Assembly (NCBI RefSeq): GCF_001908275.1
Contig: NZ_CP018620.1
Location: forward strand, 1,798,001-1,862,000
Source: Paenibacillus xylanexedens
Lineage (GTDB): Bacteria; Bacillota; Bacilli; Paenibacillales; Paenibacillaceae
Direction of reading: 5' to 3'
DNA: 64,000 bases
Positions within the stretch are counted from its first letter, which is position 1. Each line of letters starts with the position of its first letter. This document shows, piece by piece, positions 1-64,000 of the stretch. Below the pieces are notes generated by a model, which saw only the letters and a program-made list of their open reading frames with translations, was not told where the DNA came from and did no database searches. Both the position numbers and the translations under genes were made by a program.

Positions 1-2223
1 TTATGTGCACGGTATGCCATCGCTGCTGCGAGGAAAGCGTTAATCGATAGTGGCCTTTCAATAGCACATGCGGATAACATGAAGCATCACGACAGGGAAA
101 AAGGAACAGGTGGAAAGCCATCCGTTCTTCCTGCGCGGATCGGACTCACGCTGGGTACGTGTAACGGTGGAGTTCTATCTTTGGAAGAGCAGTGGAACCT
201 GTCTGAGTTGGACGTTGATCATACGTCCCGGTATCCATTTTATCAGCAGGGCGATGATGCAGCGCGAGTTCTGGGTGTGGCAGGTCCGGTCGCAACGTTA
301 AATACGGCATGTGCTGCGAGTGGCAATGCCATAGGCTATGCAAGTGATCTCATTCGCTGGGGGTATGCCGATGTGATGCTCGCTGGTGGATCTGACCCAT
401 TGTCGCATAGTGTATATGCCGGATTTAATGTACTCCGTGCACTTAATTCACGTCCCTCTTCACCCTTCAGCACCCAATACGGATTGAACTTGGGAGAAGG
501 TGCAGCCTTTGTTGTATTGGAGAGACTGGACGCTGCACTTGAGCGTGATGCAACGATCTATGCTGAATTATGTGCCTATGGGTTGAGTAACGATGCCCAT
601 CATATGACGGCTTCTCACCCGGAAGGTGCAGGTATACAACGTGCAGTGGATATGGCGATCAGCCTTGCCGGAGTATCCAAAACAGATATTGAATACGTAA
701 ACGCACACGGGACTGGAACACAGGCGAATGATCGTGCTGAAATTAGTGGTCTGCAGGGTAGTTTCGGGCCTAATCTGTCGATTCCTATCAGCTCAAGCAA
801 AGCCTATTTTGGTCATACATTAGGTACTTCGGCTGCATTGGAGCTGGTTACCTCGCTCTACGCTATCAGGCAAGGATACGTTCCCGCTACGCTTCATTTT
901 GAAGAAGCTCGCGAAGGCTGCGAGGATGTTGATATCATTCAACATTCGATGCGTCCGATGCGCCCGGAATATATGATCTGCAACAATTCTGGCTTCGGAG
1001 GACACAATGTGTCGCTTGTGCTGCGTACAAATGGAATTGAAGAAGAGCGGTATTCGAGCGTGCAGAATCCTGAACGTGAGAATTCACTTGCAGGGCATCC
1101 GGGCGAGGAAGTCCCCCGACGACGTGTTGTCATTACTGGAGTGGGTGCCGTCAGCAAAGGGGATATCCGTAAGGGGAATGTACTCGGGGCTTTTGGTAAG
1201 GGCACCGAACAGGTAACGGAAACGTCCTTCTTCTCCTTAAAAGATTACGATAAGAGCAAATATGAGCGCAGAATGAACCAGCTCACACAGAATACGATTG
1301 GTGCAGTTCTTGCAGCGATGGAGGATGCAGCGCTGGGCGAGTCTCAGCGGGAACATACGGGCTTTATCTACGGTACAGCACGAGGAAGCACGAGCAGTAT
1401 TTCGAACTTTCTGGAATCTGTATTTGTCAAAGGCCCGGAGTATGCAAGTACGATCTATTTCCCGCATACGGTCATTAATTCCATTGCTGGTCAGACGGCT
1501 GAGAAATTGCAATTTAAGGGATTCAATAGCTCCTTCAGCACAGGAGGCAACGAGGGATTGACTGCCGCATTGTATGCAACGGGCAAGATACGAGAGGGAG
1601 CCCTGACATCTTGTCTGATTGGTGCTGGAGATGAACGATCCCAGCTTGCGGAGGATATCGACCGGGCCAAAGGATTGCAGGACAGCCGTTACGAGATGAC
1701 GGAAGGCAGTGTCTGTATGGTCCTCAGTGATCTGGAAGAAGCTGATCATACGCGATCCGGGATCTATGCGGAATTGAGTGGACTCGGTGTTGCTTCTGGC
1801 GCAGCACAGGACGCTTCGAGACAGAGCGAGGCGTTGATCCGGGCAGTTACCGATGCACTCCATGAAGCTGAAACCAGCATGGGGCAAATGGATCTGATTT
1901 TGCTCAACTCAGTGGGACGTCCCGGTGAATTGGAATTAGAGCAGAGCGCCATATCCTCGATGGGGAAAGGTAAGGTCGCACCATTCGTGCCGATCATGAC
2001 CCTTAATGCGTGCACTGGTTATGGAGAATCGTACAGTTCGATGTTACACCTCGCGGCGGCTGCAGAGCTTGTAAGCCCGGGAGCCATGCACGAACTTGCC
2101 AAAGGTACCTACGCCCATCTGGGCCTGCCTGAGCGATCTTCTGCATACCAGCATATTTTGACCATCAGCTCTACAGTGAATGGCAGTTATTCTGCGGCAA
2201 TCGTCAGTAGCGTCGCTGAGTGA
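1..2223 (+). CDS. Tandem beta-ketoacyl synthase (KS + inactive KS/chain-length-factor-like), 5' end cut by window
   Basis: The frame is open from base 1, so the N-terminus lies outside the window; the ATG at 79 is internal, because the codons before it read as normal KS sequence. Counting from base 1, KS1 has the full condensing triad: Cys104 (TACAAS), His236 (NAHGTGT) and His272 (FGHTLG). A second KS begins near residue 375 (RRVVITGVGAV). There the Cys position is Gly (STGGNEG, residue 516), the first His is Val (NSVG) and the second is Tyr (TGYGE). KS2 is therefore probably a non-catalytic partner like the chain length factor of type II PKS, here fused to its KS. ACP and reductase genes follow at once. 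Role (inferred): decarboxylative chain elongation on the adjacent ACP. Product unknown. Confidence 0.88.
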   Translation, partial: LCARYAIAAARKALIDSGLSIAHADNMKHHDREKGTGGKPSVLPARIGLTLGTCNGGVLSLEEQWNLSELDVDHTSRYPFYQQGDDAARVLGVAGPVATLNTACAASGNAIGYASDLIRWGYADVMLAGGSDPLSHSVYAGFNVLRALNSRPSSPFSTQYGLNLGEGAAFVVLERLDAALERDATIYAELCAYGLSNDAHHMTASHPEGAGIQRAVDMAISLAGVSKTDIEYVNAHGTGTQANDRAEISGLQGSFGPNLSIPISSSKAYFGHTLGTSAALELVTSLYAIRQGYVPATLHFEEAREGCEDVDIIQHSMRPMRPEYMICNNSGFGGHNVSLVLRTNGIEEERYSSVQNPERENSLAGHPGEEVPRRRVVITGVGAVSKGDIRKGNVLGAFGKGTEQVTETSFFSLKDYDKSKYERRMNQLTQNTIGAVLAAMEDAALGESQREHTGFIYGTARGSTSSISNFLESVFVKGPEYASTIYFPHTVINSIAGQTAEKLQFKGFNSSFSTGGNEGLTAALYATGKIREGALTSCLIGAGDERSQLAEDIDRAKGLQDSRYEMTEGSVCMVLSDLEEADHTRSGIYAELSGLGVASGAAQDASRQSEALIRAVTDALHEAETSMGQMDLILLNSVGRPGELELEQSAISSMGKGKVAPFVPIMTLNACTGYGESYSSMLHLAAAAELVSPGAMHELAKGTYAHLGLPERSSAYQHILTISSTVNGSYSAAIVSSVAE

Positions 2224-2260
2224 ACCGTGTTAATTGAAAAATTATAGGAGGCTTACACAT

Positions 2261-2566
2261 ATGACAGTGAATTACGAGGTAGAGATGGATGAGATCAAAC
2301 AGACAATCAAACAAACGTTGTTAATTGATCGGCTCAAACTGGAGGACATCACCGCAGAGGAAATTACGGATGACATGATTTTGTTCGGTGAAGAACTGGG
2401 ACTGGACTCTGTGGAGGCGTTCGAGGTTATGGTTGGTATGGAAGAAATATATGGCGTGATGGTCGAGGACCTTCCCGCGACAGAGTTACAGATCCATCTG
2501 AAAAATGTGCAATCTATTGCCGAACTGATTATGGCCAGAAAGACCAAAGGAACGCGAGGCCAATGA
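2261..2566 (+). CDS. Acyl carrier protein
   Basis: This 101-residue acidic protein has the carrier helix motif GLDSVEAFEVMV; the Ser of DSV is the expected phosphopantetheine attachment site (DSL in classical ACPs). Start chosen at ATG 2261, which has AGGAGG at 2246-2251 with good spacing; the upstream TTG at 2234 would place the ribosome binding site inside the gene. It lies 37 bases after the tandem KS, and its stop overlaps the next start (ATGA at 2563-2566), so the genes are translationally coupled. It is somewhat longer than a fatty-acid ACP (about 77 aa), mainly from an N-terminal extension. It probably carries the chain built by the KS pair. Confidence 0.9.
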   Translation: MTVNYEVEMDEIKQTIKQTLLIDRLKLEDITAEEITDDMILFGEELGLDSVEAFEVMVGMEEIYGVMVEDLPATELQIHLKNVQSIAELIMARKTKGTRGQ

Positions 2567-3306
2567 CCTTTCGTGATCACGTCGTTGTGGTTACAGGGGT
2601 ATCACGGGGCATAGGGCGGGCCATAGCGCTGAGATTTATTGCAGAGGGAGCCATTGTGGCAGGCATTTATGTCAGGGATGACGCTGCAGCGGACCGGCTA
2701 ACAGAAGCGGTGAGTGCAGCAGGCGGACGGATGCGGTTGTTCAAGGGCTCTGTTGCGGACCATGCTTTTGTAGCGGATGTGATGAAAGAGGTATTTGATA
2801 CATTTGGCCGTGTGGATGTCCTGATCAATAATGCCGGAAGATCGAGCGACCAGATGGCACTGCGGATGGAAGAGCAACAGTGGAATGAGGTGCTGGACAC
2901 CAATTATGTTGGTGCCTGTTATTGCTCACAGGAGGCGGTCAGCTACATGGTTCTTCAGGACAGTGGAAGCATTATCAACCTGGTGTCGGTGAGCGGTATA
3001 TATGGGCGGGAAGGTCAAAGCAATTATGCAGCTTCCAAAGGGGCTTTGATGGGGCTGACGAAGTTATATGCCCGCCTCTATGCATCACACAACATTCAGG
3101 TCAGTGCCATCGCACCAGGTATGATTGATACCGAGATGACGGAGGAGGTGTCGCAAGAGAAGCTGAATGATTTTCTGCGCCACACCCTCACCGGAAGGCA
3201 AGGGTCTGCGGAAGAGGTAGCTGAAGCGGTGATATACCTCGCAGGACCTGCGGCACGTTATCATACCGGACAGACATTAAAACTGGATGGCGGCTTTTTG
3301 CGTTAA
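2563..3306 (+). CDS. 3-oxoacyl-[ACP] reductase-like SDR (FabG family)
   Basis: A 247-aa classical short-chain dehydrogenase with the N-terminal cofactor motif TGVSRGIGRA (about residues 11-20), the NNAG strand, the Ser of the VSVSG segment, and the YAASK catalytic Tyr/Lys. The C-terminal TGQTLKLDGG signature is FabG-like. It overlaps the ACP stop by 4 bases, which ties it to that ACP. The likely reaction is NADPH reduction of the beta-ketoacyl-ACP made by the upstream KS. No dehydratase or enoyl reductase is recognisable in the visible part of the operon; those steps may be encoded left of the window. Confidence 0.9.
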   Translation: MTFRDHVVVVTGVSRGIGRAIALRFIAEGAIVAGIYVRDDAAADRLTEAVSAAGGRMRLFKGSVADHAFVADVMKEVFDTFGRVDVLINNAGRSSDQMALRMEEQQWNEVLDTNYVGACYCSQEAVSYMVLQDSGSIINLVSVSGIYGREGQSNYAASKGALMGLTKLYARLYASHNIQVSAIAPGMIDTEMTEEVSQEKLNDFLRHTLTGRQGSAEEVAEAVIYLAGPAARYHTGQTLKLDGGFLR

Positions 3307-3343
3307 GGGCAAACTTGAATTGCAATCAGAGGGAGGGAAGCTA

Positions 3344-4075
3344 ATGAAAACGGCGTATGTGCATCATGCAGAGAGTACAGCTATGCAGATGATGGTTGTA
3401 TATTTGTTACATCGTGGCTTGCAGATTACAGCAAGCTTCGCCACATCAGAACAAGCAGAGCAGTTTCATTCCGATCTGTCTGTGCACGACCAGAAGAACT
3501 GCCGGACTATTGTTGCGCCGGACCTGGGAATGAAGGGAATTGAATCCGTACTGTCAGCATCTGCCGAGCATATGCAGGGGCTCGACTTCTATATTCATGG
3601 CAGTAGCTGGGTGGATGAACTGTCTGAGCTCCAAAGTGATCCGGCGGCTTTTGCTCTAACCAGTCATCGTCAGTTAAGTGAACTCTTTCTATATACCCGT
3701 GCAGCAGGTCATTTTATGGCGCGTAAACAGAATGGACAGATGATCGTGCCCCTACTGGCAGATATGATGCACTATAGTGGATTTCCTTCTTCTCCGGTGT
3801 ATAACCAGGGTGCCCAAGCATATGTCAAAAGCTTCGCCAAAGAGATGACGCCTTTTCGAGTCTCGGTCAATACGTTAACGTTTGGTTACTACCGTATGGA
3901 GAACCACATTAACGCCGGACGAAGTCGCAGGAAGATCTATGATATGTTCACCTTAAAACCTTCTGTGCCTGAATTGGAAGAGCTTGTACAAGGTCTAGGC
4001 CTGTTACTTGATTATGGTCAGGGCATGAGTGGTCAAAATATAACGTGGGGTTACGGTATTCCGTCTGTTCTCTGA
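3344..4075 (+). CDS. Degenerate SDR-fold protein (ketoreductase paralogue lacking catalytic motifs)
   Basis: A 243-aa protein starting at ATG 3344 behind GAGGGAGGGA; earlier in-frame codons overlap the preceding gene and have no good ribosome binding site. The second half aligns by eye with SDRs (the VYNQGAQAYVKSFAKEM helix followed by VSVNTLTFGY), but the glycine-rich TGxxxGIG nucleotide motif is absent and the YxxxK position reads YNQGA, so the catalytic Lys is missing. The conserved Tyr may remain. It could be a structural or regulatory partner of the active reductase, or an enzyme with another activity such as dehydration. Function is not assigned. Confidence 0.6.
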   Translation: MKTAYVHHAESTAMQMMVVYLLHRGLQITASFATSEQAEQFHSDLSVHDQKNCRTIVAPDLGMKGIESVLSASAEHMQGLDFYIHGSSWVDELSELQSDPAAFALTSHRQLSELFLYTRAAGHFMARKQNGQMIVPLLADMMHYSGFPSSPVYNQGAQAYVKSFAKEMTPFRVSVNTLTFGYYRMENHINAGRSRRKIYDMFTLKPSVPELEELVQGLGLLLDYGQGMSGQNITWGYGIPSVL

Positions 4076-4123
4076 TATGATCTGAGACAATACGGCTTCA
4101 GTAATCTTCGAAAGAGGCAGAAG

Positions 4124-4339
4124 ATGGGATATCAACAGAATGGAAACGATGCGGAGCAGGAGAACCGCCAGTCCGATGAACTGCTGGAAGAAGAACTGGA
4201 AGAGGTTGTCGGTGGACTGGCGACTGTTTCAATTGCGCGTTGCAAAGTCTGCCACATTCGAATTGCAGTGTACGAGATGAGCGTATGTGCAGCTTGTTTT
4301 CGCAAAACGCAGCTTCCACTTGCAGGAGAAGGGGGCTAA
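4124..4339 (+). CDS. Small peptide with double-glycine leader and two CxxC pairs
   Basis: A 71-aa product from ATG 4124 behind AAAGAGG. The N-terminal 34 residues are strongly acidic and end in LLEEELEEVVGG, a classic double-glycine (bacteriocin/Nif11-like) leader cleavage site. The predicted core after GG is about 37 residues and basic, with Cys at CKVC and, twelve residues later, CAAC; this spacing suits two disulfides or a small zinc ribbon. Stop and next start are only 2 bases apart. No peptidase-containing ABC exporter is visible in the window. Candidate roles: secreted peptide, signalling pheromone or modified RiPP precursor. It could instead be a cytoplasmic zinc-ribbon protein in which the GG is accidental. 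Confidence 0.6.
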   Translation: MGYQQNGNDAEQENRQSDELLEEELEEVVGGLATVSIARCKVCHIRIAVYEMSVCAACFRKTQLPLAGEGG

Positions 4340-4341
4340 CC

Positions 4342-5301
4342 ATGATCAGAAGGTACGACCGGCTGTGCATCTTGCTGTTGTTCATGTTAACCATAGGACT
4401 TATCCTCTCATCCTGTACAAGCGTATCCCGAGACGCTGTATCAACCATAGCAAGTCCGCAGACTGAAACGGCTCCGTCTCGGGCAGCAGAAACGGACATC
4501 ACAGCAGCTAATGCAGTTAAGGGAAGGGAACCAAGAGTTTATACTGCGGAAGAATTAGAAGGATATCCGCAAGATATTCGGGATATTTTGAGCAGGGGCA
4601 AGCTGAGGATTGGATTGAAGGTAGAGGACCGTTATCCGTTCTTTTACACCGATGAAGAAGGGTTACTGCGCGGGAGCGATGTTGAGCTTGCCAACGACAT
4701 CGCTCTTAAACTTGGAGTTAAACCGGAGTATATCCGAACAGCGGATTCTTTCGATGAAGTGATTGATCAGGTGTCTTCCGGGGAGGTGGATGTCGGCATA
4801 TCCAAATTGAGTATCACCCTGGAGCGGGCGAAGCGAGTACTGTTCTCCAATGCGTATCTGCATTTCAAACAAGCACTGCTGATTAACCGCCTTCAACTTG
4901 CGGAGCTCGGCAAAAAAAACGAATTTCCCGATGTGCTAACGCTGCTTCAGCAACGTGGAACACAGATCGGCATTGTTCAAGGCACGTCTTACGTAGGTTT
5001 CACACGTGAGCTCTTCCCCACGCATAAACAGATTGCCTACAAGAATACTTCCGAATTGTTTGATCGTGTGCGGCAAGGCGAAGTGATCGCTGCAGTCTAT
5101 GATGCATTTGAAATTTCACGTTATTTGGATCAAAACCCAGCCTACTCCCTTGACCTTCAATATGTGCAGCTGGAGGATCAGGATGACGATATTGCCATCG
5201 CCGTTGATCCGCGCCGCATGCATCTCCACCAGTGGATCAATACGTATCTTCACATGCAGGAGAAGAACATTCAGCGCTGGCTTGAAAACTATGGCATCTG
5301 A
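4342..5301 (+). CDS. Family 3 extracellular solute-binding lipoprotein
   Basis: A 319-aa protein starting at ATG 4342 behind AGGAGAAGGGGG. It has a basic N-terminus, a hydrophobic stretch and a lipobox ending LSSC near residue 23, so it should be anchored outside the membrane. A low-complexity linker is followed from about residue 75 by the SBP_bac_3 domain: GKLRIGLKVEDRYPFFY, the SDVELANDIALKLG helix, and a GEVDVGISKLSIT segment. Such domains bind amino acids or small peptides for ABC transporters or, when attached to kinases, act as sensors. No permease or ATPase is adjacent; the next gene is a sensor kinase, so a ligand-sensing role is plausible (inference). Confidence 0.82.
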   Translation: MIRRYDRLCILLLFMLTIGLILSSCTSVSRDAVSTIASPQTETAPSRAAETDITAANAVKGREPRVYTAEELEGYPQDIRDILSRGKLRIGLKVEDRYPFFYTDEEGLLRGSDVELANDIALKLGVKPEYIRTADSFDEVIDQVSSGEVDVGISKLSITLERAKRVLFSNAYLHFKQALLINRLQLAELGKKNEFPDVLTLLQQRGTQIGIVQGTSYVGFTRELFPTHKQIAYKNTSELFDRVRQGEVIAAVYDAFEISRYLDQNPAYSLDLQYVQLEDQDDDIAIAVDPRRMHLHQWINTYLHMQEKNIQRWLENYGI

Positions 5302-5329
5302 ACAATAGGGTTGTGCTATGATACATGCA

Positions 5330-5356
5330 TGAACCCGATAGTTCGGTTTTTTATTC
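5330..5356 (+). terminator. Weak hairpin with T run after the solute-binding lipoprotein gene
   Basis: AACCCGA, a three-base loop and TTCGGTT form a short imperfect stem followed directly by a T tract. It lies 29 bases after the lipoprotein stop and before the kinase gene. The stem is weak, so read-through into the kinase is likely. Confidence 0.4.
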
Positions 5357-5389
5357 AGTTAAAAGAGGGGACACCGTGGTGGGAATCTC

Positions 5390-8300
5390 ATGAATAAACG
5401 TACTTCTTTCCTGTATTACATCATCCCTGTTATGCTATTTTTTCTGATTTTTACGGTACTGATCTTGTTCGAATTACCTTCTAATCAGATGAATGCAGAA
5501 GTTCAGGATGGGCGTTTAACGATTACCAGTGAAGCTCTGTCCTCTGGAGAAGGAAGTCGGTTAGATGGCGAGTGGGCATTCTATTGGAAACAATTGCTGG
5601 AGCCCAAGGATTTTGCCAGTGAACGAACCGGTCCGGTAAGTTACGTTAATGTTCCAGAATCTTGGAGGAATTATGAAATCAGTGGGCATAAGCTGGATAA
5701 TACGGGATTCGCCACGTATCGTCTGGTGGTGGATTTACCTGAGCAAGATATAGAGCTGGGATTACTAACCTCAGGGATAACTTCCGCACACCGATTGTGG
5801 ATTAATGGCAAACTGGTATCCGAAAGTGGGATTGTCGGACGAACGTTAAAGGAATCTTCCTCATATAAGGTGCCTGCTCTAATCCGAATGGAGGCAGGGC
5901 AGACCCAAGCTGATATTATTATTCAAGTTTCGAACTATACACATCGAAAAGCGGGTCTGTTTGGCTCTCTAACGATCGGTGAATATAATCAATTGAATCA
6001 ATCCATGAAATACAAAATGGTATCCGAGAGCATGATTATTGGCTGCATGTTGATTATGGGGCTCTACCATATCCTGTTGTATGCATTGTTGCGCAAAAAT
6101 CGGGAGTCTCTGTATTTTGGTCTGATCTGCATTCTGCTGGCCATGAAGAACAGCTCTGATTCCCAGTACATTTTATCAGAGCTTATTCCGGGAATGAGTG
6201 GTGATACGTTCCTTAAAATTGAGTATTTAGGCTTCTTGGGCAGCTCTCCACTTGCTCTACTTTTTTGTTACTCCATTTTCCCCAACGAGATGTCCAAACG
6301 ATTACGTATATTTTGGATTCCAGGGTTGCTGTTCACTTTGTTTATCCTGTTCACACCTACTCAGGTATATACGAAGTTTGCATTGTTCATGCAGGCATAC
6401 GCGATTCTGATCGGGATTGTGATCATTCAAAATGTGGTCCGAGCTGCCATGAAAAAACTTGCTGGGGCACACTGGATGCTGGCAGGTACCATCGTATTCT
6501 TCATTACCGTAGTGAATGATATTTTAATGAATAACGGTATAATTCAAACAGGAATCTATTTCTCATATGGTCTTCTCTTTCTCATTCTTTGTCTGTCGAT
6601 TATTGTATCCACCAAATTTTCCAATGCCATGAAAACCAATGAACGTTTATCTTCGCGCCTGCTTGAATTGGATCGGGTAAAAGATGAGTTTCTGGCCAAT
6701 ACCTCCCACGAGCTTCGTACACCGCTCAACGGAATTATCGGGCTTACGCAGTCGTTGCTACACAGCATGGATGACCGGTTGGAAGATAACCAGCGAATGC
6801 ATCTGAACATGATCGTCTCAAGTGGTCAACGTATGTCTTTTCTGATTAACGATATTCTGGATTATGCACTTCTTAAAAATAACGATGTACGTCTGAATCG
6901 AACCAAAATAAACCTACACCAATTGGTTCAGGTGGTCCTCACCGTGGTTAAACCGCTCATTACTGGTAGGGATCTTCTATTACACAATCGAATTGATCCC
7001 CATTTTCCACCGATCGAAGCAGATGAGAATCGAATGCAGCAAATTTTGTTTAATCTGGTCGGCAATGCGATCAAGTACACACCATCGGGTCATATCGTGA
7101 TTCGTGCACAGATTGTGCAGGGTGATGTGGAAATTCAGGTAGAGGATACAGGGATTGGCATACCGGAGGATAAATTTGCAATGATTTTCAATCCATTCGA
7201 AAAGCTGGAATCCATTGATAACACGGGTACCGGACTTGGACTAAAAATCACCAAGCAACTTGTCGAGCTGCATGGAGGAGAGATTAAAGTACAGTCGAAA
7301 GTGAATCAAGGCTCCCTTTTCTCGTTCACCATCAGGCAGCATAAGAAGAATGTTCCAACTGCGCTACCGGATAAGCAAAACAATGAATTCATTCAGAACG
7401 GCGTAAGCACCCTTCGTTCTGTTGCAGAAGCTAAGGCAGCAAGTTCACATGCTCTTAATAGGGAAGTCAGTTCCGCGAAAGAATCGGAGATCCAACCTTA
7501 TCGTGTATTAATTGTGGACGATGAGCCCGTTAACCTGCAGGTGGTGATTCAGCAGCTTGCACCACTGGCATGTGTGTTTGAAATTGCGAACAGTGGCACT
7601 GAAGTGCTAGCGCGTATGAATGAGTTGCAGAATTTCGATCTGGTGATCACGGATATGATGATGGTTGGCATGTCGGGATATGAACTATGCGGATTGATCA
7701 GGGAGCGCTACAGTCTGATTGAGTTACCTATTCTAATTATGACAGCAAGTAATCGAGATGATACAATTACAGCTTGTTTTGCCGCCGGAGCCAATGATTA
7801 TATATCAAAACCGATTGGACGTAATGAACTCATAAGCCGTGTACGCACACTGTTGTTGTTAAAAAGGTCTGCTCAGGAGCTGAGTCTGAACGCACAGCAG
7901 CTTGAAGAGTTGAATCAGCAGTTATCCGAGTTAAATACCAACCTGGAGCATCGTATTCAGAATCGTACAGTAGAGCTGGAGCAGAAAAATAAAGATATGG
8001 GCCGTCTGGAATTGTCACGCAGACGATTGCTGAGCGATATATCGCATGAACTGCGCACACCGATGACTGCGATTCAGGGTTATGTGGAGGCAATTGTATC
8101 CGGATTGGTGGATAATGAAGAGGATCAAAAAGTATATCTGCAAATGGTCTTAGTGAAGGCGCTGGGGCTGAATCGTCTCATTCACGATCTATTCGAGTTG
8201 TCCCGACTGGAGTCGGGCAAGTCTGAAATGATCTTTATCATGATGAGCTTGCAGGAGTTAATGGATACCATTCAGGACAAATTCAGGCTGGACATCGCAC

Positions 8301-8737
8301 GTGCTGACATGAGCTACGAGTTTCAGATGAACATTACGACTGCTCAGCGAAGTGATTATCAAGTCGTGATTGATATGGATCGGATTACTCAGGTGTTGAC
8401 CAATCTGGTGTTTAACGCGATTCAGCATACAGGTGCAGGTGGAATGATTCGTCTTCAGTGTTCCATTGAGGAATGGGAAAATGACGGTGATTCTCCAGGA
8501 CGACTTACCATCCGTGTGGAGGACAATGGAGCGGGTATTATGGAAGAGTCACTGCCATTTGTATTTGATCGCTTTTTCCGTGAGAAACATGATCGGCATG
8601 TGGTTCAGGGCAGTGGTATTGGACTTGCGATTGCGAAGGAAATTATTCAGTATCATGATGGAAACATACACGTAGAAAGTGAAGTCGGAAAAGGGAGTTC
8701 TTTTTATTTCACGCTGCCTCTGTATGTTCTGGATTAG
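5390..8737 (+). CDS. Large hybrid sensor kinase: 7TMR-DISM sensor - HK - receiver - second HK
   Basis: A 1115-aa membrane protein. Residues 10-28 form a membrane segment, followed by an extracellular beta-rich domain with a DISM-type carbohydrate/ligand fold (RLWINGKLVSESG). Seven membrane segments lie between about 205 and 410. Then come HisKA/HATPase core 1 (TSHELRTPL with His near 440; GTGLGLKITK), a receiver domain (VDDEP near 707, Asp in VITDMMM near 755, Lys in ISKPI), a coiled coil around 825-870, and a complete second core (ISHELRTPM with His near 885; VEDNGAGI, GSGIGLAIAKEI). No DNA-binding output domain is present, so a separate regulator must exist. Its position behind the peptide and binding-lipoprotein genes suggests it senses an extracellular ligand. 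Confidence 0.88.
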   Translation: MNKRTSFLYYIIPVMLFFLIFTVLILFELPSNQMNAEVQDGRLTITSEALSSGEGSRLDGEWAFYWKQLLEPKDFASERTGPVSYVNVPESWRNYEISGHKLDNTGFATYRLVVDLPEQDIELGLLTSGITSAHRLWINGKLVSESGIVGRTLKESSSYKVPALIRMEAGQTQADIIIQVSNYTHRKAGLFGSLTIGEYNQLNQSMKYKMVSESMIIGCMLIMGLYHILLYALLRKNRESLYFGLICILLAMKNSSDSQYILSELIPGMSGDTFLKIEYLGFLGSSPLALLFCYSIFPNEMSKRLRIFWIPGLLFTLFILFTPTQVYTKFALFMQAYAILIGIVIIQNVVRAAMKKLAGAHWMLAGTIVFFITVVNDILMNNGIIQTGIYFSYGLLFLILCLSIIVSTKFSNAMKTNERLSSRLLELDRVKDEFLANTSHELRTPLNGIIGLTQSLLHSMDDRLEDNQRMHLNMIVSSGQRMSFLINDILDYALLKNNDVRLNRTKINLHQLVQVVLTVVKPLITGRDLLLHNRIDPHFPPIEADENRMQQILFNLVGNAIKYTPSGHIVIRAQIVQGDVEIQVEDTGIGIPEDKFAMIFNPFEKLESIDNTGTGLGLKITKQLVELHGGEIKVQSKVNQGSLFSFTIRQHKKNVPTALPDKQNNEFIQNGVSTLRSVAEAKAASSHALNREVSSAKESEIQPYRVLIVDDEPVNLQVVIQQLAPLACVFEIANSGTEVLARMNELQNFDLVITDMMMVGMSGYELCGLIRERYSLIELPILIMTASNRDDTITACFAAGANDYISKPIGRNELISRVRTLLLLKRSAQELSLNAQQLEELNQQLSELNTNLEHRIQNRTVELEQKNKDMGRLELSRRRLLSDISHELRTPMTAIQGYVEAIVSGLVDNEEDQKVYLQMVLVKALGLNRLIHDLFELSRLESGKSEMIFIMMSLQELMDTIQDKFRLDIARADMSYEFQMNITTAQRSDYQVVIDMDRITQVLTNLVFNAIQHTGAGGMIRLQCSIEEWENDGDSPGRLTIRVEDNGAGIMEESLPFVFDRFFREKHDRHVVQGSGIGLAIAKEIIQYHDGNIHVESEVGKGSSFYFTLPLYVLD

Positions 8738-8790
8738 GGAAAGTCACGCATCTCGATGATTAAGTCGGAAATGATTGAGTTCCACAAGAA

Positions 8791-8828
8791 AACGAGTACT
8801 CAGGGTTCACCCCGGTACTCGTTTTTTA
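8791..8828 (+). terminator. Rho-independent terminator after the hybrid kinase
   Basis: AACGAGTAC (8791-8799) pairs with GTACTCGTT (8815-8823), followed by a T run. It lies 54 bases after the kinase stop. Confidence 0.85.
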
Positions 8829-8864
8829 TTATGCTTGAAACACTTTGGGAGCCAGTTCTAGGTG

Positions 8865-9863
8865 TCAATTCGATGATGATGATGATGAAGAAGCGGCAGC
8901 AGCCGATGCTGCGGCAGTTGCGGCCATGGCTGCTTGTTGAGCGATGATAATATTTGTGATACTGGTTGAGATTGCTGTCGTAAGCACACCGTTCCGCAGA
9001 TTCTCCACATGTTGAATGGCTACCAGAGCAGACGAGAACAGGAGCAACTCCTGTTTGTCGATTGACCAGGCACCGAAGCCTTTTTGAGTCCGTAACCAGT
9101 CATTTGTTTCTGCGACTTCATCCACTAATGACTCTCTGTCCGAAGGCAGTAGAGAAAGTATCCCGAGAGATGGTAATGTGTACGTTTTGTCCATTCGAAG
9201 ATCCCTTTTGCGAAAAGCTTCATTTAAAGCAATCACACGAGCACCTGCATCCGGGGGATCATCTCCAAGAACCAGGACCTGTGTTAACGCCTGCACACTA
9301 TTTCTGGAAGAGAACTCTGGTTTTAATTCCCCGTAGAGTTGTTCCATGCGTGCCACACCAGTATCTACGTTGAGATCGGAAAGGGCTAACATGGCAGCGA
9401 AAATGTAGTCATCCTGTCCAGTGAGGAAGCGATGCTCTGCTTTCATGCCATCATAAAATGATTTGGCTCGCTCCACCGTAGGTTGAAACTGGTCAGGTGA
9501 TGTCTGAGTAGCGATCTGATAGGCGGCAATAACCAGATAATCGGAGTTGCGGAATTTGATCTCTTTCATCAAGTCATAGACATGCAAGGTGTCTGCCAGT
9601 CTCGTCTCTTCATCCGTTGTAAGGGAGAGCATGGCAGCAATGCTAATGGCCGAATTACCTCTGAATGCAGAGAAGAGTTTTGTGTTTTGCTTAATCAACT
9701 CATGGCTTTGAAGAATAGCTTCCCCATCGGCTGTTTTATTCTCCGCTGCATAGAGCAGGGCAACCAGACGTTGCATCATCGCATGTTGCCATTTAAACGA
9801 CTTCTTGATGATCTGGGTGTTGGAAACAAATAATTCAACTCGTTCTGCATGATGCTGCTGCAT
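8865..9863 (-). CDS. DUF4003-like protein with Ala/Ser-rich tail
   Basis: A cytoplasmic alpha-helical protein of about 332 aa. Start placed at ATG 9863, which has GGAGG seven bases upstream; the in-frame GTG at 9869 sits almost on the ribosome binding site. The body resembles the DUF4003 family common in Bacilli (regular helical pairs, LLYAAENK near the N-terminus, FGAWSIDKQELLLFSS near the C-terminus). Function of the family is unknown. The last 30 residues are an AAxAA run and then seven serines, coded by repeated TCA/TCT/TCC codons: a simple-sequence tail likely to vary in length between strains. It converges on the hybrid kinase gene. Confidence 0.6.
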   Translation of the reverse strand: MQQHHAERVELFVSNTQIIKKSFKWQHAMMQRLVALLYAAENKTADGEAILQSHELIKQNTKLFSAFRGNSAISIAAMLSLTTDEETRLADTLHVYDLMKEIKFRNSDYLVIAAYQIATQTSPDQFQPTVERAKSFYDGMKAEHRFLTGQDDYIFAAMLALSDLNVDTGVARMEQLYGELKPEFSSRNSVQALTQVLVLGDDPPDAGARVIALNEAFRKRDLRMDKTYTLPSLGILSLLPSDRESLVDEVAETNDWLRTQKGFGAWSIDKQELLLFSSALVAIQHVENLRNGVLTTAISTSITNIIIAQQAAMAATAAASAAAASSSSSSSN

Positions 9864-9935
9864 AGGCACACCTCCATATTCACTGTTATTCTATAATACC
9901 CTTCCAGCTTCCTTCATTCCGTCGGTGTAAACAGA

Positions 9936-10301
9936 TTAGATGATTAGGAATATCAAATGAATTAAAGCGATTATTCCCATAGGGTAGATCAATGATCTGG
10001 AGAACCCGTTTTTAAATTCATTTCGAGGATGTTTTTCGAAAAAGAAGTGTAATACGGTATGTATGATGAAAAAGATATCTAGCACCCAAAATGTAATGGT
10101 CTGATATGAGCTAAAAAGAAGAGAGAGGATGATGGTATACATTGGCAGGTGAATCCAAGTGAAATACCTATAGGCTTTATCATCTTCCATATCTTTTAAC
10201 ACCATAAACAATTTCCACTCGGACCGCCTGATGGCATCCATTTCGTGAAGCAGAAAGAGAGACAGGTTAAACAAAAATAAAACCAGTAAAAAGTCAGGCA
10301 T
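9936..10301 (-). CDS. Small multi-pass membrane protein (DUF6713-like)
   Basis: About 121 aa, start at ATG 10301 behind AAGGAG; an in-frame start 8 codons upstream lacks a ribosome binding site. Four hydrophobic segments span the protein: residues 4-18, about 50-65, 70-90 and the extreme C-terminus. The conserved-looking LHEMDAIRRSEWKLF block after the first segment resembles the DUF6713 family, for which I know no function. It stands alone, 66 bases downstream of the DUF4003-like gene's start. Confidence 0.55.
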   Translation of the reverse strand: MPDFLLVLFLFNLSLFLLHEMDAIRRSEWKLFMVLKDMEDDKAYRYFTWIHLPMYTIILSLLFSSYQTITFWVLDIFFIIHTVLHFFFEKHPRNEFKNGFSRSLIYPMGIIALIHLIFLII

Positions 10302-10468
10302 GCTAAGTCTCCTTTTTCTATTCAATCTGCTCCTATCTTACTAAAGGTAATTTGATTTGGCAAAATATGAAAAAAGGTTCACGCTCCGTTCATACGTGCT
10401 TGATATGCTCTCGAAAGAAAGCGTAAGGAACAGGTATTAAAAAATATGCGGAGTGGTGGGGGCAAGTC

Positions 10469-12442
10469 ATGTCATCGTTCATAAGAAAGATTTTTGGGAA
10501 AATGATTTTACTGGTGTTATTGTTAGGCATGATATTAGGGGCAACTGGATTAGGGACCATGCCACTATCGGCAGCAGTATCCAATCCGGGATTAAATTCG
10601 GGTAAATTGGAGCAAGGAGTCGTAGCTAATCTGGAGGATACTGATCAGTTAACGGCATTCATGGATGGGATGATGGATGTGCAAATGCGATCTTTACAAA
10701 TTCCAGGCGCAGTCATTTCGATTGTGAAGGATGGGGAGATCCTGCTCTCCAAAGGGTACGGACATTCGAACATCGAAGAAAATAAACCCGTTGATCCCAA
10801 AACCAGCTTATTTCGAATTGCTTCAACAACAAAGCTGTTCACATGGACCGCCGTGATGCAATTGGTTGAGGCGGGCAAGCTTGATCTCGATACAGATATC
10901 AACACCTATCTGAAAACGGTGAAAATACCGAAAACCTATGAGGAACCGATTACATTGCGCCATCTCATGACCCATACCGCAGGATTCGAGGAGGGCGGTG
11001 TAGGTTACCAGATCACTACCGATCCGGGGAAACTTCCCGTCTCTATTGCTGAAACGATGGCAAAACATATGCCTGCAAGGGTTAAGCCACCAGGCGAGAT
11101 GCTGTCGTATTCCAATTATGGCGCCTCACTCGCGGGACTTATCGTCGAAGAGGTCAGCGGTGTTGCCTATAATGACTATATACAGAAAAATATACTTGAT
11201 CCGCTGGGCATGAATTATTCTACGGTAGAGGAGCCTGTTCCAGCGTCTCTGGAACCTTATGCCGTCCTTGGATACGCCCGAGCCAACGGCGAGTTTGTAA
11301 CCAAACGGCCAACGTATGAGGGAGGATTCCGTCCTGCGGGATCAGGAAGCGTCTCGGCGAACGATATGGCTCATTTCATGATTGCCCATCTTCAAGACGG
11401 GCGATATGAAGATAAACAAATGCTCAAGCCGGAAACAGCCAAGCTCATGCATTCTCCGGCATTCCAGTTTGATGAACGTTTACCCGCCATGGATCTGGGC
11501 TTTTACGAGTTGAATATGAATGGACTGCGTGTGATCTCTCATGGAGGTGCCGATGAGCTGTTTAATACAGCGCTTTATCTTGTACCGGACAAAAAAGTGG
11601 GCATCTTTGTTTCCTATAGTGGAGGGGAAGGCGGAACGGCAGCAGAAGGGTTGGCGCAAGCCTTTTTTGAACGATACTATCCTGTACATGCAACTGAGCA
11701 GCCTAATGAAACTTCTATTGAATTAGGGGAGTCTCTGGAAAAATATGCAGGCTCTTATCAATTTACACGCCGTAATCACACAAAGATCGATAAGTTTTTC
11801 AGTTTTCTGACTCAAATCAATATCGAGGTTTCGGATAACCGACTGTTTATTGGAAGTGGTGCAGATCAGCAAGTATATACTCCGATTGGCGTGAATTTAT
11901 TCCAGGAGGTCGGAGGGACACATCAGATGGGGTTCCGCACCGATGCAGAGGGCGAGGTCACGTATCTGTTTCTGGATATATTAAACCCAATGCCGCTGGA
12001 ACCTGCACCGTTAATGAACCAATCGAAGTTCTGGCTCCTCTTGCTCGGCATTTCGGTTGTTCTGTTCATCACTGTATTGCATGGATTTGTTTATCGCAGA
12101 CGCGAAATCAGAGTGATGCCAAAAGCACAGAAATGGGCAGTTCGGTTGGCAGCTATTACGTCTATATGGGGACTATTAACCTTGGGCGCAACACTTCTGG
12201 TGATGAACATGGATCTGATTGATCGGCTTAGCCATATTCCACTATCTTTACGTCTCTATCTGTTTATGCCGGTTATCCTTGTAGGGTTGACTGCGGCAAT
12301 ATTCATCATGAGCGTCCTGGCATGGAAAAACCAATATTGGACGTTACTGAAGCGTGTGCACTATACGTTCGTAATGGTAGCAGCAGTGATCTTGAGTTTA
12401 TTTTTCTATCATTGGAACCTGCTGGGCTGGCATTTTGGTTGA
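10469..12442 (+). CDS. Membrane-anchored serine hydrolase (beta-lactamase/PBP4* class C type)
   Basis: A 657-aa protein with an N-terminal signal/anchor (residues 13-32), then a class C beta-lactamase-like domain. The SxxK motif is STTK, the YxN motif is YSN, and an HGG box replaces KTG. Near residue 515 it enters a C-terminal region with four hydrophobic segments and a basic FVYRRREIRV loop, so the catalytic domain faces outward. Typical substrates in this family are peptidoglycan peptides, D-amino-acid peptides or esters; true beta-lactam resistance is not implied. A response regulator follows after 54 bases, so it may be co-transcribed with, or sensed by, the two-component system. Confidence 0.85.
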   Translation: MSSFIRKIFGKMILLVLLLGMILGATGLGTMPLSAAVSNPGLNSGKLEQGVVANLEDTDQLTAFMDGMMDVQMRSLQIPGAVISIVKDGEILLSKGYGHSNIEENKPVDPKTSLFRIASTTKLFTWTAVMQLVEAGKLDLDTDINTYLKTVKIPKTYEEPITLRHLMTHTAGFEEGGVGYQITTDPGKLPVSIAETMAKHMPARVKPPGEMLSYSNYGASLAGLIVEEVSGVAYNDYIQKNILDPLGMNYSTVEEPVPASLEPYAVLGYARANGEFVTKRPTYEGGFRPAGSGSVSANDMAHFMIAHLQDGRYEDKQMLKPETAKLMHSPAFQFDERLPAMDLGFYELNMNGLRVISHGGADELFNTALYLVPDKKVGIFVSYSGGEGGTAAEGLAQAFFERYYPVHATEQPNETSIELGESLEKYAGSYQFTRRNHTKIDKFFSFLTQINIEVSDNRLFIGSGADQQVYTPIGVNLFQEVGGTHQMGFRTDAEGEVTYLFLDILNPMPLEPAPLMNQSKFWLLLLGISVVLFITVLHGFVYRRREIRVMPKAQKWAVRLAAITSIWGLLTLGATLLVMNMDLIDRLSHIPLSLRLYLFMPVILVGLTAAIFIMSVLAWKNQYWTLLKRVHYTFVMVAAVILSLFFYHWNLLGWHFG

Positions 12443-12496
12443 AGGCCTCCTCCCAAGTGGAAGAAAAAAGATAGATATCGGAGGCATGCATTTGAT

Positions 12497-13171
12497 ATGA
12501 CCAAAATCCTAGTTGTGGATGACGATGTGCATATTCGTGAGCTGATTACCTTGTTTTTGCGTAATGAAGGATTCGAGATTGTGGTAGCTAAGGACGGTGC
12601 GGAAGCACTGGAGATTGTGGGGAAATCCCATATCGATCTGGTTATCCTTGATATTATGATGCCGCGATTGGATGGATGGGAATTATGCAGGGAGATCCGG
12701 CGTATGGATCTGAATATGCCATTGCTAATGGTCACGGTAAAAGGAGAATCGGCCCAGAAAGTAAAGGGGTTTCAGTTGGGAACAGACGATTATTTAACAA
12801 AACCCTTTGATCCGCTTGAACTTGTGATGCGAGTGAAAGCTTTGCTGAAACGTTACTTGATTGTCTCCTCCCAGACCATTCAACTAGGGGGCATTATGCT
12901 GAATCGACGCAGCTTTCAAGTGATTCGTGGAGAGGAAACAATCAATTTGCCTTTAAAGGAGTTCGAATTGCTGTTCATGCTGGCGAACCAGCCTGGGCAG
13001 ATTTTTACCCGAGAACAGTTAATCATCAAGATCTGGGGGAGTGATTACGAAGGGGATGACCGGACAGTTGATGTTCATATCAAGCGACTAAGGGAAAAAT
13101 TCGCTGGTGATGCACACCATTTTCAGATTGAAACGGCCCGCAGTCTGGGCTACCGGTTAGTCATCACATGA
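12497..13171 (+). CDS. OmpR/PhoB-family response regulator
   Basis: A 224-aa regulator. The receiver domain (residues 1-115) has the acidic pair VDDD, phospho-acceptor Asp in VILDIMM near residue 53, and Lys in LTKPF. The winged-helix DNA-binding domain (about 130-224) has the PLKEFELLFMLANQPGQIFTRE and VDVHIKRLREK signatures. Its stop overlaps the kinase start (ATGA at 13168-13171), which marks a cognate pair. Targets are unknown; the preceding serine hydrolase is the obvious candidate. Confidence 0.95.
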   Translation: MTKILVVDDDVHIRELITLFLRNEGFEIVVAKDGAEALEIVGKSHIDLVILDIMMPRLDGWELCREIRRMDLNMPLLMVTVKGESAQKVKGFQLGTDDYLTKPFDPLELVMRVKALLKRYLIVSSQTIQLGGIMLNRRSFQVIRGEETINLPLKEFELLFMLANQPGQIFTREQLIIKIWGSDYEGDDRTVDVHIKRLREKFAGDAHHFQIETARSLGYRLVIT

Positions 13172-14520
13172 TCAAAACCTTATATGTTCGTATTATTTGC
13201 ACGTTTCTGGTCGTCATTGTTTTCAGCTTGCTGACCTCTTTCTTCATCGGGATATTCCTTTTCAAAAAAGAAGTAAATCATATCGGTCAGAATGACATGA
13301 TTTCTGTAGGGGAGGAACTGATCCGTCTATATGAGCGAACGCAACCTGAGGACAGGGATGCGTTCATCAAAAGTATGGTGAAAGTGTCCACCTATCCCAT
13401 TCATCTTTATGACGTTTCGGGTAACGTAACCTTTTATGACCTAGACCATACAGAGACCGTTGAAATTGCACCAGAAGTGGTTCAAATGGTGTTGCAGGGC
13501 CAGATCTATCGTTCTCCCGGAGAAGTGGAGCAGACGTTCATCGGTCTTCCTTTTCCATACAAAGGGGAACCACAAGCCATGTTTATGCAGTATTCTCCGC
13601 AGAACGAAAATATCATTAATCGGATGATTTTATTGGTGTTAATGTTTGCACTGTTGATCGGAAGTTTTTGTATCCTTATTGCTGCAAGGTATTTGGTAAA
13701 GCCGATTCAGGTGTTGACGCGGGCAACCAAACGACTGGCGAAGGGTGATTTTAATGTGGAAATCCAAACAAAACGTGTGGACGAAATGGGAGCATTGACG
13801 CAGAGTTTCAATGAAATGGCGAGTGAGCTTAAACAGCTGGAACAGATGAGACAGGATTTTGTTTCCAATGTATCTCACGAGATTCAAACGCCGCTGACCT
13901 CTATTTCCGGTTTTGCCATGGCTTTGAAAAACAGCAGCCTGGTCGCTGAGGCTGATCGTAACTATTACCTCGATATCATTATTACAGAGAGTGGACGACT
14001 ATCCAGACTAAGTGATAATCTGCTGGAGCTTGCGTCTCTGGATTCCGATCATCATCCGTTCGAGGCAACCACCTATAATCTTGATGAGCAAATCAGGCAA
14101 GTGGTAGTGACTTGCGAGCCTCAATGGTCAGCCAAAGGCATTCCAATTCACTTAGAATTGGCGGACGGTATCAAAATAAGGGCAGATCAGGATCAGCTTA
14201 ACCAAGTGTGGATGAATTTACTAGGCAACAGCATTAAGTTTACTCCCGTGGGCGGGCGTATCGAAATACGCACGAGCCAGTCTGTGGATGGAATCTTTTT
14301 TACGATAACGGATTCGGGTATTGGAATATCGCCAGAGCAACTGGATTATGTTTTCGAACGGTTTTATAAAACAGACCTGTCACGCGATCGTAGCATCAGT
14401 GGTAACGGTCTGGGCCTCGCCATCGTCAAAAAAATCGTGATGCTTCATCACGGAACTGTCGAAATGAAAAGCCAGGTAGGCGTGGGGACAACGGTGATGG
14501 TTCATTTGCCTTCCGGATGA
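13168..14520 (+). CDS. Two-component sensor histidine kinase
   Basis: 450 aa. Membrane segments at about residues 8-32 and 150-172 flank an extracellular domain of about 115 aa, followed by a HAMP domain (residues 173-225). The HisKA motif is NVSHEIQTPL (His near 239), then the HATPase boxes: N in MNLLGNSIKFTP, DSGIGIS, GNGLGLAIVKK. The H box reads HEIQTPL rather than HELRTPL, as in a subset of Bacillota kinases. It is translationally coupled to its response regulator. The extracellular ligand is not identifiable; cell-envelope stress is a guess based on the neighbouring serine hydrolase. Confidence 0.93.
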   Translation: MIKTLYVRIICTFLVVIVFSLLTSFFIGIFLFKKEVNHIGQNDMISVGEELIRLYERTQPEDRDAFIKSMVKVSTYPIHLYDVSGNVTFYDLDHTETVEIAPEVVQMVLQGQIYRSPGEVEQTFIGLPFPYKGEPQAMFMQYSPQNENIINRMILLVLMFALLIGSFCILIAARYLVKPIQVLTRATKRLAKGDFNVEIQTKRVDEMGALTQSFNEMASELKQLEQMRQDFVSNVSHEIQTPLTSISGFAMALKNSSLVAEADRNYYLDIIITESGRLSRLSDNLLELASLDSDHHPFEATTYNLDEQIRQVVVTCEPQWSAKGIPIHLELADGIKIRADQDQLNQVWMNLLGNSIKFTPVGGRIEIRTSQSVDGIFFTITDSGIGISPEQLDYVFERFYKTDLSRDRSISGNGLGLAIVKKIVMLHHGTVEMKSQVGVGTTVMVHLPSG

Positions 14521-14537
14521 TTACAAAAATCAATTTG

Positions 14538-14574
14538 GAGCTGCCAAAGATATTTTTCTGGTAGCTCTTTTTTT
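14538..14574 (+). terminator. Terminator of the response regulator/kinase operon
   Basis: GAGCTGCCA (14538-14546) pairs with TGGTAGCTC (14559-14567) and is followed by seven T residues. Confidence 0.9.
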
Positions 14575-14734
14575 ATGGGTTTTCAGATCACTATTCCAGT
14601 GGCGATAAAAATCAGGATTATTCTGATTGCAATAAATCATCAGGGGTTATCCTAATCATGTCAGGTGAGGGCATGAGGAGCGGCACCTTTTTCATGTAAA
14701 AGTCCTGTTTAGCTAATCTTCCTCACATTCCTTG

Positions 14735-14763
14735 TTGTATTTCTGTGGCACATCTCGTACAAT
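14735..14763 (+). promoter_or_regulatory. Sigma-A-type promoter for the amino-acid permease
   Basis: TTGTAT (14735-14740), a 17-base spacer and TACAAT (14758-14763) lie 55 bases before the TTG start. The bases between the preceding terminator and this promoter (14575-14734) hold no gene; the only structure noticed is a short AGGTG/CACCT hairpin before five T residues near 14664-14694. Confidence 0.5.
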
Positions 14764-14817
14764 TTGGTGAAGTAATTCTGCATTGCGTTAATGTGAATGT
14801 GAAAAGGGGAGAATCGT

Positions 14818-16197
14818 TTGGAATCAAAGCAACTATCTAGAGGGCTAAAGCCCCGCCATGTAGAGCTGATTGCACTCGGAGGTACAATCGGCGTTGGTTT
14901 GTTCATGGGATCGGCAAGTACGATCAAATGGGCAGGTCCATCCGTGCTGCTGGCTTATTTATTGGCTGGTATCGTTATCTTTTTTGTCATGCGCATTATG
15001 GGGGAAATGTTGATTCAGGAGCCGGTCACGGGTTCGTTTGCAACATTTGCTCACAAATATATTAGTCCGCTTGCCGGATTTCTGACCGCCTGGAGCTACT
15101 GGTTCCTATGGGTTACGGTTGGTATGGCGGAAGTTACGGCGATTGGTATCTATGTCGGGTATTGGTTCCCGGATATTCCGCAGTGGCTGCCTGCACTTGC
15201 TGGGGTGCTCATCATTGCGGCGGCAAATCTGGCGGCTGTGAAGTTCTATGGAGAATTTGAATTCTGGTTTGCGATGATCAAAGTGACGGCTATTGTAGCC
15301 ATGATCGTGATCGGAACGGGTCTCATTTTCTTCGGCTGGGGGAATGGGGGACAGCCAATCGGGCTGTCGAATCTGTTTAGTCATGGCGGATTCTTCCCTG
15401 GAGGCATCAAAGGTTTCCTCTTCGCGCTATGTATCGTAACGGCTGCATATCAGGGGGTTGAAATGGTTGGTATTACAGCAGGCGAAGCGGAGAATCCGAA
15501 ATACACCTTGCGTAAAGCGATCAAAAATATCGTATGGCGTATTCTTATTTTCTACGTCGGAGCTATATTTGTTATCGTAACATTGTACCCTTGGAATGAA
15601 GTGGGCGAGACGGGCAGCCCGTTTGTGCTCACCTTTGCCAAAGTTGGTATTGTTGCTGCAGCGGGGATCATTAACTTCGTGGTGCTGACGGCGGCCATGT
15701 CGGGATGTAACAGCGGGATTTACAGTGCGGGACGGATGTTATACACGCTGGCTGAGAATGGGCAGGCACCTGCTTTTTTCAAAAAGCTGTCCAAAGGCGG
15801 GGTTCCCCGCAACAGTATCGTCATTACAATCTCCTTGCTGCTGATAGGGGTTGTGCTGAACTACCTGATGCCGGACTCCAAGCTGTTCCTGTACATCTAC
15901 AGCGCAAGTGTTCTTCCGGGTATGGTTCCATGGTTCGCGCTGGCGTTCAGCCAGTTCCGATTCAGAAAGCGTTGGGGCAACGAGATGGCGGATCATAACT
16001 TCAAGTCCAAATGGTTCCCGATCAGCAATTACATTATTATTGTGTATCTGATCCTCGTCATTATCGGTATGGCGTTTAACCCGGATACGCGCTTACCTCT
16101 GGTTGTTGGAGCTACATTCATGGCAATCGTGGTGGCAGGATATTTCGCATTTGGCATTGGCAAAAGACAACGGATAGATGGCGGCGAAGATCGCTAG
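14818..16197 (+). CDS. Amino-acid permease, APC superfamily (AAT type)
   Basis: 459 aa with about 12 hydrophobic segments. The N-terminal signature [21 protein letters not shown] and the later [15 protein letters not shown] block are typical of the AAT group of amino-acid:proton symporters (D-Ser/D-Ala/Gly, GABA and proline permeases). The start is TTG at 14818 with AAAAGGGGAG six bases upstream; there is no nearby ATG. It is monocistronic, with its own promoter and terminator. The substrate cannot be told from sequence reading; similarity to AapA/YdgF-type carriers is my impression only. Confidence 0.88.
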
Positions 16198-16237
16198 TAT
16201 CGTATTCCAAATTCAATTTATAATGTAATTTCATACG

Positions 16238-16303
16238 TGCATTCCTTGAATACAATGGAGAACCTGAGGGTTGTTCAGCGTCATTCAGGGAGTGCATTTT
16301 TTT
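16238..16303 (+). terminator. Branched terminator after the amino-acid permease
   Basis: TGCATTCC (16238-16245) pairs with GGAGTGCA (16289-16296) with one G-U pair; an inner CCTGA/TCAGG stem lies between. Seven T residues follow. Confidence 0.75.
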
Positions 16304-16379
16304 ATCCGCAAAATTCATGCTTGAATCTCCTGTAACTGGAGGTTTTAAGATTGGAGGCAGACAAGGGGGCATACATCTT

Positions 16380-17909
16380 ATGAGGACAATAGAATGGATT
16401 TATCTTATTTTCAACCTGCCTATATTCGTGGGGGTAATCGGGATCGGGAGACAGAGTCAACATTTTCGGAAAATGATATGGGGTGGATTCGTCATATCGG
16501 GTGTGCTGCTGATCATCCATGGTGTGGTCGAAGGACTTCGTTGGCCGATGATTCCGGCGTATCTGCTCACGTTGGTTCCACTGGTTGTGTTATTTACAAA
16601 GGCAAGACGCCAGCAACAGTCAGGTGTAACCTCGCTGAACAGCAAAGGTTCCGGGGCATCTGCTTCCACATCGACTGTGACGAGGAAATTCGGACGTGTT
16701 CGAATCATCGCAACGTCTCTTCTGGTGTTGGTATACGCTATTGTGAGCATTGGCTTGCCACTGCTGTTCCCGATATTTTCGTTTGCCAAGCCAGCAGGTC
16801 CTTATGGAATCGGAACGGTATCCTACGATTGGACAGATAGCAGTCGGGATGAACTTCTGACGAGTTCTGCCGGTGATCAACGGGAGCTGATGGTACAGAT
16901 CTGGTATCCAACGAATCCAGACGCAGAGGGCGCAACAGCTCCTTATGTTAATAAGCCGGAGATCTACGGGACAGCCTTCAATGATGTGCTGAAACTGCCA
17001 AAGCTTTTATTTTCCAGTCTGAGTCAGGTCAAAACGCATGCGATTCAGGAAGCTCAGTTATCTGATGCCGAAGCCAAGTATCCAGTTGTTCTTTTCTCTC
17101 ATGGTCTTCATGGCTATGAAAATCAGAATACGTTCCAAGTTGAGCAGCTGGTCAGTCAAGGTTACATTGTTGTAGGGATTAATCACACGTATAGCAGTCT
17201 GGTATCCGTATTCCCGGATGGACGTGTGGCGCAGTTTGAATCCGAAGGAAAAGAAGGCTTTGAACAGCTGCAATTCAGTTACATGGACAAGTTGAATGAG
17301 ACATGGGTTAAGGATGCACAGTTTGTACTGGATGAGGTAGAGAAGTTGGGTGCGGGAGATCCGAGCGGACGCTTTACCGGACGTATGGATCTGGACAACA
17401 TCGGCATGTTTGGGCATTCATTTGGCGGAGCAACGACAGTACAGATGTTAATGGATGATCCACGTGTGAAAGCAGGCATGAATATGGACGGTGTATTGTT
17501 TGGCGAGAAACGTATCCCTGCGGAAGGTGTGGGCAAGCCGTTCCTGATGATGAGTGCAGATTCAACCGTTGCAGGCACAAGTGTGATGAGTGACGAGGAA
17601 ATTGCTGCGATGGGCACGACCCGTCCGGAAGCCGAGAAATATTACGAGGAAGTGTACGACCGCTATGAGCCGGTAACCGCAGGAGGGAACTTCTGGATGG
17701 AGCTGACCAACACCAAACATCTGAGTTTCTCCGACCTCTACCTGATCTCTCCACTGCTTGAATGGACACAGGGTGTAGATGCGAGGGGAGCGCAACAGTT
17801 GGTCAACGATACGACGATTGATTTCTTCAACCACTACTTGAAAGGGCAACCGCTCCATATGGACAAGGAAGTGGGAGAACATGAATCCTATTCGTTGAAA
17901 AAAGGCTAA
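16380..17909 (+). CDS. Alpha/beta hydrolase, PAF-acetylhydrolase-like, membrane-anchored
   Basis: 509 aa from ATG 16380 (MRTIEW); an earlier TTG at 16351 is possible. The N-terminus has three or four hydrophobic segments (about residues 4-22, 28-48, 55-70 and 100-125). An alpha/beta hydrolase domain of the plasma PAF-acetylhydrolase type follows: an oxyanion-hole LFSHGLHGYENQNT segment and a nucleophile elbow GHSFGG near residue 344; a late TKHLSFSD His is the likely triad His. Such enzymes release short acyl chains from lipids or soluble esters. The membrane tether suggests action at the cell surface. It is followed by a bidirectional terminator and stands alone. Confidence 0.8.
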   Translation: MRTIEWIYLIFNLPIFVGVIGIGRQSQHFRKMIWGGFVISGVLLIIHGVVEGLRWPMIPAYLLTLVPLVVLFTKARRQQQSGVTSLNSKGSGASASTSTVTRKFGRVRIIATSLLVLVYAIVSIGLPLLFPIFSFAKPAGPYGIGTVSYDWTDSSRDELLTSSAGDQRELMVQIWYPTNPDAEGATAPYVNKPEIYGTAFNDVLKLPKLLFSSLSQVKTHAIQEAQLSDAEAKYPVVLFSHGLHGYENQNTFQVEQLVSQGYIVVGINHTYSSLVSVFPDGRVAQFESEGKEGFEQLQFSYMDKLNETWVKDAQFVLDEVEKLGAGDPSGRFTGRMDLDNIGMFGHSFGGATTVQMLMDDPRVKAGMNMDGVLFGEKRIPAEGVGKPFLMMSADSTVAGTSVMSDEEIAAMGTTRPEAEKYYEEVYDRYEPVTAGGNFWMELTNTKHLSFSDLYLISPLLEWTQGVDARGAQQLVNDTTIDFFNHYLKGQPLHMDKEVGEHESYSLKKG

Positions 17910-17913
17910 ACGT

Positions 17914-17956
17914 ACAAATGGAAGGAGACTGAAATTTAGTCTTCTTCCATTTGTTT
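17914..17956. terminator. Bidirectional terminator between the hydrolase and the MerR gene
   Basis: ACAAATGGAAGGAGACT (17914-17930) pairs over its whole length with 17938-17954 (one G-U pair). It lies between convergent genes and includes the MerR-family stop codon. Confidence 0.85.
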
Positions 17957-18919
17957 TAATCGTAACCGCATGCCCTCCTGTAACAGGTTAATGCCATCTA
18001 CAACCTGGCTCCATTCGGGATTCATCACCTTGCACAGCTTGTTAAAACGCAGAATGCGATCGGTCACAGAGTCCAGCATATATCGGGCCTGTTTGCGAAA
18101 AAATACTTCGGGTGTTTCAGCATGCTCGACACTTGCATACATCAACACAAAGTCCCACACCATGCTTTGCACAGCAGGGCTATCGATGGCCCAACGCTTG
18201 TCCAGAGCTTCGGTAGTGCGAATGCGAATAGCCTCCATTTTTTTCACCCAGACGTCTGCTTCGACTTGTGGCTGATTCGCCATAATGAAGAACGGAACCT
18301 CCAGCCGAGCCAGATCGGCCCAATAGGCCGGATCATTGATCAGTTCCTGAATTTCCTTCCAGGCCAGTGTTTGCTGAGCCGTCAGTTTGGTATCTTTCAT
18401 CATGTATTTAGCGAAAAAGTGCAGAAACGACACTCTCCAATCCTGCGGAATGCTGTCCAGCAGATGGGATTCATCCACCTTGGCAGCAACAAATTGTTTT
18501 CGTCTGCTCGCATTGGCCGTCAGGGATTCTACCAGACTGGAGATATACGTGAGAGACTGTTCCGAACGCAGTGAAGTTTCTTCTTCATGCTGCTTGGCTT
18601 GTTGCAAAATGGAGAGCATGGAATTCATCATGCCGATCTGGGTTTCCAAGGCTTCAATCTGCAGATCCAACGCCTGTGCTACCGCCAGTTCACCCGACAT
18701 GAGTTTTCGAATATCCGGTATGCTGAAATTCAAATAACGTAGTGTTGTAATGAGTTCGAGTTGCCACAGGTCTTGCGTTGTATAGAGTCGATGCCCACCT
18801 TCCGTATGACTGGAGGGTTGTAACAGTTCAATCTCATCGTAATAACGGATCGTTTTCACCGTGGAGCCGATCAGTTTGGCTGCTTCACCGATGGAATAGG
18901 GTTCTTTGTTTGCATTCAA
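17936..18919 (-). CDS. MerR-family transcriptional regulator with long effector region
   Basis: About 327 aa. Start taken as TTG 18919, six bases after GAGGTG; the in-frame GTG at 18928 overlaps that ribosome binding site. The N-terminal MerR helix-turn-helix reads YSIGEAAKLIGSTVKTIRYYDE, followed by the wing GGHRLY, then a coiled coil (about residues 85-125) and a C-terminal region of about 200 aa rich in Trp and aromatics. That region resembles the drug-binding C-termini of TipA-like MerR proteins in size, but I see no diagnostic motif. The regulated gene is unclear; the divergent gene across 367 bases is a stress-type SDR. Confidence 0.85.
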   Translation of the reverse strand: MNANKEPYSIGEAAKLIGSTVKTIRYYDEIELLQPSSHTEGGHRLYTTQDLWQLELITTLRYLNFSIPDIRKLMSGELAVAQALDLQIEALETQIGMMNSMLSILQQAKQHEEETSLRSEQSLTYISSLVESLTANASRRKQFVAAKVDESHLLDSIPQDWRVSFLHFFAKYMMKDTKLTAQQTLAWKEIQELINDPAYWADLARLEVPFFIMANQPQVEADVWVKKMEAIRIRTTEALDKRWAIDSPAVQSMVWDFVLMYASVEHAETPEVFFRKQARYMLDSVTDRILRFNKLCKVMNPEWSQVVDGINLLQEGMRLRLKQMEED

Positions 18920-19173
18920 CGAGATCACCTCATGTTCTATTATACAATCTCCAGTTAGGGGAGATTCAATATGTGACAGTTGTCTGGGAATCCGGTTAGC
19001 TTAGTTTAAATTTCACCCAACTCGGTTACAAAGGAAAGAGTGCAACTTTTATAAAACAACTTCTGATAATAAATTTAACATTTACATGATAACGAAGAGC
19101 ACAGAAATAACCTGCAGAAACGGAGTGTTCGCCTAAAAGCTTTCTGCAAGAAAGCTACATCGGAAGCATACGC

Positions 19174-19221
19174 TATCCCCAGATTTTCCCCTTATATAAG
19201 GGAGAGAAAAATCTGGGGATA
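19174..19221. repeat. Long nested inverted repeat upstream of the SDR gene
   Basis: TATCCCCAGATTTT (19174-19187) pairs perfectly with 19208-19221; inside it sits a second perfect 14-base palindrome, CCCTTATATAAGGG (19189-19202). No T run follows, so it is not an ordinary terminator. It lies in the 367-base divergent gap (18920-19286) between the MerR-type and SDR genes. No other gene is seen there. Confidence 0.8.
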
Positions 19222-19286
19222 ACAGTGATCGGAAGGTTATTCTGTGATCGTAGTGATCAATGTAAATCACCGAGGAGGAATTGAAC

Positions 19287-20189
19287 ATGGCTAATCAAGA
19301 CCAGCACACCATGCAAGATCCAACGACCCAATATCCAAAGGCTACACCGGAGTGGAAACAGCAACAGGATGAGCCGGGGCTTCAGCGTGAGATGACCCCT
19401 GTTCCCGATGCGGGTGAGAAAAGTTATAAAGGCAGCGGACGTTTAACAGGACGCAAAGCAGTTGTGACCGGGGCCGACAGCGGAATTGGCCGGGCGGCAG
19501 CGATTGCGTTTGCCCGTGAAGGTGCAGATGTCGTTCTGGCTTATCTGCCGGAAGAGGAAGCAGATGCACAGGAAGTTGTGAAGCTGATTGAGGAAGCCGG
19601 TCGCAAAGCAATTACGATGCCAGGTGACCTGAAGGATGAGAAATACTGTGAAGAACTCATTGAATCTGCGGTAAAAGAGCTTGGCGGGATTGATATCCTT
19701 GCTAACGTGGCAGGTAAACAGCAGTTTGTAGAGCAGATTGCGGATCTGACTACCGAGCAATTCGATGCGACGTTCAAAACAAATGTCTATTCCATGTTCT
19801 GGCTCTGCAAAGCAGCTGTGAAACACATGAAGCCGGGCAGCTCCATTATCAACACATCATCGATTCAGGCGTACAAACCTTCGCCAATCCTGCTGGATTA
19901 TGCAACAACGAAGGCATCCATTAACACGTTCAGCAAAGCGCTAGCCCAACAGGTGGGTAGCAAAGGGATACGTGTCAACGTTGTTGCACCAGGACCGGTA
20001 TGGACACCGCTCCAGGTCGTGGGTGGACAACCAGTCGAGAAGCTTGCCGATTTTGGCTCCAACACACCGCTTGGTCGAGCAGGACAACCTGCCGAGATGG
20101 CTCCGGCATTTGTGTTCCTGGCAAGCCAGGAATCCAGTTATGTGAGCGGCGAGACATTGAATGCAAATGGCGGTACGGTTAGTCCGTAG
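19287..20189 (+). CDS. SDR-family oxidoreductase, YhdF/YhxC-like stress type
   Basis: 300 aa, start ATG 19287 behind GAGGAGG. It has an N-terminal Gln/Pro-rich extension of about 48 residues (many Q, D, P) before the SDR core, as in the general-stress YhdF/YhxC proteins of Bacilli. The core has [20 protein letters not shown] (NNAG equivalent), the Ser of [10 protein letters not shown] and the YATTK catalytic pair. The C-terminus ends GETLNANGG. Substrate unknown; glucose-dehydrogenase-like or aldehyde reduction are common guesses for the family. It is monocistronic, with a terminator after it and the large inverted repeat 66 bases before the start. Confidence 0.85.
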
Positions 20190-20219
20190 ATAGTCTTAGG
20201 TAATCCGATCAGGGTATCA

Positions 20220-20260
20220 GAGGATACGGTCTCCGAATTGGGGGCGGTATCCTCTTTTTT
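20220..20260 (+). terminator. Terminator after the SDR gene
   Basis: GAGGATAC (20220-20227) pairs with GTATCCTC (20247-20254), followed by a T run. Confidence 0.85.
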
Positions 20261-20296
20261 GTCGTTAAGATGAGAGAAATAAAATATTTTTTTGTA

Positions 20297-20310
20297 TGAA
20301 AGCGTTCTTA
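20297..20310 (+). promoter_or_regulatory. Candidate CcpA cre site
   Basis: TGAAAGCGTTCTTA matches the Bacillus cre consensus TGWAANCGNTNWCA at all but one constrained position. It lies 136 bases before the BtrH-like gene, next to a TATAAA box, which suggests carbon catabolite control. Confidence 0.45.
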
Positions 20311-20445
20311 TATAAAACAGAAAAGGTACATGGTAATATATTCAAGAACATGATCTTCGCTCCCAGCTCTGAGAGTGCGTTGCTTATACAATGAATCTGT
20401 TCAGATCAATACACTATGCCTAGGAATCGAAGGAGGAATTCTGTA

Positions 20446-21441
20446 ATGGCCAAGAATGTACTTAAACTAGGTGACCCTGTCATAAGCACGTACACATCAT
20501 ATGGGACATTAACATCCGTTATGAACGAAGATTTATGGCCATGGATTTTCAATAACTTTATACAAATCAGGTATGCACATGGATGGGGAATTTTTTCGTT
20601 TGATTCTCATCAGTTTCTGCTAAGTACCTGTCCGGGAATTTCCTTTTACAACCTGCCACAAGAAATTGTGATTCGCAAATGGGGAACATCACTTAAGCAA
20701 GTGATTACGGAAGCGATAGATATGGGATATTATCTATATATTTATGCAGATAGATACTACATTGCGTGTACAGACTATTATCAAAAAGAACATCTCATGC
20801 ACGAATTATTGGTGTACGGATATGACCTGGATCAAAATTTGATATACATTGCTGATAATCTTGATGATGGTAAATTCATACAAACCATATGTAGTCTGGA
20901 TGAACTTGAGAAAGGCTACTGGACCATGTCTAATGAGTACAGTTTTTGGACAGAAGTGCGATTTCTCAAGCCTATCCAGAATATCAATTATGCAATTCAT
21001 GTGGAGCAGATTATAACGGCGATGGAAAACTATCTTAACTCAAGTGAGACATATGACTTAGTGAGAGATCAGAAATACGATTTTGGAATGCAAGCTATTC
21101 AACGCATCTTTACCGACATTGAGCAGGCAGCCCTAGTTGGAGAAGCATTGGATTCACGTGTCTTTCATCTTTTGTATGAACATAAGCTACTAATGGAGTT
21201 ACGTTTATCTTATTTAATGGAGAAATTAATCATTGAGCCAGATGCAACTTTTATGGAATTAAGCACTATTCTGAAACAGGACTACTTTAAATTGAGAAAT
21301 ATAGTTCTGAAATACAATATAACGCGTGATGCAATTACACTAAATAAAATAAGTGAGAGATTGCAAGAGAATCTCATGAAAGAAAAAGCATTTATTTCTT
21401 CTTTTATTACCAGATTGCAACAGGTTAAATCAATGGCTTAA
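20446..21441 (+). CDS. BtrH N-terminal-like protein, function unknown
   Basis: 331 aa from ATG 20446 behind AAGGAGGA; an in-frame ATG at 20416 precedes the ribosome binding site and is rejected. The first 180 residues are rich in Tyr/aromatics, with a block HLMHELLVYGYDLDQNLIYIAD that recalls the BtrH N-terminal domain, a papain-like fold used in butirosin side-chain transfer and common as stand-alone proteins near Paenibacillus peptide clusters. The catalytic Cys cannot be placed with confidence. The last 130 residues are alpha-helical. No biosynthetic partner is adjacent. The family assignment is tentative. Confidence 0.45.
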   Translation: MAKNVLKLGDPVISTYTSYGTLTSVMNEDLWPWIFNNFIQIRYAHGWGIFSFDSHQFLLSTCPGISFYNLPQEIVIRKWGTSLKQVITEAIDMGYYLYIYADRYYIACTDYYQKEHLMHELLVYGYDLDQNLIYIADNLDDGKFIQTICSLDELEKGYWTMSNEYSFWTEVRFLKPIQNINYAIHVEQIITAMENYLNSSETYDLVRDQKYDFGMQAIQRIFTDIEQAALVGEALDSRVFHLLYEHKLLMELRLSYLMEKLIIEPDATFMELSTILKQDYFKLRNIVLKYNITRDAITLNKISERLQENLMKEKAFISSFITRLQQVKSMA

Positions 21442-21463
21442 AGTCATCAATTAATAGACAAAA

Positions 21464-21497
21464 AATCCCCTTTGCTTGTGAAAAAGCAAAGGGGATT
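21464..21497 (-). terminator. Terminator of the transglutaminase-like lipoprotein gene
   Basis: AATCCCCTTTGCTT (21464-21477) pairs with AAGCAAAGGGGATT (21484-21497). The T tract lies on the minus-strand side, so it serves the leftward gene; it may also stop rightward transcription. Confidence 0.88.
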
Positions 21498-21511
21498 GCT
21501 GTGTAACTAAG

Positions 21512-24034
21512 TTACTTCTGCTCTGGTTTCGGGTCCAGAATGGCATAACTGCCTAGCGTGGCTAATTGTGCTGTGTTCAGAAGCGCTTCATCCACTGCAG
21601 CGAGGGCTTCGCCGGCAGCTGTCATCAGCTCATCAGAGTCAACAGGTGAGGCGAAACGGAGAATGACCCGGTTCTCTCCTTTTTTGAGTTCACTCTCAGC
21701 CTTGGTTTTGTACTCATTAATGGAAGCGACTTCGAGACCATTTTGCACATAATAATCATTGGCATCGCTCTCGCCATTAAACATCACGAGCTCGGAATCA
21801 AGCCAGTAATCTTGATCCGCTATTGTTTTCTGACTGGCAGCAGTCTCATCATTGGCATTGTACAGGAAATACGGGATGCCGGAGTTCGTCAGGTTGTTGG
21901 TGGCATCGACATGGAACCATTCGTTCCCGATTTTGACCTTGTTCCATGCATGTGGAACGCCGCTGGAAGCGCCCGTTACAACGATGCTTTCCAGTCCCGA
22001 GAGATCGGAGAGCAATTTGTAAACGGAAGCATAGCTGGCACATACCCCGACACCTTTGACCAGAATACCGTATGTGGTAAACGAGTCATTGAACTGCGGA
22101 TCGACATTTTTGAAGTTGTTTTGCTCCGCATTTTCCAGCGCTGCATCGTCATACTTCGCGTTATCGTTCAGATAATCGTAGATGGCTTTTCGTTTCTCGT
22201 CTTCGTTCATGCCATCCTTGATAATGGAAGCCACTACTTCGTTTGCTTTGGCAATAATCTCATCTTGCTTCTTCTGGATACCACTAGCCGATTCTTTGTA
22301 ATGAATGGAAAGAGTAAGCGTACCATAGTTGTATTCGAAACCTTCCACACCAAGAATCAATGGATTCTGGTACATCACTTTCAAAACAACATCTGAGAGT
22401 GTCGTGAAATTCTGAGCTTCGGGGAAAGCTTTTAACGAAATTTTATCTTGTGCCGCAATCATGTTTTTGGCCAAAACTTCTTCCAATGCGGAATCCGCAT
22501 TGATCATTGCATCACCTGTAGCAGGCTGAGGCACGGTTTCCTGATTACCTTGTTCTACATTTTGCTGTGTATTGGACTTCTGCTCATCGACCAGATTGTC
22601 TTCTTCAGTTTCAGGAGCGGGAGCAGGTGTTTCATTGGAAGCTTCTTCAGAAGCCATATCTGAAGAATTATCAGAAGTATCATCGGAAGCCTCAGTAGAT
22701 AGAGGATCAGTTGCATCTTCTGACGTTCCAGTATCGGTTGTAGACTCTGTAGTTGGAGTTTCCGAAGCGGGTGCTTCTTCTGTTTCCGTTGCAGACTCAG
22801 GTGCATCATGATTGTTGATGATCGTTGGCACATCAGGTGCAGGGACGTAAGGTGTGTCATTCTTCGTTTCCACCAGTCCGTTGCTGGAATCGGCTACGGT
22901 TTGCTGAGCAAGTCTGTCCAGGTCTGCTTGAGTTACATTCTCTACGCGCACGTAACTTTTCAGAGCTGTTCCTTTAATATGAAAAGGAATATTCGTTTCA
23001 TTGAACTCTGAAATCTCTACGCTCTTGGTATCATAGACAATGGTTTCACGAGTTAGAGAGCCGTCATTGTACTCAACTGTTGCTTTCTGAGGAAGTACAT
23101 CTATATTCTTTAATTTCTCCCTATACAATTGTTCTTTCAGAGATGTTGGCAACTGGGAAGCAAGCGGAGCTGTAGGGACACCTCTGCTAAAATTGGATTC
23201 TTTGCCTCCACCGATTGCAGTGACGTAATATTCTCCTCGTATACCATGGTTCTGAGTGGTAGTTATCATTTCATTATAAGTGCCTAGCCCGCCTTTTCCG
23301 TCTCTCAAAAAATCATTGAAAGACGTCTCTGTCGTTACCGCAATATCTAAAGGCAGACTATTACTGAAAGCGTCCTCTGCGCCAGTTAGAGGTACATTTG
23401 TATCGAAGTTGGTTAGGTCAGAACGTTTATAAATTTTATATTCTGTGGCACCTTCAACCTTGTCCCAGACCAACTTGAACCGTCTATCTTTGTCAATTTC
23501 GTATCTTAGGTTAGGTACGGGTAACTCCGATTTCACTGTAAACGGAATAATGATGGGCTGATCGAGTAGTGTTAGCTTCTCAGCATCTGGATCATAATTC
23601 AGACGAATGTAATAAATGGGGGCACCGCCCCAAGAACTTTGATCCTTGTTCATCATGGAATCTGAACTTAAAACGCCCCATCCAAGAGGCTTAATGGAAA
23701 CGTTGTTGCCATTGCTTTCACGAAGGGCATAAACATCGCTTGCTTTGAGTGCTTTAATATCGGTATGTACACTAATAATGTCACTAGCTGACAGGTTACT
23801 TTTACGTAAATCTGCTTTAAACTTGAACGTAAATTCTTCATCCTGAGCTACATTGTACATCGGCATGATCGCTTGTTCCGATTCAGAGCCGTATTTCTGT
23901 TTCAAACTTAAAATGGTAGAACCTTCTACTACTTCTGTAGGATTATTCTCGGACGGACTGCTTTCCTGCTCAGTACTCTGGCATCCAACCAGTAACAGGG
24001 TGAGCGCAAACATAACGAAAAATAGACGTTTCAT
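21512..24034 (-). CDS. Transglutaminase-like surface lipoprotein
   Basis: 840 aa. The N-terminal signal ends in the lipobox LLVGC (Cys near residue 18). Residues 40-390 contain beta-sandwich regions, including an Fn3-like stretch (FKLVWDKVEGATEYKIYKRSDL). Residues about 400-515 are a Thr/Glu/Ser/Ala-rich linker of low complexity, probably spanning the cell wall. The C-terminal third is a transglutaminase-core domain: Cys in GVGVCASYASVYK, His in GVPHAWNKVKI and Asp in WFHVDATNN. Such domains act as proteases, peptide crosslinkers or amidases; here it is extracellular and anchored. Ribosome binding site upstream: AGAAAGCGG (moderate). Confidence 0.8.
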   Translation of the reverse strand: MKRLFFVMFALTLLLVGCQSTEQESSPSENNPTEVVEGSTILSLKQKYGSESEQAIMPMYNVAQDEEFTFKFKADLRKSNLSASDIISVHTDIKALKASDVYALRESNGNNVSIKPLGWGVLSSDSMMNKDQSSWGGAPIYYIRLNYDPDAEKLTLLDQPIIIPFTVKSELPVPNLRYEIDKDRRFKLVWDKVEGATEYKIYKRSDLTNFDTNVPLTGAEDAFSNSLPLDIAVTTETSFNDFLRDGKGGLGTYNEMITTTQNHGIRGEYYVTAIGGGKESNFSRGVPTAPLASQLPTSLKEQLYREKLKNIDVLPQKATVEYNDGSLTRETIVYDTKSVEISEFNETNIPFHIKGTALKSYVRVENVTQADLDRLAQQTVADSSNGLVETKNDTPYVPAPDVPTIINNHDAPESATETEEAPASETPTTESTTDTGTSEDATDPLSTEASDDTSDNSSDMASEEASNETPAPAPETEEDNLVDEQKSNTQQNVEQGNQETVPQPATGDAMINADSALEEVLAKNMIAAQDKISLKAFPEAQNFTTLSDVVLKVMYQNPLILGVEGFEYNYGTLTLSIHYKESASGIQKKQDEIIAKANEVVASIIKDGMNEDEKRKAIYDYLNDNAKYDDAALENAEQNNFKNVDPQFNDSFTTYGILVKGVGVCASYASVYKLLSDLSGLESIVVTGASSGVPHAWNKVKIGNEWFHVDATNNLTNSGIPYFLYNANDETAASQKTIADQDYWLDSELVMFNGESDANDYYVQNGLEVASINEYKTKAESELKKGENRVILRFASPVDSDELMTAAGEALAAVDEALLNTAQLATLGSYAILDPKPEQK

Positions 24035-24221
24035 GATACACCGCTTTCTTGTTTTTCTGAGTTGCTCTGATGGCTACGTTCTACACACCGAAAGATTATC
24101 AGATATGGTTAAAACCCTTACTCGAACCTCTTAACGCCCAAACCTCCTATTAATTTCCTAATATCCTTTGCTAGTTTATGGTCATATTGACGCATTGTCA
24201 AGGTGAGAGGGTAGGTTTTAA

Positions 24222-24551
24222 GTCCTGGCTCATCAAGTAATATCCGAAGCTGAGGTCACGGTCACCCGAACACCTTCCGATTATGGGGATCATGTGCGAG
24301 AGATGATTGAAGCATACGGGGAATTTTCACTCAAAATTCAAGAGATGCTGACGCAAGGTGATAAAGTTTATGTGCGCTGGAGACAAACGGGTACCCATAT
24401 TGGCGAAGTGGACGGATACAGTCCAACCAACCTTCCCGTGATTGAAATTGCCAGTGCGGTATACCGAGTGGAAAACGAACAAATTGCAGAGTATTGGATA
24501 CAGATCGACAGGATGGGCATCGAAAAACAATTGGAACGTAATCGGGGCTGA
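24222..24551 (+). pseudogene. Truncated SnoaL-like ester cyclase family remnant
   Basis: The frame is open from 24222 after a stop, but the first plausible start (GTG 24294) leaves only 85 aa against about 130-140 for the family. The visible part has the SnoaL-type core (MLTQGDKVYVRWRQTGTHIGE, then IASAVYRVENEQIAEYW). Family-like sequence continues upstream of the GTG (EAEVTVTRTPSDYGDHV) without a start or ribosome binding site, so the N-terminus appears deleted or frameshifted. A terminator follows directly. It could still be made as a short protein from the GTG. Confidence 0.5.
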
Positions 24552-24573
24552 GTAGTTTCTCAGCTCTTTTTTA
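24545..24573 (+). terminator. Terminator overlapping the SnoaL-remnant stop
   Basis: GGGCTGAG (24545-24552) pairs with CTCAGCTC (24559-24566; one G-U pair), followed by T residues. Confidence 0.75.
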
Positions 24574-24586
24574 GTTTTCAGTTATT

Positions 24587-24627
24587 TGTAAGCGTTCCCG
24601 TGTTATAATGGACAAAGTTGTATACAA
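24587..24627 (+). promoter_or_regulatory. GH94 control region: cre-like box, -10 box and palindromic operator
   Basis: TGTAAGCGTTCCCG (24587-24600) is a cre-like box matching most of the CcpA consensus; TATAAT follows at 24604-24609 as a good -10 box. Just downstream is the palindrome TTGTATACAA (24618-24627), flanked by AG/GT, the size and type of a GntR- or LacI-family operator, placed to block transcription initiation. No cognate regulator is adjacent. Confidence 0.55.
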
Positions 24628-24683
24628 GTTACCTAAAACGTTTTCTGTCTTTTGACTCCATTATCTGAAAGTGAGGTTCAGTG

Positions 24684-27062
24684 ATGATTAAAGCAACGGA
24701 AGATAATCAATATGTTGAACTGACAAGCCCGACAAGTTTACCGAAGGCATCTGGATTCCTTTGGAATGAAAAGATGATGATTCATGTGAATTGCCGGGGG
24801 TACGCGGTGGCCCAATTCATGCAGCCCGAACCTGCCAAATATTCGTACGCGCCCAACCTGGAAGCGAAGACGTTTATGCAACCGGAGCAGCCTTACTATG
24901 CCCACCATCCGGGACGGTTTGTCTACATTAAAGATGAAATAAGTGGCGAAATCTTCTCCGCCCCGTATGAACCGGTTCGCAAGCAGGCGGATAGCTATAC
25001 GTTCGCTGTTGGTAAACACGATATTCATTGGAAGGTGGTTCAGGACGACATTTGCATCGAGATGTCCCTGCGTCTGCCGAAGGAAGATGTCATGGAGCTA
25101 TGGCGCGTGAAGGTAACCAATCTGTCTTCGAGAAAACGCAAGCTGAGTATCTACCCGTATTATACGGTCGGTTATATGTCCTGGATGAACCAATCCGGTA
25201 CATATGTGGAAGATTTGCAGGGCATTGTCTGCTCGGCGGTTACGCCATATCAGAAATATCAGGATTATAGCAAAATCAAAAACTACAGCGACAAAACCTA
25301 TCTGCTTGCAGATCACAAACCGACCACGTGGGAAGTGAATCATGAGAGCTTTGAAGGCGAAGGCGGACTTCATAATCCTTCTGCCCTTCAGTCAGAGACG
25401 CTGGCTGGTGGAGATGCACGGTACGAGACACCTGTGGCAGTATTGCAATATAGAGTCGAACTGGAAGCGGGAGCGGAGCAGGCGTATCGATTCATCTTTG
25501 GGCCGGCTCATGATGAGACAGAGATTGAGGGCATTCGTCAGCATTATTTTGTGAAGCAGAATGAGGAAGGACAGGATGGTTTCACCGCAGCCGAGCAGGA
25601 GTATGCTGAGTATATTGCGGAAGGGCAAGGGAACATCCAGATTGAGACACCGGACAGCTGGTTAGATAATGTCGTGAATCACTGGCTACCTCGCCAGATG
25701 TACTATCATGGCAAAACCAATCGTCTGACAACCGATCCGCAGACGCGGAATTATTTGCAGGACAACATGGGTATGAGTTATATTCAGCCGCAGATTGCAC
25801 GAGCTGCGTTCTTGACAGCCTTGTCTCAGCAGCATATAAGCGGCGCGATGCCAGACGGCATTATTTTGCACCCGGATGCAGAATTGAAATATATTAACCA
25901 GGTTCCTCATACCGATCATTGTATCTGGCTTCCGGTCTGTATGAAGACCTATTTGGATGAAACGAATGACCATAGCATTTTGGAGGAACAGGTTGCTTTT
26001 ACAGACAGTGAAAAGAAGGTTACCGTACTGGAGCATATGAATCTTGCAATGCGCTGGTTGATCCATGAGCGTGATGCGCGCGGGTTGAACTATATCAATC
26101 AGGGTGACTGGTGTGATCCGATGAACATGGTGGGATACAAAGGCAAAGGCGTATCCGGCTGGCTGACCATTGCGACGGCATATGCGTTCAATGTGTGGGC
26201 AGATATTAGTGAACAGGCAGGGCATGCCGAGGTCGCAGCGGAATTCCGTCAGGAAGCCAACCAGACCAATGCGGTAGCCAATGAGTATCTGTGGGATGGG
26301 GACTGGTATGCCCGCGGAATTACGGATGATAACGTAGTGTTTGGTGTAAGCAACGACGTGGAAGGGCGCATCTATATCAATCCTCAGAGCTGGGCACTTA
26401 TGAGCGGTGCTGCGGATCAGGAGAAACAGGAGAAGTTAATTCGTGCCGTAGAGGAGCAATTGGAGACGCCATATGGTGTCGAGAAGCTCGCGCCGTCTTT
26501 CACAGCGATGCGGGAAGATGTAGGTCGAGTTACGCAGAAACATCCGGGAAGTGCGGAGAATGGTGCAGTGTACAATCACGCGGCGGCGTTCTATATATAT
26601 GCGTTGTACCTGGTGGGCGAGAAGGAGAAGGCGTACCGTCTGTTGCGTAAAATGATTCCGGGCCCCGATGCCGAGGATATTCTTCAACGGGGTCAGCTAC
26701 CCGTATTTATCCCGAATTATTATCGCGGAGCCTATCGTCAATTCCCACGTACAGCTGGGCGCTCCAGTCATTTGTTCAACACGGGCACGGTGCCTTGGGT
26801 GTATCGTTGTCTGATCGACGGATTGTTTGGACTGCAAGGTCATGCACAAGGACTTCAAGTGCGTCCGCAACTACCTGAAGACTGGAACGAGGTATCGGTC
26901 ACACGTTTGTTCCGCGGAGCTGAGCTGAATGTAAACATGAAGAAGGATGCTTCTGTCGAGCAGATTGAGGTGCATGTTGACGGTCAACGGATTGCAGGCG
27001 ACATCATCAAGAATATACAGGCTGGCGTGAAATATGAGGTGCTGGTGAAACTGCCTTTGTAG
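24684..27062 (+). CDS. GH94-family glycoside phosphorylase (cellobiose phosphorylase-like)
   Basis: 792 aa, start ATG 24684 seven bases after GTGAGG (GTG 24681 is less well spaced). The layout is that of GH94: an N-terminal beta-sandwich (about residues 1-290; YPYYTVGYMSWMNQ), a linker helix region, an (alpha/alpha)6 barrel with the catalytic acid in the INQGDWCDPMNM block near residue 475, and a C-terminal beta domain. Family members cleave beta-glucosidic disaccharides with phosphate to a sugar-1-phosphate. The substrate (cellobiose, cellobionate, laminaribiose, chitobiose) cannot be decided here. It is cytoplasmic and has no signal peptide. No transporter is adjacent; the cre box at its promoter fits sugar catabolism. 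Confidence 0.75.
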   Translation: MIKATEDNQYVELTSPTSLPKASGFLWNEKMMIHVNCRGYAVAQFMQPEPAKYSYAPNLEAKTFMQPEQPYYAHHPGRFVYIKDEISGEIFSAPYEPVRKQADSYTFAVGKHDIHWKVVQDDICIEMSLRLPKEDVMELWRVKVTNLSSRKRKLSIYPYYTVGYMSWMNQSGTYVEDLQGIVCSAVTPYQKYQDYSKIKNYSDKTYLLADHKPTTWEVNHESFEGEGGLHNPSALQSETLAGGDARYETPVAVLQYRVELEAGAEQAYRFIFGPAHDETEIEGIRQHYFVKQNEEGQDGFTAAEQEYAEYIAEGQGNIQIETPDSWLDNVVNHWLPRQMYYHGKTNRLTTDPQTRNYLQDNMGMSYIQPQIARAAFLTALSQQHISGAMPDGIILHPDAELKYINQVPHTDHCIWLPVCMKTYLDETNDHSILEEQVAFTDSEKKVTVLEHMNLAMRWLIHERDARGLNYINQGDWCDPMNMVGYKGKGVSGWLTIATAYAFNVWADISEQAGHAEVAAEFRQEANQTNAVANEYLWDGDWYARGITDDNVVFGVSNDVEGRIYINPQSWALMSGAADQEKQEKLIRAVEEQLETPYGVEKLAPSFTAMREDVGRVTQKHPGSAENGAVYNHAAAFYIYALYLVGEKEKAYRLLRKMIPGPDAEDILQRGQLPVFIPNYYRGAYRQFPRTAGRSSHLFNTGTVPWVYRCLIDGLFGLQGHAQGLQVRPQLPEDWNEVSVTRLFRGAELNVNMKKDASVEQIEVHVDGQRIAGDIIKNIQAGVKYEVLVKLPL

Positions 27063-27124
27063 AAAGAGTACGGAGTAGCTGATAAACGGTGTGAAGAGTT
27101 TTGGACAATCACTAAGAAAAATTA

Positions 27125-27160
27125 AAAACTGCCTTTCCTTCATAGGAGGAGGGCAGTTTT
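27125..27160. terminator. Bidirectional terminator between the GH94 and GNAT genes
   Basis: AAAACTGCC (27125-27133) pairs with GGCAGTTTT (27152-27160), with further CCTTTCCTT/AGGAGGAGG pairing inside. T-rich flanks occur on both strands and the genes converge. Confidence 0.85.
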
Positions 27161-27247
27161 GCTTTCAAGATGTTGTTTTGAATTAATCTGTTTGTCAGAC
27201 TGAATATGATAAAAGAATCCACAAGCTAAGCTTGATTAGCAAACACT

Positions 27248-28003
27248 CTATTCTTTGACTCTGTACCAATAGCTATAAATCTCTGAATAACCCAGCTTGG
27301 CGTAAAGCTTTAACGCAGGTGCATTATTCGCAACCACTTGCAGGTAACTGGAGGTAGCGCCCTGTCTTTTTGCCCAATGCAATAGATGCAAGATCATCTG
27401 TTCAGCAAGTCCCCGATTTCGAAAGTTAGCGTCTGTAATGATATCATACAACCCGATATAGCCACGTTCGATGACACCAAATCCACAAGCGACGACTTGC
27501 CCGTCGATCAACAGCGAGATGAAACCTACCTTTGTCCGGATATTGTCCAACATTAATTCCGTCGTTTCCCGTTGCAGATCATTCACCTGATTTAGCCTGC
27601 AAAAATGATCCAGCCACGCTGCGGTCAACTGTTCGTCGATCTGTACAGCTTGGTGCACAGGCTCTTTGATCTCTTCCAGACTCCGAGTCTGGATACGGGT
27701 CAGATCGACAACGCCATACCCTTTTTCTTGCAAAAGCTGGTCGAGATGATCCGGCTGAATAAACGGTGTGATTTTGAATATGGTATTTAACTGATTGGAA
27801 GCATAGATGCGCTCACATTCCTCAATCTTTTCATGCACATCCAGAGTGGAGTAGTGGATCGGTTGAACGGAGTTGGCACGTTTGGTATATCCTTTGGCAA
27901 AACGCAGTACCCAGCCGTCATATAATAAGGTGGACAAGGGTTGCCAGTGGTTAAGCGATAGTTCTTCAATGGTTTTATGTTCTGAGTCTATGGTATGCGT
28001 CAT
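27248..28003 (-). CDS. GNAT-family N-acetyltransferase
   Basis: 251 aa, start ATG 28003 six bases after GGAGGTTGG-type sequence. The N-terminal half (residues 1-120) is a divergent lobe. The C-terminal GNAT domain has a beta-4 GLYDIITDANFRNRG segment giving the acetyl-CoA pyrophosphate loop (R-x-x-G), the ASSYLQVVANNAPALKLYAKLGY-type motif with the Asn and Tyr that close the fold, and a final YWYRVKE strand. The acceptor is unknown. Single gene. Confidence 0.85.
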   Translation of the reverse strand: MTHTIDSEHKTIEELSLNHWQPLSTLLYDGWVLRFAKGYTKRANSVQPIHYSTLDVHEKIEECERIYASNQLNTIFKITPFIQPDHLDQLLQEKGYGVVDLTRIQTRSLEEIKEPVHQAVQIDEQLTAAWLDHFCRLNQVNDLQRETTELMLDNIRTKVGFISLLIDGQVVACGFGVIERGYIGLYDIITDANFRNRGLAEQMILHLLHWAKRQGATSSYLQVVANNAPALKLYAKLGYSEIYSYWYRVKE

Positions 28004-28151
28004 ATCCAACCTCCGATTTTATGATTAAATAATAATACATAATTGTGCATAAAAATACAATACAAACATATATATCGTCGAACAGCATGCATTATAGCCG
28101 GAGATGGTATACAATTTGATTGAATGAATAATTTCAGAAGCGGAGCGCATT

Positions 28152-28814
28152 ATGTTAACGATTGAGATGCAAGGCCATAGCATTAACTGTCATATCCAAT
28201 ACGGCAAACGCAAGAAAGTTTCCATCACGATGGACTTGCCTTATATGGTAACAATCAAAGCACCCAATGGTACCAGTGAAGACATGATCCGGCAACTTGT
28301 AGAGCAGCACGGGGATGTGATTTTGAAGAAATCCGATCTCATGCAGCGGGCGCTCGACGGTCCTCAAGCCAAGGAATACGAAGATGAGGGCAAGGGGAAG
28401 TTTCTGCTTTTTGGCAAGGAGCATGCACTGCATGACCTAATCCCTGTAGAGGGTCTGACCGAAGAAGAACTGCGAGCGAACCTGAAGAAGTTTTATTTTG
28501 CCGAGTGTAAACGCATGATTGGGGAGCGCATCGGTCGTTATCAGCAAGAGTTGAAGGTGAAACCGAAGTCAGTAGAGATCGTAGATTCTCCCACCAAGTG
28601 GGGCAGTTGCAGCTGGGACAAAAAACTTACGTTCAATTACCGCCTGGCGATGGCACCACTGGAAGTAATGGATTATGTCATCATTCATGAACTTTGCCAT
28701 ATTCACCACATGAATCATGACCGCTCTTTCTGGCGGCGGATCGGCAGCATCATGCCGGATTACAAAACAAAAGAAGATTATCTGATGCGCAATGGTCGGG
28801 CCATGACGTTGTAA
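28152..28814 (+). CDS. YgjP-like zinc metallopeptidase domain protein
   Basis: 220 aa. The C-terminal half has the metal site HELCHIHHMNH (HExxH plus a downstream His) and the preceding WGSCSWDKKLTFNYRL block, both hallmarks of the YgjP/DUF45 family. The first 90 residues form a small beta domain. The protein is cytoplasmic, with no signal peptide. Physiological substrate unknown. Start ATG 28152 has a CGGAGCG ribosome binding site. A strong bidirectional terminator follows. Confidence 0.85.
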   Translation: MLTIEMQGHSINCHIQYGKRKKVSITMDLPYMVTIKAPNGTSEDMIRQLVEQHGDVILKKSDLMQRALDGPQAKEYEDEGKGKFLLFGKEHALHDLIPVEGLTEEELRANLKKFYFAECKRMIGERIGRYQQELKVKPKSVEIVDSPTKWGSCSWDKKLTFNYRLAMAPLEVMDYVIIHELCHIHHMNHDRSFWRRIGSIMPDYKTKEDYLMRNGRAMTL

Positions 28815-28868
28815 TTACAGACCCAAGCTTTCACTTGGACACGATAGATCCCTCTATTATTATTCGTA

Positions 28869-28918
28869 AAATCCGCGAAGGTCCCACTGTTTGCAGTGAG
28901 CGGCTTCGCGGATTTTTT
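28869..28918. terminator. Bidirectional cruciform terminator
   Basis: AAATCCGCGAAG (28869-28880) pairs with CTTCGCGGATTT (28904-28915), with an inner CACTG/CAGTG stem. T residues follow on the plus strand; it lies between convergent genes. Confidence 0.88.
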
Positions 28919-28930
28919 GTTATGTCTGGA

Positions 28931-30013
28931 TCAGGAGTGGGTTACTTGAACGCCGTATTGTGTGAAAAAATGAGTAACCGCATCCATGTCCATTCGATCA
29001 TCAAACAGATGCTCAGGATAATAGATGCCTGGAGCCATAGGTTTGTCCGTTGGCATCATCAGTATCTTCTCGGCTTGCACCGCAGCGCCGAGTGCAGTCA
29101 TATGAGTTTGACCGAGTGGGTCAGAGACTGTCATCGTTCGTTTAACTTCGTTTCCTTTTGCATCCAGCCCTTTCAATTGAATGACGAGATGATGTGCACT
29201 CCCGGTTCCCGGATTATAGAGCAACTTCCGCCGGAATGGCTGGAAACGTTCACCACTGATCATCTTCCATACTCCGGTTTTGACCAATCCGGCGAGTGCA
29301 TAGGTAGATACCTTACTATCGAATGAAATGCGGAAACTGGCGGAATCGATATGGCTGGTATGAGGCAAAGTGACGTGATCGGGTGTGTCCAGTCTGTAAC
29401 ATGGGGTCGTATACCCGTTCGGGAAATGAACCTTAATCGGATCTGTCATGGGATAGACGAGTCGATGTGTATTGGATTCGGTTATCTGAAAAGGAATACT
29501 CATCCGGTCCATGAAGGCTGCCGAATCAGGGCCGGCTTTATCCCGCAGCGACCATAGGGCATGAATGTTTACTTCGACATGTTGCAGAGAGTTAGAAAGT
29601 ATCATGGCAAAGAGTGACGCCGTTCCTGCCATCCATCCAGAGGACAGCACTACAGGGGCATGAAGTTCCTCCTGCTCTACTGTACGGATCGCTTGATTGA
29701 ACACCTCAGTCCAGCGTGTTATATCGATGAGGGGAATTTTTCTCCGTACGGCCGACACCAGTAACCGATCATCCAGATCGTTCACTGCATTAATGATTAA
29801 TGATATATTTTCACCTGCGTGAATCAGTGGATCGTCTGCATTGGTATCAACAACAACCGTTTGGACACGATTGGATGGAAAAGGTGCTGCTTTACCCGCA
29901 GAACGGCCTCCCAGTACCAATTCCAGATCAGGATGCCTGTCATGCAAAATGCGAGCAAGCTGTGCACCTACAGCACCATAGCCCCCAGCGATAAGAACTT
30001 TTTTTCTATTCAT
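28931..30013 (-). CDS. Saccharopine dehydrogenase-like NAD(P)-binding protein
   Basis: 360 aa, start ATG 30013 behind GGAGG. An N-terminal Rossmann motif GGYGAVGAQLA (residues 10-20) follows VLIAG, then a GGR segment for dinucleotide binding, VVVDTN and IINAVN. The fold matches the saccharopine-dehydrogenase/trans-acting enoyl reductase-like group; the substrate is unknown. The gene is 100 bases downstream of an ArsR-family regulator on the same strand, and both leaders contain the same TGTTTAAAC box, so it is probably that regulator's target. Confidence 0.75.
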   Translation of the reverse strand: MNRKKVLIAGGYGAVGAQLARILHDRHPDLELVLGGRSAGKAAPFPSNRVQTVVVDTNADDPLIHAGENISLIINAVNDLDDRLLVSAVRRKIPLIDITRWTEVFNQAIRTVEQEELHAPVVLSSGWMAGTASLFAMILSNSLQHVEVNIHALWSLRDKAGPDSAAFMDRMSIPFQITESNTHRLVYPMTDPIKVHFPNGYTTPCYRLDTPDHVTLPHTSHIDSASFRISFDSKVSTYALAGLVKTGVWKMISGERFQPFRRKLLYNPGTGSAHHLVIQLKGLDAKGNEVKRTMTVSDPLGQTHMTALGAAVQAEKILMMPTDKPMAPGIYYPEHLFDDRMDMDAVTHFFTQYGVQVTHS

Positions 30014-30032
30014 TCGATAAACCTCCGTTGAT

Positions 30033-30058
30033 ATGTTTATGTACTTATATGTTTAAAC
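30033..30058. promoter_or_regulatory. Candidate ArsR-family operator upstream of the dehydrogenase-like gene
   Basis: TATGTTTA occurs twice (30032-30039 and 30048-30055), the second extending to TGTTTAAAC (30050-30058). The same nonamer lies at 30459-30467, before the ArsR gene. Confidence 0.45.
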
Positions 30059-30112
30059 TAATGAACATAATAGAGTGAAGAAAAGGAATGCGGTTCACCA
30101 GCGCGGTATGCG

Positions 30113-30433
30113 CTAGCTCTGACATTCCACTTCCACGAGATGAACGAGCTGTTTGAGTAATTCGATCGCATCGTTGAACTCCAGCTTGTAATACATCTCC
30201 GTACCTTTTTTCTGAACCGATAACAGCCCGGATTGACGTAATATTTTCAAGTGATGAGAGACCGTAGGGCGTGACATGGGGACATGCTCTGCAATCTGCG
30301 ATACGTTCATGCTCTCTTGATCAATGAGCAGCGATATGATTCGCTGGCGAACAGGATCTCCCAATCCTTGAAGATAGGGACTTAGATTCTCGAAAATATT
30401 AATAACTTTTTGGTTACCCATCGACTCGTTCAT
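30113..30433 (-). CDS. ArsR-family transcriptional regulator
   Basis: 106 aa, start ATG 30433 behind GGAG. The winged helix reads GDPVRQRIISLLIDQE, then MNVSQIAEHVPMSRPTVSHHLKILRQSGLL with the recognition helix SRPTVSHHLKIL, and a beta-wing VQKKGTEMYYKL. The ELCVCD metal motif of ArsR/SmtB metal sensors is absent; the two His of SHHL are common to the whole family. It is therefore more likely a non-metal regulator of the YczG/SdpR type. It precedes the dehydrogenase-like gene on the same strand, and probably autoregulates through the TGTTTAAAC box in its leader. Confidence 0.9.
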   Translation of the reverse strand: MNESMGNQKVINIFENLSPYLQGLGDPVRQRIISLLIDQESMNVSQIAEHVPMSRPTVSHHLKILRQSGLLSVQKKGTEMYYKLEFNDAIELLKQLVHLVEVECQS

Positions 30434-30450
30434 GGCTCACTCCGTTATAA

Positions 30451-30467
30451 TGTTTAATTGTTTAAAC
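30451..30467. promoter_or_regulatory. Candidate ArsR-family autoregulatory operator
   Basis: TGTTTAA (30451-30457) is directly repeated as TGTTTAAAC (30459-30467), 18 bases upstream of the regulator start. The nonamer is shared with the leader of the downstream gene. Confidence 0.45.
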
Positions 30468-30617
30468 GTATTATAAGGCTTAGTTAACTTAAAAATCAAA
30501 TTTAACATTCCAAGTTGCAGGAAACTAGCTGTTCCGCTTGTCCATTTGAAGTACAATATAAGCAAATATGCCCATACCACGAATCCATTGATGTATCCGT
30601 GGTGGAAGGAGTCCAAG

Positions 30618-31007
30618 ATGGCTGAGAGTAACCATTATTCGGTGCTGGTAGATGAATATATCTCGGAGTTTGCACCCGATGTGCAGGTGAGATTACAGGC
30701 GTTAAGACAGATTATTCGTGAAGCGGCTCCTAACGCCGAAGAGAAGATCAGTTACCAGATGCCTACGTATGCACAGCATGGGAATTTGGTTCATTTTGCC
30801 GCTTACCAGCATCATATTGGGTTTTACCCTGCTCCCAGGGGAATTCAAGCTTTCAAAGAGGAACTCTCCAAATATAAAGGGGGAAAGGGATCTGTCCAGT
30901 TTCCGTTGGATCAGCCATTGCCCGAGGATCTTATCCGCCGGATTGTGGCGTTTCGGGTAAAAGAAAATGTGGAAAAAGCTCGGGAGGAGAAGAAGCAGAA
31001 GAAGTAG
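30618..31007 (+). CDS. DUF1801/YdhG-like protein
   Basis: 129 aa from ATG 30618 with AAGGAG eight bases upstream. It shows the DUF1801 pattern: an N-terminal helix with LRQIIREAAPNAEEKISYQMPTY, then a strand HIGFYPAP and a Lys-rich C-terminal tail (KGGKGSVQFPLDQPLP). Family members are small cytoplasmic proteins related to YdhG and frataxin-like folds, with no firm function known to me. A remnant gene begins 3 bases after its stop. Confidence 0.75.
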   Translation: MAESNHYSVLVDEYISEFAPDVQVRLQALRQIIREAAPNAEEKISYQMPTYAQHGNLVHFAAYQHHIGFYPAPRGIQAFKEELSKYKGGKGSVQFPLDQPLPEDLIRRIVAFRVKENVEKAREEKKQKK

Positions 31008-31010
31008 TAA

Positions 31011-31282
31011 ATGGTAAAAACTGATCTCACAGCTCAGTTGGGCAAGATTGAAGCGGTTATCGCTGATTTTGAACAGCAACATCAGCCAGTCATATACATG
31101 AAACATGTAGATTACGATCAGAGGTAACCTTGATTGAGGACGCAACAGGATCGGTGAACACAGCGGAGACGTATGAGATGCCGGGTCTGGACATTCAGGA
31201 TTTTGTCGGTTCGATTCTGAACTGGTCGAATTGTATTGAAGTTTTATATGTGGATGAGTATAAAGAAATGTATCGTATCTAG
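31011..31282 (+). pseudogene. Possible frameshifted hypothetical gene
   Basis: An ORF from ATG 31011 (MVKTDLTAQLGKIE...) stops at 31127 after 38 codons; in another frame sequence continues from TTG 31130 for 50 codons (…TAETYEMPGLDIQDFV…) to TAG 31282. Both halves have protein-like composition and together would make about 90 aa, so a single frameshift near 31125 is likely. There is no recognised family and no good ribosome binding site. It may be two chance ORFs. Confidence 0.3.
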
Positions 31283-31293
31283 CGTGGTTTACA

Positions 31294-31324
31294 TGTGACG
31301 CCGGAGATTTGAGTATGGTATAAT
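31294..31324 (+). promoter_or_regulatory. Extended -10 promoter of the candidate antitoxin RNA
   Basis: TGG followed by TATAAT (31316-31324) is an extended -10 element, with a TGTGAC-type -35 box 18-19 bases upstream. The only thing downstream before the toxin complement is a structured non-coding stretch. Confidence 0.6.
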
Positions 31325-31330
31325 AAGAGC

Positions 31331-31470
31331 AGATTAGACGTAAAATGCAAAGAGAGCCGTGCTGGTAAAACGACTCCTCCGAGCAATAGCCGCTTTTAAG
31401 GGCGGTGGGCTTAGCTTAGAAAGATGATCAACAATAGACCGCATCCTTTTGCGAGGGGGGCGGTCTATTT
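31331..31470 (+). ncRNA. Candidate antisense antitoxin RNA
   Basis: The transcript expected from the promoter at 31294-31324 would run rightwards. It would include a GC-rich hairpin region and end in the strong stem AATAGACCGC (31433-31442)/GCGGTCTATT (31460-31469), overlapping the 3' end of the toxin gene on the opposite strand. This 3'-overlap arrangement is that of Bacillus type I systems such as txpA/ratA. Exact ends are inferred. Confidence 0.5.
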
Positions 31471-31545
31471 GTGTGTATTGGACAGAATAGCAACGATGAG
31501 CAAACCAAAGGTAAGCATCAACATAATTGCTTCAAATACTGTCAC
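31465..31545 (-). CDS. Type I toxin, holin-like small hydrophobic peptide (TxpA/BsrG type)
   Basis: A 26-residue peptide from GTG 31545 with AAGGGAGGG seven bases upstream. It begins MTVFEAIMLMLTFG, continues as one hydrophobic membrane helix, and ends in a short polar/basic tail SNTHK. This is the conserved pattern of the Bacillota 'putative holin-like toxin' peptides, which insert in the membrane when their antisense RNA is absent. It is below normal gene-calling length. A MITE-like repeat ends 49 bases upstream of the start and may have separated it from its promoter. Confidence 0.8.
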   Translation of the reverse strand: MTVFEAIMLMLTFGLLIVAILSNTHK

Positions 31546-31593
31546 AAGGCATCCCTCCCTTCGTGGCAAGGTAGCCGACCGACCCTTTAAGAG

Positions 31594-31764
31594 GTTGTTC
31601 AAAAAGTCCGCTTTTGATTACGAAGGATGCCTAGTGGCATCATCAGCATCGAAGTTGAAATTCAGCCGAAATGTCCGTTGCTCACGTAGTTTCCTACGCT
31701 CCGCTACTCCATTTCTAGCTTCATTCCATCTTCTCGGTACTGAAAACCGATCTTTTTGAACACG
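31594..31764. mobile_element. MITE-like element with terminal inverted repeats
   Basis: GTTCAAAAAG (31597-31606) and its exact complement CTTTTTGAAC (31752-31761) bound a stretch of about 165 bases without a coding gene. Short internal inverted repeats occur near the middle (for example ACGTAGTTTCCTACG). The ends resemble those of small dispersed elements seen in Paenibacillus genomes. No transposase is present, so mobilisation would be in trans. Confidence 0.55.
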
Positions 31765-31824
31765 CACTTTAAGCCTATTCTATTGCTTTGTTGATTATAG
31801 CATATTTTGTAAAAAGCCAAGTTG

Positions 31825-32112
31825 TTAGAAGCTGTTTATATGTAACTCGTTCATTAGCTGAAGGGCATCCCGAAACCCTTGTAAATAAATCTCTCTTTCG
31901 AGAAGTGTTTGCATAGAGAGTTGAGTATCTTCATATAGAAAAAGGGTTTGATTCAGTTGCTCAGGTAAAGCTTGGCGAATATTATGAAAGTAATGATCAG
32001 ATTCTTTAGATAGTTGGGTATAATCAGGCTGCGTGTGAGATAAATTGTTGTATAATAACTCTAAGCGCGTTCGGATTAACGGTTCTGCTAAAGATTCCAA
32101 GGATTCTTTCAC
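31825..32112 (-). CDS. Small hypothetical protein (DUF6809-like)
   Basis: 95 aa from GTG 32112, which has GAGGTG six bases upstream; the GTG at 32121 overlaps that ribosome binding site. The protein is helical, with blocks ELLYNNLSHTQPDYTQLSKE and QGFRDALQLMNEL, resembling short Paenibacillus/phage proteins grouped as DUF6809. Function unknown. It is divergent from a Cro-like regulator across 142 bases carrying repeated AGTGTG boxes, which recalls small phage-derived regulatory pairs. Confidence 0.5.
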   Translation of the reverse strand: MKESLESLAEPLIRTRLELLYNNLSHTQPDYTQLSKESDHYFHNIRQALPEQLNQTLFLYEDTQLSMQTLLEREIYLQGFRDALQLMNELHINSF

Positions 32113-32160
32113 TATGTACACCTCTTTTTGAGTATTTGTAGATATTAAGTTTCCATTCGA

Positions 32161-32229
32161 ACACTACAGTGTGCATTATGTTTATTTGAATATACAACTT
32201 GTAGTGTGCTTTGTCAACATCACAGTGTG
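32161..32229. promoter_or_regulatory. Repeated AGTGTG operator-like boxes in a divergent intergenic region
   Basis: AGTGTG occurs at 32168-32173, 32203-32208 and 32224-32229, about 21-35 bases apart, in similar contexts (C/T-AGTGTG-C/T). The first copy is half of the palindrome ACACTACAGTGT (32161-32172). They are the probable binding sites of the adjacent XRE regulator. Confidence 0.5.
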
Positions 32230-32254
32230 TATTTTAGTTTGGAGGGGAATTCGT

Positions 32255-32464
32255 ATGATCAAGGTTCATTTATCTCGTATTATGGGTGAGAAAAGAATTA
32301 ATATTGCTGATTTATCCCGACTAACCGGATTACATAGAAATGGGATTGCCAAATTATATAATGAAGAAACCGATGGTGTGAAGTTCGATACGCTGAATCG
32401 AATATGTGAGGCTTTGGATTGTGAGATCCAGGATATCATCGAGTTTATCAAGGACGAGAAGTGA
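32255..32464 (+). CDS. Cro/CI (XRE)-family regulator
   Basis: 69 aa from ATG 32255 with GGAGGGG eight bases upstream. The whole protein is one helix-turn-helix domain: RIMGEKRINIADLSRLTGLHRNGIAKLYN, then KFDTLNRICEALDCEIQDIIEF, the standard ending of YozG/Cro-type single-domain regulators. It is divergent from the DUF6809-like gene and followed by its own terminator. It probably represses both genes through the AGTGTG boxes. Confidence 0.88.
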   Translation: MIKVHLSRIMGEKRINIADLSRLTGLHRNGIAKLYNEETDGVKFDTLNRICEALDCEIQDIIEFIKDEK

Positions 32465-32512
32465 TCTTCAACAATTAGCTAAGGCCCTATACTTTTAAAA
32501 AATTGGACATAT

Positions 32513-32545
32513 AGACCGTTACCTTATCGAAGGGACGGTCTTTTT
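32513..32545 (+). terminator. Terminator after the XRE regulator
   Basis: AGACCGT (32513-32519) pairs with ACGGTCT (32535-32541), an inner CCTT/AAGG extends the stem, and T residues follow. Confidence 0.85.
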
Positions 32546-32662
32546 CTGTTTGTATACACATACTGATCTGCACCGAATGCAAGCGTTACTCCCTTTCAGC
32601 GATTTTTCAGCCAGAGCCATTATAATACTCACGGAATCCTGTAATCGAAAAGGAGTTTTTGC

Positions 32663-34246
32663 ATGTCTAAGGTGCTGCATAAGTCGTTTTATCTCATTTT
32701 GCTCGTGTTTGTTGCGGTGTTTATTGCCTCGTCCTTGTTGGTTCGGGCACAGTACAACTACGCCTTGTATGGGGACAATCCCATTTTGGGCATGCAGCAG
32801 TGGAGTGTTTTTCTCCCGGTCATTCTTTTGCTTCTTGGTTCAGGTGTCGGGTTATACGCTCTGTGTCTGAAACTGAACAAATACAGCCCGAAGGTTGTTA
32901 TTCCGATTGTGCTGTTATGTTCTCTGGTCATTCAGGTCATCATCATTTTTGTATTTCCGAGAGTACCCACCGATGATTCACAGACCGTTCTTTCACTGGC
33001 CATGAACATGCTGTATGACCAAGACTACTCCTCGTTTGAAACGGGTGGTTATCTGCACATGTTCCCGTTTAACTACTCGATCGTGTTGTACTTGAAGACG
33101 TTGCTGTACCTGTTCCCGGATAACTATCTGGTCATCAAACTATTTAATATTTTGTTTTCAACGTTAACAACGTTCATGATTTATCTTATTTATAAACAAG
33201 TGAATGACAGATCTACGGAACGTGATTACGGTGTGTTGATCTTTGCAGCAACGTACCTGCCTTCCTTGTTCCTTAACAACCTGATCTATAACGATGTGAT
33301 TGCCACAGCAGCTCTGACATCTTGTTTATACTTTGTTATTCGTTTTGTACGTGAAAAGTCTTGGAAAACAATCGTCATTGCCGCCGTTTTTCTTGCGATG
33401 GGTAATTACTTCCGAAGCATCGGCGTGATCGTGCTAATCGCTGCCATCATAACTATCCTGCTGAATATGCGGAGCATCGGAATGAAGAAAGTCATCATTT
33501 CCATCGGTGTGTTGGGTATGTTGTTTAATGTCCCAACCTGGACTCAGAACGCGGTTCTTCAATCCTCTGGAGCTGTGAGCGAACCTGTTGGAGAGAACTC
33601 TGCACCGGTCTATATGTGGCTGAATATGGGGATTAATCTGGAGCGTTTTGGCTTCTGGGACAATATGGAGAGTTATCAGATCTATCAGAGGCAGGCCAAC
33701 TACAATAAGGCTGAGAGCGCAGATTTATTCAAACAAGAGATTGGCAAGAAGCTGTCTGAAGCAAGTGCGAGTGAGTTGGTGCAGATGTATTACAAAAAGA
33801 TCATATGGACCTGGACCGAAGGGACATACCAGATGGACCGTTATGGAATCGGCAATGAAAGTTCCATGGGTGCCGGAAGAGGAAGGGGAGGCGGAATCGC
33901 AGGCTCCTATAGTTATACCAATGCGATAACCGAGTTGTTGCAGGGGGATTCCGCTTATCGGACAGGTTTGCTCTGGATTGTATATGTGATGAATTTCTTG
34001 ATGTACTGTTTTATTTTCATTCGGTTGGTCGGTGGAATTCGTCATAAACGATATGATGAAGTCTCCTTAATCCTGGTCATTCTCGGATTCATCGGATTTT
34101 ATATTCTGTGGGAGATTAAGTCCAGATACATCTACCCTGTATATCCGTTGTTGGTTGTGCTGTCCTATATGGGTTTCAAAGATACGTATGACTTCATATT
34201 CCATCGTAAAGGTACCTTGGAGAGATATTCCCTGAGAAAAAGGTGA
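32663..34246 (+). CDS. GT39/PMT-like multi-pass membrane glycosyltransferase
   Basis: 527 aa with about 11-12 hydrophobic segments. The first periplasmic-side loop after TM3 contains the paired acidic residues PTDDSQTVLSLAMNM, the position of the catalytic Asp of GT-C fold enzymes of the PMT_2/ArnT group. A long extracellular loop (about residues 300-430) precedes the last segments and includes a Gly/Arg-rich stretch. Such enzymes move sugars from polyprenyl-phosphate donors to proteins, lipids or wall polymers. AAGGAG precedes the ATG. The next gene, a lipoprotein, starts 5 bases after the stop, so the two form an operon and the lipoprotein may be partner or substrate. Confidence 0.7.
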   Translation: MSKVLHKSFYLILLVFVAVFIASSLLVRAQYNYALYGDNPILGMQQWSVFLPVILLLLGSGVGLYALCLKLNKYSPKVVIPIVLLCSLVIQVIIIFVFPRVPTDDSQTVLSLAMNMLYDQDYSSFETGGYLHMFPFNYSIVLYLKTLLYLFPDNYLVIKLFNILFSTLTTFMIYLIYKQVNDRSTERDYGVLIFAATYLPSLFLNNLIYNDVIATAALTSCLYFVIRFVREKSWKTIVIAAVFLAMGNYFRSIGVIVLIAAIITILLNMRSIGMKKVIISIGVLGMLFNVPTWTQNAVLQSSGAVSEPVGENSAPVYMWLNMGINLERFGFWDNMESYQIYQRQANYNKAESADLFKQEIGKKLSEASASELVQMYYKKIIWTWTEGTYQMDRYGIGNESSMGAGRGRGGGIAGSYSYTNAITELLQGDSAYRTGLLWIVYVMNFLMYCFIFIRLVGGIRHKRYDEVSLILVILGFIGFYILWEIKSRYIYPVYPLLVVLSYMGFKDTYDFIFHRKGTLERYSLRKR

Positions 34247-34250
34247 TCAT

Positions 34251-34799
34251 ATGCGAAAAAATAAATATTTCACATCGGTTACAATACTCCTTTTGATGGG
34301 GTGCTCGGTTATGCTTACGGCCTGCGATGTTATAACCGCTCAGAATATTACCAACACCGGTTCTGTGCAAGGCATGAATGGATTCGGCATGCCGAATGGC
34401 GGTGGCCTGGGCATGAATGGAGGAACGCCTAGAGGTGGAAGGGGTGGCACGGGTATGAATGACCGTACAGGCAGTCCGGACATGACGCAGGGGATGATGA
34501 ATGCCGACATGATAGGTAGAGTCATTTCTGTGAATGGAAACACAGTTACGCTGGCGTTACTTGAGGTGCAGGACACCTCATCCCCAAGCATGGAATGGAA
34601 GGATACCGGAATGGAGATGAAATTGAATATAAGTGATGATGTTGCTATCACGGAAGGCATGGGGACGCCGCGCTCGGGCAATTCCAGCTCACGTGCGAAT
34701 TCGTCCATTCAAGTTTCTGATCTTCAAAAAGAAAACATCGTGATGGTGTGGTATAAGGACAACACCGAGACGGTGGAAAGGGTGATGGTTGTCCAGTAA
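34251..34799 (+). CDS. Gly/Met-rich lipoprotein
   Basis: 182 aa from ATG 34251 with AAAAAGGTGAT upstream. The signal sequence ends in lipobox LTAC (Cys near residue 25). It is followed by a flexible stretch (residues 40-85) very rich in Gly, Met and Asn, and a C-terminal domain (about 85-182) of alternating strands (IGRVISVNGNTVTLALLE) that looks like a small beta-barrel. A similar Gly-rich run occurs in the preceding glycosyltransferase (GAGRGRGGGIAG). Function unknown; it is probably exported and membrane-anchored. The Ser/Thr/Asn-rich parts could accept sugars from the partner enzyme (inference). Confidence 0.7.
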   Translation: MRKNKYFTSVTILLLMGCSVMLTACDVITAQNITNTGSVQGMNGFGMPNGGGLGMNGGTPRGGRGGTGMNDRTGSPDMTQGMMNADMIGRVISVNGNTVTLALLEVQDTSSPSMEWKDTGMEMKLNISDDVAITEGMGTPRSGNSSSRANSSIQVSDLQKENIVMVWYKDNTETVERVMVVQ

Positions 34800-34828
34800 A
34801 AAATGATGGGATTATCGTCATTTTGTAA

Positions 34829-34857
34829 TTGCTTACATTTGGCTTATCGGCTATTAT
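34829..34857 (+). promoter_or_regulatory. Sigma-A-type promoter of the APH leader
   Basis: TTGCTT (34829-34834), a 17-base spacer and TATTAT (34852-34857) lie 35 bases before the short leader ORF. Confidence 0.55.
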
Positions 34858-34892
34858 GGTAACAACTGGTTTTTTTGAAGGGAGTGAGCGTC

Positions 34893-34952
34893 ATGAAACG
34901 ACGGTCTAAGATGGTATGTTCCATTACTACAATGAAGGTAAGCATTAATTGA
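34893..34952 (+). CDS. Candidate regulatory leader peptide (19 aa)
   Basis: ATG 34893 has a near-perfect ribosome binding site, GAAGGGAGTGAG, and opens a 19-codon ORF (MKRRSKMVCSITTMKVSIN) ending at TGA 34952. It lies between a good promoter and a strong terminator in the 400-base leader of an APH-type gene. This is the layout of ribosome-mediated attenuation of antibiotic-resistance genes. Translation of the ORF is inferred. Confidence 0.45.
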   Translation: MKRRSKMVCSITTMKVSIN

Positions 34953-35056
34953 ATAATTCCGGCAGATCATTCAGATGCAGTGTGGGACACATCCAGTTTC
35001 CCAGTCGATCTGAGATCTGCTGATATATAGGGATATAACTGCTCATTTTTTCTGGC

Positions 35057-35140
35057 GTATGCGAGATTTATTTGCTTGTGCAAATTTCTCATACACTCAG
35101 AATTTTTAAAAGCCGCAGGCATAGCCTGCGGCTTTTTGCG
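35057..35140 (+). terminator. Leader hairpin plus strong terminator upstream of the APH-type gene
   Basis: AAAAGCCGCAGGC (35108-35120) pairs perfectly with GCCTGCGGCTTTT (35124-35136) and runs into T residues: a textbook terminator 70 bases before the gene. Just upstream, 35057-35094 forms an imperfect hairpin (GTAT/ATAC, GAGA/TCTC, TTTGC/GCAAA). Together they look like an attenuator; the alternative is the end of a separate small RNA starting near 34865. Confidence 0.65.
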
Positions 35141-35205
35141 CGCAAAAATAGGCATTCGTTGGCTACGAGCAATCCACATGAAATGATCAAAAAGGAGAAA
35201 TGCCC

Positions 35206-36171
35206 ATGTTAACATTAAAATATTTATTTCAACATAATGATCTTGCCGAGATGATTCTAAAGAATTGGAGTTATGATCCTGAATCGCTGGACATGTTTCA
35301 GTATTATCGTATATCCTCCAATGCCGTGTATCCGTTCAGAGATCAGGGAGAAATGAGATTGCTTCGATTTGCCCCGGTAGAGGAAAAAAATCGAAGCAAC
35401 CTTAGCGCTGAACTGGAGTTCCTCCGTTATCTTCGAACGAAACAGTATGGAGCCATGGAGCCTGTACCTGCGCATTCAGGGGCAGAACTCGTAGAGGCTC
35501 ACACGCCATGGGGAACGTACTTTGCTTCCGTATTCAAGCGAGTCCCCGGATCGCAGTTAGGAAGTATTGATTTGAATGGCTCCATCCTGTACAGCTATGG
35601 TCAGGCGTTGGGTGAGCTGCATCATTTATCACGTACATTCATGCCTGAGCAAAAGGAGAAACGCTGGACCTATACGGATGCTTTGGATTGGATGCAGGAG
35701 ATCTTGAAGGGTTTTCCTGGTGAAACGGCTGCTCTGAACGAGGTGGAGTTTCTCCGAACATATTTTGCAGCCTGGTCTGTGAACAAGCAAAATTTCGGAC
35801 TCATCCACTACGATTTTGAATTGGATAATGTCTTCTATGATGAGGGTAGCCAGTCTTGTTATGCCATTGATTTTGATGACTCGATGTATCACTGGTACGC
35901 GATGGACGTGGAACAGAGTCTGGATAGTTTACGTGAGGAGATCGAGCCTGATCAATGGGAGCAGAAGAAGCAATTTTTCCTGAACGGGTATTGGTCCAAG
36001 GCGGGAGAACGTTATGATCTGGAGGATATGTTCCCCGCTTGTCGTCGTTTTGCCAACTTGTACGGTTATGTGCGTATGCTTCGATCTGTTGCAGAGCAGT
36101 GGTCACATGAGCCGGAGTGGATGAGCGGACTAAGAGCGAGGCAGAAAAGGCAGAGCAATTCGGAAAGGTAG
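35206..36171 (+). CDS. APH/choline-kinase-fold phosphotransferase
   Basis: 321 aa from ATG 35206, eight bases after AAGGAG (the ATG at 35200 is too close to it). The kinase motifs are the catalytic loop LIHYDFELDNVF (Brenner HxD…N) near residue 205 and the metal-binding DFDD in AIDFDDSMYHW. The N-lobe is short, with GEMRLLRFAP as a possible nucleotide-binding strand. The family phosphorylates aminoglycosides, macrolides, choline, fructosamines or homoserine; the substrate cannot be read. An attenuator-like leader suggests that expression responds to translation inhibitors, which would fit an antibiotic kinase. Confidence 0.75.
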   Translation: MLTLKYLFQHNDLAEMILKNWSYDPESLDMFQYYRISSNAVYPFRDQGEMRLLRFAPVEEKNRSNLSAELEFLRYLRTKQYGAMEPVPAHSGAELVEAHTPWGTYFASVFKRVPGSQLGSIDLNGSILYSYGQALGELHHLSRTFMPEQKEKRWTYTDALDWMQEILKGFPGETAALNEVEFLRTYFAAWSVNKQNFGLIHYDFELDNVFYDEGSQSCYAIDFDDSMYHWYAMDVEQSLDSLREEIEPDQWEQKKQFFLNGYWSKAGERYDLEDMFPACRRFANLYGYVRMLRSVAEQWSHEPEWMSGLRARQKRQSNSER

Positions 36172-36258
36172 TCGACAGCTAAGATTTGTTCCAATTCACC
36201 CTAGGCTAGTCAAGATCCATGAGCACTGAAGTTTTGAAGAATCATTCACGTAAATTGG

Positions 36259-36306
36259 TCCCGCGGTCAGATGCAGATTCTCTGTATCGATCACGGGGCT
36301 TTTCAT
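36259..36306 (+). terminator. Terminator after the APH-type gene
   Basis: A stem of about 17 bp with G-U pairs: CCCGCGGTC/GATCACGGGG and ATGCAGA/TCTGTAT around 36259-36299, then TTTTC. It lies 88 bases after the gene. Confidence 0.65.
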
Positions 36307-36524
36307 TTTGTTCGAACATTACCGAATAATGAAACGGAAGTGGAAATCTTGTAGAAAGGTTGGATGGGACTTTCATTCTTTCCATGTTAAAAATGGTATT
36401 TTGATGTCGAATTATACAAAAAAATGTTAAAAAAACAAATAAAATAGTTATTGATTAAATGTGGGTGGGATGATAAGTTGTAATTAACTTATTTTAGGAT
36501 AAATTATATATAAAGGAGAATTAG
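36307..36524. other. AT-rich leader of the NRPS operon
   Basis: No gene. The last 110 bases (from about 36410) are markedly AT-rich with A and T runs compared with both sides, as expected for a region bound by transition-state repressors or H-NS-like proteins and containing the operon promoter. No convincing -35/-10 pair could be fixed. AAAGGAG at 36511-36517 is the ribosome binding site of the first NRPS gene. Confidence 0.4.
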
Positions 36525-39500
36525 ATGGGAAATGTATGTGTTGATCTGCAACCTTTAACAGAGCATCAACAAAGAATATGGTACATGGAAATGTTATATC
36601 CAAAATCAGATGTATGGATGATTACATCCAAGATGAGCATACCGGAACCGATCGATTTCCCCTTGTTAGAGCAGTCGATTAACAGGGTTTTGAAGAATAA
36701 CGAACTGCTTCGAACTCGGATTATACTGGATCAAGGTGAGAATAAACAATACATCCAACCTTATGAGTACAGATCACTCAAGCATATTCATGAAGATCCA
36801 GCCTTGACGGGTGTGACATGGACTGAGTATGTGGGTAACCAACCGATTCATGTACATAGTGAAGATCTATGTCAGTTTTATACGTATGAGGGTCATGGAC
36901 AATACGGATACATCATTCAGGTTCACCATATCATCTGTGATGGCCTGGGATTATTCCAGTTGACGAATGAGATTACGGCAACCTATCATGCCGAACTGAA
37001 AGATGGTAATGCAAGCAGGATTGAATCTACGATTCACGATTATGAATACTATATAAATAGTGAACAACAATATCTCGCTTCCAAACGCTATGTGAAAGAT
37101 CATGCCTTTTGGAGAGAGAAGTTTCATACGATTCCCGAATTTATGGAAATGAAAGCGCACAATCCCCTTCTAACTCACACCGCAGCCAGAAGAAAAACGA
37201 TGAATATGGATCACTCCATGTATGTACGTTTGAAAGATTTCTGTCGTCAGAAGAATGTCAGCGTATTTACCTTTTTTCTCTCAACTCTAGCTATTCTGCT
37301 AAATAAACTCACTCACCAAACCGATTTGGTCGTTGGAACCAACTACGCGAACCGAACTAGTAAAACAGATAAAGACATGATTGGCATGTTTGTCACAACC
37401 ATACCTGTCAGGATCGGGGTAGTACCCTCTGAAACCGTGTTAACCATGCTGCAACGCATTTCCAATGAACAAAAAGAAATATTGCGTCATCAGAAATATC
37501 CGTATAATCAGCTGATCCGTGATCTGAGAGAGTCGCTCTCCTTACCGGAACTGAACAGACTGTTCGGCATATCACTGGTCTATCGTCCAGAACGCTTTGA
37601 CAAGATGCAAGGACATGATGTCTATATGGACAACAAGTTTAACGGACATGAGACGAATGATCTGCTTATCAACATTATTGAAAAAATCAATGAGGATCGT
37701 ATCATATTTCAGATGGATTATCGGATCCAGTTGTTCAGTGAATCGTTCATGGACAATCTGCTCGATCAGTTTCTTACGGTTACGGAAGCCATTCTGGAGC
37801 ATTCTGAACAAAGAATTCAACAGATCAGCATTGTAAGCGAAGCCGATAAACAATCGATGCTAACCGAGTTTAATGATACCAGGGCGTCTTATCCTAGCGA
37901 CAAAACGGTCATCCAGTTGTTTGAAGAACAGGCAGCTGCTACCCCTCAACATACAGCACTTATCCTGGGGGATAAGGAGATGAACTATGGACAATTGAAT
38001 GCCAGAGCTAACGGCTTGGCTACAACATTGATCAGCAGAGGAATCAAGCAACGAGAACTGGTAGGCATTATTGCAACCCACAGTATGGAGATGGTTATCG
38101 CGATTCTGGCTGTTATGAAAGCCGGGTGTGCTTACATTCCAATTGACCCCGAGTATCCCGATGAGCGAATTCATCATATTTTGAAAGACTCTCAGGTAAG
38201 TTTCGTCCTGGTTAATAAGCTTGTTCATTTGCCGGACGGTCTAGAAGTCATTGACTTGCTTGAAGAAAATGATGGATATATACCAACAGATAATCTGAAC
38301 TTGACCATAGATATGAAGGATCTGGCTTATGTCATCTACACATCAGGGTCAACTGGAGCGCCGAAGGGTGTACTAGTGGAACATAAGGGATTGACGAACT
38401 ATATATGGTGGGCGAGTCAGACCTATGTTACTGAAGGTAAAACGACTTTTTCACTGTATTCATCCATCGCTTTTGACCTGACCATCACCTCCATCTTTAC
38501 GCCGTTAATTACGGGCAACACGATGATCATATACAACTCGTCTCATAACAAGGGGTTGATTGCTGATGTTGTCCTGGATCCACGAGTCGATCTGGTCAAG
38601 CTGACGCCGGCGCACCTGCAATTGATTCAGGATATGAACATTATGGACAGATCCAATGTCCGAACATTTATTGTGGGCGGCGATAATCTGAGTGCTTCAC
38701 TGGCTGCGAATATTACCCGGCAAAGCAAACATGAGGTTACCATTTTCAATGAATATGGACCGACAGAGACGGTGGTGGGCTGTATGATCTATGCCTACAA
38801 TCCACATGTTGACCAAACGGAGTATGTGCCCATCGGCAAGCCCATTCAGAACACATCCATATATGTGCTCGATCAATCACTGCAATACGTTCCTGTCGGT
38901 GTTCAGGGTGAATTATTGGTTGGGGGAGACGGAGTGACCAGAGGCTATCTGAACCAACCCGAATTGACGGGCAGAAAATACGTCGAACACCCGGATCATC
39001 CAGGCGAGAGATTGTACCGGACAGGTGATCTATGCAGGTTAAGAGAAGACGGTCAGATGGAATACCTCGGAAGAATGGATGACCAAGTGAAGATTCGCGG
39101 GTATCGAATTGAACTGGGTGAGGTCAAGGCAGCTTTCTTGAAGATCAAAGGAATCCGAGATGTTGCTGTAAGCGTCAAGACGGATCAGCAATCCCGTCAG
39201 TTATGTGCTCATTACGTCAGCGATGCACATGTGACCCGGAGGATGATACGGGATAATCTGGTATCTCTGTTGCCGGAGTATATGGTTCCCACACATCTGA
39301 TCAAGGTGTCTTCGATTCCACTTACCATTAACGGCAAGATTGATTACTTGGCGTTATCGATAGAGAAGCCACAATCGGATGAAGAAAATGTGTATGTGGC
39401 ACCGAATACTGTCATGGAACAGACGATATCTACCATCTGGTCTGAGATTCTCGGATTGGAAGAGGTGGGTGTGACGGACCATTTCTACGAGCGTGGTGGT

Positions 39501-41147
39501 GATTCGCTCAAGTTGATTCAGATCTACACAAGGCTTTCCGAGATAGGTTTTGATTTTTCGATTAACGATATGTTTAATTTCCCTACAATCCAATCCTTAA
39601 GTTCACATCTGGATCAGATCATGGAAGCAAAGGAAGGCATGATGAGTATGGAACACAACACAGTGAAGAGATCCAAAGTGGATGTATTGAACGGAATTAT
39701 GGACAAGCCGATCTTCCTGTCTACAGATATTCCCAGAGTTGATCCGTCACTCAAAGGTGTAATGTCATTCAACCAGGAATCCCTGTGGCTGGTTGAACAG
39801 TTCGAGGGGAAGAGCACCAAATATAATATTCCCGGACATGTCCTTTTTGAAGGCGCATTCTCGGAAGAGGCATACATCTATGCATTGAATCAGATTGTGC
39901 AGCGGCATGATGTATTGAGAACGTATTTTGTTGTAGAAAACAATACACCGGTGCAGCGAATCAGGCCTTACGAGCCTTTTGGCATTGAGGTCCAGCATAC
40001 GCTGAGGGATAATTCCCAAGCCAGTCTGAAGCGTGTAATTGAAGAAGAATCCAAACACCAGTTCAACCTGGAAACCGGGCCGATGTATTATTTTGGATTG
40101 TATCAGATCCATGCACATCAATATTTTGCCTATTTTAATTTTCATCACATTATCTTCGATGGCTGGTCTCAGGATATCCTGATGGCTGAACTGGGGTCAT
40201 ACTATAATGCTTATCTGAGGGGAGAAAATGCAGCAATAGAGAATTTGAGTATTCAATATTCCGACTATTCACATTGGCAAAAAGGAAAATGGATGACTGA
40301 AGAATTTCCGACAGTTCTAGATTATTGGCGCAACCAGTTGGGAAGTACCGTCAACCGATCGGTAAAAGTATTGCCCTATGACCGGGAGCCTTCGCTGAAC
40401 AACGTGGATACCGGAGATATACTGCTCGCAGAAATTCCGATACAAACCATTGACATGATCAAAAAGGCCGGTATGAAAAACAATGCCAGTCTGTACATCA
40501 CCATGCTCACCGCCTACAAAATGTTGCTGTACTTTTACTCGGGTGAAATCGAGATCGTCGTAGGAACACCCGTAGCAAACCGGAATCGTGCCGAAGTGCA
40601 GCGATTGATCGGATATTTCTCCAACAGCCTTGCCTTGAAGACGGTCATGGACCCGGAACAGTCCATAGATGCCCAGATTATTTCGGTTAGAAATACGGTA
40701 TTTGAAGCGTTTGATCATCAGGAGATGCCTTTCGGCAAGCTGATTGAACTGCTGAACCCGGATCGAGCTTCGGGACTGACCCCGTTCTTCCAGACGTGGT
40801 TTGTACTTGATGTCAAAAATACGTACAACATCGAAGGGCTAAATATTGCTCAAAATGAAATTTTGTGGGGACACAGCGGCAAGAGCAAGTGGGATCTGAC
40901 ATTAAATCTCATCGAGGCTGATCATGTAATGAATGCCGTGGTGGAATACAAAACAGAGTTGTTTGGCAAATCCACCATGAAGAGATTCCTGCATGATTAT
41001 ATGGCTGTAGTGGAGCTGATTGCGGCTGACTCCTCGCGGAGTCTTCAAGCTGTACGTCATGATTGGGAGGTGATGGCCCACGAGTACAAGATGGTGTTGC
41101 TGAATAGCAGTAAGAGCAAAAAGAAATTTAACAAAATCAAATCTTAG
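36525..41147 (+). CDS. Nonribosomal peptide synthetase, C-A(Asn-like)-PCP-C
   Basis: 1540 aa. C1: intact HHIICDG near residue 134. As the first domain of the line it may acylate the first residue (starter C). A domain: YTSGSTGAPKG near 602; pocket residues read by alignment to GrsA are D-L-T-K-I-G-E-V-G-K, close to the published Asn code DLTKLGEVGK. PCP: GGDS, Ser near 994. C2: HHIIFDG near 1207, then the protein ends. It therefore loads Asn and carries the condensation domain for the residue activated by the next NRPS. No epimerase domain. A hydroxylase gene follows after 11 bases; Asn on this PCP, or free Asn, is its likely substrate. Confidence 0.92.
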   Translation: MGNVCVDLQPLTEHQQRIWYMEMLYPKSDVWMITSKMSIPEPIDFPLLEQSINRVLKNNELLRTRIILDQGENKQYIQPYEYRSLKHIHEDPALTGVTWTEYVGNQPIHVHSEDLCQFYTYEGHGQYGYIIQVHHIICDGLGLFQLTNEITATYHAELKDGNASRIESTIHDYEYYINSEQQYLASKRYVKDHAFWREKFHTIPEFMEMKAHNPLLTHTAARRKTMNMDHSMYVRLKDFCRQKNVSVFTFFLSTLAILLNKLTHQTDLVVGTNYANRTSKTDKDMIGMFVTTIPVRIGVVPSETVLTMLQRISNEQKEILRHQKYPYNQLIRDLRESLSLPELNRLFGISLVYRPERFDKMQGHDVYMDNKFNGHETNDLLINIIEKINEDRIIFQMDYRIQLFSESFMDNLLDQFLTVTEAILEHSEQRIQQISIVSEADKQSMLTEFNDTRASYPSDKTVIQLFEEQAAATPQHTALILGDKEMNYGQLNARANGLATTLISRGIKQRELVGIIATHSMEMVIAILAVMKAGCAYIPIDPEYPDERIHHILKDSQVSFVLVNKLVHLPDGLEVIDLLEENDGYIPTDNLNLTIDMKDLAYVIYTSGSTGAPKGVLVEHKGLTNYIWWASQTYVTEGKTTFSLYSSIAFDLTITSIFTPLITGNTMIIYNSSHNKGLIADVVLDPRVDLVKLTPAHLQLIQDMNIMDRSNVRTFIVGGDNLSASLAANITRQSKHEVTIFNEYGPTETVVGCMIYAYNPHVDQTEYVPIGKPIQNTSIYVLDQSLQYVPVGVQGELLVGGDGVTRGYLNQPELTGRKYVEHPDHPGERLYRTGDLCRLREDGQMEYLGRMDDQVKIRGYRIELGEVKAAFLKIKGIRDVAVSVKTDQQSRQLCAHYVSDAHVTRRMIRDNLVSLLPEYMVPTHLIKVSSIPLTINGKIDYLALSIEKPQSDEENVYVAPNTVMEQTISTIWSEILGLEEVGVTDHFYERGGDSLKLIQIYTRLSEIGFDFSINDMFNFPTIQSLSSHLDQIMEAKEGMMSMEHNTVKRSKVDVLNGIMDKPIFLSTDIPRVDPSLKGVMSFNQESLWLVEQFEGKSTKYNIPGHVLFEGAFSEEAYIYALNQIVQRHDVLRTYFVVENNTPVQRIRPYEPFGIEVQHTLRDNSQASLKRVIEEESKHQFNLETGPMYYFGLYQIHAHQYFAYFNFHHIIFDGWSQDILMAELGSYYNAYLRGENAAIENLSIQYSDYSHWQKGKWMTEEFPTVLDYWRNQLGSTVNRSVKVLPYDREPSLNNVDTGDILLAEIPIQTIDMIKKAGMKNNASLYITMLTAYKMLLYFYSGEIEIVVGTPVANRNRAEVQRLIGYFSNSLALKTVMDPEQSIDAQIISVRNTVFEAFDHQEMPFGKLIELLNPDRASGLTPFFQTWFVLDVKNTYNIEGLNIAQNEILWGHSGKSKWDLTLNLIEADHVMNAVVEYKTELFGKSTMKRFLHDYMAVVELIAADSSRSLQAVRHDWEVMAHEYKMVLLNSSKSKKKFNKIKS

Positions 41148-41158
41148 GAGGAATAACT

Positions 41159-42163
41159 ATGAAGAAGAAATTTGATAAAGGTGCGCAGATGGTCATCCAG
41201 AAAGAAATTGTGAAGCAATCGTTTCTGGAGGAAGGTCAGGAACTGCCGTTGGTAATCAAACCCAATGTAGCCGGTCTGGATCTGAATCAATGGTATCTCA
41301 ACAATAAGGATATGGTAGAAGAGAAAATTTTGGAATATGGTGGCGTCCTGTTCAGAGGTTTTGATACTACCACACCAGAAAGCTTTTATGGGTTCATCGA
41401 TGTAAGCTGCCCCGAACCGCTCAGTTATAAAGAAGGAGCAACACCGAGAACCCAAGTACAGGGCAAGGTGTATACGTCAACGGAATTTCCGAACGAGGAG
41501 ACTATTGCACCGCATAATGAACTGTCCTACGTCATGACATGGCCCAAAAAAATCTGGTTCTCCAGTATCGTTGTTGCTGATGAAGGAGGAGAAACACCTA
41601 TTGTGGATGTACGGAAAGTATATAACCTCATTGATCCGGACATTCGGGATGTTTTTGCAGAGAAAGGCTGGATGTTGGTTCGAAACTACGGAACTGGATT
41701 CGGACAGACCTGGCAGTATGTTTTCCACACGGAGTCCAAGGACGAGGTCGAGCAATATTGCCTGGACAACAACATGGCTTGCCAATGGAATGAGGATGGA
41801 ACATTGACAACGAAACAGGTGAGACCGGCCATTACGATCCACCCGGATACAAATGAGAACCTGTGGTTCAATCATATTGCATTCTGGCATAGCAGTAGCT
41901 TGAACGAGGAAGTTCGCAACTTGATGCTCGAAGAATTTGGAGAGAGCGGCTTGCCATACCAGACGTATTATGGAGACGGAACTTCAATTGATGCTGATGT
42001 GGCTGCACATATTCGTCAGGCTTATGCCGATGCCACGATCGCATTTCCATGGCAAGAGGGAGATATTCTTATGCTGGACAATATGCTGGTGGCGCATGCA
42101 CGGAACCCGTATCAGGGAGATCGAAAAGTACTGGTAGCCATGGGAGAACCCGTGAGTCGTTAA
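41159..42163 (+). CDS. TauD/TfdA-family Fe(II)/2-oxoglutarate hydroxylase, AsnO/SyrP-like
   Basis: 334 aa, start ATG 41159 seven bases after TAGGAGG. The iron-binding facial triad is visible: HxE in IAPHNELSY (His near residue 119) and the distal His in MLVAHARNPY near 311; the Arg of the following GDRKVLVAM block binds 2-oxoglutarate in relatives. Members such as AsnO (CDA) and SyrP (syringomycin) beta-hydroxylate Asn or Asp for peptide synthesis. Placement between an Asn-specific NRPS and one with a degenerate C-like domain supports beta-hydroxylation of Asn, free or PCP-bound. The specificity is inferred. Confidence 0.85.
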   Translation: MKKKFDKGAQMVIQKEIVKQSFLEEGQELPLVIKPNVAGLDLNQWYLNNKDMVEEKILEYGGVLFRGFDTTTPESFYGFIDVSCPEPLSYKEGATPRTQVQGKVYTSTEFPNEETIAPHNELSYVMTWPKKIWFSSIVVADEGGETPIVDVRKVYNLIDPDIRDVFAEKGWMLVRNYGTGFGQTWQYVFHTESKDEVEQYCLDNNMACQWNEDGTLTTKQVRPAITIHPDTNENLWFNHIAFWHSSSLNEEVRNLMLEEFGESGLPYQTYYGDGTSIDADVAAHIRQAYADATIAFPWQEGDILMLDNMLVAHARNPYQGDRKVLVAMGEPVSR

Positions 42164-42231
42164 GCCTCAATTGCGCCTGAAGGAAATTACATTCGAACTG
42201 AAAATACATTAGAAATGCAGGAGGATTGAAC

Positions 42232-45200
42232 ATGGAAAATGTAATGCTGGGTTATCCCCTTTCACCACAACAGAAACGACTGCATGAACTGAATAATAAC
42301 GGATTAACATCACTGGTCCCAAGTGTAATTGCTGTTAACATCGAAGGTGAGTGCTCCAATGATCAGATTGAATTAGCCGTGAAGAGAATAGCCGAGAAAT
42401 ACAGCACACTCCGCACTTCCATAGAAGCCGATCCCAATTATGGGGTCCATCTTCAGAAAGTAGATTCGGAGACCAGAAGCCGATTCCGTACTGCATATTC
42501 CGATGAACCGATTCAGGAGCAGGATATCCAAGGGCTGATCCGAAAGGAGTTGGACACATGGACAGGTGATTATTCGCTGGAAGCCATTAACGTGGATCTG
42601 TCCGAACGTTCCAAAGTGTTGATTCTCGCTTTTGATCCACAGTTCTCGGATATTGAACCTGCCGTTATTCTAGCGGATTTATCACAATTAATCGTGTCTG
42701 AGGTGGACCCTGAACTTTTGGAAGAAGAGGTACCGTACTATGCTGTATCCGAGTGGTTGAATGACCTGTTGACCAATGATGAGCACGCGGAGGAAAGAAG
42801 TTTTTGGAACAATAAACGGTTCGATCATGTTGATAAACAATTGTCCATGGTATCCGGTAGCGGAACCACGAGTATTACGATGGCAAGTTTCCCTGTGGAA
42901 GGGTCACCAGAATTGTGGGCTGAACTTGAGAAGGTAGCGGAGAAGGCTGGAAGTACGATAGATAACGTTACGCTCGCCTGTTGGAATCTGACTTTGCATC
43001 TGCTGGGCGAGGATAAGGAACTAACGGTTGGCGTACATACGCTTGGCCGACAAGATGAGGATTTGGAGAAGGTTGTCGGTGCATTGAATCGATACGTACC
43101 TCTGTACTCGGGCTTGAAAGAGGACGACACGCTGACTCAGTTTTTCCAAAGAACGACGAGTGAAGCGAAAGATAGTGCAGAATATGCAGATTATTTTGAC
43201 TTCAAAATGTTTAGCAAATCGAATTTGAGTCAATCTGTGTTCTCCTATGGATTCGAGAGTCGGGATGCATCATCCGTGGTGGAATCGGGTGGTCACACGT
43301 TCCGGGTTGTGTATCAGTCGGAACAGATTGAACCGGTTCACCTTGGACTCCATATCCAGCAATACCCTGATCGCAGAGATATCGTTCTTCGATATAACGA
43401 GGAAAAGTACACTCCGACAGAGATTGGCTACGTAGCGGATATATTCACACATATTTGCAACAAGGCCTATGTGAATCTGGATGAACCCGTATCGTCTAAT
43501 ATCATCCCTGATCATCTGACATTTACATTGCAATCGATTCTTCAAGGAGAGGTTCGGGAATATGCAACCTCGACATTGGTGGAGATGCTGGACGAACAAG
43601 CCTTGAAGACACCAGATCAGGTTGCGGTTGTGTCCGGTAACACTCTGCTTACGTTCCGGGAAATCCATCAGAAGTCCAAACAGCTTGCCCACTATCTGCA
43701 TCGGACAAGAAGTGTCGGGCATGGAGATGTAGTCGGGGTAAGCGTGGAGAGATCTCCTGAGCTGGTCATAGCCCTTCTGTCGGTGCTTCGAGCAGGTGCG
43801 GCTTATGTACCACTTGATCCGGATTATCCCAATGAGCGATTGTCCTATATCCGTGAGAATGCCCGCATTGAAACGGTGCTGTTGTTGAATAAAAACAATG
43901 AACGGCTCAATTCCCTTTTTGCTAATCCTGTGTTTCTTGAAGAAGAAGGTGAGGCAATTGCGAATGAGCCCACGGATGCACCGGCAATCGGAGTAGATGC
44001 CAGAGATATCGCCTATATTCTCTATACTTCTGGTTCCACAGGCAGACCCAAAGGGGTCAAAGTGTCACATCAGGCCATCAGCAACCATATGCATTGGATG
44101 AACAATGAATTTCCACTGAGCGGGGAAGACGCTGTATTGCAGAAAACATCGATTAATTTCGATGCATCGGTATGGGAATTCTATGCACCGCTCACTACGG
44201 GCGCAAGGCTGGTTCTTGCTGAGCCGGACATGCATGCTGATCCCGACTATCTGCTCGATATTATTTATAAAGAACGGATTACAACATTACAGGTTGTACC
44301 TACCATGCTTCAGGCTTTGGTGGAAAAAGAAACCCTCTCTTCAGCACCGTTAAAAAGGGTGTTCAGCGGCGGAGAGAGACTGGGAATTCCGCTCCAGAAG
44401 GCTTTCTTTGCTGGTTCCAACGCTCAGTTAATTAACTTGTACGGCCCAACTGAGGCGAGTATTGATACGACGTATCATATCTGTGACAAGGATAACGTTC
44501 ATGAAACGATCGGCAGACCCATTCATAATACGAATCTGCTCGTGCTGGACTCGAACCTGAATCTTGTCCCGCCAGGTGTTGCCGGAGAGTTATATATCAG
44601 TGGAAAGGGTCTGGCAGATGGCTATGTGGATGAACATCTAAATGATCAGGCTTTCCTGACACATGCTTATACGCCGGACAAGGTGATGTACAAAACCGGT
44701 GACAGGGTTCGTTATTTTCCGGATGGTCATATCGAATACATTGGCAGGGTTGACCGGCAGGTGAAGTTAAGAGGGTACCGGATCGAACTCGGTGAGATCG
44801 AGAAGGTTCTGAATGAACACCCTCATGTGCGACTTGCAGCGGCGAAGTTGTTAGAGAAGACAGAACCATTGCTGGCTGCCTATGTAGAACTGGATACCAC
44901 TGGAGAGATTCAGGATGTCAAACAGTGGATTTCATCCGCACTTCCCGAATATATGATTCCGAACGTCATCCAAGTGCTGGAGCATTTACCGCTGCTGAGC
45001 AATGGGAAAATTGATTATCACGCCCTGCCGGACGTGGATGTGAGTTCCGGAGCGAAATATGCCGCACCAACGACAACCGTTGAGCAGATTGTTGCCCAGA
45101 TCTGGAGAGCGGTATTGAAGCGGGAGCAGATTAGTATTGATGAGAATTTCTTTGCACTCGGAGGGCATTCGCTTATCGCAACGCAGGTCATCTCTGGGAT

Positions 45201-45327
45201 CAGACAACAGGTAGGTGTTAATCTGCCGCTACGTAAAATATTTGATGCGCCTACCATTCGTGAATTGTCCGAAGTGATTGAGAATCTGTTATTGGAAGCG
45301 AATGGTTATTCTGCGGAGGGTAATTAA
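42232..45327 (+). CDS. Nonribosomal peptide synthetase, degenerate C-like domain - A(Gln-like) - PCP
   Basis: 1031 aa from ATG 42232 (CAGGAGG upstream). The first 430 residues have the length and order of a condensation domain (YPLSPQQKRLHEL opening, VGVHTLGRQ-type late motif), but the HHxxxDG position reads DPQFSDI near residue 137, so both His are lost. Because the previous protein already ends with an intact C domain, this one is not needed for peptide bond formation. A domain: ILYTSGSTGRPKG near 597; pocket D-A-W-Q-F-G-L-I-D-K, which I recall as a Gln code (moderate). PCP: LGGHSL, Ser near 980. There is no TE, so the chain passes to the next NRPS. Confidence 0.9.
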   Translation: MENVMLGYPLSPQQKRLHELNNNGLTSLVPSVIAVNIEGECSNDQIELAVKRIAEKYSTLRTSIEADPNYGVHLQKVDSETRSRFRTAYSDEPIQEQDIQGLIRKELDTWTGDYSLEAINVDLSERSKVLILAFDPQFSDIEPAVILADLSQLIVSEVDPELLEEEVPYYAVSEWLNDLLTNDEHAEERSFWNNKRFDHVDKQLSMVSGSGTTSITMASFPVEGSPELWAELEKVAEKAGSTIDNVTLACWNLTLHLLGEDKELTVGVHTLGRQDEDLEKVVGALNRYVPLYSGLKEDDTLTQFFQRTTSEAKDSAEYADYFDFKMFSKSNLSQSVFSYGFESRDASSVVESGGHTFRVVYQSEQIEPVHLGLHIQQYPDRRDIVLRYNEEKYTPTEIGYVADIFTHICNKAYVNLDEPVSSNIIPDHLTFTLQSILQGEVREYATSTLVEMLDEQALKTPDQVAVVSGNTLLTFREIHQKSKQLAHYLHRTRSVGHGDVVGVSVERSPELVIALLSVLRAGAAYVPLDPDYPNERLSYIRENARIETVLLLNKNNERLNSLFANPVFLEEEGEAIANEPTDAPAIGVDARDIAYILYTSGSTGRPKGVKVSHQAISNHMHWMNNEFPLSGEDAVLQKTSINFDASVWEFYAPLTTGARLVLAEPDMHADPDYLLDIIYKERITTLQVVPTMLQALVEKETLSSAPLKRVFSGGERLGIPLQKAFFAGSNAQLINLYGPTEASIDTTYHICDKDNVHETIGRPIHNTNLLVLDSNLNLVPPGVAGELYISGKGLADGYVDEHLNDQAFLTHAYTPDKVMYKTGDRVRYFPDGHIEYIGRVDRQVKLRGYRIELGEIEKVLNEHPHVRLAAAKLLEKTEPLLAAYVELDTTGEIQDVKQWISSALPEYMIPNVIQVLEHLPLLSNGKIDYHALPDVDVSSGAKYAAPTTTVEQIVAQIWRAVLKREQISIDENFFALGGHSLIATQVISGIRQQVGVNLPLRKIFDAPTIRELSEVIENLLLEANGYSAEGN

Positions 45328-48300
45328 GTGAAAAAATCCGGTGCAGTAATAAACAAAAGCGAACTGATTGATCGAATATTAAGTCAGATGAATGTGACCA
45401 ATACAGTACAGCGCACTTCTCGCGACATCAATCGCTTTCCGCTGTCTTTTGCTCAGAAGAGATTGTGGCTTCAGCAACAGATTGAGCCGGGAAGTACGGC
45501 ATACAACATGGTTTTTGCCAATGAGATTAGAGGAGAGTTCGATGAGTCGGCATTTGAGCAAGCCATCGGACTGATGGTGGACAGGCAAGAGTTACTGCAG
45601 ATTCGGATTGATTCCGAAGAGGGTGTACCTTATCAGTATATTTTGAAAGAACAACCGGATTATCAATGGGTTGATCTATCGATGTATCCGGAAGATCAGG
45701 CCGAAAGTCAGATTGTCGATGGAATCAAAAGGGCCGATGGCCCTTTTGATTTTACTCGGGACAGACTGTGCAGATTCAAATTATTTAAGCTGAACGATCA
45801 ACGCCACATTTTTGTTCTGATGATGCATCATATCATCTCGGATGGTCAGTCGATCGAGGTCATACGAAGAGACCTGTTATCTTATTATGAACATTTCCGA
45901 GGAGTGGGCCCATTGCCGGCATATAACCCATCCGCGACCCAATATATAGATTACGCAGTATGGCAGAATCAATTACTGGGAAGTAACGAGTTTGCTAATC
46001 AGAAGAGGTACTGGCTCGATCAACTGAAGGGACACTCCTACACGCTCACTTTGCCATATGATCATGAGCGTCCGCAGAAACGGAGTGAAGAGGGGATTTC
46101 CGTATACTTCACGATTCCGGCACCTCTTACCAGCAAATTAAGAGAGATTTCGGAGAAATATCATTCCACGCTATTTATGGTGATGTATACCTGTTTTGCG
46201 ATTTTGTTACGCAAGTATTCGGGTGAAACGGATCTGATGATCGGTACGCCTGTCTCCAATCGGCCACAGTCCGATTTGGAGAAGATTGTTGGTTTCTTTG
46301 TTAATACACTGGTACTGAGAAGCCGTATCAATGATCAGGAATCATTTCTGAAACACTTGGACGCTTCCAAAAATACGATCCTTGATGCATTTGACCATCA
46401 GGATGTACCGATTGATCTGTTGTTCGATGATCTGGTCCAATCCAGAAATACGGGATATTCGCCATTGTTTCAGGTCATGTTCAGTCTGGCGAAGGCGGGA
46501 GATTTCGAACAAACAGAACAACAGGCTGTGTTCAGGGAGATCAAGCTGAAGCAGACCAATACATCCAAATTCGACATGTCACTGGATTTGACGGAAGATC
46601 GGGATGTGATTAAGGGTACGTTTGAATGTAGTCGGGATCTGTTCCACGTGAGTACGATCGAACGCTGGGCCAGTAATTTTATAGCGTTGCTTGAACATAT
46701 TGTGGATCATCCAGGGAAGCCAATCGCAGGGGTTGGAGCCGTTAGTGATGAAGAACGACAGAAAGTTCTATATGAATGGAACGATACCGTAATGGATTAC
46801 CCTGATCATATCTGTGTACATCACCTGTTCGAAGCATCCGTATCCCAAGCCCCGGATCAAGTGGCTGTGGTGTATGGGGGAGAACAATTATCTTATCGCG
46901 ATCTGGACCGCCAAGCGAATCAATTGGCTCATCTTCTGATCGAAAAGGGAATTGGACCTGACAAGGCGGTAGCCATTGGCATAGAACGTTCGCTGCATTT
47001 GCCCATTGCCCTTCTTGCCGTGTTAAAAGCAGGAGGAGCTATCGTGCCTCTGGATCTGGATGCACCTGTGGAGCGAAATCGTCACATGTTAACAGATTCG
47101 GGAGCGTCTATCTGTCTCATCAATACAAATACGTTGCCGATCCCGGATGATGTTGCCCTTCTGATCGACGTATCTCAACCTGAAATATATATGGACAAGC
47201 CGATTACAGTTCCACAGTCACAAGTGGGGCCTGATCATTTGGTAGCTATTTATTATACTTCAGGCACTACAGGGAAACCGAAAGGGGTATCTGTACGGCA
47301 CCAGGGGTGGGTGAACCGTATCTGCTGGATGCAGCATCAATTCAAGCTGGAATCCCATGAAACAGTACTTCAGAAAACAACTCTGACCTTTGATGATGTC
47401 GGTCTTGAATACTTCTGGACATGGATGGCAAAGGCAAGGGTTGCACTGTTGGAGCCAGGATTTCATCGTGATCCGTATGCGATCATTCAAGCTTTGAAGC
47501 AATATGAAGTTGCCATCGTCTTTTTTGTTCCAAGTATGTTGAAGATGATTTTGGAGCGAATTGATGGGGCGGATCTGGAACAGTTAGCGTCATTACGGGA
47601 AGTATTCTCAAGTGGAGAGGCATTGAAGCCCGAGATGGTTGCAGCGTTTCACAACCATCTTCCCGAGCGTAATCTGCATAACAGTTACGGGGTAACCGAG
47701 GTTTCCATTGATTCGACCATTCATATGAATGTGCAATTAGAAGGTCGCCGTGCTCGAAGAAATATATCCATAGGACGGCCAATCGGGAACAATTTCATCT
47801 ACGTGCTGGATGAAATGCAGAATCCGGTGCCCATCGGCGTTCATGGTCACTTGTATATTGGTGGAGTTGGGCTGGCGAGGGGGTACTATGGAGATCCTTT
47901 AAAGACCGAACAGGCTTTCTTCGCGAACCCGTTTACGGATGGAAGGATATACAGGACGGGCGACATTGCATATTACGACGCCACTGGCAAGTTATACATT
48001 GTCGGTCGAATAGACAACCAAATGAAGATCAGAGGCATGCGTGTAGAATTGGGGGAAATCACGGATGTAATCTCCAGACACGCTGATATTCAGGAGTGTG
48101 CGATGCTGGCTGAGAGATGGGGAGAGGATGAAGAACTGTCACTGAGTGCTTATATTCAGCTGGCTCCATCTTCTGAGGTTCTCAGTACGGACCTTCGCAA
48201 CTTCTGCCGAACCCTGCTGCCAAGTCACATGATTCCCTCACGTTTCATTACGATTGATCGTATTCCTCTGAACAGTAACGGTAAGTTGGATAAGGCAGCG

Positions 48301-49353
48301 CTGAAGCAGCTGGACTGTGGCACATTGAAGGATTATATCGCTGCTCCGCAGGATGAGCTGGAAGAAAAGGTCATGCAGATCTTTATGGATATCCTTGGTG
48401 TGGACACGATCCATCTTCATGAAAGCTTTTTCGATCAGGGGGGACATTCGATCAAAGCCGTCCGTTTAATGGATGTTCTGAACAGAACATTTCATACCGA
48501 GCTATCCGTGATCACCTTGTTTGATTACTCCACCGTGACCGAGATTGCAGATATCATTCGAGAGGGGAACCTTCCTCAAGATCAATCAATTGTTGTGTTG
48601 AAAGAAGGTGGTCGTGTTGATGACTCTCCACTGTTTCTCCTTCCGACGGGTGGCGGCAACCTGATCAATTATTATGAGTTGGTTAGCCAACTGGAAGGCC
48701 TGAATATATACGGATTTGTGCCAAAAGGATATGAAAACGACGAAGAACCGCTCTATACCGTCCAGGAACTGGCTCAGTATTATTATGGTGTTCTTACGCA
48801 ATTGAATCCGCTAGGCCCGTACCGATTGCTGGGTTGGTCCTTTGGTGGCAATGTGGCATTTGAAATGGCACGAATCATTGAAGATGCGGGACAACAGCTG
48901 GAGTGGCTGATTATTCTGGATGCACCTGCCCGAAACCATAAGCGGGATGTTCGTCCTATAAACAAGATGGAGGCTCTTGCCGAATTAGCAAACAACAACG
49001 GATATGAGTTCAAGCGCAATGCAGACTATGAGGACCAGTTAAAAGAAGCCATGAATCACTTCCCAGGTGAAAACACGCTTAGACATCTCAAAGTGCGTCT
49101 GGCCAATGAAGTGGCTTTTGATAACTACTACTCAGCAGAACCGATTCAGTCCGACATCCATCTGTTGTACGCAACCGCTCAGGATGAACGAAGTCCAGTG
49201 CCGTTAACGGATGCACAGTCGTGGCATGCCAAGACGACCGGTACATGCACTTCAACTCCTATTCCAGGTCATCATGAGAATCTGATCGACTACAATCATG
49301 CTGTGAATGTGGCTCAATATGTGAATCAAATGGTGAAGGGATGGATCAGATGA
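45328..49353 (+). CDS. Nonribosomal peptide synthetase, C-A-PCP-TE (termination)
   Basis: 1341 aa, GTG start directly after the preceding stop, behind GCGGAGGG. C: intact HHIISDG near residue 167. A: YYTSGTTGKPKG near 644. The pocket reads D-D-L-F-F-S-S-I-D-K, which matches no code I know; the A5 motif is also altered (NSYGVTE rather than YGPTE). The last five positions equal those of published Dab codes (DVGEISSIDK), the first part does not. PCP: GGHSI, Ser near 1040. TE: GWSFGG with Ser near 1170 and His in GHHENL near 1314; type I thioesterase for hydrolysis or cyclisation. Its stop overlaps the start of the decayed aminotransferase. Confidence 0.92.
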   Translation: MKKSGAVINKSELIDRILSQMNVTNTVQRTSRDINRFPLSFAQKRLWLQQQIEPGSTAYNMVFANEIRGEFDESAFEQAIGLMVDRQELLQIRIDSEEGVPYQYILKEQPDYQWVDLSMYPEDQAESQIVDGIKRADGPFDFTRDRLCRFKLFKLNDQRHIFVLMMHHIISDGQSIEVIRRDLLSYYEHFRGVGPLPAYNPSATQYIDYAVWQNQLLGSNEFANQKRYWLDQLKGHSYTLTLPYDHERPQKRSEEGISVYFTIPAPLTSKLREISEKYHSTLFMVMYTCFAILLRKYSGETDLMIGTPVSNRPQSDLEKIVGFFVNTLVLRSRINDQESFLKHLDASKNTILDAFDHQDVPIDLLFDDLVQSRNTGYSPLFQVMFSLAKAGDFEQTEQQAVFREIKLKQTNTSKFDMSLDLTEDRDVIKGTFECSRDLFHVSTIERWASNFIALLEHIVDHPGKPIAGVGAVSDEERQKVLYEWNDTVMDYPDHICVHHLFEASVSQAPDQVAVVYGGEQLSYRDLDRQANQLAHLLIEKGIGPDKAVAIGIERSLHLPIALLAVLKAGGAIVPLDLDAPVERNRHMLTDSGASICLINTNTLPIPDDVALLIDVSQPEIYMDKPITVPQSQVGPDHLVAIYYTSGTTGKPKGVSVRHQGWVNRICWMQHQFKLESHETVLQKTTLTFDDVGLEYFWTWMAKARVALLEPGFHRDPYAIIQALKQYEVAIVFFVPSMLKMILERIDGADLEQLASLREVFSSGEALKPEMVAAFHNHLPERNLHNSYGVTEVSIDSTIHMNVQLEGRRARRNISIGRPIGNNFIYVLDEMQNPVPIGVHGHLYIGGVGLARGYYGDPLKTEQAFFANPFTDGRIYRTGDIAYYDATGKLYIVGRIDNQMKIRGMRVELGEITDVISRHADIQECAMLAERWGEDEELSLSAYIQLAPSSEVLSTDLRNFCRTLLPSHMIPSRFITIDRIPLNSNGKLDKAALKQLDCGTLKDYIAAPQDELEEKVMQIFMDILGVDTIHLHESFFDQGGHSIKAVRLMDVLNRTFHTELSVITLFDYSTVTEIADIIREGNLPQDQSIVVLKEGGRVDDSPLFLLPTGGGNLINYYELVSQLEGLNIYGFVPKGYENDEEPLYTVQELAQYYYGVLTQLNPLGPYRLLGWSFGGNVAFEMARIIEDAGQQLEWLIILDAPARNHKRDVRPINKMEALAELANNNGYEFKRNADYEDQLKEAMNHFPGENTLRHLKVRLANEVAFDNYYSAEPIQSDIHLLYATAQDERSPVPLTDAQSWHAKTTGTCTSTPIPGHHENLIDYNHAVNVAQYVNQMVKGWIR

Positions 49354-49731
49354 CTTTTGAAACGATGGAATCCAATGTGAGAAGTTATTGCAGACATTTC
49401 CCGGCCGTATCTGATAAAGCCAAAGATGACCAACTCTATATGGAGTGAGGAAATATTGAAGCAGTACCCCAACATTGATATTCGGGGAATTGGTCTGATC
49501 TGGGGGCTGGATTTCTCCAAATTCGAACCGGATATTGCCGCAGAGGTACAGAAGGCTTGCTATGAGCGTGGACTTATTGTATAGCGAGTAGGCAGACACG
49601 ATAGCGTGGTTAAGGTCATGCCTCCATTGAACATCTCCAATCACAATCTGCGAAGAGGAATCGATATCCTCAGGGAAAGCATTGCTTCGGTGTTGACGTT
49701 GCAAGAGGAGAAAGTTGTGCAAAAGATTTAA
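49350..49731 (+). pseudogene. Decayed diaminobutyrate--2-oxoglutarate aminotransferase
   Basis: ATG 49350 overlaps the NRPS stop (ATGA). It opens with MTFETMESNVRSYCRHFP, the characteristic N-terminus of EctB/Dat class III aminotransferases, but stops at 49448. From 49447, in another frame, the conserved C-terminus appears (IRGIGLIWGLDFS…CYERGLIV…VVKVMPPLNIS…LRRGIDILRESI), interrupted by TAG at 49582 where Glu is expected. Some 300 central residues, including the PLP lysine, are deleted. Such an enzyme makes 2,4-diaminobutyrate, so the ancestral cluster probably used Dab. The flank 49732-49878 has no gene I recognise. Confidence 0.8.
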
Positions 49732-49878
49732 CTTTGGATGCATCTTCCTGCTTCATATGGAAGAGAACATCAGATTGAACCAAGCGGAGCATTAATGACT
49801 TCGCTTGTCTTCATTCTTCAGAGCAGCATGAAAGAGATGTGGAATGAGATTTAGGTTCGACGTAAGCGGAGGTGGGCC

Positions 49879-51222
49879 ATGGAGATTTTCAAAAACAAGA
49901 ACTTCAGTTTGATGTTTTTTGGCAGAATCTTGACCAACATCGGAGATAGCTTATATGCGGTATCCGCCATGTGGCTGGTCTACAATCTGGGAGGATCCTC
50001 ATTTTATACAGGACTCGCAGGTTTTTTGTCCATTTTGCCGAAAATTATTCAACTGTTATCCGGACCAATGATAGATCGGATCCCGATTCGAGGGATTCTG
50101 GTATATAGTCAGTTAATTCAGGCCGTATTGTTATTAATTGTCCCTATTGCTGCGTACTATGACTTTCTGAGTGTAGGCCTGGTACTGGTGATCACCCCTA
50201 TTCTGAACATATGTAATACTTGGGTGTACCCTGTTCAGATGTCAGCTCTGCCAAGAGTATTGGAGAAACACCAACTCACGCAGGGCAATTCCTTGTTCTC
50301 CATCGCTTATCAGGGGATTGATGTGGCTTGTAATGCCATCTCCGGGATCCTCATTGTTGCGCTTGGTGCGGTATCTTTGTATTTTTGGAATGCCATCGGT
50401 TTCTTCATAGGTGCGTTATTATTCTCCCAATTGCGGATCGCTCCTTATATCATGGAATCGAAAATGAAGAAGGAACAGGATACATATGATGAGACTACTG
50501 AACAGGTGAATGGGAGTACACCGTCAGGAATGCGTTTGTTTTTTAGGAATTACACGGATGATTTAGTGAGTGGAATCAGGCTGCTTACACGGACGGCATT
50601 GGCCAAATTACTCTTTGGCATTATGGTTATAAATGCTGCGGGAGGAGCAACTTTTAGTGTACTTCCCATATATAGTGATGAGATCGGTGGAGCCGATATC
50701 TACGGGTTGATGCTGATGGCACAGGCGCTCGGCAGCGTCATTGGTGCAACATGTGCACCGTATCTTAGGCTGGAAAATGTACGTTTGGGTCTGTTGTATT
50801 CTGTGGCGTACATCATATCAGGAATTGCCTGGATCGGGTGCATATTTACCCCATGGAGTTGGCTAAGCATTCTGGTATACGGACTGGCTTGGGTTCCGGG
50901 CGGAGCCGTTAACGTTATCATCAATACCGTTGTGCAGAAGGGGGTGCCGCAGCAGTATTTGGGTTTGGTTTTCTCCGCGACGATGGCTTTAAGCGGCATA
51001 GCTATGCCAATAGGCAGCTTGATCGGCGGTACGTTGGGAGTCTGGCTACAGAGTTCTACAGTCATTACCTTATGTGGAATTACCGTTGTTTTGGTAGGTG
51101 TATACTGGATGTTCGATCGCGTATCCCGCAACCTCCCCAAGACGGAGCAACTGGATGAAGGATATTTCAATTTCACATCACGTGGCGGCACGGCTCGCTC
51201 GAATACCGAAATGGGGGCTTAA
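49879..51222 (+). CDS. MFS transporter, probable exporter of the NRPS product
   Basis: 447 aa with about 12 hydrophobic segments, start ATG 49879 behind GGAGGTGGG. The N-terminus (NFSLMFFGRILTNIGDSLYAVSAMWLVYN) and loop pattern are those of MFS_3/EntS-type drug and siderophore exporters. A long charged loop (about residues 195-235) separates the two six-helix halves, and the C-terminal tail is hydrophilic. It is the last gene in the NRPS direction, so export and self-protection are the likely roles. Confidence 0.88.
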   Translation: MEIFKNKNFSLMFFGRILTNIGDSLYAVSAMWLVYNLGGSSFYTGLAGFLSILPKIIQLLSGPMIDRIPIRGILVYSQLIQAVLLLIVPIAAYYDFLSVGLVLVITPILNICNTWVYPVQMSALPRVLEKHQLTQGNSLFSIAYQGIDVACNAISGILIVALGAVSLYFWNAIGFFIGALLFSQLRIAPYIMESKMKKEQDTYDETTEQVNGSTPSGMRLFFRNYTDDLVSGIRLLTRTALAKLLFGIMVINAAGGATFSVLPIYSDEIGGADIYGLMLMAQALGSVIGATCAPYLRLENVRLGLLYSVAYIISGIAWIGCIFTPWSWLSILVYGLAWVPGGAVNVIINTVVQKGVPQQYLGLVFSATMALSGIAMPIGSLIGGTLGVWLQSSTVITLCGITVVLVGVYWMFDRVSRNLPKTEQLDEGYFNFTSRGGTARSNTEMGA

Positions 51223-51282
51223 CGCTGAAATAGCATAATGAGCCCGTCGTTTATCTCTAAATTTCATGTGTAAAAATATTTA

Positions 51283-51352
51283 AAAAGGCACCTCCAGAAA
51301 GGGCATGAGGATAACGAATGGTTATCCCGTGCCTGTTCCATGAGGTGTCCTA
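51283..51352. repeat. Nested hairpin structure downstream of the exporter
   Basis: Within the 312-base gap 51223-51534, an outer AGGCACCTC/GAGGTGTCCT pairing encloses an inner stem GGGCATGAGGATAAC / GTTATCCCGTGCC (imperfect). No T run follows the outer arm. A second dyad, TTAAACGC (51369-51376)/GCGTTTAA (51432-51439), lies to the right. The structure may end the NRPS operon or be a small repeat element. No gene is seen in the gap. Confidence 0.5.
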
Positions 51353-51534
51353 TTCAGGTTCATTTATGTTAAACGCTACCTGAGGTGGCATTGCAGGTTA
51401 ATTGTTGTTACTGGCGGAGCATGTGAAGGAGGGCGTTTAAATAAGCGAAATTGGTGATTCATTTGTGGAAAAAAAGAGCACAGGCCCCCCCTGATTCGGG
51501 AAAGCTTATGCCCTTCTACATATGTATCTACTTT

Positions 51535-51960
51535 TTAGTCAAGACTCAGGTCGAAATCAGGCTCACACATATAATCTAATGGGTACAGATCATCTCGTGC
51601 CGAGATTAATGCACGGAAATGCAGATCCCTGATACCGTACTCAGTTGCACTTTCATCTGAGCGATTGGAGACAAGTTCAGCTACCACAAAAGCGTCTTCT
51701 GCGAGGTTACATCTAAAAAGAACATTTTTCGGATGAATGACTTCCTCCAGGTAACTGTACGTCATCACGTGAAAGGTTTGTCCGCGCCAGTTTGTCATGA
51801 TCACTTTATAGGACTGCGTTCGCACCAGATCCAGATAACGTTCCAGCTGGAACGTATGCTCGAATTGCGTAATGTAACCTTTTTTATCTACATCAATCGT
51901 GAATTCGACATCATAGCTCACATGCATTTCATCTTTATAAGTTCCGTTCATAACCTTCAT
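51535..51960 (-). CDS. Hypothetical protein in immunity-like block
   Basis: 141 aa, start ATG 51960, 15 bases after the stop of the small upstream gene and without its own clear ribosome binding site, so probably translated by coupling. The first half alternates strands (SYDVEFTIDVDKKGYITQFEH, SYKVIMTNWRGQTFHVMTYS); the C-terminus is acidic (YPLDYMCEPDFDLSLD). No signal peptide or membrane segment. No family recognised. Size, acidity and neighbours recall immunity proteins of polymorphic toxins, but this is context only. Confidence 0.55.
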   Translation of the reverse strand: MKVMNGTYKDEMHVSYDVEFTIDVDKKGYITQFEHTFQLERYLDLVRTQSYKVIMTNWRGQTFHVMTYSYLEEVIHPKNVLFRCNLAEDAFVVAELVSNRSDESATEYGIRDLHFRALISARDDLYPLDYMCEPDFDLSLD

Positions 51961-51975
51961 GTTGTCAAAGTGTAA

Positions 51976-52137
51976 TCAGAATTCCGGATCTTCTACATAG
52001 GGAATGGTAATGAGTTCGGGGTCAACATATTCTGTGATCTTACTGTTACTGGAAGGTGGGGTGTAATACTTCGATGGCTGAAGATCAATCGATCCAATCA
52101 TGCTTCCTTGGAAACAGGGGCTGCAAGTTATTCGCAT
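51976..52137 (-). CDS. Small hypothetical protein (53 aa) with N-terminal CxxC
   Basis: From ATG 52137, six bases after AAAGGAG (an ATG at 52143 abuts the ribosome binding site). The peptide starts MRITCSPCFQGSMIG, with one CxxC, continues with a Pro/Ser/Tyr-rich middle (SKYYTPPSSNS) and ends acidic (IPYVEDPEF). It precedes the 141-aa gene on the same strand. Function not recognised; the strong ribosome binding site is the main support. Confidence 0.55.
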   Translation of the reverse strand: MRITCSPCFQGSMIGSIDLQPSKYYTPPSSNSKITEYVDPELITIPYVEDPEF

Positions 52138-52410
52138 AGTCATCTCCTTTAGATTTAATCAGTAGTTAGACGAACGAGTAACAATAAAGTTGCACCAGAA
52201 TAAGGAAATGAAGGACGGGAAGAACCCAGTATGTCTATCTCCCAACATCGAGCAGGAACGAATGGTAGGTAAGTATTATTTTAAGTCATGAATCGCACGT
52301 CTACTTCTGTTCCTGCTACTTTCATATGAACAGGAGCACCGGCGCTATTTTCAATCTACCTACTCTTTTGATACAGTAACTGTAGGACATATCGGAGGTA
52401 TATATCATAT

Positions 52411-53548
52411 ATGGAACAAGCACTTCAGATACTGATGCGAAATGTACGTGCAGAAGAGCACACCTTTTTTGTATATGCTGCATGAGGAGGCACGTTTCGA
52501 TCAGGAACTGTTCTGGCAATACGTGAACAGTATTATGGAACTGACTCGTCGTACTGCCAATCAGCCTTTGGATCGAGAACTTTCCAGTGCGGTCAGCTTT
52601 ACATATTCCAAAATCATGGAGTATCTGCAATGGCACCAGTTGGATCGTGATGTGTATGAGATTAAACAGTTTCCATATGTCTACGCACATCAGATTGTGA
52701 ATCTGCTAGGCAATGTAGTCAACGGCTTCTATAAAGGTATCGTAATAGATGAAGCCAGTTTCGATGAGGAGTTCCCCAATCCGGCTTTCACAGGCGAAAT
52801 GGCAGAAGAGCAACCAACCATTTTGCAATTAGGCTATTATAAACAACATACGAATGTACACGCCCTTGCCTTTCGAGAGGAAGATGGGACGTATCGAATT
52901 GTTTTGAATGAAGAAGAGGATCGGGATCTTGCAGATTCCAGGCTGAGTCGCGGAGAGGTAGAGGGAACGTATCTTTTTACGGCTCCGGATGCCAGCAGCG
53001 CCCACCAATGTTTTCATGAATGGGTCATGGAGAACCGTGCCCCATATCGCTCTCGGAGAGGAGTCCATCTAATGAATGTGAATGATAAGGTGATCGAACA
53101 GCAGTCTCTTACCTTTGTGGGCATCAAACGAACGTTCTCTTGTGTGGATGGTGAGAATTTAAGAGAAATTCCTAAGATGTGGCAGGATGCTTTGGCAGAC
53201 GGCATTGAGGAACGTTTAAACGGGTTCAATAACGGAGCTATTCCCGGTCTGGTGGGTATCTGTATAGATCAGCGAGAGCTGAAGGACAATCAAATGGAGT
53301 ATTGGATTGCTACCTCTTACTCAGGTGAAGTGCCTGAAGGTTTGGTGTCCATCGAACTTCCCGCGTCCCATTGGGTTGTATTTGAAGCGGATGAATTAAA
53401 GCCGGAGGCGATACAACGGTTGTGGCACCATATTATGACAGAGTGGTTTCCTTCCACTTCATATCAGCACGCAGGGATTCCGGAACTTGAAGTGTACAGA
53501 GGTCACGGCACACCTCCCCAAGTCTGGATACCTGTAAAATCTGTGTGA
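52411..53548 (+). pseudogene. GyrI-like effector-binding-domain protein with apparent N-terminal frameshift
   Basis: GGAGG at 52394-52398 precedes ATG 52411, whose frame (MEQALQILMRNVRAEEHTFF) meets TGA at 52485 just after a T6 run. The main ORF runs in the +1 frame to 53548, with its first ATG (52442) lacking a ribosome binding site. One extra T at 52468-52473 would explain both. The N-terminal 190 residues are unrecognised; the C-terminal 150 (LTFVGIKRTFSCVDG…GLVGICIDQ…YWIATSYSG…HWVVFEAD) form a GyrI/AraC-effector-binding domain that binds small molecules. If the gene simply starts at 52442 it is intact. It precedes the SUKH gene by 25 bases. Confidence 0.6.
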
Positions 53549-53573
53549 GCAAAATTGAATGAGGAGGCCTACG

Positions 53574-54023
53574 ATGTTATCCAATAAAGTGATTGATCAT
53601 TGCCAGGAGCAAGGCTGGTGGCATGAAGATATTCCAGCAGAATACGAAGAAGCGTTGCGGAAGCTTGAAATTGATCTTCAATCGGATTTCGCACAATTTT
53701 ATTTGCATGCAGAGGATGGACCGACTTTCTACAGCAGGCATCAGGAGTTGTATCAGATCTGCTGGTTTATGGAGAACACCGTATATATGGAAGACATGAA
53801 TGTAGCACAGCTTACACTGGGACTTCCCGAGGCGTATATTCCACTGGACAGTTTTGAAGGTGAGGGTGGATTTTTCTACAACCGTCAGACGGGAGAAGTG
53901 GTGCTGGTGGAACTGGGCGAATCGATTGAACGGTTTCTTAATGGCGAGAGTGAGCCGCAGTGGGCTGATTTCAATGCTTTTCTGGAGTGGTATTTCGTCC
54001 TGGAGGAGGAGACGGTGCAATGA
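53574..54023 (+). CDS. SMI1/KNR4 (SUKH) family protein, immunity-type
   Basis: 149 aa from ATG 53574 behind GAGGAGG. SUKH features: a helical N-terminus (EYEEALRKLEIDL), the GLPEAYIPLD strand-turn, then FEGEGGFFYNRQTGEVVLVE (equivalent of the conserved D/E-x-x-G-G and strand) and a final aromatic helix FNAFLEWYFVLEE. The family is dominated by immunity proteins of polymorphic toxin systems. The stop overlaps the next gene (ATGA). No toxin gene is adjacent, so it may be an orphan immunity gene. Confidence 0.7.
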   Translation: MLSNKVIDHCQEQGWWHEDIPAEYEEALRKLEIDLQSDFAQFYLHAEDGPTFYSRHQELYQICWFMENTVYMEDMNVAQLTLGLPEAYIPLDSFEGEGGFFYNRQTGEVVLVELGESIERFLNGESEPQWADFNAFLEWYFVLEEETVQ

Positions 54024-54460
54024 AAGATCTAACACTGGAACATGCCGAACTGGAGCGACAAATTGTTGAAACCGTAGAAGCCGGTAATGTGCTGGATGAG
54101 ACGCAGCAGCATGAACAAGCACTTATCTATTATGATCAGGCATGGGGCATGTTGCCCGAGCCGAAGATGGAATGGGAGATTGCGAGCTGGATCGCATCCT
54201 GTCATGCGAATGCACATATCGATCTGAAGCAGTATGGACTGGCGAAGCCGTGGGCTGAGATATCGTTAAATACGCGGAGTTCGGATAGAAATACGAGTCC
54301 GTTAATCGATCTCGGCATGATCTGCATGAGACTTGGACAGCATGACGAGGCGTATTCGTATTTGCATCAGGCGTATGAGTTCGGCAGAGAGCGTGCATTT
54401 CAGGGAACCCCCAGGGACGTGTTGAACTATTATAAGGAAGAGCGCGCCAAGCGAAAGTAG
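54020..54460 (+). CDS. TPR-like protein, possible immunity or partner protein
   Basis: 146 aa overlapping the SUKH stop by 4 bases, so translationally coupled. Two or three helical pairs with TPR character are visible: HEQALIYYDQAWGMLPEP, IASCHANAHIDLKQYGLAKPWAEISL, and LIDLGMICMRLGQHDEAYSYLHQAYEFG. There is no signal peptide. Small TPR proteins in tandem with SUKH proteins often sit in immunity clusters; a protein-protein interaction role is the safe reading. Confidence 0.65.
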   Translation: MKDLTLEHAELERQIVETVEAGNVLDETQQHEQALIYYDQAWGMLPEPKMEWEIASWIASCHANAHIDLKQYGLAKPWAEISLNTRSSDRNTSPLIDLGMICMRLGQHDEAYSYLHQAYEFGRERAFQGTPRDVLNYYKEERAKRK

Positions 54461-54484
54461 AGTGATTCCGACTATACCATGAAA

Positions 54485-54536
54485 CGAAAAGGGTACCCCG
54501 GTTTGGCCAAACATGACCACAGGAGTACCCTTTCGA
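54485..54536. terminator. Hairpin between the TPR-like gene and the convergent CBS gene
   Basis: GAAAAGGGTAC and GTACCCTTTC form the outer stem of a long hairpin with a GGTTTGGCC/GACC-type interior. T residues are few on either strand. Confidence 0.5.
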
Positions 54537-54573
54537 GTTGAATATTCGTTTATTACAGGATGTTCGACTTCAT

Positions 54574-54981
54574 CTAATCCGAAATGTTACGCGTATAGTA
54601 TTCAATAATATCCTTACGACGGATAATACCGAGGAAGACACGATCGACATCCACCACAGGCACAAAATTTTGGTCTGCTGCAAGTGTCAGCATATCCTCC
54701 ATTTCAGCCTCAATGAATACACATTCATTATATACCCGATTGTTAATCTCATGGACCTGAACCTGATCCATCGTATCAAAAGTCAATCCGGGTGTATTTC
54801 GCATTTTCCATAACAAATCGCCTTCGGAGAGGGTAGCAACATATTTTCCATCCTGGTCAATCACGGGAATGGCGGTGTAGTGGTGCGATTCCAATTGCTC
54901 AATAGCATCTTTCATGGAAGCGGTAGACTTGATATAGGCCACTTCGGCTTTGGGGAGTAAAAAATAGCTGATTTCCATCAT
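54574..54981 (-). CDS. CBS-domain pair protein (CbpB/DarB-like)
   Basis: 135 aa from the ATG pair at 54981/54978 behind AAAAGGAG. Two CBS motifs fill the protein: residues about 12-70 (STASMKDAIEQLESHHYTAIPVID, DGKYVATLSEGDLLW) and 80-135 (AEMEDMLTLAADQNFVPVVD, VFLGIIRRKDIIEYY). Length and motif order match B. subtilis CbpB (DarB/YkuL), which binds c-di-AMP and controls (p)ppGpp synthesis and pyruvate carboxylase. The ligand here is inferred from this likeness only. Confidence 0.75.
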   Translation of the reverse strand: MMEISYFLLPKAEVAYIKSTASMKDAIEQLESHHYTAIPVIDQDGKYVATLSEGDLLWKMRNTPGLTFDTMDQVQVHEINNRVYNECVFIEAEMEDMLTLAADQNFVPVVDVDRVFLGIIRRKDIIEYYTRNISD

Positions 54982-55155
54982 CGGGCTCCTTTTCAGCCTT
55001 TTGCATAGCAAAAAAGCTTTAGTATGTAATCTCACTATCCTTATTTAAACATATTATGTGAGCTTTCGGCTATTTTTAATGATAAATTCGTCAGATTTGT
55101 TTCATTGTTTAAATGGCTCTGGAAATCTATAGTGTATATTAGAGGTGATGTAACC

Positions 55156-57243
55156 ATGAAATCCAAACGTAAATTAATGTACGGACTGCTGCCCATCTTG
55201 TTTGCAGGTGGAATCGGAATGTATCTATACATGCAAAATAACAAAGAAGCAGAAGCCAAGCCCCAGACTACCGTGAATCAGTACATAGAGCATCTGCAAA
55301 AAAAAGAGTTTGACCAGTTGTACACCTTGATGACACCTGCTTCGCTGCAAGAGTCGGGCATAAACAAGGAACAATTTGTTGAGAAATACAATGCGATCTA
55401 TTCGGGTATGGAAGTATCCACCGTCAAGGCGGCGGTTAAACCTGTGGATGTTGCCGAAACGGCTTCCGATGGCAGTAAGACCGATGCAGAGAAACAAAAC
55501 CCGGATACGTATGAGGTGGATTACAACCTGCAACTGACAACTTTTTTGGGAGAAGTCAGTGAGACGCATACATTAAAACTGGTCCGGCAGGAGCTTGAGG
55601 ACGGCAGAAAAAACTGGCAAATTAACTGGCAGCCTTCACTGATCCTGAATGAAATGGTTAAGGGCAGTAAGGTACGCGTGAGGACACTGTTCCCGGATCG
55701 TGGAGATATTGTGGATCGTGATGGTTTGCCGCTCGCTACCAAGGGCACAATGAATGAATGGGGCATTGTACCTGAGAAACTTGGGGATAACCCGGATCAG
55801 ATGATTGCCCGAATCGCGGGCCATTATCAGGTTTCGGAAGATGCCATTCAGAAGGCGCTTGCGCAGACATGGGTGAAGCCGGAGTATTTTGTCCCGATTG
55901 GTTCAACGGAGGAGTTTGACGTACCAGAATCTTTAAGCGGGGTTACGATGCAAAGCAAGGAAATCCGCTATTATCCACTCGGCGAGGCGGCTGCGCACCT
56001 GATTGGTTACGTGCGCAAAGCTACCAAGGAAGACCTGGATAAGGATACGGAAGGGTATTATCGCGCCGAGGATTGGATTGGTAAAGCGGGTTTGGAGCAG
56101 TCCATGGAGAAGCAGCTGCGTGGTGAGCGTGGTGGTCTGATTGAAATCACGGATGAATCGGGCAACTCCCGTTCTGAGCTTATTCGTAAGGATGCTGTAG
56201 ATGGACAGAATGTTCAGCTGACGATTAGCTCCAAACAGCAAAAGAAATTGTATCAGACATTATCCAGTGGTGGAGACGCCGGTGCAATGGTTCTAATGAA
56301 TCCGACGGATGGCAACCTGCTGGCGTTGGTCAGTGCACCTTCCTATAACCCGAACAAAATGGTCACAGGACTTACTCAGGCAGAGTGGGATGCTTATTCA
56401 GCGAATGAGAGGCTTCCTTTTATCAACAGAGTCACTACCCGATATGCACCAGGATCAACCTTCAAAGCGATTACAGCCGCAGCGGGACTGATGGAGAAGG
56501 TGACCACAGCGGACAAAACCCATGATATCTCTGGCTTGCAATGGCGTAAAGACGATAGCTGGGGCGGTTATTATGTCAAGCGTGTGAAGAGTTTATCTCC
56601 AGTAAATATGGTCGATGCTCTGGTGTACTCTGACAATATTTACTTTGCCATGGAAGCGATCGAGATGGGCAGCGCCAAGTTTATTGATGGGATTCAGAAG
56701 TTTGGTTTTGGCGATAACTTTGGACTGGATGAATTGTATCTGAAGCCAAGCCAATATGCCAACGAAGCACATCTGGATCTGTCATCTGAGGTGTTACTCG
56801 CTGATACGTCCTACGGGCAAGGGGAGATGTTAATGTCCCCGATTCATCTGGCAGCGTCATTTACACCTTTTATTAATGAAGGGAAGCTGGTGAAACCTGT
56901 TCTGATCGAGGGAAAAGAAAGCACTGAGCCTGAGGTAATTATTACTCCGGAAGCCGCAAATACGGTTAAGGATGCTTTGGGAGAAGTTGTTTCCCGGCAG
57001 GGAGGTACCGCCCATAACTTGAATTCAATTCCTGGAGGGCTCGCGGGCAAGACGGGAACAGCGGAGCTGAAAGCGAAGAAGGGAGAGAAGGGTCAGGAAA
57101 ACGGATTTTTCGTAGTGTTTGATACCGACTCTCCGACCTTCCTGTTATCCGCTGTAATTGAAGAGGTGAACGGCCGAGGTGGAAGCCACTATGTCGTGGA
57201 TAAATTAAAGCCTTTTTTGGAAAAGTTGGAGATTACGCAGTAA
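55156..57243 (+). CDS. MecA-type class B penicillin-binding protein (PBP3/PbpC-like)
   Basis: 695 aa from ATG 55156 behind GAGGTGATG. A single N-terminal membrane anchor (residues 7-25) is followed by the NTF2-like MecA_N domain (about 35-150), the PBP dimer domain (RTLFPDRGDIVDRDGLPLA near 180) and the transpeptidase domain with STFK (Ser near 435), SDN (YSDNIYFA near 493) and KTGTAEL near 632. It crosslinks peptidoglycan outside the membrane. This architecture is shared with B. subtilis PbpC and S. aureus PBP2a, and is often weakly sensitive to beta-lactams; resistance is not shown here. Monocistronic. Confidence 0.92.
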   Translation: MKSKRKLMYGLLPILFAGGIGMYLYMQNNKEAEAKPQTTVNQYIEHLQKKEFDQLYTLMTPASLQESGINKEQFVEKYNAIYSGMEVSTVKAAVKPVDVAETASDGSKTDAEKQNPDTYEVDYNLQLTTFLGEVSETHTLKLVRQELEDGRKNWQINWQPSLILNEMVKGSKVRVRTLFPDRGDIVDRDGLPLATKGTMNEWGIVPEKLGDNPDQMIARIAGHYQVSEDAIQKALAQTWVKPEYFVPIGSTEEFDVPESLSGVTMQSKEIRYYPLGEAAAHLIGYVRKATKEDLDKDTEGYYRAEDWIGKAGLEQSMEKQLRGERGGLIEITDESGNSRSELIRKDAVDGQNVQLTISSKQQKKLYQTLSSGGDAGAMVLMNPTDGNLLALVSAPSYNPNKMVTGLTQAEWDAYSANERLPFINRVTTRYAPGSTFKAITAAAGLMEKVTTADKTHDISGLQWRKDDSWGGYYVKRVKSLSPVNMVDALVYSDNIYFAMEAIEMGSAKFIDGIQKFGFGDNFGLDELYLKPSQYANEAHLDLSSEVLLADTSYGQGEMLMSPIHLAASFTPFINEGKLVKPVLIEGKESTEPEVIITPEAANTVKDALGEVVSRQGGTAHNLNSIPGGLAGKTGTAELKAKKGEKGQENGFFVVFDTDSPTFLLSAVIEEVNGRGGSHYVVDKLKPFLEKLEITQ

Positions 57244-57274
57244 ACCCGATTTAATATAGCCTCGCAAATATCAT

Positions 57275-57326
57275 AAAAAGACCCGGTAACCATGCTATAG
57301 TTCTCACATGTGACCGGGTCTTTTTT
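57275..57326. terminator. Bidirectional terminator after the PBP gene
   Basis: AAAAAGACCCGGT (57275-57287) pairs with ACCGGGTCTTTTT (57313-57325), with A/T runs on both sides; the genes converge. Confidence 0.9.
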
Positions 57327-57353
57327 ATTTCATTTTATTCAATATGGAATCAT

Positions 57354-58109
57354 TTATTTCCGAGCAGTAATCATAAAGCGTGCCGAGTTGGTACGAATGC
57401 CTTTCTCGTCGTGATGTTCTTTCACAAACTGCTGGAATCGCTCAAAGTCAGTGTCTACCTTCCCGAAATCAGGAATGATGGGTGCATGGGTTAGGAGAAA
57501 CATCAAATCTTCGGGTGTAGCGTAATGCTCCACCACATTATATTCATGGGCCTGAATGTCATGGAAACCTGCTGTTTGAAGTTCATGCTTGTATCGTTCC
57601 ATCAATGTGCCAGGTTGAATGCCAAGGCTCTGTCCACGGCCAAAAGCTTCTGAAAGGTTGGATTTATCATGTTCGCTGACCTGCTGGGTTAGAAATATCC
57701 CACCCTGAGCAATAACCCTAAATACTTCTGAAGCAGAGAACCTAGAGTGTCTGGAAGATACCACATTAAAGAAGCAATCTGGAAAATCCAGTTTTTCTGC
57801 GTCCATATGAAAAAAGCGTACATTGAAATGACCGCCCATAGCCTGAAGATTATGCTGTGCGGTCTCAATCATTCCTTGAGCGAGATCAATTCCCACTAGC
57901 AATAAAGCTTCTTCCGCAATGGACAGAATGGCTTCTCCACCACCTGTTCCAATATCCAGCAACAGATCGGACGATCGCGTATGGCGAACAACTTCCTCAT
58001 AGAAGTTCCATCCGATGTTCTCCGAGACAACGTTCATGGAGCTGAAGTTCCAGCCATTCGTCCGGCCTACGCGTTCATAAAAGTCAGCGTAATCTATTTT
58101 GTTTTTCAT
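57354..58109 (-). CDS. SAM-dependent methyltransferase (class I)
   Basis: 251 aa, start ATG 58109 nine bases after GGAGG (ATG 58115 is only three bases away from it). Rossmann SAM motif I is LLDIGTGGGEAIL near residue 52; motif II GIDLAQGMI follows, then FFHMDAEKLDF and the VVSSRHSRF post-motif. Overall it resembles UbiE/RrmA-like small-molecule methyltransferases. Substrate unknown. It stands alone on the minus strand. Confidence 0.85.
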   Translation of the reverse strand: MKNKIDYADFYERVGRTNGWNFSSMNVVSENIGWNFYEEVVRHTRSSDLLLDIGTGGGEAILSIAEEALLLVGIDLAQGMIETAQHNLQAMGGHFNVRFFHMDAEKLDFPDCFFNVVSSRHSRFSASEVFRVIAQGGIFLTQQVSEHDKSNLSEAFGRGQSLGIQPGTLMERYKHELQTAGFHDIQAHEYNVVEHYATPEDLMFLLTHAPIIPDFGKVDTDFERFQQFVKEHHDEKGIRTNSARFMITARK

Positions 58110-58320
58110 TCTCATATTCCTCCAATGTGAGTTTGTTTGAACAGGACAAGAGAGTTGTGCCCAATCGTTCTAATGTAAATGGTCGAATAGGATCAAATGG
58201 ACAGACGTGTACCTTGATAGCTGGTACGCGTTTTGACCCAGCCCGACGACTAATTACTTCGAACAATACGGAGCAACATCCGTGTCACCTCACAAGTTGG
58301 AATGTCTCCATTATATTCAA

Positions 58321-58349
58321 TTGACAGCGTATACGCGAGGTGTTATTTT
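58321..58349 (+). promoter_or_regulatory. Consensus promoter with palindromic spacer for the VOC gene
   Basis: TTGACA (58321-58326), an exact 17-base spacer and TATTTT (58344-58349) lie 35 bases before the VOC start. The spacer begins with the perfect palindrome GCGTATACGC (58327-58336), a likely repressor site. The rest of 58116-58320 holds nothing recognisable. Confidence 0.65.
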
Positions 58350-58384
58350 GAGGTGGAATGTATTCTATGAGTTCGAGGTGATCG

Positions 58385-58804
58385 ATGGTGGCTATTCGTG
58401 CTAAGCAGATTTTTGTTAATTTACCTGTCCAAGATTTGAAGAAATCCGTTGAGTTTTTTACTAAGGTGGGATTTGAGTTTGACGCCAATTTTACGGACGA
58501 GTCTGCTACTTGTATGATCATCGGGGAAAATATTTACGCCATGCTTCTGGTGGAGGAACGTTTCCAATCCTTCATTTCAAAAAAAATCTCCAATGCCGCC
58601 GATACAACCGAAGTCATCGTTGCCCTGTCTGTAGATAGCCGTGAGCAGGTAGATGTGATTGTACAAGCTGCCCTCGATGCAGGAGGGCAGCCATCCAACG
58701 AACCACAAGATCACGGATTTATGTACGGATGGAGTTTTCAGGATCTGGATGATCACCTGTGGGAAGTTTCCTATATGGATCTAAGTGCTTTTCCTTCGGA
58801 GTGA
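58385..58804 (+). CDS. VOC-family (glyoxalase/bleomycin-resistance fold) protein
   Basis: 139 aa from ATG 58385 behind GAGGTGATCG. Two beta-alpha-beta-beta-beta modules are visible: IFVNLPVQDLKKSVEFFTKVGFEF, then VIVALSVDSREQVDVIVQAALDAGG and YGWSFQDLDDHLWEVSYMD with the C-terminal metal Glu in WEV. Its length is right for the YeaE/PhnB-like stand-alone VOC group. Substrate unknown. Confidence 0.85.
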   Translation: MVAIRAKQIFVNLPVQDLKKSVEFFTKVGFEFDANFTDESATCMIIGENIYAMLLVEERFQSFISKKISNAADTTEVIVALSVDSREQVDVIVQAALDAGGQPSNEPQDHGFMYGWSFQDLDDHLWEVSYMDLSAFPSE

Positions 58805-58820
58805 TAAAATGAAAATAACT

Positions 58821-58857
58821 AGAGCCCTCCTAGATTAATAGGAAGGTTCTTTTTTTG
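58821..58857 (+). terminator. Terminator after the VOC gene
   Basis: AGAGCCCTCCTA (58821-58832) pairs with TAGGAAGGTTCT (58839-58850; one mismatch, one G-U), followed by T residues. Confidence 0.85.
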
Positions 58858-58875
58858 TCAGTCGTACCTTTTTCA

Positions 58876-58919
58876 TTGCTTATATTGGGTGCATCTGTTA
58901 AAATACAGAACGAATGTTC
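58876..58919 (+). promoter_or_regulatory. Promoter and operator of the tetR-mfs operon
   Basis: TTGCTT (58876-58881), a 17-base spacer and TAAAAT (58899-58904) form a good promoter. Immediately downstream is the inverted repeat GAAC-gaat-GTTC (58908-58919), positioned to block transcription and therefore the likely autoregulatory TetR site. Confidence 0.65.
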
Positions 58920-58946
58920 AGTATGCATGGGACGGAGTGAAATCGA

Positions 58947-59552
58947 ATGAATATGAATAAAAAGCAACTACAGACTGAGCAAACCAAGAAAAAACTTGCG
59001 GATGCTTCCAAAGCCCTTTTTGTACAAAAAGGGTATAAAGCAACGTCCATTGAGGATATTGTAGCTGCGACGGGCAGCAGCAAGGGCAATATATATTACC
59101 ATTTTAAAAGTAAGGAAGGTCTGTTCCTCTATCTAATCGATGAGTGGGACCGGGAGTGGGAAGAGAGCTGGGCGGCCAAAGAACATCTGTACCGCACCTC
59201 TACGGAGAAGATTTACGGCTTGGCGGAACAATTAGTGCTGGATGATATGAATCACCCGCTGACGAAGGCAGCTGATGAGTTCTTCACAGGGGAAAAGAAA
59301 GAAAATGATATTGAGGAGCGGATCTCCTTAATGTTTGAGCGGCATATTCAATTTAATAAACAAATGATAGAGCAAGGCATTGAGAGTGGTGAGTTCAAAG
59401 CAGACAATGTAGATAATCTCGCGCTCATATTGGAAAGTACCATTATTGGTCTTAGTCAGATGTCACGGGGGATGGAGCCTGATCAGGCTCTTGCGTTATA
59501 CCGCCAGGCTGCCAGTGTATTCTTACATGGGATTGCAAAAGATAAAGCTTAA
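58947..59552 (+). CDS. TetR-family transcriptional repressor
   Basis: 201 aa from ATG 58947 (CGGAGTG upstream). The N-terminal TetR helix-turn-helix reads ASKALFVQKGYKATSIEDIVAATGSSKGNIYYHFKSKEGLFLYLIDEW (with YYHFKSKE as the recognition-helix end). The ligand domain (about 75-201) is helical, with QMSRGMEPDQAL near the C-terminus. An MFS efflux gene begins 32 bases after its stop; the promoter carries a palindromic operator. Drug-inducible control of the pump is the likely role. Confidence 0.92.
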   Translation: MNMNKKQLQTEQTKKKLADASKALFVQKGYKATSIEDIVAATGSSKGNIYYHFKSKEGLFLYLIDEWDREWEESWAAKEHLYRTSTEKIYGLAEQLVLDDMNHPLTKAADEFFTGEKKENDIEERISLMFERHIQFNKQMIEQGIESGEFKADNVDNLALILESTIIGLSQMSRGMEPDQALALYRQAASVFLHGIAKDKA

Positions 59553-59584
59553 GCAACATTTTGACAACTACGGAGGATGGAATC

Positions 59585-60805
59585 ATGGCATTACTAACAC
59601 GGAACAGGGGCGCACTGCTGCTGTTAATGTTTAATATTTTTCTCGTTTTTACGGGTATTGGTCTGGTTGTACCGATCATGCCTGCGTATATGGATCTACT
59701 GCATATCACCGGATTCACGGTTGGATTGCTGGTAGCGGCATTTTCCTTCACCCAGTTTCTGTTCTCCCCGCTTGCGGGTCGATGGTCGGATACGTGGGGA
59801 CGTAAAAAAATTATCGTTGGCGGCATGCTAATTTTTGCCGTATCGGAGTTTATGTTTGGTGCGGTCAATGCACCAGTCTTGCTCTTCGCAGCCCGGATGC
59901 TTGGTGGTATCGGTGCGGCGATGATCTTCCCGGCGGTTATGGCTTACACCGCAGATATTACAACAGAGGAAGAACGCGGCAAAGGTATGGGATTGATTAA
60001 TGCAGCGATTACAACCGGATTTATTATCGGTCCGGGAATTGGTGGGTACATTGCGGACTTTGGCATTCGAATTCCGTTCTACGCCGCTGGGGTTGCCGGT
60101 TTGTTGGCATCCATCATTACATTGATTATTTTGCCGGAATCCACGCGAAGCACAGGAGAACAAAGTAAACCTATCCCTGGTTTAACGAAGGTCAAAGCTC
60201 CGGGTATGGTATCCCAATTGCTGAATTCGTACCGTGAACCGTACTTTTTCAGCTTGATTATTGTGTTTGTTATGGCATTTGGTCTGGCGAACTATGAGAC
60301 GGTATTTTCACTATTTGTGGATCACAAGTTTGGTTTCACGACCAAAGACATTGCATTCATTATTACTTTTGGTTCCATCGCGGGTGCTGTTGTACAAGTA
60401 TCTCTGATCGGTTGGTTGCTCAACCGGTTTGGTGAAAAGATGGTCATTTCAGTCTGTCTGTTATTTGTAGCCGTATTTGTACTGTTGACCTTGTTTGTAA
60501 GTACGTACTGGATGATTCTTGTCGTAACGTTTATCGTCTTTCTGGGTATGGATATTTTACGTCCGGCGATCAGTACACAGATGTCCAAACTGGCACAAGA
60601 ACAACAGGGCTTTGTGGCCGGATTGAACTCGGCGTATACCAGTTTGGGGAATATCGCAGGTCCAATCGTAGCTGGAGCACTGTTCGATGTGAATATTAAC
60701 TATCCTTATGTTTCAGCAGCTGCCGTTCTGGCGATCTGTTTCCTGTTATCCCTAAGGGTACTCAGAGGGGGAAAAACGGTGAAACAACCGAAGGCTGAAA
60801 TGTAA
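59585..60805 (+). CDS. MFS multidrug efflux transporter (Bmr/NorA-like, DHA1)
   Basis: 406 aa from ATG 59585 behind GGAGG, with 12 hydrophobic segments. DHA1 signatures: motif A GRWSDTWGRKKIIV between helices 2 and 3, and motif C in helix 5 (GFIIGPGIGGYIADFG), which marks antiporters that export drugs. It follows a TetR repressor in the same operon, so expression is probably induced by its substrates. Substrate range is not readable from sequence. Confidence 0.9.
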   Translation: MALLTRNRGALLLLMFNIFLVFTGIGLVVPIMPAYMDLLHITGFTVGLLVAAFSFTQFLFSPLAGRWSDTWGRKKIIVGGMLIFAVSEFMFGAVNAPVLLFAARMLGGIGAAMIFPAVMAYTADITTEEERGKGMGLINAAITTGFIIGPGIGGYIADFGIRIPFYAAGVAGLLASIITLIILPESTRSTGEQSKPIPGLTKVKAPGMVSQLLNSYREPYFFSLIIVFVMAFGLANYETVFSLFVDHKFGFTTKDIAFIITFGSIAGAVVQVSLIGWLLNRFGEKMVISVCLLFVAVFVLLTLFVSTYWMILVVTFIVFLGMDILRPAISTQMSKLAQEQQGFVAGLNSAYTSLGNIAGPIVAGALFDVNINYPYVSAAAVLAICFLLSLRVLRGGKTVKQPKAEM

Positions 60806-60842
60806 ATGGAAAAGAAAGCTTCCACATCAATGCACCAACACC

Positions 60843-60885
60843 AAAAAAGTCGACTACACATGTTTCATGTGCAGTCGACTTTTTT
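60843..60885. terminator. Bidirectional terminator between the MFS and GH1 genes
   Basis: AAAAAAGTCGACT (60843-60855) pairs with AGTCGACTTTTTT (60873-60885), with inner ACATG/CATGT pairing; it serves both converging operons. Confidence 0.92.
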
Positions 60886-60898
60886 AATAGTACGTGTA

Positions 60899-62320
<1,422 letters not shown>

Positions 62321-62350
62321 CTAAGTTGAATTCGTATGATATAAGTTGGG

Positions 62351-64000
62351 TCAGACAACGAGAGTCAGCAGGACATCATTTTTCTGTACCTGTTCCTGAG
62401 TTGTTTCGAACACATCCACTTCTTGTTGCGTTAGAGTCACAATGACAGGGGTTACGGTTTCGTATCCGGCTTCCTTGATCTTATCGATGTCAAACTGGAT
62501 CAACAGATCGCCCTGTCTTACGATATCACCTTCCTGAACAACTGGAGAGAAGTGTTTTCCCTTCAGCGCTACTGTGTTGATGCCAACATGAATCAGAATT
62601 TCCGTTCCTGCGTTAGTGGTTAATCCAATGGCATGTCCAGTCGGGAAGAGGGAAGTGACAACACCGTCTACCGGAGCGACAACTTCGCCAATCTCAGGGA
62701 CAATCGCCAAACCTTTGCCCATAGCACCAGTCGAAAAGGCTGGGTCGTTAATGGTATTCAGTGCTACGGCTTTACCTGTAAGCGGGCTATAAATTTGTTC
62801 TTTCTTGATCTCCGTTGTTTTAGTCTCAAGTACGACAGAAAGTTCTGCTGGTGTACTTTCAGCCGATGTGGAGACAGATTCGTTTGTCTCGGAAACTGTA
62901 TCTTTGCTTTTGCTTTCATAACCAAACATCACCGTTAATACCGCTGCTACCGCAAAGGAGCAGGCAATCGCAATCACGTAGACAACCGTTGGTGTATAGA
63001 CAGGAATGGCAAATATATTGTGGAACACATAAGCAGTCATTTTAACACCAAAGTGACCATTAATGGCACCGCCGATCGCACCTGCGATAACCACGATAGG
63101 AATCACACGTTTATAACGCAGGATCAAACCGTATACAATTGGTTCAGTTACTCCTGCAAGCAAACCGGTAAGGCTGGTCGAGCCAGCAAGAGTCCGCAGG
63201 GTTTTATTCTTTTTGGCTTTTAGGAAAATACCGAAGGCTACACCGATTTGTGCAAACACGGCTGCAGCAGCCATGGCTTCAATCGGATCGCCGCCAACTC
63301 CGATATTCTGTATCGTGATTGGAGTAAAGCCCCAGTGGAGTCCGAACACAACCATGAAGGTCATGAATCCACCCAGTACAACCCCTGATAATATACCGCT
63401 GACACCAATGAGCCAAGTTACGCCGGAGGAGATCCAGTCACCTACCGTGGTGCCGAATGGTCCAAAGGCCATTGCGGACAGCGGAACCATAATCATCAAA
63501 GCAATCATTGGTACAAGGAACAATTGCAGGTCTTTCAAAATGATTTTCTTGAGTAATTTATCGAGAACAGCGTAGATACTAATGGATATGAAGATTGGGA
63601 ATACGCTGGCTGAATAATTCATCATCACAACTGGGATACCCAGGAACGATACATCTGAACCCTTATCCATCAGCCCGGTGAAGCTCGGTTCCATCAGAGC
63701 GGCACCAATTACGCCAGCTACATAAGGATTGGCTTTCAGCTTCATACCCAGTGTAATCCCAAGGAAGATGGGCAAGAAATAAAATACAGCGTTGCCGGCA
63801 GCGGATAAAATTAAGTATGTGTCACTTGTATCCGACATCCATCCGAGCATGGTCAGGACAGTTAGCAAAGCTTTTAGCATACCTGATCCTGCCATAGCCG
63901 GGATTAACGGCGAGAAACTTCCGGATATAATTTCAAAAACTTTGGATAATAGCGAGGTTTTTTCCCCTGTAGACTCAGCCGATGAGGAGGAATCTCCTCC
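62351..64000 (-). CDS. Beta-glucoside-specific PTS EIICA(B) permease, 5' end cut by window
   Basis: The frame stays open to base 64000, so the N-terminus (the expected EIIB domain with its Cys) is outside. Visible is EIIC with about 10 membrane segments (SPLIPAMAGSGMLKALL, ITIQNIGVGGDPIEAMAAAA, TGLLAGVTEPIVYG), then a linker rich in Ser/Thr/Glu and EIIA-Glc-type domain (YSPLTGKAVAL, phospho-His in TEILIHVGINTV, VKQGD-like VRQGDLLIQFD). It imports and phosphorylates beta-glucosides for the downstream GH1 enzyme. bglP-type. The Ser-rich GGDSSSSAESTGE stretch at the window edge is the B-C linker. Confidence 0.92.
   Translation of the reverse strand, partial: GGDSSSSAESTGEKTSLLSKVFEIISGSFSPLIPAMAGSGMLKALLTVLTMLGWMSDTSDTYLILSAAGNAVFYFLPIFLGITLGMKLKANPYVAGVIGAALMEPSFTGLMDKGSDVSFLGIPVVMMNYSASVFPIFISISIYAVLDKLLKKIILKDLQLFLVPMIALMIMVPLSAMAFGPFGTTVGDWISSGVTWLIGVSGILSGVVLGGFMTFMVVFGLHWGFTPITIQNIGVGGDPIEAMAAAAVFAQIGVAFGIFLKAKKNKTLRTLAGSTSLTGLLAGVTEPIVYGLILRYKRVIPIVVIAGAIGGAINGHFGVKMTAYVFHNIFAIPVYTPTVVYVIAIACSFAVAAVLTVMFGYESKSKDTVSETNESVSTSAESTPAELSVVLETKTTEIKKEQIYSPLTGKAVALNTINDPAFSTGAMGKGLAIVPEIGEVVAPVDGVVTSLFPTGHAIGLTTNAGTEILIHVGINTVALKGKHFSPVVQEGDIVRQGDLLIQFDIDKIKEAGYETVTPVIVTLTQQEVDVFETTQEQVQKNDVLLTLVV

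Follow-up and report, generated by a model that had tools for sequence, protein, structure and literature searches.

What a 71-aa peptide with an apparent double-glycine leader and a cysteine-rich core does within an operon of PKS-like genes, immediately before a solute-binding lipoprotein, is the question raised by this locus. The answer proposed here, to which we assign a probability of about 0.42, is that the open reading frame (ORF) for this Cys peptide would belong to an NHLP (proteusin) cluster with its own fatty-acid/polyketide module, and that an exported knuckle peptide would serve the cluster's own signalling circuit, beside a separate, acylated NHLP product. The argument builds on the peptide itself, the leader match, the exporter, the gene order and the co-occurrence of certain genes, all of which are read from sequence. 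By the window is meant the whole stretch of 64 kb that was analysed.

The ORF (4124–4339, + strand) starts with ATG, has AAAGAGG upstream and ends with a stop codon at 4337–4339. On the basis of the ORF translation, the alignment of homologues and a leader motif, residues 1–31 are assigned to the leader (4124–4216, +), which ends ELLEEELEEVVGG; residues 32–71 and the stop codon (4217–4339, +) form the core, as judged from the alignment, a codon test and the likeness to NinF/S14 knuckles. With GG at residues 30–31, the sequence reads MGYQQNGNDAEQENRQSDELLEEELEEVVGG up to the predicted cut and LATVSIARCKVCHIRIAVYEMSVCAACFRKTQLPLAGEGG after it. The leader end, DELLEEELEEVVGG, is to be compared with that of the NHLP precursor, DELTETELESVAGG, and with those of two distant relatives of the Cys peptide, ELTEDELEEVVGG and DELTEDELEVVVGG. 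A 13-residue motif composed from the leaders of the Cys peptide and of the NHLP precursor was scanned against 898,505 bases, a redundant set consisting mostly of chosen cluster loci; the 42 distinct matches, sorted by eye, comprise 12 Cys peptides, 28 precursors in NHLP-exporter clusters and two short GG precursors (L056, G485), and a residue-shuffled control (11,218 open frames, 20 passes) gave 0.0 matches per pass. The single match in the window is the Cys peptide. In nine of ten strong-match genomes its profile matched, with leader columns alone, the cluster's own NHLP precursor as well (E 0.009–0.10); G514 is the tenth. Furthermore, the leader has before its GG the acidic/Leu/Val pattern described for NHLP/N11P leaders (PMC2887384, as excerpted), and in a PDB profile search the leader half of the profile found a Nif11 leader at E 0.10 and, at E 1.0, an NHLP leader chimera.

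A C39-peptidase ABC exporter, which the initial annotation had proposed to look for on the left, is encoded there. The 18 kb left of the window hold, in this order, an OmpR-type regulator (encoded on the opposite strand and divergently from the first gene of the operon, with REC and Trans_reg_C domains), Peripla_BP_6, NHLM HlyD, NHLM ABC1, NHLM ABC2, the NHLP precursor, a dicarboxylate-type symporter and a 296-aa GNAT; HlyD, ABC1 and ABC2 all score above their NCBIfam cut-offs, and ABC1, which carries the C39 peptidase domain, matches TIGR03796 with 1096.7 bits (cut-off 853.3). Since the leader ends of the Cys peptide and the NHLP precursor match, both are very probably cut by one and the same exporter. 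That the Cys peptide is processed and exported by the NHLM exporter, the C39 domain cutting after VVGG, is highly probable, and the exported core of about 40 residues would probably be zinc-binding or disulfide-linked.

The PKS-like operon is likewise real; the left edge of the window falls inside its KS-KS gene, so that only the right half lies within. The KS-KS fusion (819-aa translation; gene start left of the window, at L007:17764) is present with its right 2223 bases (1–2223, +), and matches Pfam ketoacyl-synt and Ketoacyl-synt_C; by eye, the first half keeps the Cys-His-His motifs, and the second, without them, looks degenerate and chain-length-factor-like. There follow an acyl carrier protein (2234–2566, +; PF00550 23.7 bits, cut-off 20.8), a FabG-like beta-ketoacyl reductase (2563–3306, +; PF13561 188.6 bits, and TIGR01830 241.5 bits, below the cut-off of 297.75) and a second SDR-like protein (3287–4075, +; PF13561 25.0 bits, below the cut-off of 27), the cofactor and YxxxK motifs of which look degenerate by eye. 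PF13561, the title of which names an enoyl reductase, is taken here as a general SDR family, and the second SDR-like protein may have a reducing role; it is found in every tabulated KS-KS cluster, including two without NHLP genes. After the Cys peptide comes an SBP3 lipoprotein resembling amino-acid-binding proteins (4342–5301, +; PF00497 73.4 bits, cut-off 26.4), with an LILSSC lipobox (by eye) and an ATG at 4342 that confirms the spacing of 2 bases from the peptide's stop codon, and then a hybrid histidine kinase of 1115 aa (5390–8737, +), in which Pfam delineates an N-terminal region, 7TMR-DISM, HisKA-HATPase, REC and a second HisKA-HATPase. A DUF4003 protein (8865–9869, −) adjoins the cluster, an arrangement otherwise seen in its closest relatives only. 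As had been claimed, the lipoprotein is without an ABC permease partner: gene-by-gene annotation of the conserved order found none. A strong hairpin lies 3′ of the NHLP precursor gene at two loci (L007:15440–15530 and L009:9250–9340; z −5.6 and −4.3), being kept, with altered sequence, in a relative; at the junction of the Cys peptide and SBP3 there is none (z +1.2). Scans for promoter-like sites (7 and 15, vs shuffle means of 12.5 and 16.5) and terminator-like sites (4 and 9, vs 5.1 and 8.9) returned about as many as the shuffles, or fewer, and were of no use.

The double-glycine ORF proves to be a genuine and conserved gene. A single-sequence search gave eight protein clusters, one of which (97% identical) is the window's own peptide or its nearest kin, and a profile search gave 19 among the 7989 candidates sharing most words; the close named matches are from Paenibacillus species. 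All 21 aligned homologue rows have the GG and the four Cys; they span 67–117 residues and vary in the region before the GG motif. The cysteines, at residues 40, 43, 55 and 58, form CxxC-x11-CxxC, so that the two CxxC pairs named in the initial annotation stand and the spacing of 12 given there becomes 11. In the 29-codon core pN is 0.00–0.37 vs a pS of 0.10–0.90 (15 comparisons with the window, 13 genomes), that is, the core is under strong purifying selection, and this, together with the homologue clusters, rules out a random ORF. The same gene order was found, within their flanks, at seven of seven loci from a contig scan, and agrees in other genera and in a second GTDB family, so that the gene order, for homologues of which the initial annotation had proposed a search, is conserved across two families. 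Searches of open-licence PMC papers, covering titles and the opening of abstracts, found no description of this order; two Paenibacillus genome-mining papers mention proteusin clusters (PMC10731318, PMC7829367), and the excerpts of these do not describe the Cys peptide. Fifteen weaker profile matches (E 0.002–0.1) were translated; apart from L034 and L047 they were read as chance or, where they fell in the leader columns, as other GG precursors, and L047 is a long zinc-ribbon protein unrelated to the Cys peptide. L034, near position 1501 (genome G083), is a separate short ORF in which a CxxC comes after DRLKEEDLEQVSGG and His residues further on, another combination of GG with a zinc-finger-like part; the 20 kb around it (L066) contain no relative of the cluster's transporter or enzyme genes.

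Against the NinF knuckle family PF05810 (cut-off 27.5 bits) the window peptide scores 20.6 bits; among five homologues scanned, P0008 passes with 42.0 bits, P0013 (25.0) and P0022 (19.6) fall below and P0021 and P0023 give no match. P0008 and P0013 are annotated as NinF in the protein database, and one source labels P0022 a 'YhfH family protein'. The core half of the peptide profile finds zinc knuckles of the S14 type among PDB entries (best E 0.022, with many S14 entries below), the best-ranked match being an unrelated hypothetical protein (E 0.012). An AlphaFold2 model, weak overall (mean pLDDT 65) and with 83–84 over residues 41–60, places a short helix after the second CxxC; a Foldseek search with it returned nothing at E ≤ 0.001, the best match being chain N of a 30S subunit (E 0.84), which we take to be S14. 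The core appears, from these profile matches, to be knuckle-like and to resemble NinF/S14 zinc knuckles, the model giving weak structural support for an S14-like fold, and a metal-binding knuckle is reasonably likely.

Such knuckles are better known from cytoplasmic proteins, which counts against an exported signal, and the peptide might instead be an internal zinc-knuckle protein that docks on the exporter or the kinase, its GG tail being a substrate mimic or flux sensor. The NinF scores, the S14 alignment and the YhfH label of its relatives agree with that, as does a homologue in G514 (L063, reverse strand): this protein of 66 aa (CKRCGKRIAVSGMMVCAECFRVQN) keeps the Cys core without GG, is encoded (227–427) directly before a kinase (437–3865) that is 41–43% identical to the window kinase, with no SBP3 between them, and so agrees with a function that needs no export. 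The G514 assembly, 70% complete, yielded no NHLM exporter. The initial annotation had named homologues without GG, and a cytoplasmic zinc-ribbon role of the cysteines, as telling against its idea; of the former this one was found, vs GG in 21 of 21 aligned rows, and on the latter bears the one homologue above the NinF cut-off. The invariant GG, which sits within a full exporter-recognition motif, argues against a cytoplasmic regulator, and we consider that role quite unlikely.

The main product would be separate from the Cys peptide. The NHLP precursor, which at 50.8 bits falls just below the TIGR03793 cut-off of 50.9, has the core start SKxGAxxFF, found in at least one precursor per cluster in 19 of 19 KS-KS clusters with NHLP genes; in the same 19 of 19 tabulated clusters a GNAT accompanies the precursor. 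Lys occupies core position 2 in 19 of the 21 distinct precursor cores found by the leader motif. One cluster (G045, L009:7980–9257) has three tandem NHLP precursors, one without the Lys2 core; simpler NHLP-exporter clusters without a KS module occur in G299 (L068; several NHLP precursors and a distant GNAT, 26%) and G181 (L067; no GNAT relative found in 20 kb). In the excerpted account of NpuN, a tandem GNAT, this enzyme acylates Lys1 of the precursor NpuA (PMC13060382), and by analogy Lys2 of the NHLP core may reasonably be expected to be acylated by the 296-aa GNAT. As the Pfam match covers only the first third of the latter, a tandem fold is a guess, and a PDB sequence search with it gave nothing at E ≤ 0.01. 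The acyl chain would be built by KS-KS, ACP and FabG and, since the conserved order has a FabG but no recognisable dehydratase, might be a 3-hydroxyacyl chain, which is also a guess. The cluster thus described probably makes a fatty-acid-decorated peptide.

It had been suggested that the Cys peptide could be a ribosomal peptide which the PKS-like enzymes modify or lipidate. The lipid-making module is indeed in the operon, and peptide, GNAT and KS module in one operon would agree with the peptide being itself the GNAT substrate, a lipidated RiPP; however, the Lys of its CKxC is S, R, T or A in some of the 21 rows, five KS-GNAT-NHLP clusters lack the peptide altogether, and the NHLP core has the frequent Lys2 beside GG that recalls the Lys1 acylated in NpuA (PMC13060382, as excerpted). 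The Cys peptide as main product is accordingly set aside as a leading idea and is very improbable as a GNAT substrate; the NHLP precursor is the likelier lipidated product.

The clusters without the peptide define a sister subtype. In a family scan of 394 genomes, with at most 14 candidates per genome scored, strong matches to the Cys peptide were found in 11, with weak ones in G365 (internal stop) and G083, and KS-KS matches above 1000 bits occur in exactly the same 11 genomes. Seven weaker KS-KS matches were opened: five are NHLP-GNAT-KS clusters of the sister subtype (G368, G378, G176, G165, G371), and two (G018, G210) belong to clusters that lack NHLP genes. GG peptide, kinase and regulator, the trio of three-component pheromone systems, are found together in 13 of 13 peptide-subtype clusters with the left flank covered (a count in which the G045 regulator is cut by the region end and P. 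oenotherae L017, its left flank unreached, is left out), and in none of the five sister clusters are peptide, kinase or regulator present. There, a holo-ACP synthase occupies the peptide's place (L081–L084, L086; Pfam ACPS 59.7 bits for the G371 copy, to which the others are 67–71% identical), and in two of the sister clusters a different kinase lies upstream (28–29% identity over 22–26% of the query). Within the peptide subtype, G516 (L061) has both the Cys peptide and a holo-ACP synthase, and G347 (L064) a holo-ACP synthase copy that looks diverged by eye. In trees of ABC1 (ignoring the P. oenotherae row, where the wrong ABC gene was matched) and of KS-KS each subtype is one clade, and the co-occurrence of peptide, kinase and regulator therefore amounts to one transition rather than repeated evidence.

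The kinase and regulator themselves are likely a cognate pair, because in G439 (L122, G439:C1:1366000-1385999) they stand side by side and divergent (74–76% and 90%, respectively) with no Cys peptide, exporter, KS or other cluster gene in the 20 kb around them. A close kinase occurs in 12 family genomes, namely the 11 with the Cys peptide and G439, and as the G439 kinase branches within the peptide subtype in the tree, the simplest history is the loss of everything between kinase and regulator; the pair can thus persist without the peptide, and G439 is a possible listener strain. The outer, N-terminal region of the kinase is its most divergent part in nine of 11 comparisons with the window (in G516 37% vs 58% for the first kinase domain, in G439 65.9% vs 88.8%), the exceptions being the near-identical L012, and G514.

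Three features speak for a signalling peptide: its export leader, its association with kinase and regulator, and the neighbouring gene of receptor type. The Cys peptide would be the regulatory part of the cluster, most likely read outside the cell by the 7TMR-DISM hybrid kinase, possibly together with SBP3; the kinase would signal to the OmpR-type regulator, and the peptide may switch the cluster on. That the kinase reads the peptide remains a tentative proposal, with somewhat less than an even chance. Of the signal-and-receptor pair in the initial annotation, the signal half gains from the link to a membrane sensor kinase, whereas SBP3 is weakened as a receptor and as an obligate partner, being present in four of the five sister clusters, all without the Cys peptide, and absent from the G514 knuckle-kinase pair; its sequence relatives in the PDB are mostly amino-acid-binding proteins and cyclohexadienyl dehydratases. 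Against signalling stand mainly the homologue without GG, the kinase-regulator pair that lacks the peptide and the resemblance of the core to NinF. Many peptide pheromones diversify, and the conservation of this core counts against a pheromone role.

The exported core could also be an effector and not a signal, a second component secreted to work alongside the lipopeptide, whether bacteriocin-like or metal-binding. It shares leader type and exporter with the product precursor, and the strong purifying selection on the core would suit such a function; on the other hand, its presence tracks kinase and regulator (as one transition), it adjoins receptor-type genes without the hairpin found after the precursor gene, and PF10439 (Bacteriocin_IIc, class IIc double-glycine) gives only 14.0 bits vs a cut-off of 27.1. 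An effector role is accordingly unlikely. The signalling reading in its strongest form, in which a folded, metal-binding knuckle mini-domain exported by the NHLM system is sensed by the 7TMR-DISM kinase, with or without SBP3 as co-receptor, and drives lipopeptide production as a new kind of peptide signal, is itself rather unlikely. If true, NHLP clusters would gain a dedicated inducer, a type-II-like fatty-acid module would be coupled to a ribosomal peptide, a zinc-finger-like domain would have been reused as a secreted signal, and sensor-only strains such as G439 would be listeners. The peptide-less sister subtype and the G439 sensor-only locus serve as natural controls, by which the idea can be tested directly.

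In comparison with known systems, the cluster shares with the NHLP/proteusin clusters with NHLM exporters, as excerpted from PMC2887384, the C39 ABC exporter, the second ABC protein, HlyD and the NHLP precursor, as well as the pattern before GG; unlike theirs, the Cys peptide is without the nitrile-hydratase-like leader part (no TIGR03793 match at E ≤ 0.1), of which it keeps the last 13 or so residues only, and the conserved order contains no LanM or TOMM enzyme. The GNAT-lipidated RiPPs, selidamides and nostolysamides, have in the excerpts of PMC9505594 and PMC13060382 an NHLP-type precursor, a GNAT, an exporter and a Lys next to GG, as found here; a dedicated KS-KS/ACP/FabG module is the difference, the fatty acid of phaeornamide coming from primary metabolism (PMC9505594), and NpuN is a tandem GNAT (PMC13060382) whereas Pfam covers one third of the present enzyme. 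With the zinc knuckles of NinF and ribosomal S14 the core has in common CxxC-x11/12-CxxC, the modelled short helix and, in P0008, a score above the NinF cut-off, and it differs from them by the GG export leader and, in the window peptide, by a score below that cut-off. The closest regulatory parallel drawn is three-component bacteriocin regulation, as in the gallocin system GSP/BlpH/BlpR (excerpts of PMC8545106), in which a secreted peptide (here a predicted one), a kinase and a regulator likewise go with a cluster for a peptide product. The LytTR domain is found in BlpR, whereas the regulator here is OmpR-type; what sets the present locus apart is the conserved four-Cys knuckle peptide, the 7TMR-DISM hybrid kinase and the SBP3 lipoprotein between the two.
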